From a virus, in IMG/VR virus record IMGVR_UViG_3300042549_009090, positions 1-23,410 of that record: DNA of 23,410 nt; one strand, 5' to 3'. This document shows positions 1-23,410 of the stretch, one piece after another. The position numbers and the translations under genes are program-made. Positions within the stretch are counted from its first letter, which is position 1, and every line of letters starts with the position of its first letter. A model generated the notes under the pieces. That model was not told where the DNA came from. It made no database searches and saw only the letters and a program-made list of their open reading frames with translations.

Positions 1-1
1 T

Positions 2-2593
2 CATTCATCGTGGGCTTTCTACCAAGGCGGCGGTGGAGTGACCACATTCAATAATTCTCAATTCACCAATAATGGTTATGCAATTACCTCTGACCACGGC
101 GACACGCGTGATGCCCTAAGCCTTACGGACACAGATTACTCAAATCGTATTTATGTCAATGGCTCTACATTTACATCAAATACTTATGGCATTCGTACCG
201 AGCGCTTTGTAAAAATAAATAACAGCCAGTTCACAGGAAACACACAGGTTGGTGCATATTTAGGAGGGCTCAACCGTCAGCAAGTTCTGAATTCAACATT
301 TACTTCAAACGGTGTTGGCGTGTACTTCTCATCGTGGATTCCCACCTCTTGGCCGGTTGGTGCTGGCAACCAAACGGTTTCAGGTAACACATTCAATGGC
401 AACACGACCGCTATTCAGTTTGCTAACAACTGGAATAACGGCTCCTCCGTGCACAACGGAGTAAGTGCGAACTCTTTCTCCACAGCCACTGGAAACACAT
501 TTGGTGTCACTGCGCTAAACACAAATAATTTCTCGGGCTCTGGATATGTGGAGTCCAACAACACAATTACTGCGGCCTACCTGAATCCAGTTACAAACTT
601 GACTGCCGTTGCAAACCCAGATGGCAGTGTTGACCTTGATTGGGATGCATCGGCGGCAAGCAATACCGCTATCTACGGTTACGCGGTTAGTTTTTACGAC
701 CTAACCGTAATTGGTGGAGCAACATCAGGTGGTTGGGGAGTTTGGACTAATCAAGGAACCAACTACTCGTTGAGCACTGGGATGTTCTCTGGAAGCAATC
801 CTGTCACGACTGGATACGGACCAGTTCGTTTCGGTATTAAAGCAATGAGCGGTCAGTGTGTTGGGGTCGGAACTGGTAGTTGCACCTATGGTCCTGAAGT
901 AACCGTTGATGCAACTGTTCTTGACCCGACAACTACTTTATCTACTACTACAACTACGACCAGTACGACCGTCGCTCCTGTCGTCGCGACTCCCCCAAAC
1001 GGTACAACAGTGCCACTCCCGCAATACCCAGAGCCTGAAACAGAATCCACAACGGTGCCGCTTCCCGTAGAAACAGAACCTGAAATCGAATTGCCAACAG
1101 AGACAATTCCAGAATACTCAGAACCAATTGGAATAGACCCAACAGAAACCGAACCGGTAATAGTAGTAATTCCACCAGACGAGTTTATCCTCCCAGAAGA
1201 GGGAGAAACAATTTCTACTGGTCAATTAGACGATATTCTTGAGGATACGTTTACAACCGATATTGAGGCTGACGAGGTTGGCGCTGTTCTTGACACACTC
1301 CTCGGCGCAGAACTTACCGACACCCAGTTTGACAATGTCCTAGAAGCCGTCTTCACCGAAGATGTTTCAGCAGATGTATTCACCGAAGCACTAACAACGA
1401 TGCTGGATGCAGACATCACTAGCGAACAGTTAACGGCAGTTTTGGATTCAGCATTCTCGGAGGATACTTCCGCTGAGAATATGGTGACGGCTTTGGAATC
1501 AATCTTTGATGGTCCGCTTAGTTCTGGCGACCTAGACAAAGTTATGGACGCAGTATTTGACGAGGACATTTCCGTTGCAGACACTATGACCGTACTTGAC
1601 GACTTGCTTGAAACAAATCTTAGCCAAGCAGAAACAGAAGCAATTTTTGACAGCGTGTTTGACGATGACCTTTCCGATGCGGAAACAATTGACCTCATCG
1701 TTGATGTGTTGGCGGACGAAATCACCTCAGAGTTGTTGAACACTGTTCTTGGTGCGGTATTTGACGAAGAAGTAAGCACTGAGGTTTTGATTGAAACCTT
1801 TACCGCTGTATTGGGTAACGAACTAGATGCCGAGTCAGTTGGAGTAATCGTGGACGTGTTGGAATCCGACACAATTACGAGCGAGCAGGTCGGACAAGTC
1901 GTTACGTTGGTAATCGAGCAAGAAGGTGGCATTGAGTCAGGACAAGCAACCGAACTTGCAACGAGTGCAAAAGTTCTTGAAAGCATTGACGGCGAACAAG
2001 CATCCGCAGTGTTTAATGCAATAGTTGTTTCCGAAGTTTCCGAAGAGGCTGGTGCTGAAATTTCAGAGGCGCTCACCGAAGCCCCAACCGATGTTAAGGA
2101 ATCATTTGAAGAAGAAATCAATGTGTTCGCCGGTGTGTTTGATACGTATATCGCATTAGGTTCTTCTATAGATGTTGGTACGAGACGAAGCGTGATTGCG
2201 GTAAACTTGGTGACTAGCACTGTGGCTCTGGCTGCTGCTGGTGGTGGAATACCAACCCCTGGACCTTCAACTCCTTCTGCACCACGACAAGATGTCGCGG
2301 CTCGGAAAGAAGAAGAAGAGACAGAAGAGGGTGGAGCAATCGAAGGCGAAGGCCCAGATTGGATTAAGCAGATATCTATTTACAAATATGAGGATGGAGT
2401 GAGAGTTATGGACTGGAAGAACTTTACAAGAAAGTTTGTTTACGGAGTTATGGCATCTGGTTTCACCCTTGCTGGTGCCACGGTTATGTACTTCACCCTC
2501 TCTGGATTAACGCAACAAATTGCCCTATGGGGAACGGTCTTGGCATTTACTGCATCAATGTACTTGCATATGAAGGAACCAGACGACGAATAA
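2..2593 (+). CDS. Beta-helix / Thr-linker / 17-residue-repeat surface protein with C-terminal membrane anchor (5' end outside window)
   Basis: The frame is open to the left edge, so the N-terminus is missing; the GTG at 38 is probably not the start. From the left: Asn/Thr/Ser-rich rungs such as NNSQFTNN and NGSTFTSN typical of a right-handed parallel beta-helix (about nt 40-560), a fibronectin-III-like segment beginning PVTNLTAVANPDGSVDLDWD (about 580-920), a Thr run, a Pro/Glu-rich stalk, fourteen exact 17-residue helical repeats (1211-1924), a helical segment, an acidic linker, and two hydrophobic segments near the C-terminus (about 2435-2570). Beta-helix plus stalk suggests adhesion or host-surface contact. 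Two C-terminal membrane spans are odd for a virion fibre, so a protein displayed on the infected cell is an alternative. It lies just before the endolysin, where actinophage late structural genes usually end. The function is inferred. Confidence 0.75.
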   Translation, partial: HSSWAFYQGGGGVTTFNNSQFTNNGYAITSDHGDTRDALSLTDTDYSNRIYVNGSTFTSNTYGIRTERFVKINNSQFTGNTQVGAYLGGLNRQQVLNSTFTSNGVGVYFSSWIPTSWPVGAGNQTVSGNTFNGNTTAIQFANNWNNGSSVHNGVSANSFSTATGNTFGVTALNTNNFSGSGYVESNNTITAAYLNPVTNLTAVANPDGSVDLDWDASAASNTAIYGYAVSFYDLTVIGGATSGGWGVWTNQGTNYSLSTGMFSGSNPVTTGYGPVRFGIKAMSGQCVGVGTGSCTYGPEVTVDATVLDPTTTLSTTTTTTSTTVAPVVATPPNGTTVPLPQYPEPETESTTVPLPVETEPEIELPTETIPEYSEPIGIDPTETEPVIVVIPPDEFILPEEGETISTGQLDDILEDTFTTDIEADEVGAVLDTLLGAELTDTQFDNVLEAVFTEDVSADVFTEALTTMLDADITSEQLTAVLDSAFSEDTSAENMVTALESIFDGPLSSGDLDKVMDAVFDEDISVADTMTVLDDLLETNLSQAETEAIFDSVFDDDLSDAETIDLIVDVLADEITSELLNTVLGAVFDEEVSTEVLIETFTAVLGNELDAESVGVIVDVLESDTITSEQVGQVVTLVIEQEGGIESGQATELATSAKVLESIDGEQASAVFNAIVVSEVSEEAGAEISEALTEAPTDVKESFEEEINVFAGVFDTYIALGSSIDVGTRRSVIAVNLVTSTVALAAAGGGIPTPGPSTPSAPRQDVAARKEEEETEEGGAIEGEGPDWIKQISIYKYEDGVRVMDWKNFTRKFVYGVMASGFTLAGATVMYFTLSGLTQQIALWGTVLAFTASMYLHMKEPDDE
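1211..1924 (+). repeat. Fourteen tandem 17-residue (51-bp) repeats inside the surface protein
   Basis: The protein can be cut into fourteen units of exactly 17 residues with no insertion or deletion, for example LTDTQFDNVLEAVFTED, ITSEQLTAVLDSAFSED and ITSELLNTVLGAVFDEE. The consensus is hydrophobic-[ST]-x-[DE]-x-x-x-x-[VAI]-[LF]-[DE]-x-[VLA]-[FL]-x-[DE]-[DE]: a Ser/Thr N-cap, an amphipathic helix, then an acidic turn. The DNA copies have diverged strongly, so this is an old protein-level repeat, not a recent DNA expansion. Confidence 0.85.
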
Positions 2594-2623
2594 TTGTTTC
2601 AGTGCTTTTGGTGTAGTTATTTT

Positions 2624-2632
2624 TGATATAAA
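2624..2632 (+). promoter_or_regulatory. Candidate extended -10 promoter for the lysis cassette
   Basis: TGATATAAA matches an extended -10 (TG-n-TATAAT). It lies in the 72-bp gap between the surface protein and the endolysin, about 33 bp before the endolysin ATG. No convincing -35 is seen, which is acceptable for an extended -10. Confidence 0.4.
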
Positions 2633-2665
2633 CTTATGTAACTAGCTAAAAGTACTGGAGCTAAA

Positions 2666-3433
2666 ATGAGCAAAGTTGCATGGAATTACATCGTACCCGT
2701 AGTCCTTCCGAAAGACCTTAAGGGCGTTGAGCCAGGAAAACTTCCCGCCAATCTTTTGAAAGCAGTCCCTGGTGGTGGGAAAATGCATTGGATTGCCGCA
2801 TCTGCATGGACGGCAATGGTGGAGAAGGCCAAGGCTGAAGGCGTTGAACTAAAACCGACTTCCAGCGGCGATACATATCGCGATTACGAAAGTCAAAAAA
2901 AAGGTTTTCTGAGCCGCTACACACTTGACAAAGTGGACGGAACCAGCACTAAGACATTTGAAGGCAAGACTTGGTATCTCAAGAAGGGCATGGCGATGCT
3001 TGCCACACCGGGTAAATCGCAGCATAACCTCGGTTTGGCCGTTGATGTTCATTCGGCATCTGAACCGAAGCGTCTCAACTGGTTGATTGCAAACGTCAAG
3101 GAATTTGGTTTCTCGTGGGAGGTTGTTCCGAGCGAGCCATGGCATCTTCGCTACGTAAGCGGTGACAATATTCCAGCTTCTGTTAAGGCATGGATGGACG
3201 CTAACGGAGTTACGGCGCCGGCAGGTGGACCACCTGCTGCAGCCACTGCAGCAGGTGGAGATGACGTTAGGAAGCTGCAAGAGGCATTGAAGGCCAAGGG
3301 TTTCTATAAGGGGGAAATAAATGGCCAAAAAGATGCCGCAACAGACGCAGCAATAAAGGCATTCAAAGTTGCAAATAAGCTTGCAGCAGACTCTGTGACT
3401 GGTCCAAAAGTTAGAGAACTGCTTGGTTTGTGA
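2666..3433 (+). CDS. Endolysin: M15 (VanY-like) peptidase with C-terminal peptidoglycan-binding domain
   Basis: 255 residues. The N-terminal two thirds is an M15 D-Ala-D-Ala carboxypeptidase or L-Ala-D-Glu peptidase type domain. The zinc motif SQHNLGLAVDVH supplies H120 and D127, and SEPWHLRYV supplies catalytic E157 and ligand H160. A Gly/Ala/Pro linker follows, then a PG_binding_1 domain (about 199-255, beginning VRKLQEALKAKGFYKGEING). The expected role is to cut peptide cross-links in the host wall at lysis. There is no signal peptide, so release by the downstream holin is expected. The start is ATG with GGAG five bases upstream. The stop overlaps the next start (TGATG), so translation is coupled. 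The exact bond cut cannot be told from sequence. Confidence 0.92.
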   Translation: MSKVAWNYIVPVVLPKDLKGVEPGKLPANLLKAVPGGGKMHWIAASAWTAMVEKAKAEGVELKPTSSGDTYRDYESQKKGFLSRYTLDKVDGTSTKTFEGKTWYLKKGMAMLATPGKSQHNLGLAVDVHSASEPKRLNWLIANVKEFGFSWEVVPSEPWHLRYVSGDNIPASVKAWMDANGVTAPAGGPPAAATAAGGDDVRKLQEALKAKGFYKGEINGQKDAATDAAIKAFKVANKLAADSVTGPKVRELLGL

Positions 3434-3741
3434 TGGAAGTTCTTGTGGGCCTAATCGGTGCAGCATCCCTAGTTCTAGTTGCAGTTATTGAACGACGAGG
3501 GCGCAAGGATGAAGAAAAGTGGGAAAACAACACCAATGAACATAATGCATTAGTCAAAAGAGTTGAGGACATCGGCTCGAATCTGGGTCGCTCAATCGAC
3601 AGGGTCGAAAGCAATCTCGGTGAAAATATCTCTCGGTTAGCTAACAAGATTGAGCAACATGATGAAGTTTTGTTTAATCACCTTGCTACTCACGCCGAAC
3701 AAGAGTTTCAAAAAGGCTCAAACAAAACGAAAGGCAAATAA
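3433..3741 (+). CDS. Small membrane protein with coiled coil, lysis-cassette partner
   Basis: 102 residues. One N-terminal membrane segment (VLVGLIGAASLVLVAVIERR) is followed by a charged region and a heptad-like stretch (VEDIGSNLGRSIDRVESNLG). An in-frame GTG sits one codon earlier, but the ATG at 3433 overlaps the endolysin stop as TGATG and is the better start. Its own stop overlaps the holin start (TAATG). In actinophages a one-TM plus coiled-coil protein next to the holin often acts as a second holin or holin modulator. That role is inferred from shape and position only. Confidence 0.7.
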   Translation: MEVLVGLIGAASLVLVAVIERRGRKDEEKWENNTNEHNALVKRVEDIGSNLGRSIDRVESNLGENISRLANKIEQHDEVLFNHLATHAEQEFQKGSNKTKGK

Positions 3742-3995
3742 TGGAACAACTACAAAACATAGTTCTTCGCATATTTGCGACTTTTGCCGCTAGCGGTCTT
3801 GGTGTTGTTGGTGCCGGCACAATAGCTGGTGTTCCAATTTGGAAATCTGTATTCATGGCGGGAATCGCCGGAGTAGCAACCGTAGTCGAGGGCCTGTCTA
3901 GAGCCTTCTTGAATGACGGCAAATTGAGTCTTGACGAGATAAATAGTGTTTTCAATAAGGTTGATAATTCGGTTAAGAAAATTTCAAAAGACTAA
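3741..3995 (+). CDS. Holin, r1t-like
   Basis: 84 residues. The hydrophobic N-terminal half has two membrane segments (about 7-30 and 34-56) with small residues typical of r1t/phage-holin families (FAASGLGVVGAGTIAGVPIW, then VFMAGIAGVATVVEGLSRAF). A charged cytoplasmic tail, NDGKLSLDEINSVFNKVD, follows; the sequence after the second TM (DGKLSxDEIN) is characteristic of r1t holins. The protein should form inner-membrane lesions that time lysis and release the endolysin. Start and stop both overlap neighbours by TAATG, placing it in one translational unit with the endolysin. Confidence 0.85.
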   Translation: MEQLQNIVLRIFATFAASGLGVVGAGTIAGVPIWKSVFMAGIAGVATVVEGLSRAFLNDGKLSLDEINSVFNKVDNSVKKISKD

Positions 3996-4219
3996 TGAAA
4001 AAGATTTTTTTTAGTGTTTTTTTAATTCTTGTAACTTCATCTTGTGGATATAACGGAAGCTACAGGTATTCATGTCAGGACCCAGAGAATTGGGAAGACC
4101 CAAATTGTCATCCCCCTATTTGTTTAGTTGACAACATGTGCACCGAAATATTGCTTGGGTTTGACCCGACAGAAACAACCATAGAAATTACACGAGACAC
4201 AGGAGATTCAAATGGCTGA
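3995..4219 (+). CDS. Small secreted lipoprotein-like protein
   Basis: 74 residues. A basic start and hydrophobic core (MKKIFFSVFLILVTSSCG) end in a lipobox-like TSSC with Cys17 as the likely lipidated residue. The mature part is short, Cys/Pro-rich (CQDPENWEDPNCHPPIC) and ends in a Thr/Glu tail. The start overlaps the holin stop as TAATG. A small exported lipoprotein in a lysis cassette could act like an outer spanin or as a superinfection-exclusion lipoprotein. The lipobox is not ideal (no Leu at -3) and function is unknown. Confidence 0.65.
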   Translation: MKKIFFSVFLILVTSSCGYNGSYRYSCQDPENWEDPNCHPPICLVDNMCTEILLGFDPTETTIEITRDTGDSNG

Positions 4220-4886
4220 TAAAAATGGCGACGGGATTGTTTATCATCGTTCAGATTGTAGCGATGACTATGTGAGATGGTACGGCTTTGGTGGCGATGG
4301 TCCATGTTCAACTTGTGAGACATGGGGACTTGCTCCTGAGGCAATTAAGTACATCCATGACCATCCTGAAGTTAACCATAGGGTTGAAGACATTTTGGCT
4401 ATGGAATGGAACAAATATGTTCTTCCAGCACTTGAAGAAGGTTGGGAAAGAGTAGAAGTCGGCGTAAAGGATGCAGTCGCCTGGGTTGATGCAAACGCTT
4501 GCAACCTAGCAGTAACTGCGCTAGTCAATGGGTTGGTGCTTGCTGCATTTGGACCAGAACAACCTGAAGGTTTAGCAACATCTACCACTCTATCCGTGAT
4601 AGCACAAACAATAGACAAAGCAGAAAAAGCAGTCGTGGTGAAAGCAATGACTGAAATAATTGCTGATGCATTTTTGATGATACCCGAAGTCAGCAACAAT
4701 GTTGACCACTCACTATTGGACAACATAATTTCAAATTGTTTGGCTGAAGGTTTGAAACACCCAGAAGCGTGGGAAACGCCAGCAGGTGTTTGGCTTGCAA
4801 TCGGATGGGCGGTTTCGCCATTTATTTCAGATTTGATATGCAAGAAGACTTGCCCTGAAGGATTCACCAAGGCATTCGGTGCGTAA
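4212..4886 (+). CDS. Hypothetical protein with N-terminal Cys cluster and amphipathic/hydrophobic helices
   Basis: 224 residues, not recognised. The N-terminus has a Cys/His cluster (HRSDC, then CSTC, about residues 12-36) that may bind metal. The middle is helical with two hydrophobic stretches (CNLAVTALVNGLVLAAFGP and GVWLAIGWAVSPFISDLI), and there is a C-terminal Cys pair (CKKTC). It starts eight bases inside the lipoprotein gene with AGGAG upstream, and its stop abuts the next ATG, so it belongs to the same operon. Membrane association is plausible. Nothing supports a specific activity. Confidence 0.7.
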   Translation: MADKNGDGIVYHRSDCSDDYVRWYGFGGDGPCSTCETWGLAPEAIKYIHDHPEVNHRVEDILAMEWNKYVLPALEEGWERVEVGVKDAVAWVDANACNLAVTALVNGLVLAAFGPEQPEGLATSTTLSVIAQTIDKAEKAVVVKAMTEIIADAFLMIPEVSNNVDHSLLDNIISNCLAEGLKHPEAWETPAGVWLAIGWAVSPFISDLICKKTCPEGFTKAFGA

Positions 4887-5186
4887 ATGTTAGACAGAAT
4901 GAATAATCGCCCAAGACTGACACCGGCAGAACTTGATGCAAGGCTTAAGTTTATTATCGGTTGCATGCTTGGTTTTGTGCTTCTAATTACGACCGTGGGC
5001 GTTCTTTGGGCGTTGGTATTTGTTACACAGCCGATTGGCGTACAAGCGGAAAATGACAAGATGTTTTTCGGCGTCCTGTCAAGTGTTGCTACGTTCATTA
5101 CGGGCACCCTCGCAGGACTTATGATATCTACTGGAAGAAATGCCGAAGATAAAAACGGCAATGGTATTCCGGATAGCGAGGAATAG
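4887..5186 (+). CDS. Two-TM holin-like membrane protein with C-terminal EF-hand loop
   Basis: 99 residues. Two membrane segments (about 22-46, IIGCMLGFVLLITTVGVLWA, and 60-80, FFGVLSSVATFITGTLAGLM) are followed by a short polar tail with DKNGNGIPDSEE. That is a textbook 12-residue calcium-binding loop with Asp/Asn at positions 1, 3, 5 and 9 and Glu at 12. The gene begins at the base after the previous stop. Size and topology fit a class II holin or an accessory lysis protein, possibly sensitive to Ca2+. The r1t-like holin upstream is the more certain holin. Confidence 0.7.
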   Translation: MLDRMNNRPRLTPAELDARLKFIIGCMLGFVLLITTVGVLWALVFVTQPIGVQAENDKMFFGVLSSVATFITGTLAGLMISTGRNAEDKNGNGIPDSEE

Positions 5187-5189
5187 AAC

Positions 5190-5534
5190 ATGGCTGGACC
5201 GCCAAAGAAAAAACAACTTAGGGAAGAAAAAAATTCAGAGGAAATAGCTTTCTCTAATGCCGCGAACTCGATTTACAGTATTTGTGTACCGATGAAGGAT
5301 GCAGAATTTATCCGGTTCAAACACCCCTATGCGGCAAACGATATTCACACAAGCACCTCAAGTGATAAATTCTTGGAGACATTTAAAGAGTTTAGCGACA
5401 AGGGTTTATATAACAAGATATGTAGAGAACTAACTAATTTTGGTGAGACGATTGACCCAAGATGGTTTTCTGTTCTAGACAAAGCCAAGAAGCATTGCGA
5501 GGCGGCTGATGGGTTGTTGTCCGAGTCAAACTAA
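5190..5534 (+). CDS. Hypothetical protein, last of the lysis/membrane cassette
   Basis: 114 residues, not recognised. A lysine-rich start (PPKKKQLREEKN) is followed by a mixed soluble sequence with no membrane segment and few Cys. The start is ATG with GAGGA about eight bases upstream, only three bases after the previous stop, so it is probably co-transcribed. About 130 bp with no convincing gene follows, including a small inverted repeat, CGAGC-GCAGA-GCTCG (5564-5578). Confidence 0.6.
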   Translation: MAGPPKKKQLREEKNSEEIAFSNAANSIYSICVPMKDAEFIRFKHPYAANDIHTSTSSDKFLETFKEFSDKGLYNKICRELTNFGETIDPRWFSVLDKAKKHCEAADGLLSESN

Positions 5535-5665
5535 TCTCCCTCTCTCTGGGGGAAATAATCTATCCGAGCGCAGAGCTCGAAGATGGCTAAAATTCGATGA
5601 GCGCACCAATCGGTACGTTGTCGACACCAACGACGACGAGACAGTCGAGGAAAACAGGGTTAACC

Positions 5666-6067
5666 ATGAATAGGTTTTGGTACGGAGCAAAGGTTCTAAA
5701 AGTGATTGACGGTGACACGGTAGATTTAAGTATTGACCTAGGTTTTAAAATTCATCATGAAATTCGTGTCCGTCTATTTGGAGTCAACACTCCAGAGTCT
5801 CGAACAAAAGACCTGCAGGAAAAAGCCCTTGGTTTAAAAGCAAAGCAGTTCACCCAAGACTGGTTTACTAATCACGAGTGGGTTTTTGTAAACACAATCC
5901 CAGACAAGAATGACAAGTACGGGCGTATTCTGGCAAAGATTTACTCGTCCGAAAACATTAATGACCCAACGACCGCGTGTCTAAATACAGACATAATCCA
6001 GTCTGGCTATGCCAGGGAGTACTACGGAGTAGGCGACAAGACTTGGACGGAGTTCAAAGCCAAGTAG
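5666..6067 (+). CDS. Thermonuclease (SNase-like)
   Basis: 133 residues from the ATG at 5666, which has AGGG a few bases upstream and begins at the domain edge (MNRFWYGAKVLKVIDGDTVD). The frame is open further up to an ATG at 5597, but that extension is low-complexity and lacks a good ribosome site. Staphylococcal-nuclease motifs are present: IDGDTVDL (metal Asp), VRLFGVNTPE (Arg35 and Glu43 equivalents, with Asn where S. aureus has Asp40, a common change) and DKYGRILA (Arg87 equivalent). It should be a Ca2+-dependent nuclease. There is no signal peptide, so an intracellular job such as host DNA breakdown or nucleotide scavenging is likely. Confidence 0.88.
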   Translation: MNRFWYGAKVLKVIDGDTVDLSIDLGFKIHHEIRVRLFGVNTPESRTKDLQEKALGLKAKQFTQDWFTNHEWVFVNTIPDKNDKYGRILAKIYSSENINDPTTACLNTDIIQSGYAREYYGVGDKTWTEFKAK

Positions 6068-6070
6068 TAT
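6043..6070 (+). promoter_or_regulatory. Candidate promoter TTGGAC-N16-TAGTAT
   Basis: It lies at the end of the thermonuclease gene, upstream of the next plus-strand gene. The hexamers are TTGGAC (6043-6048) and TAGTAT (6065-6070), with an overlapping TATAAA at 6068. Confidence 0.35.
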
Positions 6071-6136
6071 AAAATTGAGTTAGGGCGACTGCGTCAAGAG
6101 ATGGGTCACTAATTCTAAATTTATCTGGGAGCCCAA

Positions 6137-6463
6137 ATGCAGAATGAATCAGAATTGGTTTGGAATAACGACGGCCACTCAATCAGCTTGCGCATAGAAA
6201 AAAACGATTTAGTAGTAGTTGGATTCGAATGTCCTCACCAGGAACCCAACGCGGATTGCAGGAAGCATTCCGAAGAGTGCATAGTTGAATGGTTCATCTA
6301 CCGTTTTGGTTTGGAGTGCAATGTTGGAATGTGTGAACCAGCTTCAAAAATTTCGATTGCGTGGGCAGTGACTGGAGAACCGCAGATGGGTTTCGACATG
6401 TGTCAAGTTTGGGTTATCCCAACCACTGACGAATTTTTTTCAGCTTGGGCATTAGCCCAATAG
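6137..6463 (+). CDS. Hypothetical Cys-rich small phage protein
   Basis: 108 residues, not recognised. It has GGGAG five bases before the ATG. The sequence contains several Cys and His (ECPHQEPNADCRKHSEEC, then C at LECNVGMCEP) that could bind a metal, alternating with beta-like segments. The stop codon touches the stop of the next gene on the other strand (TAGCTA), so the two genes converge with no space between them. The function is unknown. Confidence 0.65.
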   Translation: MQNESELVWNNDGHSISLRIEKNDLVVVGFECPHQEPNADCRKHSEECIVEWFIYRFGLECNVGMCEPASKISIAWAVTGEPQMGFDMCQVWVIPTTDEFFSAWALAQ

Positions 6464-6694
6464 CTAATCGAGTAGGTCTTTTAGTTTGATTTTCGCTGTT
6501 GCGGCTTTGTTCTCGTCTAAAGCTTCGATTTCAAAACTTAGACAATCTAGGACAGCAGCGGCAATTTCACCCATGGAATTATTGAGTTCCACCAGCTCTT
6601 CTCCAGCAATTTTCCCGTCGTCCACCATATCCATGAGGTTTTCTTGGATGTGGACTAGAACCTGGTAGCGAGCGTTATTTGCGTCTGGTGCCAT
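6464..6694 (-). CDS. Small acidic helical protein, hypothetical
   Basis: 76 residues from the ATG at 6694 (MAPDANNARYQVLVHIQENL); a TTG two codons earlier is possible. The sequence is almost entirely helical and acidic, with no Cys motif or membrane segment. It is the only gene on this strand between 1 and 8240. It is divergent from ssb with about 100 bp between them, and convergent with the Cys-rich gene. It might be a small regulator or inhibitor; nothing more can be supported. Confidence 0.6.
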   Translation of the reverse strand: MAPDANNARYQVLVHIQENLMDMVDDGKIAGEELVELNNSMGEIAAAVLDCLSFEIEALDENKAATAKIKLKDLLD

Positions 6695-6715
6695 ATCCAA
6701 AGGTTACCAGTGGGG

Positions 6716-6744
6716 TTGCAAAAGCCCAAAGACCTGTGTATAGT
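6716..6744 (+). promoter_or_regulatory. Sigma70-like promoter of ssb (TTGCAA-N17-TATAGT)
   Basis: TTGCAA at 6716-6721 and TATAGT at 6739-6744 are separated by 17 bases. The ssb start follows 48 bases after the -10, with TAGGAG at 6781-6786 as ribosome site. Confidence 0.65.
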
Positions 6745-6792
6745 TTAATAACCAAGCCCACGGGCACAAACAACGAGGAATAGGAGCAATAA

Positions 6793-7272
6793 ATGTCAGC
6801 AGAAATCACCCTTATGGGTAATTTGACCGCAGACCCAGAAATTCGATATTTCGATTCTGGAACTGCAAAAGCTGAATTTTCGGTCGCGGTAAATCGCGTC
6901 TGGAATGACGCAAACGGAGAGAAGAAAGAACAAACCAGCTACTTCAAAGTAGAAGCATGGAAATACCTTGCTGAAGATGTGGTTCGTGTTTTGACAAAGG
7001 GAGTTCGCGTTACAGTCAAGGGTCTCATCGAACAGAAGACTTGGGACGACAAAGAGACCGGAGAAAAGCGCAACACCTATGTTGTGACCGCAAACCAAAT
7101 TGGACTAGGGCTCATTTCTGTCGATTCGTTTGAACGACGAAAAGGCGGCAGCCAGGGGGAAACTTCTGTTGCGTCAACGGCAACCAAGACAGCAACACGC
7201 CCAGCTGCAGTAAAGCCAAAGCTGCCAGTTCGCAATACAACCCAAGAGCAGTTGGAAGAAGAACCGTTCTAG
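6793..7272 (+). CDS. ssb: Single-stranded DNA-binding protein
   Basis: 159 residues. A typical bacterial/phage OB-fold SSB covers residues 1-112: EITLMGNLTADPEIRY, FSVAVNRVWNDANGEKKEQT, YFKVEAWKYLAEDVVRVLTKG, then VKGLIEQKTWDDKETGEKRN. A Gln/Thr/Ala/Pro-rich linker and an acidic tip ending EEEPF follow, matching the SSB tail that recruits partner proteins. It should coat single-stranded DNA during phage replication and recombination. It is a single-gene unit with its own promoter and strong terminator, which suggests independent high expression. Confidence 0.95.
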   Translation: MSAEITLMGNLTADPEIRYFDSGTAKAEFSVAVNRVWNDANGEKKEQTSYFKVEAWKYLAEDVVRVLTKGVRVTVKGLIEQKTWDDKETGEKRNTYVVTANQIGLGLISVDSFERRKGGSQGETSVASTATKTATRPAAVKPKLPVRNTTQEQLEEEPF

Positions 7273-7291
7273 TAGGTTCCAATCCTGCATT

Positions 7292-7317
7292 ACCCACCCC
7301 GAAAGGGGTGGGTTTTT
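7292..7317 (+). terminator. Rho-independent terminator after ssb
   Basis: A perfect 9-bp stem (ACCCACCCC / GGGGTGGGT) with a GAAA tetraloop, followed by five T. It lies 19 bases after the ssb stop. Confidence 0.95.
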
Positions 7318-7407
7318 GCATTTGTGGGCATATTTTTTTATTCATCACCGAAACCCAATAGCCATGCGGGTTTCACAAGTAAACAAACGACCCAAAACAC
7401 CCCAAAA

Positions 7408-7438
7408 ATGACAATTACATTACGTAAGGGGGTATAAT
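7408..7438 (+). promoter_or_regulatory. Promoter ATGACA-N19-TATAAT before the lysozyme-like operon
   Basis: There is a perfect -10 TATAAT at 7433-7438 and ATGACA (5/6) at 7408-7413; the 19-base spacer is slightly long. The roughly 80-base 5' leader to the TTG start at 7519 contains no gene. This accounts for the 200-bp gap 7318-7518. Confidence 0.55.
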
Positions 7439-7518
7439 TTATATATGGAGTTAGCAACTAACTAACCAATCGACGGGCCACCTCCGTCGCGTCTTATCCA
7501 ACGACCAAAGGAAAACAC

Positions 7519-8115
7519 TTGAACACATTACAGGGCTATGCCATATCCATATTGATTTTTATGATTGGAGTAGCAATCCCCAGTCCGGCGACTGTGAACG
7601 AAATTCCGCTAGGTAACAGTCCAGCCATCGTATATGAGGGCTGGGCAGCAAAAGAGGGTGGTGTCGAAACTCTATTGGCAGCCAATCAAGATGCCGTCAA
7701 GCAATCACCCAAATATCCTCCAGTCAAAAACGACCACACAGGTAAGCGCAACGAGGTTCCGCAGGACCCAGAAAAGCGCTGTCCGAAATGGGAAGCTGCA
7801 TTTGCGGACTATGGGTTATTCCCAATTGAGACATGGTCCTACATTGCATGGAGAGAGAGCCGCTGTCGTGTCAAGGCGCAGAACGCGGAGTGGGATTCCA
7901 ATGGAAATATGACGTATCACCTAAATAGTGATAAGTCGTACGATACCGGTCTCCTTCAGGTTAATTCTTCATGGCGTTCGCGAGTAGCAGAAGTGTGTGG
8001 TGAGTGGGCTATTGAAAATCGCATGCAAGGGCTCAAAACACTTGATTGCAATTTAAAGTTTGCTCGATGGCTGATGGAGAATTCAAAAGGCGGGCTTTCT
8101 AATTGGGGCATGTAG
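7519..8115 (+). CDS. Secreted lysozyme / lytic transglycosylase-like wall hydrolase
   Basis: 198 residues from a TTG start with AAAGG eight bases upstream. The N-terminus is a signal peptide or anchor (MNTLQGYAISILIFMIGVAI). The C-terminal half has a lysozyme-like fold: ETWSYIAWRESRC with Glu in WRESR as the candidate catalytic acid, DTGLLQVNSSW (the GLxQxN motif), and a closing helix LKFARWLMENSKGGLSNWG. Cys residues spaced along the domain could form disulfides after export. It should cut glycan strands. It is separate from the lysis cassette, so a role in DNA entry or exported wall remodelling is as likely as lysis. The stop overlaps the next start (TAGTG). Confidence 0.8.
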   Translation: MNTLQGYAISILIFMIGVAIPSPATVNEIPLGNSPAIVYEGWAAKEGGVETLLAANQDAVKQSPKYPPVKNDHTGKRNEVPQDPEKRCPKWEAAFADYGLFPIETWSYIAWRESRCRVKAQNAEWDSNGNMTYHLNSDKSYDTGLLQVNSSWRSRVAEVCGEWAIENRMQGLKTLDCNLKFARWLMENSKGGLSNWGM

Positions 8116-8237
8116 TGTCCTTTTCTTCAAACACCCGGAAACCTCACATCCCAAGTGTGCTTTCATTGCTTGTCTGGATTGGCTTGGGTCCGCTGATTGG
8201 GATTGTCCTGTTAATAGGTGGGTTTTTGTTTAATTAG
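8115..8237 (+). CDS. 40-residue single-TM peptide coupled to the wall hydrolase
   Basis: The start is GTG overlapping the hydrolase stop as TAGTG. A short polar, basic N-terminus (MSFSSNTRKPHIP) precedes one strong membrane segment (VLSLLVWIGLGPLIGIVLLI) and a GGFLFN end. The coupling and clean hydrophobicity pattern argue for a real gene despite its size. It could anchor or assist export of the hydrolase, or be holin-like. It ends three bases before the 3' end of the convergent tRNA-Thr gene. Confidence 0.55.
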   Translation: MSFSSNTRKPHIPSVLSLLVWIGLGPLIGIVLLIGGFLFN

Positions 8238-8240
8238 ATA

Positions 8241-8315
8241 TGGAGCCCTCGGTGGGAGTTGAACCCACGACCTACCGCTTACAAGGCGGTTGCTCTGCCA
8301 CTGAGCTACAAGGGC
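8241..8315 (-). tRNA. tRNA-Thr (anticodon UGU)
   Basis: 75 nt including an encoded 3' CCA. Acceptor GCCCTTG pairs with CGAGGGC (one G-U pair), the D arm is GCTC/GAGC, the anticodon stem is ACCGC/GCGGT with loop CTTGTAA giving anticodon TGT, and the T arm is GTGGG/CCCAC. All arms pair. Confidence 0.95.
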
Positions 8316-8379
8316 GAATCGTTGCACGATGTGTAATTTACGATACACATTGCCGGCTGGTGCGTGTAGTATTTGGTTA

Positions 8380-8532
8380 ATGAAAGAAAATTTGTCATTG
8401 TCTCAAATAGTTGAAAAGATAGCAGTCTGCAACCGCAAAATGGAGATTTTGGATTCTCGGATGGCTGAATTAGAAGACGAAATCGAACTACTAAAGGCAG
8501 AGCCAAATTATAGCACGGCTAAGAAAAAATAA
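8380..8532 (+). CDS. Small coiled-coil protein (50 residues), possibly leaderless
   Basis: Starting at the ATG at 8380, the product is MKENLSLSQIVEKIAVCNRK and continues as heptads (MEILDSRMAELEDEIELLKA) to a Lys-rich tail. A longer frame from 8329 has no ribosome site. No Shine-Dalgarno precedes 8380, but TAGTAT at 8367-8372 ends seven bases before the ATG, as in leaderless actinobacterial transcripts. It is probably a small dimeric coiled-coil protein; function unknown. Confidence 0.5.
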   Translation: MKENLSLSQIVEKIAVCNRKMEILDSRMAELEDEIELLKAEPNYSTAKKK

Positions 8533-8543
8533 CAATAAAGTGA

Positions 8544-8636
8544 CTAGTCAGCCCCTATAAAAATACATTCACCAGTGCACTCTTCGGCTGCCTCTATAAC
8601 GTCGTCACCAAGGCGGTCTTCTGCTGACTGAATGCC
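8544..8636 (-). pseudogene. 3' fragment of a second ferredoxin gene
   Basis: Read on the minus strand, this encodes SAEDRLGDDVIEAAEEC followed by TGECIFIGAD and a stop. It closely matches the end of the intact ferredoxin at 10631 (DDRLEDVIESAEEC, PGECIFIEVD). DNA similarity runs from about 8547 to 8625. An in-frame TAA lies just upstream (8637-8639) and no start codon or N-terminal half is present. It is a truncated copy, probably left by recombination. Confidence 0.8.
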
Positions 8637-8662
8637 TTATAAACAAAGGCTTAAAAAATAAG

Positions 8663-8691
8663 TTGTGTTTTAATTAAGGTCGCTGTATAGT
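8663..8691 (+). promoter_or_regulatory. Promoter TTGTGT-N17-TATAGT for the secreted-protein operon
   Basis: TTGTGT (8663-8668) and TATAGT (8686-8691) are separated by 17 bases, about 40 bases before the GTG start. The -10 is overlapped by the inverted repeat described next. Confidence 0.6.
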
Positions 8692-8717
8692 AGGAGTCTA
8701 CTAATAAATACCTACTA
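8688..8717 (+). promoter_or_regulatory. CTACTA repeats overlapping the -10, candidate operator
   Basis: TAGTAG-GAGT-CTACTA is a perfect 6-bp inverted repeat (8688-8703) overlapping the -10 and the likely transcription start. A third copy, CTACTA, follows at 8711-8716. The position suits a repressor site. Confidence 0.4.
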
Positions 8718-8731
8718 GAGAAAGATAAAAA

Positions 8732-10036
8732 GTGAAAAAACTATTGGCGTTTACCGTATTTGTTTTTGTTTCAATGTTTGCGTTTGCCTCGCCTGCTAAT
8801 GCCACATCTTGCGCAATCACTTCAGAATCCATTTCGCCTAGCTCTGCTGTTCTTTCTGCAGGTTCGACGGGAGTTACGTGGACAGTTTCGGCGTCATGCC
8901 AATCTCCATATATTCATAACACTGCAAATGCTTTAGGTTATTTATGCAATGGTGGTTCTTGTATTGCGGCAACAGCAACACCGGTCCGAAACTCATACAC
9001 CTACACATTTAGTTTTTTATTAAATCAAAGTTCCCCTGCTGGTGTTTGGACACCCAGAATGACCTTGTCTTCAAGCGATGGGGTGACCAAGTTTGATATA
9101 AGTTCAAACAGTTCTGTAGTTATTTCTTCTTATGTCGCACCAACTACAACAACTACCATTGCTCCAACTACTACGACTACTATTGCACCAACTGTTTGTA
9201 TAAAAAGTACTTCTGGACAACAAATTCATGACACTGTCACTTGGTTTTATTCTCCTAGTTCTGTACCCAATAATCCAGCTTACAAATCAATGTCTTTAGC
9301 TGTATGGCAATCTATGACGCATGAGCAAAAAATTAATTCCGGACCTTTGTATATGTCGCCTGCTCCGACTGGTGGTTGCAATCAGCTATATTCTTACCCA
9401 TCAGCTGTAACAACAACTACCACCGTTCCTGTGGCCACTGTGACGACTGTTGCTCCCGCCACTACCACCACACTCCCACGATGGCGTAATTATTGCCAAC
9501 CCTATAATGCCCACACGTGGCACCAAGCAACCCTTGATAGTTTGTATTACACCTATCCTCCTAGTGCGGTTTATCCAGTACCTGCTGGTGGTTGTTCTTC
9601 TCTGAATACAGTTCAAACTACAACTACAACTTCTGTTCCAGTTGTTCAACAAAAAACCCAAGTTGCCCCAACCCAAGTGGCAATTTTGCCAAAAGTTCAA
9701 CCTCCGGTAACAACTTCTCCAGTTATTCAATCTCCAGTAATAACTTTGCCAAAGACTATAAATCCAGGAGTTTCTGCCGCAATACCTGCAAAAGTGCCCT
9801 ATGTTGTGCCATGGAAATATGTGTGGATGAATAAAACATCCACCGCAAAAATAAAAACAGGGGCATTGTGTTTTAGCGGTAAGATTTCCACGGCCACGAG
9901 TTCAGGAGCATGCTCTCATAACGGTGGGGTAAAAAATTGGATTTACTATTCTACAAAATCTACCAGTAAGGTTAAATACAAATGCTGGTTGAATAAAAAT
10001 ACAAACACCTACAACAAAAACTGCATCGCAGTTTAA
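8732..10036 (+). CDS. Secreted modular protein with Thr-rich linkers and DUF3761-like C-terminus
   Basis: 434 residues from a GTG start with AGAGAAAG upstream. A clear signal peptide ends at FASPANA. An Ig-like domain follows (about 26-135), then Thr runs (TTTTTIAPTTTTTIAP), two related Cys/Tyr-rich modules (about 155-225, ending APTGGCNQLYSYPSA, and about 255-293, ending VPAGGCSSLN), and a Pro/Val/Gln stalk. The C-terminal module with SGACSHNGGVKNW resembles the DUF3761 signature (ACSxHGGV). Exported from the infected cell, it may bind the cell surface. Superinfection exclusion or aggregation are guesses. It is followed five bases later by a strong ribosome site for the next gene. Confidence 0.75.
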   Translation: MKKLLAFTVFVFVSMFAFASPANATSCAITSESISPSSAVLSAGSTGVTWTVSASCQSPYIHNTANALGYLCNGGSCIAATATPVRNSYTYTFSFLLNQSSPAGVWTPRMTLSSSDGVTKFDISSNSSVVISSYVAPTTTTTIAPTTTTTIAPTVCIKSTSGQQIHDTVTWFYSPSSVPNNPAYKSMSLAVWQSMTHEQKINSGPLYMSPAPTGGCNQLYSYPSAVTTTTTVPVATVTTVAPATTTTLPRWRNYCQPYNAHTWHQATLDSLYYTYPPSAVYPVPAGGCSSLNTVQTTTTTSVPVVQQKTQVAPTQVAILPKVQPPVTTSPVIQSPVITLPKTINPGVSAAIPAKVPYVVPWKYVWMNKTSTAKIKTGALCFSGKISTATSSGACSHNGGVKNWIYYSTKSTSKVKYKCWLNKNTNTYNKNCIAV

Positions 10037-10047
10037 GGAGAATGAAA

Positions 10048-10563
10048 ATGAAAATGAACATGAACATCAAACCTACATATATTGCGGCTATCGCCGTAGT
10101 TGTTTGTGGGTTCATCGGAACCATCTTCACGATGAAAAGCATTAACGACTCAAAAGATGCACTTATGATGCGCCTTGAAAAACAATCAGCAATCATTGAC
10201 CAGTACAACAAAGATTCACAAGAAAAACTTGATGGACTCAAAAGCGGTCAAGACACCTTGAATGAAAATGACAAGGTTCTGTCTGAACAAATTGCCGCTG
10301 TAGACGTAAAAATTGACGCACAAGGCTTGGCTTTGGGTTTAATGCAAGAGGATATTTTGGCTTTCAAAGAATCTATTAAAAACCTTGATGACACTGTCCG
10401 CGCAAACCAAACATTCATTTTAGGAGAATTGACAGGTCTTAAAAAGACCGTAGATGCTCTGCGAAATGCAGGGAATAACGCAATAACTGCACAGCAGGTA
10501 ATCCGCTATACCTCCTGTGCGGCCACTGGACAACAGTGCAACTGGATTATCGCAGGAAAGTAG
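10048..10563 (+). CDS. Membrane-anchored coiled-coil protein
   Basis: 171 residues from the second of several near-identical ATGs. AAGGAG at 10035-10040 is seven bases before 10048 but only one base before the ATG at 10042, so 10048 is preferred. One membrane segment lies near the N-terminus (YIAAIAVVVCGFIGTIFTM). A long helical, heptad-rich region (about 35-150) follows, with a C-terminal Cys pair in SCAATGQQC. It shares the operon with the secreted modular protein and may anchor or cooperate with it at the cell envelope. The function is unknown. Confidence 0.7.
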   Translation: MKMNMNIKPTYIAAIAVVVCGFIGTIFTMKSINDSKDALMMRLEKQSAIIDQYNKDSQEKLDGLKSGQDTLNENDKVLSEQIAAVDVKIDAQGLALGLMQEDILAFKESIKNLDDTVRANQTFILGELTGLKKTVDALRNAGNNAITAQQVIRYTSCAATGQQCNWIIAGK

Positions 10564-10581
10564 CACTCAAGTAAGGAAAAG

Positions 10582-10614
10582 TGGGCGTGGTGGGATTGAC
10601 TCTCATCACGCCCA
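10582..10614. terminator. Bidirectional hairpin between convergent operons
   Basis: A 14-bp stem (TGGGCGTGGTGGGA / TCTCATCACGCCCA, with two G-T pairs) and a TTGAC loop sit between the stop codons at 10563 and 10631. On the minus strand a CTTTTCC tract follows, so it suits the ferredoxin operon best. The plus-strand tail is less T-rich. Confidence 0.7.
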
Positions 10615-10630
10615 TTAATGAATAATCGCC

Positions 10631-10879
10631 TTAGTCAACTTCTATAAAAATGCACTCGCCAGGGCATTCCTCAGCCGACTCAATAACGTCTTCAAGCCTG
10701 TCGTCTAAGAAGGATGCTAATCCAGCCGCGCCTTCTGGGTTCCCCACAGCGGCCGCATAAATCTTGTCCCCTTCTTTTACATACGCAAGACCGTCCGGCA
10801 TCATATGAAAAACATCTGGGGCTATCTCCGCGCATAGTCCATCTCCAGTACATAGGTCTTGGTCAATCCAAACTCTCAT
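10631..10879 (-). CDS. Small 3Fe-4S-type ferredoxin
   Basis: 82 residues. MRVWIDQDLCTGDGLCAEIA and a distal AEECPGECIFIE match single-cluster ferredoxins of actinobacteria, often partners of cytochrome P450s. C10, C16 and C72 are the expected ligands. Asp replaces the middle Cys of a CxxCxxC motif, pointing to 3Fe-4S; C76 is extra. It should carry single electrons in the cytoplasm. Its ATG overlaps the stop of the aminopeptidase gene (ATGA). Its first 31 bases recur at 11709-11739 and a C-terminal fragment of a relative lies at 8544. The partner is unknown; the oxygenase at 13383 does not obviously need a ferredoxin. Confidence 0.9.
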   Translation of the reverse strand: MRVWIDQDLCTGDGLCAEIAPDVFHMMPDGLAYVKEGDKIYAAAVGNPEGAAGLASFLDDRLEDVIESAEECPGECIFIEVD

Positions 10880-10880
10880 T
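10850..10880 (-). repeat. 31-bp direct repeat, copy A (ferredoxin 5' end)
   Basis: The first eight to ten codons of the intact ferredoxin plus one upstream base. It matches 11709-11739 at 30 of 31 bases; the only difference is position 10872 (A) against 11731 (G). The two copies flank the aminopeptidase gene. Confidence 0.95.
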
Positions 10881-11712
10881 TTTTCCCTTTGGTGAGTGGT
10901 CCACCTGTCAATACATCAACACCAGTTTCAGTGACCAACACGGTGTGTTCAAATTGCGCGGTGCGCTTGCCGTCTGCGGTGACTGCTGTCCAGCCGTCGT
11001 TCCACATGCGGTGCTGCCATGTGCCAAGTGAAATCATCGGCTCAATCGTGAATGTCATGCCAGGGCGCATGATGGTGTTGTTGCTCTTGTCGTAGTAGTG
11101 CAACACCTGAATGTCGGTGTGAAACTGCTCGCCAATTCCGTGACCAACAAAGGCGCGAATAACGCTCATTTGGTCTTGTTTTGCTCGGGTTTCAATGGCT
11201 TTTCCAATGTCACTTAGTGGGCGACCAGGAACAACGGCTTCAATGCCGCGCCATGTGCACTCTTCGGTTACAGAAATTAGGTTGCGGCTCTCGTCGTCAA
11301 TCTCGCCTACTGCAAATGTTGCATTGGTGTCGCCATGAACGCCATTCATGTAGCACGTGACATCAAGGTTAATGATGTCGCCTTCTTGCAGTACGCGTGA
11401 ATCGGGAATTCCATGACAAATCACTTCGTTCACTGAAGTGCACGCACTCTTTGGATAGCCTAAATAATTCAATGGGCTCGGGTATGCACCGCGCTCGATG
11501 CACAAGTTGTGCACATAAACATCAATGTCATCCGTCGTAATTCCTGGACGAACAAATTCTCCTGCAAGGCGCAGTACTTCTGCAGCAGCAGAACATGCAA
11601 TGCGCATGCGTTCAATAATTTCAGGTGACTTCACTGCAGATTCTTGCCAGCGCGTGACCTTGCCAGTCTCTGCGTACGGCGGCTTCACAATGTGGTCAGG
11701 AACGCTCAACAT
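10876..11712 (-). CDS. map: Methionine aminopeptidase (type I, actinobacterial form)
   Basis: 278 residues, full length. An N-terminal extension with a PPYAETGKVTR segment, as in actinobacterial type Ic enzymes, precedes the pita-bread domain. All metal ligands are recognisable: Asp in INLDVTCYMNGVHGD (two Asp), His in VGHGIGEQFH, Glu in FTIEPM and Glu in AQFEHTVLV; the usual substrate-side His is in NEVICHG. It removes initiator Met when the next residue is small. The ATG lies inside direct-repeat copy B, with no Shine-Dalgarno. It overlaps the stop of a 10-codon leader (ATGTTGA), so reinitiation is likely. The stop overlaps the ferredoxin ATG. It is likely a host-derived gene. A proteasome-like Met-Thr protein in this window is a plausible substrate. 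Confidence 0.95.
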   Translation of the reverse strand: MLSVPDHIVKPPYAETGKVTRWQESAVKSPEIIERMRIACSAAAEVLRLAGEFVRPGITTDDIDVYVHNLCIERGAYPSPLNYLGYPKSACTSVNEVICHGIPDSRVLQEGDIINLDVTCYMNGVHGDTNATFAVGEIDDESRNLISVTEECTWRGIEAVVPGRPLSDIGKAIETRAKQDQMSVIRAFVGHGIGEQFHTDIQVLHYYDKSNNTIMRPGMTFTIEPMISLGTWQHRMWNDGWTAVTADGKRTAQFEHTVLVTETGVDVLTGGPLTKGKK

Positions 11713-11738
11713 AGGTCTTGGTCAATCCAAGCTCTCAT
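11706..11738 (-). CDS. 10-residue leader peptide, relic of a ferredoxin start
   Basis: An ATG at 11738, overlapping the stop of the upstream gene as TAATG, opens MRAWIDQDLC and then TGA. These are nine of the first ten ferredoxin residues, with one change (V3A). The aminopeptidase ATG lies within its last codons (ATGTTGA). It may be a residue of gene insertion that now couples translation. Confidence 0.5.
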   Translation of the reverse strand: MRAWIDQDLC

Positions 11739-11739
11739 T
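11709..11739 (-). repeat. 31-bp direct repeat, copy B (upstream of aminopeptidase)
   Basis: A near-perfect copy of 10850-10880, containing both the start of the leader peptide and the start of the aminopeptidase. Confidence 0.95.
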
Positions 11740-11920
11740 AACTTGCGTTCTTTGATTTACAGTTTTTATGACAGTGACAACCTTTTGATTTTTTCCACAT
11801 CCAAAAATGATGGGCAGCCATTAACACCATCAATGCCCACATTAAGTTCATTTCGCTAATCATTAAAAAATTAGATGTGGATGAGTGGTCGTGATTCATA
11901 TGGTTAATCCAGACTTTCAT
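11738..11920 (-). CDS. His/Met/Cys-rich single-TM peptide
   Basis: 60 residues. The start MKVWINHMNHDH resembles the ferredoxin start (MRVWIDQ). A Met-rich membrane segment follows (MISEMNLMWALMVLMAAHHF), then WMWKKSKGCHCHKNC. The density of His, Met and Cys on both sides of one membrane span suggests binding of a soft metal such as copper, but no family is recognised. The start overlaps the preceding gene's stop as TAATG and its own stop overlaps the leader ATG as TAATG. It lies in one unit with aminopeptidase and ferredoxin, both metal-dependent. Confidence 0.65.
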   Translation of the reverse strand: MKVWINHMNHDHSSTSNFLMISEMNLMWALMVLMAAHHFWMWKKSKGCHCHKNCKSKNAS

Positions 11921-11921
11921 T
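11902..11921 (-). repeat. Third, diverged copy of the ferredoxin-start repeat
   Basis: The 20 bases around the start of the His/Met-rich gene match those around the ferredoxin start at 17 of 20 positions. Three consecutive genes thus begin with the same sequence. Confidence 0.7.
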
Positions 11922-12558
11922 ATTCCTCGGTTACTTCAATATCGTAGTAATACTCATCATTATCAGCTGTCCGCCATTTTTTGGCATCTTCAACATCCCA
12001 CAATCTTGTATTTACTAATCGCTTTATAAGATTACCGTCTTTAGTGGTAAATGATGGGTCAAACAATCTAACCCTGTTGTTTGGCTGAATGGCAAAGTTC
12101 CCATCATCTCTCAGCATTACATGTCCGCATTTGTGTTGACCTGGGTTAACGCTAAAACCAAGATTGATTACATTGTCGTCTGGTGCATGCCAATCGAGTG
12201 TAAATAGATATCTTCCATTTACAAATTCACCACTTCTGGCCACGTACGTCATTCGCATGTTTCGCATTGCCTGAAATTCGGTGACGGTTATGTGTGCGCT
12301 AAATGAATTCCATAAAACCAAATCGTGTATATCCACCTCTGGAACATTAGGCTCCGAACAAAAGGCCGATATCGGCATTCTCCACCAGACACCACCATCT
12401 TCCATCAAGAAATGAAACAGTGGAGAGCGTCCCTGAATTGATGTAACCCCAAATATCACGCATGGGAAATACTGCTCATGGGAGTCTTTTTGATTTCTGA
12501 GATAATTGCCGCGGACATAGCATTCTATTTGCGGAGTGTTTGCGTTTAGTTCCGGCAT
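11920..12558 (-). CDS. Conserved phage protein of unknown function
   Basis: 212 residues. It starts MPELNANTPQIECYVRGNYL and contains FPCVIFGVTSIQGRSPLFHF, HKCGHVMLRDDGNFAIQPNN and RVRLFDPSFTT. I recognise this as a protein common in marine and freshwater phages, including cyanophages, with no known function. It is soluble and beta-rich with no catalytic signature I can name. It is first in the unit that runs through the His/Met peptide, aminopeptidase and ferredoxin. Its stop overlaps the next start as TAATG. The tRNA-Asn gene lies 17 bases upstream, so transcription probably comes through the tRNA. Confidence 0.8.
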   Translation of the reverse strand: MPELNANTPQIECYVRGNYLRNQKDSHEQYFPCVIFGVTSIQGRSPLFHFLMEDGGVWWRMPISAFCSEPNVPEVDIHDLVLWNSFSAHITVTEFQAMRNMRMTYVARSGEFVNGRYLFTLDWHAPDDNVINLGFSVNPGQHKCGHVMLRDDGNFAIQPNNRVRLFDPSFTTKDGNLIKRLVNTRLWDVEDAKKWRTADNDEYYYDIEVTEE

Positions 12559-12575
12559 TTGCCTATTTTACACCT

Positions 12576-12651
12576 TGGCTGGGGAGGTAGGGCTCGAACC
12601 TACGACAAGCGGATTAACAGTCCGCTGCTCTGCCAACTGAGCTACTCCCCA
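12576..12651 (-). tRNA. tRNA-Asn (anticodon GUU)
   Basis: 76 nt including encoded CCA. Acceptor TGGGGAG/CTCCCCA, D arm GCTC/GAGC, anticodon stem GCGGA/TCCGC with loop CTGTTAA, T arm GTAGG/CCTAC and discriminator G. It lies seven bases after the thyX stop, so it is probably cut from a shared transcript. Confidence 0.96.
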
Positions 12652-12658
12652 ATGTTCT

Positions 12659-13324
12659 TTATGGAGTCACACGGGCGTTATCAATCCATGCATCGTATGT
12701 AGCGGGCATTTGTCTTTTGAAAATTTCTTCAACTTCTTTTGCGTAGAGACGAATGTCAATCTGAGCAGCGTCGTGATTTCTGAGCGAAAGGAAGTTCATT
12801 AGGGCCCGGGCATTGACTGTCCAGTAGAACTGCGTATACATGCTTACTGGCAGAACAACTCTTGCCAGCTCCTTTGCTACACCCTTTTCGACTAGTTGTT
12901 GATATGCCTCGTAGCAGTACGCGTTTACTTCTTCAATGTGCAGAATCGTGTGTTCGGCTAATTCCTCTTCGACGGGCTCGAATTTATACGCTCCCGGTTT
13001 GCCGGCTTGAGTGCGCACATGCTTTTTCTCTGGCGCAAAGAAATCGTCTTCAACAAAGCTGTACCTCGCAGAAAACTCATTAAATGAACCGATGCGGTGG
13101 CGGAACCATTCTCGGGCAACAAACAGCGGACACTTGACATGAAATCTAAACGAGTTATGTTCAAATGGGGTTCCGTGTCTTTCCCTCATTAAGAAATTGA
13201 TAAGTCCCTTTGCTTTATCATCTAGTTCTTCTGATGACTGAGCAAAAGAAACTCGAGCAGAGTTAACCACCGAAAGGTCGTCTGCCATGCAGCCATCGAG
13301 CCGGACAAAACCGAATTCACTCAT
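12659..13324 (-). CDS. thyX: Flavin-dependent thymidylate synthase
   Basis: 221 residues, full length. The ThyX signature RHRxxSxNExSxRYS is exact at residues 75-89 (RHRIGSFNEFSARYS). The C-terminal region has SMYTQFYWTVNARALMNFLS and LRNHDAAQIDIR, which place the dUMP and FAD ligands. It makes dTMP from dUMP with methylenetetrahydrofolate, NADPH and FAD, supplying thymidine for phage DNA. AAGGAG precedes the ATG. It is sandwiched between tRNA-Arg and tRNA-Asn on the same strand. Confidence 0.97.
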   Translation of the reverse strand: MSEFGFVRLDGCMADDLSVVNSARVSFAQSSEELDDKAKGLINFLMRERHGTPFEHNSFRFHVKCPLFVAREWFRHRIGSFNEFSARYSFVEDDFFAPEKKHVRTQAGKPGAYKFEPVEEELAEHTILHIEEVNAYCYEAYQQLVEKGVAKELARVVLPVSMYTQFYWTVNARALMNFLSLRNHDAAQIDIRLYAKEVEEIFKRQMPATYDAWIDNARVTP

Positions 13325-13344
13325 TTTTTCTCCTTGGTTGCGTT

Positions 13345-13421
13345 TGGCGCGTCGGGCAGGAATCGAACCTGCAACCTACAGATTAGAAGTCTGTTGCTCT
13401 ATCCGATTGAGCTACCGACGC
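13345..13421 (-). tRNA. tRNA-Arg (anticodon UCU)
   Basis: 77 nt including encoded CCA. Acceptor GCGTCGG/CCGACGC, D arm GCTC/GAGC, anticodon stem ACAGA/TCTGT with loop CTTCTAA, T arm GCAGG/CCTGC. Its 5' half overlaps the last 13 codons of the oxygenase gene. It reads rare AGA codons, a common choice for phage tRNAs. Confidence 0.96.
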
Positions 13422-14210
13422 ATGGCTCAACTCTAATTCAGGCATACCAAACTGTTCGAGTGTTGTCGTGATGACACGCCCACTGTATTCGCCGTCCGGA
13501 GGGAAGCTATCGTGAACCAGACATCTCTTTACCCATCTGTCCATTCCGTCATACCTTGGCTGAAATGGTTTTCGTCCGTGCACGGTGCGATGGTTATCTA
13601 TTACTAGTAAGTCACCCGTTGACAGCACGACGCTGCGCTTCGCTCTCTGTATCGCTTTGCTTGTTTCAATTAGAGCGTGTTCTGCTTCCGCTCCTATTGG
13701 TTTCATCAGTGTGGAGTCATAAACAAGTTTCTGTTCATCATCACTTAAAATCTGTTTACGAATAAATATATTCGGTTCAGTGTTGGTGCGGAAGCTCTGG
13801 TCGATGCTTGTATAAAAGCTATCAGTTTTCAATGCTGATATCACCGATTCATCTAGGCCATTAAGTATGTCGTCCAAAACCGCATAAGTGGTCTCTGCCG
13901 TGATATCACCTCTCAGGCAAAGCAACAATACGTATTTAGGCATGTAGGGATGGAATGCAGTTTCCGTATGCATCTCCAACTCCACTTTCGAAGAAGATGA
14001 AATTTGGTCAAGTTCAAGTTTGTGCACTGGGACTACATTTTGAATAAGTCGCCCACCTTGTTCCTGTATGTACCCAAATGGCTGACCCAGCTTGATGGCT
14101 TCCTCTAGGAGTATTCCATCCGCAACAGGGGTTGGTTTATCAGTGAAAGGGGTTGCAGGCGTACGAGGAATGTCGCCTATGCCCAAACCGGAAATAACCC
14201 TGACAGACAT
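13383..14210 (-). CDS. Fe(II)/2-oxoglutarate oxygenase, clavaminate-synthase / asparagine-oxygenase-like
   Basis: 275 residues. The metal triad fits this TauD-related family: HTETAFHP gives H81 and E83 (HxE, as in AsnO/VioC), and IDNHRTVHGRKPFQPRYDG gives H211; Arg in DRWVKR is the probable 2-oxoglutarate anchor. Known relatives hydroxylate free or carrier-bound amino acids such as Asn and Arg. Here the substrate is unknown. An amino-acid, nucleotide or wall-precursor modification are all possible. The final residues, ASVAQSDRATDF, are encoded by the tRNA-Arg gene, so the C-terminus is probably not ancestral. A small conserved phage gene lies six bases upstream. Confidence 0.88.
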   Translation of the reverse strand: MSVRVISGLGIGDIPRTPATPFTDKPTPVADGILLEEAIKLGQPFGYIQEQGGRLIQNVVPVHKLELDQISSSSKVELEMHTETAFHPYMPKYVLLLCLRGDITAETTYAVLDDILNGLDESVISALKTDSFYTSIDQSFRTNTEPNIFIRKQILSDDEQKLVYDSTLMKPIGAEAEHALIETSKAIQRAKRSVVLSTGDLLVIDNHRTVHGRKPFQPRYDGMDRWVKRCLVHDSFPPDGEYSGRVITTTLEQFGMPELELSHASVAQSDRATDF

Positions 14211-14216
14211 TCTGTC

Positions 14217-14459
14217 TTACCACGATGTTTCGACAAATTGATGAGTAGCAGAAAGCACAGCGTCCTTATGGAATGGGTCCAGCGATGTTCCGCGTATTTT
14301 CTCTGAAATATCAGGTCGGTGTTCCCACAAGAGATTGAAATACACTTGCCCGTAGCGGTAGCCGAATCCATCGCCCTTCAACTTTTCGTAAACTATGCTC
14401 GCATCTGCGAGAAAGTCATTGAAAGACTTATAGTAAATATCCTGATTCATGGTTTCCAT
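14217..14459 (-). CDS. Small conserved phage protein
   Basis: 80 residues. The pattern YGQVYFNLLWEHRPDISEKI then RGTSLDPFH matches a small protein widespread in marine and actinobacterial phages (RPDLAEQVRGTxxDPF). Function unknown. It is mostly helical. AAGGGG lies ten bases before the ATG at 14459; an ATG at 14450 is possible. It sits between the RHH protein and the oxygenase with very short gaps, so one operon is likely. Confidence 0.75.
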   Translation of the reverse strand: METMNQDIYYKSFNDFLADASIVYEKLKGDGFGYRYGQVYFNLLWEHRPDISEKIRGTSLDPFHKDAVLSATHQFVETSW

Positions 14460-14465
14460 TATAGA

Positions 14466-14798
14466 TTAACCCCTTAACCTTGTGTTGCACTTGGTGCAAA
14501 TGTCGGCCCAAGGGTACGTTTTGCGCATTTCCGCCGGGTGCTGACAGTCAAGCGCTTCGCTAGCGGCCTTGTTGCATAGTTCCCTTACCATTTCAGCCAA
14601 TGATAGACCTTTTATTTCCGCGGTTTGCTTCCAGCGTTCATGGTCTTTTTCTGTAGCGCGAATCAACACCTGCTTTTGCGTTGGTTCACCAGGATTTCCG
14701 GCGCCATGTTTCTTTCGACTAAAGGACATTGTGCTGGCTACGGCATCTACGGCCGCATCAAGATTATCCTTCTCTTCTGGGTTATCGACGCCAACCAT
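14466..14798 (-). CDS. Ribbon-helix-helix DNA-binding protein with C-terminal Cys motif
   Basis: 110 residues from the ATG at 14798, which has AAGGAG seven bases upstream; the longer frame lacks such support. The central part KQVLIRATEKDHERWKQTAE plus IKGLSLAEMVRELCNKAA fits the RHH fold (strand, helix, SLAEMV turn, helix). The C-terminus CQHPAEMRK to CTKCNTRL holds Cys/His that may bind zinc. It is probably a dimeric phage transcription regulator. It overlaps the upstream coiled-coil gene by 17 bases. Confidence 0.75.
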   Translation of the reverse strand: MVGVDNPEEKDNLDAAVDAVASTMSFSRKKHGAGNPGEPTQKQVLIRATEKDHERWKQTAEIKGLSLAEMVRELCNKAASEALDCQHPAEMRKTYPWADICTKCNTRLRG

Positions 14799-14994
14799 TA
14801 ATTTTCTCCTTAAGTAATTCTTCCACCCTACTAGAGAGTTCTGAATTTCTCCGTTCTGATTCTTCAAGGCGTTTTCTCAAGTTCTGTATTTCCGCGGCTG
14901 CTCTTCGGTTGGTTTCTGCTTCTGGGTAGTTATTTGGACGGTAATTCATAAGTCTTTCCAAAATGTCATAGGGGTCATTGGAAGATGTCGTCAT
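14782..14994 (-). CDS. Small coiled-coil protein
   Basis: 70 residues. It is helical from about residue 28 with heptads (AAEIQNLRKRLEESERRNSE, LSSRVEELLKEK) after a Pro/Asn/Tyr-rich start. It overlaps the regulator upstream by 20 bases and the RHH gene downstream by 17, so the three are translated together. It may be an assembly or adaptor partner of one of these DNA-binding proteins. No family is recognised. Confidence 0.6.
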   Translation of the reverse strand: MTTSSNDPYDILERLMNYRPNNYPEAETNRRAAAEIQNLRKRLEESERRNSELSSRVEELLKEKINGWRR

Positions 14995-15496
14995 CCTCTA
15001 CTGATTGTCCCATCTTTTCGATGGTGCCGGCAGCAGCCAAAAGATGAGTGATATCACTGTGTTTTTCGAACGATTCTTTAACAATTGAGTAATTATTTTT
15101 TCCGTTGACTTTTGTCTTTGCTATGAGGTTGTTGTCTAGGAGCATTTTTAATGATTTCAAGACTGCCGCCTCTGAAACCCCCAAGTAAATCGCCAGCGCT
15201 CTCACGGTAATTCGCGGCTGCTGAACAACCGTGATAAGTACGCGAGCCGGCGCAGTCAGCAGGCTTATTTCCTCTGTGACGCTATAGCTAATTCCCTGAG
15301 TGCTGGATACAGCATTGACTATCCTTTTTGCCAGCTCTTCTGGCCCCAAGTGAGAGCTCTCTTTTATAAGCAGTTCTATCGGAGTAAACAACTGCTTATT
15401 AGCTCCTATGTTTTCCTTCATTCGAATCAATCCCCAGTCATGGTCCTTGCTAAAACTACAATGCTGTGGTTTAATATACACCATGCACGTTTGCAC
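14975..15496 (-). CDS. Winged-helix transcription regulator
   Basis: 173 residues. A central winged helix-turn-helix (about 75-135) reads ISLLTAPARVLITVVQQPRI then TVRALAIYLGVSEAAVLKSL and KMLLDNNLIAKTKVNGKNNY, the MarR/ArsR-like pattern of recognition helix plus basic wing. The start at 15496 has AGGG seven bases upstream; ATGs at 15484 and 15421 are alternatives. It faces the HTH/metallophosphoesterase operon across a 64-bp gap that holds tandem CAGTGTCGC repeats. Autoregulation and control of the opposite operon are plausible. Confidence 0.75.
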   Translation of the reverse strand: MQTCMVYIKPQHCSFSKDHDWGLIRMKENIGANKQLFTPIELLIKESSHLGPEELAKRIVNAVSSTQGISYSVTEEISLLTAPARVLITVVQQPRITVRALAIYLGVSEAAVLKSLKMLLDNNLIAKTKVNGKNNYSIVKESFEKHSDITHLLAAAGTIEKMGQSVEDDDIFQ

Positions 15497-15516
15497 ATTG
15501 CGCCGCCCTAATAATC

Positions 15517-15535
15517 CAGTGTCGCACAGTGTCGC
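15517..15535. promoter_or_regulatory. Tandem CAGTGTCGC repeats, candidate operator
   Basis: Two identical 9-bp copies are separated by one base, a 10-bp period that puts both on the same face of the helix, in the middle of a divergent intergenic region. Confidence 0.55.
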
Positions 15536-15560
15536 TCAATCTACAAAGGGGGAGTAAATA

Positions 15561-15818
15561 ATGCTTAAGAACACACTTTTGGACCTTATGTCTCGAATGC
15601 CATGTCGAGTTGGGGAGGTTGTCCAGACCATGGATGACGACACCCAAGAAGCATTTGGACAGGTAATGAGCAGTGAGGTTGGGGACAAGACAATCTCTGA
15701 TGCCCTAAAAACTGAAGGAATCTTGATTTCTCGTGAAGCCATTCGCGGGCATCGTCATTGCTTCCGTGAAGAAACAAGAGACCAGTGCAAATGCTTTCCA
15801 ATCAAGGGGACAAAATGA
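15561..15818 (+). CDS. Small helix-turn-helix protein of the actinophage type
   Basis: 85 residues. AGGGGGAG lies six bases before the ATG. The pattern CRVGEVVQTMDDDTQEAF, then ISDALKTEGILISREAIRGH and a closing CKC resembles small HTH proteins of actinophages that end in an HRxxxCxC motif. The recognition helix would be ISREAIRGHRH. It may bind DNA, possibly its own operon or the terminase/packaging site; neither is shown. Its stop overlaps the metallophosphoesterase start (ATGA), so the two are translated together. Confidence 0.7.
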   Translation: MLKNTLLDLMSRMPCRVGEVVQTMDDDTQEAFGQVMSSEVGDKTISDALKTEGILISREAIRGHRHCFREETRDQCKCFPIKGTK

Positions 15819-16990
15819 GTAAAGAACTAGCTTCCAAACTGACCAAAATCGCCCACAAGCCAGAACTTGACAAACAGCGGCAGCAGTTCTTGAGCGCCCT
15901 GGCTGAGACTCTTCGCAAGAAGGGTATAGACCCTGATGATATCGGGGAAATCAAGAAGGTCTCAACCTCTCAGACGTTGATTAAAAACCTTGAGGGGGAG
16001 GCAGAGGTCCATGACCTTTGGCACTTCCAGTTCAGCCCTGCGTTTGAAGAGGGTCCTTCTTGGCCGGTAGTTCAACCAGGTCCAGCAATCAGCCTGCCCA
16101 AAATGCCGGCTGTGAAAAAGGTCACAAAACCCTACAAGCAGGCGGTCATCGTTCCAGACGCTCAAATCGGATACTACCGAAAAGAAGATGGAACCCTTGA
16201 ATCCACCCATGACGAACTCGCTATCTCGGTCGCCCTCCAGGTGATTGCTGATATCAAGCCAGAACTTGTGGTTTGTGTAGGGGACAACATCGACTTCCCC
16301 GAACTGGGCAAGTACCGAACCAGTCCTGCTTTTGCGCTTACCACCCAAGCGTCGATAGACAGGGCTACTGTCCTGGCAGCGCAACTTCGAGCTGCTGCTC
16401 CACATGCCAAAATCGTATGGCTTGCCGGTAACCACGAAGAGCGTTTGCCCAACTTCATCCTAGACAATGCCAAGGCCACGTTCGGACTACGCAAGGGGGA
16501 TAGCCCTAAGTCGTGGCCAGTAATGTCTGTTCCAAGCCTCTGTCGTTTTGACGACTTCAAGATTGAATACCGACCAGGATACCCAGCTGGCGAGTTCTGG
16601 ATTAACGAAAAGCTTCGTGTCATTCACGGCACCAGAGTTAAATCTAACGGCTCAACTGCCCACATGTATCTCAACTCCGAGAAGACTTCGGTCCTCTATG
16701 GACACATCCACCGCATAGAAACTGCGTTCAAGACTAGAAGAGACTTCGAGGGGGCCAAAACCATTATGGCGGCATCTCCTGGCTGTCTCGCTAAAGTCAA
16801 TGGCGCTGTGCCGTCCACAAAAGGTGGAATAGACCTCGACGGACGCCCGTTAACAGTTGTCGAAGACTGGCAACAGGGCCTAGGTGTTGTCTCCTATGAA
16901 GACAAGGGCGACCACAAGTTCTCCTACGAAGCCATGCACATCTATAGCGGATGGGGAATGCTTCGTGGAATAGAGTACAAAGCCAAGTAG
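15815..16990 (+). CDS. Calcineurin-like metallophosphoesterase
   Basis: 391 residues from the ATG at 15815, which has AAGGGG upstream and overlaps the HTH stop. The metal motifs are in order: IVPDAQIGYY (DxQ in place of DxH), VVCVGDNIDFPE (GDxxD), WLAGNHEERL (GNHE), RVIHGTRV and LYGHIHRIET (GHxH). The family removes phosphates from nucleic acids, nucleotides or proteins. The DAQ change in the first motif occurs in several phage relatives. The N-terminal 110 residues have no clear domain. The link to the HTH protein suggests action on nucleic acid. Confidence 0.88.
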   Translation: MSKELASKLTKIAHKPELDKQRQQFLSALAETLRKKGIDPDDIGEIKKVSTSQTLIKNLEGEAEVHDLWHFQFSPAFEEGPSWPVVQPGPAISLPKMPAVKKVTKPYKQAVIVPDAQIGYYRKEDGTLESTHDELAISVALQVIADIKPELVVCVGDNIDFPELGKYRTSPAFALTTQASIDRATVLAAQLRAAAPHAKIVWLAGNHEERLPNFILDNAKATFGLRKGDSPKSWPVMSVPSLCRFDDFKIEYRPGYPAGEFWINEKLRVIHGTRVKSNGSTAHMYLNSEKTSVLYGHIHRIETAFKTRRDFEGAKTIMAASPGCLAKVNGAVPSTKGGIDLDGRPLTVVEDWQQGLGVVSYEDKGDHKFSYEAMHIYSGWGMLRGIEYKAK

Positions 16991-17069
16991 GTCCCTCCGG
17001 CCGCAATTATTTCATCGCGGTTCCTGAATACCGAATACGCATTACCCAAGAATAGAGGAACACCTAGAG

Positions 17070-17765
17070 ATGACAACCATAGTGGCAATACAGGGAGATG
17101 GCTTTGCTGTAGTAACAGCTGACTCAAGAATCGTTTCCATGATGGAGAACGGAGCAACATCAGCTATCTCCCACTTGGGTGGCAATCTATCCAAGGTCTC
17201 TCAGAATGGACCTTATCTTCTGGGGGCAGCTGGAGATGTGAGAGCAATCAATATCTTGCATCACGCATTCACTCCACCTACACCTCCAAGTAACTTGAAG
17301 GGCAAAAAGCTTGACGCCTTTATTACCAATAAGTTCATACCAGTACTGAGGGAGACGTTCGAAAAGCAGGGATACGCCACTCCAGAACGAGAAGCTTCTC
17401 ATATCGCACAACATGATTCAACCGTTCTGGTAGTGATACATGGTGTTGTATATGTGCTTGACGGAGACTATGCATGGTGCTCTGACTCAAATGGGTATTA
17501 CGCAATTGGCTCAGGTGGAGACTACGCACTAGGCGCGCTTCACGTCCTACTCAATAAGAAAAAGTCACTTGACATACCAGCAGCAAGAGGTGCAGCCACA
17601 AAAGCCATATCAACAGCAGCAAAATACGATGTTCACACAGGTGCCCCATACCACACCTATGTACAAGATAGTTCCGGCACGAAAGACAAACAACCGATAC
17701 CGATAAAGAAAGTTAGTCAAAATGCCGGACGAACAAGAAATAACAAACGCACCAACAGCAAGTGA
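17070..17765 (+). CDS. Proteasome-beta/HslV-like Ntn hydrolase
   Basis: 231 residues beginning MTTIVAIQGDGFAVVTADSR. Counting Thr2 as residue 1, Asp17 falls exactly where proteasome beta and HslV have it. LSKV gives the catalytic Lys (position 41, after an eight-residue insert). GPYLLGAAGD matches the PYLLGxxAG turn, AIGSGGDYALGALH matches the GSG (Ser129) motif, and AAKYDVHTGAPYHTY matches the Asp166 region. There is no propeptide, so Met removal would expose Thr1, as in HslV. The C-terminus is a basic tail (about 35 residues) not seen in proteasomes. Relatives occur in actinophage genomes, uncharacterised as far as I know. It could degrade host or phage proteins. Confidence 0.85.
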   Translation: MTTIVAIQGDGFAVVTADSRIVSMMENGATSAISHLGGNLSKVSQNGPYLLGAAGDVRAINILHHAFTPPTPPSNLKGKKLDAFITNKFIPVLRETFEKQGYATPEREASHIAQHDSTVLVVIHGVVYVLDGDYAWCSDSNGYYAIGSGGDYALGALHVLLNKKKSLDIPAARGAATKAISTAAKYDVHTGAPYHTYVQDSSGTKDKQPIPIKKVSQNAGRTRNNKRTNSK

Positions 17766-18045
17766 TATCCAAGATAAAGGCTGGATGTACTTCGCTGAGT
17801 GTAAGGGCTTGACACACATGATGTTTCCTAGGTCCCATAAGGACATTAGTTACATTCCAGAGGCCAGAGCACTATGCGCAGCATGTCCGGTATCGACTCA
17901 GTGTCTTAACTACGCACTGGAGTTCCCAGTAGCAGACATGCACGGCATCTGGGCAGGGATGACCTCCAGACAGCTGCAAACAGAACAGAAGAGGAGAGGC
18001 GTTGGACCGACTAGACCGACACTCTCGCAAATGTGGGGCGATTAA
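17722..18045 (+). CDS. WhiB-like Fe-S transcription regulator
   Basis: 107 residues. The four WhiB cysteines are C27 (AECKG), C52 and C55 (LCAAC) and C61 (STQC), followed by the GIWAG turn at 75-79 and a basic C-terminal tail (RQLQTEQKRRG). The 4Fe-4S protein should bind the primary sigma factor and redirect host or phage transcription. Known phage WhiB proteins can cause superinfection exclusion or block septation. It overlaps the proteasome-like gene by 44 bases in another frame, an unusually long overlap. This family is confined to Actinobacteria and their phages and sets the host phylum. Confidence 0.95.
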   Translation: MPDEQEITNAPTASDIQDKGWMYFAECKGLTHMMFPRSHKDISYIPEARALCAACPVSTQCLNYALEFPVADMHGIWAGMTSRQLQTEQKRRGVGPTRPTLSQMWGD

Positions 18046-18052
18046 AACACCG

Positions 18053-18397
18053 CTAAAGTCCGCGCACGCCGCATTTCTTGCAGAATTTCATCTTTTGTAG
18101 TTGCTGCCACTCCGGATTACAGTCAGTTTTTCCGCAGGGTTGTATTAATCGTTCGCCAGTAACCCATTCACGTACTACGTCTACCACGTCTGGTATTCCC
18201 TTTACAGCTTCTGGTGCGGCCGGCAATCCTCGCTCTTCACGTATGTCGAGCATTATGCGCGTGCCCACCCAGTCTTGAATACTGACGCCAAGCTTTTTGC
18301 AGTGGTCGACGATTTGGTTTTTGAGCCAACCAGGTATGACGACGTTTAAGTTGTACTTGCCGTCTGGGTCGTTAGCGCGTTGGGGTTCGAGAGGCAT
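18053..18397 (-). CDS. RHH-like protein with C-terminal zinc ribbon
   Basis: 114 residues from the ATG at 18397; a TTG four codons earlier is possible. The first half KYNLNVVIPGWLKNQIVDHC then KKLGVSIQDWVGTRIMLDIR resembles ribbon-helix-helix proteins. The C-terminus has CGKTDC and FCKKCGVRG, two Cys pairs spaced for a zinc ribbon. It is likely a DNA-binding protein. It overlaps the next small RHH gene by 26 bases and is convergent with WhiB (gap seven bases). Confidence 0.65.
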   Translation of the reverse strand: MPLEPQRANDPDGKYNLNVVIPGWLKNQIVDHCKKLGVSIQDWVGTRIMLDIREERGLPAAPEAVKGIPDVVDVVREWVTGERLIQPCGKTDCNPEWQQLQKMKFCKKCGVRGL

Positions 18398-18554
18398 CGC
18401 GTTCCACAAGTGTGAGCAGATATTCAGTGATGGTCATGTCGTAGCCATCAGCCAAATCGGTTATGAAGTTTTTCTTATCTGCCGGAATGCGAATGGTAAT
18501 AGTAGAGAATTTACCAGTAGCTGTTTTTGTTGGTCTCCCCATGCGTTTGCGCAT
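18372..18554 (-). CDS. Small CopG/Arc-like ribbon-helix-helix protein
   Basis: 60 residues. A basic start MRKRMGRPTKTA precedes the RHH core TITIRIPADKKNFITDLA and MTITEYLLTLVER. It is probably a dimeric repressor of early genes. It lies ten bases after the helicase-loader-like gene and overlaps the next gene, so it belongs to the replication operon. Confidence 0.75.
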   Translation of the reverse strand: MRKRMGRPTKTATGKFSTITIRIPADKKNFITDLADGYDMTITEYLLTLVERDASRTPTR

Positions 18555-18563
18555 AGGCGAATC

Positions 18564-19034
18564 TTAGTCCACAAAGGCGTATGCCTGGGACTCCCATTCT
18601 GTTACAACAGTCTTATACACGTCAAAGAATTGCGTCCTGTCGCCGTTTGTGTTGTGGGCGATGTCTGCTATTCCACCCATCTTGTGAATAGCTGCAAGCA
18701 CACACGGGTCGATTGATTTTAAGTCCACAGCTCCGCTGGTGACGCTTCTGGCGAGCTTTTGTACTTCCACCCAGGCTGCTGCCGGCTCAGGTGGTGGAAC
18801 TAATTTACCGGAAATCTGGATTGCTTTTTTGCGTACTTGTGCTGGGCGGGGAATGAATGTTTCTGTTAATGAAAGTTCACGCACTGCGCGGGCAATCGCA
18901 TCATGAGGTAAATCATGTAATGCACTACTCCACACCTCAAGTATCTCTTTCCTTTTATTGGCTACATTCGTAAGGGCGGAGTTCCAGTGTATGTGGATTT
19001 GTACAACAATTTTCTCTAGTTCTTTTTCGTCCAC
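18564..19034 (-). CDS. Replication protein, helicase-loader-like
   Basis: 156 residues from a GTG start that overlaps the stop of the upstream gene as TAGTG. The pattern HDLPHDAIARAVRELSLTET, then FIPRPAQVRKKA, AAAWVEVQK, DPCVLAAIHKMGGIADI and FFDVYKTVVTEW follows the layout of phage helicase-loader/inhibitor proteins of actinophages (F-x-P-x-P-A-x-V-R, A-W-x-E-V, F-x-x-x-Y). It would deliver the DnaB-type helicase to the phage origin. Assignment is by pattern and by position after the initiator-like gene. Confidence 0.6.
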   Translation of the reverse strand: MDEKELEKIVVQIHIHWNSALTNVANKRKEILEVWSSALHDLPHDAIARAVRELSLTETFIPRPAQVRKKAIQISGKLVPPPEPAAAWVEVQKLARSVTSGAVDLKSIDPCVLAAIHKMGGIADIAHNTNGDRTQFFDVYKTVVTEWESQAYAFVD

Positions 19035-19486
19035 TACTTTGCCTCCACTACTTCTTCTACCACCGTCGGACTAATACTAGGTCGTTCTACTACCTCGTTT
19101 ACCAGTGTCCCATGTTGCCGGCGTAGCTCTTGCGCGTCTTGTAGGTTTTCTTGATAGAGCTTTCCGAACTTAGCTACTCGCCACTGTTCGCCGTATCGAA
19201 GAACTAGATGAATGGACGTGTAGCGCTTTTGTGCAGGATTGTCGCCCATGTGCCAGGGGGAGAAGTAACTTCCTATGATTGCGCGCACGCACGCTTCGAA
19301 TCCATAGGCAATTACAGCGACGGAGATGTCTTCTACGCGTTTTGGGTTCAGCTTGTTGCCTCTGCCGTTCTTAGCAGTGTGTACACCCCTCCAGAGCTCC
19401 CAGAGGGCCGTAACGACGTCTGTATGGACTGTGGCGGCCTGCTCGAGGACCTGCTGGGGTATTTTGCGGCGTTTAGCAGTAGGCAT
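19034..19486 (-). CDS. Replication initiation-like protein (conserved phage C-terminal domain)
   Basis: 150 residues from the ATG at 19486. The C-terminal part NKLNPKRVEDISVAVIAYGF then EACVRAIIGSYFSPWHMGDN and KRYTSIHLVLR is the LTPxR...AIxGxxxSxWHMGxN...KxYxxIxLILR pattern of phage replisome-organiser C-termini. The N-terminus is basic (PTAKRRKIPQQ). The GTG at 19558 would add 24 residues, but those codons contain a good promoter. Transcription from that promoter would begin at or next to the ATG at 19486, and no Shine-Dalgarno is present. The neighbouring DnaA-box-like sequence suggests an origin nearby. Confidence 0.68.
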   Translation of the reverse strand: MPTAKRRKIPQQVLEQAATVHTDVVTALWELWRGVHTAKNGRGNKLNPKRVEDISVAVIAYGFEACVRAIIGSYFSPWHMGDNPAQKRYTSIHLVLRYGEQWRVAKFGKLYQENLQDAQELRRQHGTLVNEVVERPSISPTVVEEVVEAK

Positions 19487-19493
19487 GCCGGCC

Positions 19494-19522
19494 AGGATAC
19501 AGACTCTAGACACAATTGTCAA
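19494..19522 (-). promoter_or_regulatory. Promoter TTGACA-N17-TATCCT of the replication operon, leaderless
   Basis: A perfect -35 (19517-19522), a 17-base spacer and TATCCT (19494-19499). Only seven bases separate the -10 from the A of the ATG at 19486. Confidence 0.7.
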
Positions 19523-19525
19523 TAT

Positions 19526-19539
19526 GTGACAACAGTCAC
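19526..19539. promoter_or_regulatory. Inverted repeat GTGAC-AACA-GTCAC between divergent promoters
   Basis: A perfect 5-bp inverted repeat located between the -35 boxes of the two divergent promoters. The spacing suits one regulator controlling both. Confidence 0.5.
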
Positions 19540-19551
19540 CAAAAGTGGTCC

Positions 19552-19581
19552 TTGACACGGTTGAATTTTTTTCGCTATATT
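19552..19581 (+). promoter_or_regulatory. Promoter TTGACA-N18-TATATT, rightward
   Basis: A perfect -35 (19552-19557), an 18-base spacer and TATATT (19576-19581). It drives the structured transcript that ends at 20078. Confidence 0.7.
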
Positions 19582-19598
19582 TCTATTTGGGTTAGTAG

Positions 19599-19607
19599 TT
19601 ATCCACG
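19599..19607 (+). promoter_or_regulatory. DnaA-box-like sequence TTATCCACG
   Basis: 8 of 9 bases match TTATCCACA, in the control region beside the replication genes. A single copy only; it may mark an origin or be chance. Confidence 0.3.
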
Positions 19608-19663
19608 GGGATGACACCTGGTTGAGATACGAGTACAACCAGTAACTGGGAAGACGATACAGC

Positions 19664-19840
19664 TTGTCTGTGGGTGTGTCGGTAAAACAATCGTTCTTCC
19701 AAAAATATGATTCACCCCTCGAAATGCGCAGCGTTAGCTGCCGCATTCTCGAAGGGAAACTTGTTGTAGTACTTACTGCTTTATCGGAAAATGAGAATCG
19801 TTCAGCCCGATACGACGAGTTGACTTTGCTGCACGTTTAA
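19664..19840 (+). CDS. Possible 58-residue protein in the control region
   Basis: A TTG start with GGGAAG about ten bases upstream, or GTG codons at 19670 and 19676, opens a frame to TAA at 19840. The product includes SVKQSFFQKYDSPLEMRSVS, CRILEGKLVVVLTALSENEN and RSARYDELTLLHV, a balanced composition with a beta-like core. It follows the rightward promoter. No family is recognised. The frame also covers the 19716-19756 hairpin, so coding and structural readings compete. Confidence 0.35.
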   Translation: MSVGVSVKQSFFQKYDSPLEMRSVSCRILEGKLVVVLTALSENENRSARYDELTLLHV

Positions 19841-20015
19841 GGTGTATTGGGCGTCGATTGATGACAGCTCTTGTAATCCTGCCGCCGGCTCTTCCGCCAC
19901 CGTCGAAGATTTAGGGCAAATGAGAGCCCCGTTGGGGTTCCGCCGCAGCGAAAACCGGAAGAGCTACTCTTAACAGTGCTGCGAGGGGTTTTCCCCTTCT
20001 CTTCCCTCACAGCAC

Positions 20016-20078
20016 GTGGTGGGGGTTGCAGTTAGAGGATTGGTAGGTGGTCTAATGACTCCCCCCACCACACTTTTT
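20016..20078 (+). terminator. Terminator of the rightward structured transcript
   Basis: A perfect 10-bp stem GTGGTGGGGG/CCCCCACCAC (20016-20025 with 20062-20071), a 36-base loop, then AC and TTTTT ending at 20078, which touches the stop codon of the gene on the other strand. Confidence 0.6.
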
Positions 20079-20571
20079 ACACGAGAGGCAATAAGAACAA
20101 GTCGTGTTCCCACATCATGCCGATTGCTGAGTAGCCGGCAATATCAAGAACTGTGTCAGAAATTGGTTCATTTTGGGCTGAGACAATTGTGCCACTCTTC
20201 GTCAAGTTCTCTAACCTGGCGAGTTTGTCGTGGACTCGAATGATGAGGCCCTGGCGGCCGTATTTAGCAATGTTGTGGTGTCCATAGTCCCGCTGCTTGC
20301 GAATCAACGTGGAAACCAGAGCATCCGGTGTGATGTCGATGTTGTTGCTTTTGCCCCATTTAATTGCTTTTGCACCAACCTCTCGCCAGAGTGCATGAAC
20401 ATTTGTTTTAGTTTCAGTCGAATCAAACGCGGTGTCTCGAAAATATGACGTAGAAAGTCGTTCGAAGGACTGGCGAATACCAGCTACGACGACAAGGTTG
20501 TCTTCAACAGCCCCGAAGATACTTTTAGTTTTTTGTGCAGCGGCGTCATTCCATGATGTAAGTGTAAGCAT
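20077..20571 (-). CDS. Nucleotide-modification-associated (DUF1599/Nmad1-like) protein
   Basis: 164 residues. The core RKQRDYGHHNIAKYGRQG then LIIRVHDKLARLENL and PISDTVLDIAGYSAIGMMW fits the DUF1599/Nmad1 pattern (K-x-x-DYG-x-x-N...G-x-x-G-x-x-x-R-x-x-DK-x-x-RL...D-x-x-x-D-x-x-x-Y). This MazG/dUTPase-like helical family is linked to phage base modification or nucleotide handling; acidic and His residues would bind Mg-nucleotide. No Shine-Dalgarno is present. TAGAAA ends six bases before the ATG, with TTGACG 18 bases further up, so the message looks leaderless. Confidence 0.8.
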   Translation of the reverse strand: MLTLTSWNDAAAQKTKSIFGAVEDNLVVVAGIRQSFERLSTSYFRDTAFDSTETKTNVHALWREVGAKAIKWGKSNNIDITPDALVSTLIRKQRDYGHHNIAKYGRQGLIIRVHDKLARLENLTKSGTIVSAQNEPISDTVLDIAGYSAIGMMWEHDLFLLPLV

Positions 20572-20577
20572 CTGGTA

Positions 20578-20607
20578 TTTCTACCACAAATCATCCGCCA
20601 CCGTCAA
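20578..20607 (-). promoter_or_regulatory. Promoter TTGACG-N18-TAGAAA, leaderless
   Basis: The -35 is 20602-20607 and the -10 is 20578-20583, six bases before the ATG at 20571. The ACGGTGGCGGATGA repeat lies between and across the -35. Confidence 0.5.
20591..20604 (-). repeat. Dispersed intergenic motif, copy 1 (ACGGTGGCGGATGA)
   Basis: Matches copies 2 and 3 except C for T at one position, in the gap before the Nmad1-like gene. Confidence 0.6.
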
Positions 20608-20623
20608 TTGGTATGCGATACTC

Positions 20624-20779
20624 CTAAGCGGAGATTAATTTTTTAACTTGCTCCATTGCGACGCGCTTAGTCGAGTGACTCTTGCTGCCGCATTCCGGCG
20701 AGCCGATTATTCCAACGTGTGTCGTCACTTCAAGGCTGCACATTGGGCAGCGCCAATATTTGGTCTTGCTTTCTTTCAT
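20624..20779 (-). CDS. 51-residue zinc-ribbon-like protein
   Basis: The frame encodes MKESKTKYWRCPMCSLEVTT followed by HVGIIGSPECGSKSHSTKRV and a Lys-rich helix. CPMC and a distal PECG with nearby His suggest a small zinc-binding domain; a basic tail suggests contact with nucleic acid or a protein partner. It fills the gap between 20571 and 20806. No ribosome site is seen; TACTAT at 20788-20793 lies eight bases before the ATG. Confidence 0.65.
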   Translation of the reverse strand: MKESKTKYWRCPMCSLEVTTHVGIIGSPECGSKSHSTKRVAMEQVKKLISA

Positions 20780-20805
20780 GATTTTTTATAGTACACCATT
20801 GTTTA

Positions 20806-20859
20806 TTAGTTCGCTAGCACGCAAGCTAATACTACGCAGAATACGATGTAGTTAATCAT
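20806..20859 (-). CDS. 17-residue hydrophobic peptide
   Basis: ATG at 20859 encodes MINYIVFCVVLACVLAN, then two stops. It has GGAGG eight bases upstream and overlaps the previous stop as TAATG. The hydrophobic stretch would span or insert in a membrane. Small phage membrane peptides can modulate host membrane enzymes; function here is unknown. Confidence 0.45.
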   Translation of the reverse strand: MINYIVFCVVLACVLAN

Positions 20860-21089
20860 TACCATCCCCTCCAGCTTCGGCCCCAGCGAGGCGATGTTCT
20901 ACGTAGGTAACGCGCGCAGCGCGGCATGATGTTCTCGATGAGCTCGGGCACCACGATGTGGACCAGCAGGTCCAGCTTTCGAATAAATTTACATGGAGAA
21001 CCGATTCGCAGCCGGCTGACCGGGTATACCCTGGTAGCGCGCACCACCTGCAGTGTTTCGCGAAGGTTCATAGATTCATAAAGATGCAT
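20859..21089 (-). CDS. Basic small protein, hypothetical
   Basis: 76 residues. GGAGGGG lies five bases before the ATG. The sequence MHLYESMNLRETLQVVRATR has a hydrophobic patch (LDLLVHIVVPELIENI) and a strongly Arg/Trp-rich end (RCARYLRRTSPRWGRSWRGW). It overlaps the previous gene by 14 bases and is coupled to the peptide that follows. The composition suggests nucleic-acid or membrane binding. It may be one of the small host-takeover genes common in early phage regions. Confidence 0.55.
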   Translation of the reverse strand: MHLYESMNLRETLQVVRATRVYPVSRLRIGSPCKFIRKLDLLVHIVVPELIENIMPRCARYLRRTSPRWGRSWRGW

Positions 21090-21429
21090 TGTCCCCTCCT
21101 GGACGTGTGATTTTTAGTAGCGCGCTTTTAACGCTGGACATGACTTGGTCTTGCACGTGTTGCGGCTGATTGGCAAACAGCTCATTTAAAACGAAGCCAA
21201 GGACCTCAGTAGCTAATACTAGTTGACTAATCAGCGTAGTGCCATGTTTTGCTATGACGTCGTCCATTTGATTCGCCGAGATAGCCAGGCGTTCATCCGG
21301 AGATAAATCAGAGATATCAACGCACATGATGTCTTCAGTGAGTGGAAAGCCGGCACCGGTCAACTTGTCGTATATGTACACAGACTCCATCGACGCGTTT
21401 ACTTTTTCTTTGTCAATCATGAGGTTCAT
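21076..21429 (-). CDS. Helical acidic hypothetical protein
   Basis: 117 residues from the ATG at 21429 (an ATG three codons later is possible). The GGTGGTGG just upstream is part of a repeat shared with other intergenic gaps and could serve as ribosome site. The sequence has a conserved-looking core, LSPDERLAISANQMDDVIAK, then LVLATEVLGFVLNELFA. No known family is recognised. Confidence 0.6.
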   Translation of the reverse strand: MNLMIDKEKVNASMESVYIYDKLTGAGFPLTEDIMCVDISDLSPDERLAISANQMDDVIAKHGTTLISQLVLATEVLGFVLNELFANQPQHVQDQVMSSVKSALLKITRPGGDNASL

Positions 21430-21443
21430 CCACCACCGTTCGG
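21426..21443 (-). repeat. Dispersed intergenic motif, copy 2
   Basis: CCGAACGGTGGTGGATGA, identical over 18 bp to 22233-22250. The ATG in the motif is the start codon of the gene ending at 21076. Confidence 0.8.
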
Positions 21444-21455
21444 CTAGCGATACTT

Positions 21456-21737
21456 TTATTTTGCATATGCGATTTCCAATTTAGCGGCCGCTCGAGGGGA
21501 CAGCACGTCGAGCTCGTCGAAGCCAAGGTCTTCAGCCGCCCACTCGAGTGCGATGTCATGAAGCATGATGAGTATCTCCTCAGGACCTGCTGCAGGATGC
21601 GCAGCCAACCAGGCGTTTACCTTTTCGTACTCCTCATCGATGATTCGTTCAAACATGTACACGCGTTCTTTCCCAGTGTCTGGCGATGCCACGTAGACAC
21701 CGGTCGCGAATTCCCGCGGAAGAGTTAACGTTTTCAT
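21456..21737 (-). CDS. Hypothetical acidic protein
   Basis: 93 residues. It begins MKTLTLPREFATGVYVASPD with a beta-like N-terminus, then two helices (EEYEKVNAWLAAHPAAGPEE and HDIALEWAAEDLGFDELDV). Its ATG overlaps the preceding stop (ATGA). The sequence is rich in Ala and Glu and has no catalytic motif I can name. It is part of the early small-gene operon. Confidence 0.6.
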   Translation of the reverse strand: MKTLTLPREFATGVYVASPDTGKERVYMFERIIDEEYEKVNAWLAAHPAAGPEEILIMLHDIALEWAAEDLGFDELDVLSPRAAAKLEIAYAK

Positions 21738-22165
21738 ATTCCGTAGTTCCCAGTCTCGACATCAACGTCCGCGTTACCCAGCACGCGCGCAGCGCCGTCT
21801 CGATTGTCTTTGCCATATGTTTGGGCGATTGCATCTCGTGCAACTTCAATTGCAGCCTCTCGATTGGGTGCCGAGACAACTTCAGTGTTTGTGTACGTAA
21901 AGGTAACCGTCCACTGGGGATGACTCTTGTCCCAAGTCAAATAGACGCCGTCCGTGCGTTCTTGAATTTCATCGACATTATCTCGAATATGGCGAGAGTT
22001 GATTTTGAGAAATATTGCCTGCTCATCCGGGGAGAGTTTGCTCCAGTTCTCTGGCAAGTCTCCTTCGCAGACGGAGTAATAACGCGTAATTAAATGTGTC
22101 TCAGTGAGTTCGACACGGGCTCGGATTTCTGACTCCCCCGTGGTGGTGGTTGGTCCAATGGACAT
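21734..22165 (-). CDS. Hypothetical protein, first gene after an internal early promoter
   Basis: 143 residues. GAGGAGG lies eight bases before the ATG, an excellent ribosome site. After a Thr-rich start (SIGPTTTTGESE) comes a beta-rich part, helical LSPDEQAIFLKINSRHIRDN, then HPQWTVTFTYTNTEVVSAPN and REAAIEVARDAIAQTYG. The LSPDE-helix resembles that in the 117-residue protein downstream, so the two may be distantly related. Function unknown. It is preceded by a TTGACA promoter. Confidence 0.65.
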   Translation of the reverse strand: MSIGPTTTTGESEIRARVELTETHLITRYYSVCEGDLPENWSKLSPDEQAIFLKINSRHIRDNVDEIQERTDGVYLTWDKSHPQWTVTFTYTNTEVVSAPNREAAIEVARDAIAQTYGKDNRDGAARVLGNADVDVETGNYGI

Positions 22166-22202
22166 TGCTTAAGCCTCCTCTTTGATGGCTATTAGTTTTA
22201 AT

Positions 22203-22231
22203 ACCTTACATTTAAATTAATTGTTTGTCAA
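22203..22231 (-). promoter_or_regulatory. Promoter TTGACA-N17-TAAGGT
   Basis: The -35 TTGACA (22226-22231) is perfect and the -10 TAAGGT (22203-22208) fits the actinobacterial TAnnnT pattern. The A/T-rich 85-bp gap between genes holds it together with motif copy 3. Confidence 0.6.
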
Positions 22232-22232
22232 G

Positions 22233-22250
22233 TCATCCACCACCGTTCGG
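22233..22250 (-). repeat. Dispersed intergenic motif, copy 3
   Basis: CCGAACGGTGGTGGATGA, one base before the TTGACA -35 and immediately after the stop codon of the zinc-binding gene. Confidence 0.8.
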
Positions 22251-22613
22251 TTAACCAAGTGAAATTAAAGTCTTGGATTCGAACAATTCGTTTTCGCCGC
22301 GGACCATCGACTCGAGAACCTCGAGCGCGCCTTTACGCCACTTCGAATTCGGGCCGCCGAGTAGTCGTGACGCCAGTCGCATGGACGCGTATTCGGGGAT
22401 GCATACGTTGCGCCAGTTCAGCGGGCAGTCTATAAAATTGCGCGGCTGCAGTTGTTTACCAAGGCGCTTCTCTAGGCAGCCGATACAGAGCATCCCCCCG
22501 TAGCGGTCCATTCCCGCTCGTTTCCAACACGCATGGGTAACCATGTAGTACTCATCAATTTCCATGCAGTTGACGCCGCAGTCAACGCACTCTTCTTTGT
22601 CATAGCAAGTCAT
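22251..22613 (-). CDS. Zinc-binding phage protein (CxxC / MLCIGCLExRLG family)
   Basis: 120 residues. Two Cys clusters, EECVDCGVNC and MLCIGCLEKRLGKQL, flank YYMVTHACWKRAGM. The pattern W/H-x-x-x-W-x-x-AGM...GG-x-LCIGCLE-x-RLG is a conserved small zinc protein found in phages and actinobacteria. Function is unknown; a structural zinc and nucleic-acid or protein contact are likely. Its ATG overlaps the upstream stop (ATGA). Confidence 0.75.
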   Translation of the reverse strand: MTCYDKEECVDCGVNCMEIDEYYMVTHACWKRAGMDRYGGMLCIGCLEKRLGKQLQPRNFIDCPLNWRNVCIPEYASMRLASRLLGGPNSKWRKGALEVLESMVRGENELFESKTLISLG

Positions 22614-22846
22614 ACTTCCCCCCAGTTACAGCCAGCATTCTTTACGCCTCCATACTCGGGGTTTGTACAGTTAATCCATACGGGATAAAACGGACCCAAG
22701 GCTTCTAGTTTGTCCGCCATAATGAATCGGCAATGCCAACACGGCAGACCGCCGTTTCGATATCCCTGTTTAAAGAAATATGCACGGGCATAAAGAATCA
22801 TGAACGCACGACAAACCTTTTCACGGGTTTCGTTATTCAGAATCAT
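22610..22846 (-). CDS. Small Cys-rich hypothetical protein
   Basis: 78 residues from the ATG at 22846, which has AGAGGA about five bases upstream; frames starting at 22897 or 22867 would run far into the previous gene. It contains CWHC and later C residues (INCTNPEYGG, NAGCNWGEV) that may hold a zinc. It overlaps the upstream gene by 14 bases and the downstream gene by four. Confidence 0.6.
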   Translation of the reverse strand: MILNNETREKVCRAFMILYARAYFFKQGYRNGGLPCWHCRFIMADKLEALGPFYPVWINCTNPEYGGVKNAGCNWGEV

Positions 22847-23084
22847 CTTCGTCCTCTTGTTCATCATCAATTGCTGAATTGAATTCACCTGCAGCATAAA
22901 TCAGTGTTTCCCACATCTCTTGTGCTGCGTGCATCTCTTCTTCTGAATCAAAGAACCAATCAATTGATTCGGAAGATTCACCATCGGTAAACAAAATACT
23001 GATTCCCCATGGCATTTTTGTCCCAGGAAGCGAAATTAATTTAACCGTACGCGGTGTACTGTTGATTGGCGTGTTGAGTTTCAT
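22833..23084 (-). CDS. Acidic small protein
   Basis: 83 residues with GGAGGAAG just before the ATG. A beta-rich first half (TVKLISLPGTKMPWGISILF) is followed by an acidic helical half that ends in DDEQEDEDDSE. Strongly acidic tails are frequent in phage proteins that mimic DNA or bind basic host proteins, but there is no specific match. The ATG overlaps the preceding stop (ATGA). Confidence 0.65.
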   Translation of the reverse strand: MKLNTPINSTPRTVKLISLPGTKMPWGISILFTDGESSESIDWFFDSEEEMHAAQEMWETLIYAAGEFNSAIDDEQEDEDDSE

Positions 23085-23272
23085 ACTTCCTCCGATTCCG
23101 AATAACCCAAGATGGCAGAAATGAAATCAAGACCCTCGGTCATAATCAGCGTTTCATAATCAAGCGCTGCTTGCTCTTTGGTGTAGACACCAGTTTTAAC
23201 ATCATCTAAAATCCCGTTCAAAACATGAACGGCGTGTTCTAGACTTTCTTTAACTTCACTGAGCGACGACAT
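23081..23272 (-). CDS. Small helical protein
   Basis: 63 residues, mostly helical (SEVKESLEHAVHVLNGILDD, AALDYETLIMTEGLDFISAI), with AGGGGAAG before the ATG. It overlaps the upstream partial gene by 17 bases. No family is recognised; part of the early operon. Confidence 0.6.
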   Translation of the reverse strand: MSSLSEVKESLEHAVHVLNGILDDVKTGVYTKEQAALDYETLIMTEGLDFISAILGYSESEEV

Positions 23273-23410
23273 TGACTTCCCCTTTAACTATGTGAATAAT
23301 GATTTTGCTCATGATGTCTTGGTCGGGAAAGCGTTCTTCCATTACTTCACGATTCCCGTAGTAGTAATCAAGAGACATGGTCTCAACAACTTCCTCTGGG
23401 TCAACCTCAT
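23256..23410 (-). CDS. Partial hypothetical protein (5' end outside window)
   Basis: The last 50 residues of a gene entering from the right. The frame reads EVDPEEVVETMSLDYYYGNR, then EVMEERFPDQDIMSKIIIHI and ends VVAQ. It is acidic and soluble-looking. The stop lies inside the next gene in another frame, a tight overlap like those of its neighbours. Confidence 0.65.
   Translation of the reverse strand, partial: EVDPEEVVETMSLDYYYGNREVMEERFPDQDIMSKIIIHIVKGEVNVVAQ

Follow-up and report, generated by a model that had tools for sequence, protein, structure and literature searches.

Probable recombination at a ferredoxin gene start and spread of a host-derived methionine aminopeptidase gene among phages

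How does a bacterial gene come to lie in a phage genome between two copies of the start of another gene, and does it move on from there? The question arises from viral DNA in IMG/VR (record IMGVR_UViG_3300042549_009090), whose whole analysed stretch of 23,410 nucleotides we call the window. An earlier note, made from the letters alone, held that a methionine aminopeptidase (MetAP) gene is flanked by direct repeats of the start of a ferredoxin (Fd) gene and lies exactly between them, with a ten-codon remnant upstream and a start codon built from Fd codons. All four statements hold: of the 31 bases at 10850-10880 and at 11709-11739, 30 are the same, MetAP runs from 11712 to 10876 on the minus strand with its TGA stop overlapping the Fd ATG (aATGa), the remnant MRAWIDQDLC with its stop occupies 11738-11706, and the MetAP ATG falls in Fd codons 9-10 (ccTATGt). 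In a self-comparison of the 23,410-base window, this repeat pair is the top off-diagonal match (E 1.4e-7). The features of the region are as follows.

8241-8315, minus strand: tRNA-Thr, one border of a variable block
8545-8607, minus strand: remnant of the 3' end of a former resident Fd, 78% identical in nucleotides over 63 to the present Fd
8732-10036, plus strand: ORF of 434 aa within the variable block, on the opposite strand; the block is absent from locus L023
10042-10563, plus strand: ORF of 173 aa within the variable block, on the opposite strand; the block is absent from L023
10631-10879, minus strand: ferredoxin, 82 aa (Fer4_15, 3.2e-16)
10850-10880, minus strand: right repeat copy, the start of the intact ferredoxin, read from the sequence
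10876-10899, minus strand: C-terminal tail of MetAP, PLTKGKK and stop, in place of the host tail; resembles the phage gene end GGPITKEK and stop
10876-11712, minus strand: MetAP, type I catalytic domain (Pfam Peptidase_M24, 4e-51)
11706-11738, minus strand: ten-codon leader ORF, MRAWIDQDLC and stop, its end overlapping the MetAP start (ATGTTGA), read from the sequence
11709-11739, minus strand: left repeat copy, an orphan Fd start of codons 1-10 with V3A, 30/31 identical to 10850-10880
11738-11920, minus strand: orf60, an ORF of 60 aa with the Fd-like start MKVWINH at 11920; second cassette
11920-12558, minus strand: up212, a 212-aa protein, phrog_3704 (moron category), first gene of the inserted block
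12576-12651, minus strand: tRNA-Asn, the other border of the variable block

From up212 to Fd, each of the five minus-strand frames overlaps the next, stop on start (TAATG at up212/orf60 and at orf60/leader, ATGTTGA at leader/MetAP, AATGA at MetAP/Fd), and these overlaps suggest that MetAP is transcribed together with its neighbours. Three features go beyond the earlier note: the Fd 3' remnant at 8607-8545, the Fd-like start of orf60, which reads MKVWIDH in loci L057, L083 and L091, and the host origin of MetAP. The comparison of base composition that the note had proposed is uninformative, as a GC content of 0.503 in MetAP, 0.49 in Fd and 0.464 in the window does not mark the gene out. The phrog_3704 match of up212 carries the label ferredoxin but comes with no Pfam match; the label may stem from a neighbouring gene. 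The same phage also encodes an HslV-like peptidase family protein at 17070-17765 (phrog_1040, 8.3e-26).

The MetAP of the window is a type I enzyme (M24A) by its full-domain fold and its similarity to solved MetAPs: the Peptidase_M24 profile is covered over 1-208 of 208 (Pfam 4e-51), and residues 2-269 match the MetAP structures 8yp6, 4ook and 3pka with E down to 2.5e-96. Residues D117, D128, H191, E224 and E255, which we take, by the motifs of the family, to be the five metal ligands (D, D, H, E, E), are invariant across an alignment of four sequences. Among the best 80 of at least 531 relatives in the genome collection, the closest belongs to an acIV actinobacterium (L180; 96% aa over residues 1-271, 88.4% nt), and the next to an uncultured Acidimicrobium (L181; 93% aa). 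The host L180 protein is longer, with a SEC-C motif in front (1.7e-8) and the terminus TGAASPFAPWNR. No SEC-C motif was found in the phage MetAP at E 0.1, and with no such motif at its N terminus the phage protein falls outside the SEC-C-bearing actinobacterial MetAPs; it starts at an internal Met of the host frame (SPMLTVPDH in the host, MLSVPDH in the phage). At the other end, seven loci (L022, L024, L025, L030, L031, L042 and L052) have an unrelated phage gene ending in GGPITKEK immediately ahead of Fd, a GGPITREK variant of the same gene ends before Fd in L040, and a GGPITKEK-like ending precedes the Fd start and MetAP in L015. By a match of about nine residues, the MetAP tail looks like one swapped for the end of this phage gene. 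These comparisons suggest that MetAP was taken from an acIV (Acidimicrobiia) host and cut down to its catalytic domain.

Two full-length alleles, those of the window and of locus L009, are 95.4% identical and differ mostly at synonymous sites (dN 0.012, dS 0.18), so the protein appears to be maintained by selection. Judging by the MetAP donor, the carrier phages probably infect acIV (Acidimicrobiia) bacteria of freshwater lakes; an Fd 71-74% identical is also present in the five host-type genomes searched. Loci L005-L008 proved to hold other MetAPs (74-77% aa), and the exact Fd-start core was not found in the whole records of L005 and L007. Among 50,697 INPHARED phage records, MetAP-like genes match 39, all below 60% identity and some of them bacterial by name, and no Fd relatives were found at E 1e-5; 512 IMG/VR stretches encode Fd relatives.

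A protein search of IMG/VR with MetAP gave 14 loci, 10 of them phage-type. Eight of these ten reach the 5' end of MetAP, and the Fd start lies directly in front in all eight, whole in L003, L004 and L013-L016, and with its last 23 nt only in L009 and L012. With the window included, MetAP stands in six settings on the left: window/L003/L004, L009/L012, L013, L014, L015 and L016. On the right, an Fd start lies behind MetAP in 5/5 protein-search loci that reach the 3' end, and six settings are again seen: the window, L011 and L028, in which different Fd alleles follow, and L009/L163, L117/L161 and L010. L028, L117, L161 and L163 came from searches with Fd or its start, not from the MetAP protein search, and L009/L163 (99.98% identical) and L117/L161 (99.9%) are each counted once. 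Since contigs break at MetAP, a left and a right setting may come from one genome. The joins thus carry the boundary homology of a moron, with a whole or partial Fd start at 8/8 left ends and an Fd start at 5/5 right ends.

Across the six settings the left end of MetAP does not shift by a single base, and two Fd-start variants, with CCT or CTT before the ATG, extend to 2 nt from it. The contigs of L012-L016 stop 73-122 nt inside MetAP, leaving these joins visible from one side only; five joins near contig ends are expected of a gene present in many settings. Non-window alleles are 98-100% identical to that of L009, but the stretches compared are mostly gene ends of 73-235 nt (531 nt in L010), over which the window allele is also 95-99% identical. 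MetAP ends are joined to something other than a whole Fd at the left of L009/L012 and at the right of L009, L010 and L117, so some moves were not from Fd to Fd. In L009 (9600-10004 and 10857-11750), a holin-like gene (GVIGAG) is split by MetAP, and diverged copies of the genes that precede MetAP appear again behind it, as if two related phages had been joined out of register.

The earlier note had called for a comparison of the locus with and without MetAP. We compared the last 300 nt of each left flank with loci L003-L179 and found that the flanks of five of the six settings run straight into Fd without MetAP elsewhere. The window flank, which carries MetAP in the window, L003 and L004, is empty in L057, L083 and L091, where orf60 joins Fd directly (91.6-94.2% over 188-190 nt). 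The flank of L013 is empty in 8 loci (85-88% among the six matches listed), that of L015 in 10 (77-83% over about 100 nt among the six matches listed), and that of L014 in 3, a weak match (69%) that shows gene order rather than a close relative. For the L009/L012 flank, no empty counterpart was found among L003-L179. The closest pair is L016 and the empty L128 (98.7% over 306 nt), which are identical through ATGAAAGTTTGGATTGACCAA, 21 nt inside the Fd start, and then diverge into MetAP or Fd, which places the exchange within this start. The likeness of their flanks extends over 1.2 kb only (95.5%) and is lost farther out, so the two are related at this locus without being isogenic phages; the L016 contig does not include the right side of its join, and the comparison concerns the left side. 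Presence and absence at one locus is thus seen for the window against L057, L083 and L091, for L016 against L128 (left side), and for the whole block, which is absent from L023. Together with five further left settings behind a whole or partial Fd start, the filled and empty flanks support well the insertion by short-homology recombination that the note had proposed.

The last event in the window itself was of another kind. L023 lacks the block but matches the window to either side of it, over 5.0 kb at 97.8% and over 3.5 kb at 96.2%, and has an intact Fd directly after tRNA-Asn; in the window, the ATG of up212 takes the place of the L023 Fd ATG. The Fd front is replaced by a block of about 4 kb (up212, orf60, leader, MetAP and Fd, plus the two opposite-strand ORFs), and the remnant at 8545-8607 aligns with the end of the intact L023 Fd. 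Since MetAP lies within a block absent from this close relative, the last event here was block replacement and not MetAP insertion. The stretch differs in more than the block, as L023 carries another opposite-strand ORF behind its Fd that is missing from the window. The Fd now behind MetAP is 79-86% identical in nucleotides to the Fds of the empty sites and 93% to that of L020, and on these identities it is not native to that flank. The variable region, from up212 to the old Fd tail, lies within 8241-12651 between tRNA-Asn and tRNA-Thr, and L023 holds both tRNA-bordering sequences with different content between them.

At least two genes other than MetAP also sit behind orphan Fd starts. An Fd-like start precedes orf60 in L057, L083 and L091, 176-182 nt ahead of Fd; a degenerate one, at position 9200 of L016, precedes a homologue of the window gene at 4212-4886; and in L117/L161 a two-gene module follows MetAP behind an Fd-like start, ahead of Fd. 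As a control, we counted orphan copies of the starts of 37 window genes, with all alleles, across 88 loci (791 kb). Fd starts occur at 16 orphan sites, which amount to 10 distinct joins (L004 repeats the window and L012 repeats L009): 8 at MetAP ends, 1 at orf60 in five loci, and 1 at L016 9200. Similarly sampled gene starts gave 0-1 orphans (holin-like 0, nuclease 1, o74 0, TauD 0). Two genes scored high for other reasons: orf60 (67) itself begins with an Fd start, and for o99 (16) the start had been confused with the 3' end of o74, the gene before it. Fourteen of the 16 o99 matches are a stretch that reads as the o74 3' end in the translated loci L029, L067, L072 and L084, with genes other than o99 following in L029 and L084; the remaining two (L063, L090) are on the minus strand, far from o99. 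Eight matches of Fd 151-180, of 19-21 nt, were read as chance, and those of Fd 181-240 (2 and 3) are the Fd tail remnant of the window and its L004 copy. The control is biased because its loci were chosen by MetAP or Fd, and it therefore compares genes within one sample and gives no genome-wide rate; most orphan sites are present because MetAP brought the locus in. A first control, underpowered because it was limited to the window's own start sequences, gave Fd 14, orf60 29, TKAFGA 2, MetAP 1, HslV 1 and all others 0. Both controls left out L003, L005-L008, L017 and L018.

A pattern scan for Fd starts that lack the usual next Fd codon returned 73 stretches, judged by eye: those of L010, L117, L128, L159, L161 and L163 were kept, and the other 67 were taken for chance matches. 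A second pattern returned seven stretches, of which those in L015, L097 and L103 are known joins, those in L176 (371) and L179 (6365, minus strand) are an Fd without its middle, with the start MKVWIDQDLC joined to the Fd-like end CIFLET, and those in L177 and L178 were set aside as unrelated. Where the core of the Fd start is found, a record holds one or two exact copies. Fd is not alone in having variable joins: in the four loci translated, at least three different genes come after the end of o74. This conserved 3' end leads into o99, a 175-aa type ORF or an endolysin-like ORF (L029 3277-3390; L072 4390-4520; L084 4216-4340). A hyperconserved docking signal was considered and rejected, as normalised synonymous diversity among 58 Fd alleles is ordinary over codons 2-10 (0.43, against 0.46 over codons 11-20 and 0.36 over 41-50).

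Taken together, we give a probability of about 0.75 to the reading that MetAP is mobile phage cargo, captured at microhomology, spread by short-homology recombination at Fd starts and retained where the coupled overlaps are kept. The start within the host frame and the likeness of PLTKGKK to GGPITKEK make it look as if the capture had joined host DNA at CCnATGTTGA (left) and at TGGYGG (right). Microhomology recombination would have paired host CCAATGTTGA with Fd CCTATGT on the left and used TGGYGG near the end of the phage gene preceding Fd on the right, duplicating about 55 nt, the first ten Fd codons included; from the matching ends, this looks like an event inside a phage that carried the GGPITKEK-ending gene followed by Fd. 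The gene would then spread to other phages when two of them co-infect a cell and their Fd starts, of about 20-30 nt, undergo homologous recombination, perhaps through strand annealing; this would leave an orphan Fd start in front of the cargo. Retained joins would keep the overlaps TAATG, ATGTTGA and AATGA with Fd intact, and a stop/start overlap kept at each join means that cargo could be translated from the Fd initiation region. In the window, the cassette would have come inside the block of about 4 kb that overwrote the front of the resident Fd. Thus, a short coding stretch at the Fd start seems to offer new genes a place to dock.

The fixed left end of MetAP in six settings, the Fd-start variants reaching within 2 nt of it and the presence of more than one gene behind Fd starts would also suit an endonuclease or recombinase, encoded elsewhere, that cuts or joins at Fd codon 10 with MetAP as its cargo, as in homing or integron capture. 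We consider this unlikely. A single origin followed by homologous exchange also yields a fixed left end, L016 and L128 exchange after 21 nt, inside the repeat, and the ends in L009 and L010 lie in other sequence. The unit holds MetAP only and so is no transposon or IS element; three inverted-repeat pairs were found in 10000-13000, none at the ends of the MetAP unit, and no homing endonuclease gene was found among the Pfam matches of six block proteins. No tyrosine integrase was found in eight long records, which may be incomplete, and MetAP does not qualify as an integron cassette. RecA is present in 3 of the 8 long records and a PDDEXK_1 nuclease in 7, neither of them tied to the event. Given the homology at the joins, the exchange inside the repeat, the lack of a tyrosine integrase in those eight records and of transposon ends, and the ordinary conservation of the Fd start, we favour plain recombination at short homology, with selection for starts that stay intact and coupled, by a recombination enzyme whose part we infer.

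Fd might instead be the mobile gene, inserting beside other genes and later lost to leave its starts behind, with MetAP an ordinary resident. The ORFs that abut Fd upstream do fall into 12 families, one of them doubtful (72 of 84 Fd copies usable), and Fd remnants are seen at window 8545-8607, at L016 9200 and, with the middle missing, in L176/L179. This reading is improbable, for MetAP is of recent host origin and its flanks differ on both sides, whereas L016 and L128 keep the left flank and Fd start and swap MetAP for Fd; mobility of Fd may be true as well and would not replace MetAP insertion. Slightly less credit goes to assemblers having jumped between phages at the shared Fd start of about 30 nt, which would make most settings false. 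L012-L016 do stop soon after the join, but both joins are covered by the window, L003 and L004, whose records are at least 99.9% identical, and by L009, in a 158-kb record whose right side recurs in L163 (99.98%); L117 and L161 agree (99.9%), and the joins of L009 and L010 are not simple jumps between two Fd starts. Least credible of all, and very improbable, is that the repeat is kept as a shared translation-initiation element and is no trace of recombination. It does lie at starts and gives coupled overlaps, but it is missing from the other well-sampled gene starts in these loci, movement is evident from empty sites and flank swaps, and synonymous conservation of the Fd start is ordinary.

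In integrons, single genes are captured side by side at one docking point, and the Fd start resembles them in taking up single genes adjacently; unlike integrons, these phages show no tyrosine integrase in any of the eight long records, and the joins fit plain homology. Tandem cargo is seen as orf60 with MetAP (window), the homologue of 4212-4886 with MetAP (L016), and MetAP with the two-gene module (L117). That the Fd start is a built-in gene-capture port, an integrase-free integron analogue in which coupled cargo accumulates in tandem, Fd is regenerated behind it and cargo is exchanged between phages, is a tentative idea that we hold to be doubtful. T4-type phages reportedly have mobile cassettes with genes shuffled at small repeated sequences (Arbiol et al. 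2010), and these are said to be regulatory, with promoters or terminators; the docking point at Fd differs in being a translation start with codons.

The literature searched, mostly as titles and abstract openings, yielded no description of this arrangement. Nearest to it is gene 68 of Island3, a Cluster I mycobacteriophage: a near-identical phage lacks this gene, which is bounded by a direct repeat of about 50-60 bp belonging to an adjacent coding sequence, and the arrangement is explained there as recombination between the two repeats (PMC3029335). Both cases show presence or absence of a gene bounded by repeated coding sequence; as described there, Island3 involves one event at gene 3' ends, whereas in the MetAP case a single coding start is used repeatedly, in several phage settings and by more genes than one, and a likely source of the cargo is known. 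Start Associated Sequences of Cluster K mycobacteriophages are likewise short repeats at gene starts, and are described as 13-bp repeats upstream of the starts, 11-19 per genome (PMC3203893), in contrast to the Fd-start repeat, which is coding sequence of one gene with one or two exact-core copies per record. The arrangement is thus a variation on the moron and boundary-sequence mosaicism already known in phages; new here is one coding start repeatedly used as a joining point, together with a donor and with filled and empty sites.

The uptake and passing-on of host genes by phages has mostly been inferred from old, eroded joins. Here, several of the steps are still readable: the host donor is close, the capture joins can be seen, sites with matching flanks exist both filled and empty, and a single gene recurs in several settings. 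This makes a long-standing question testable by reads from known samples, namely whether short homologies direct the shuffling of phage genes or joining is random and then sorted by selection. The finding also points to acIV actinobacteria as the hosts of a group of large phages that is unmatched in the phage-record collection searched.
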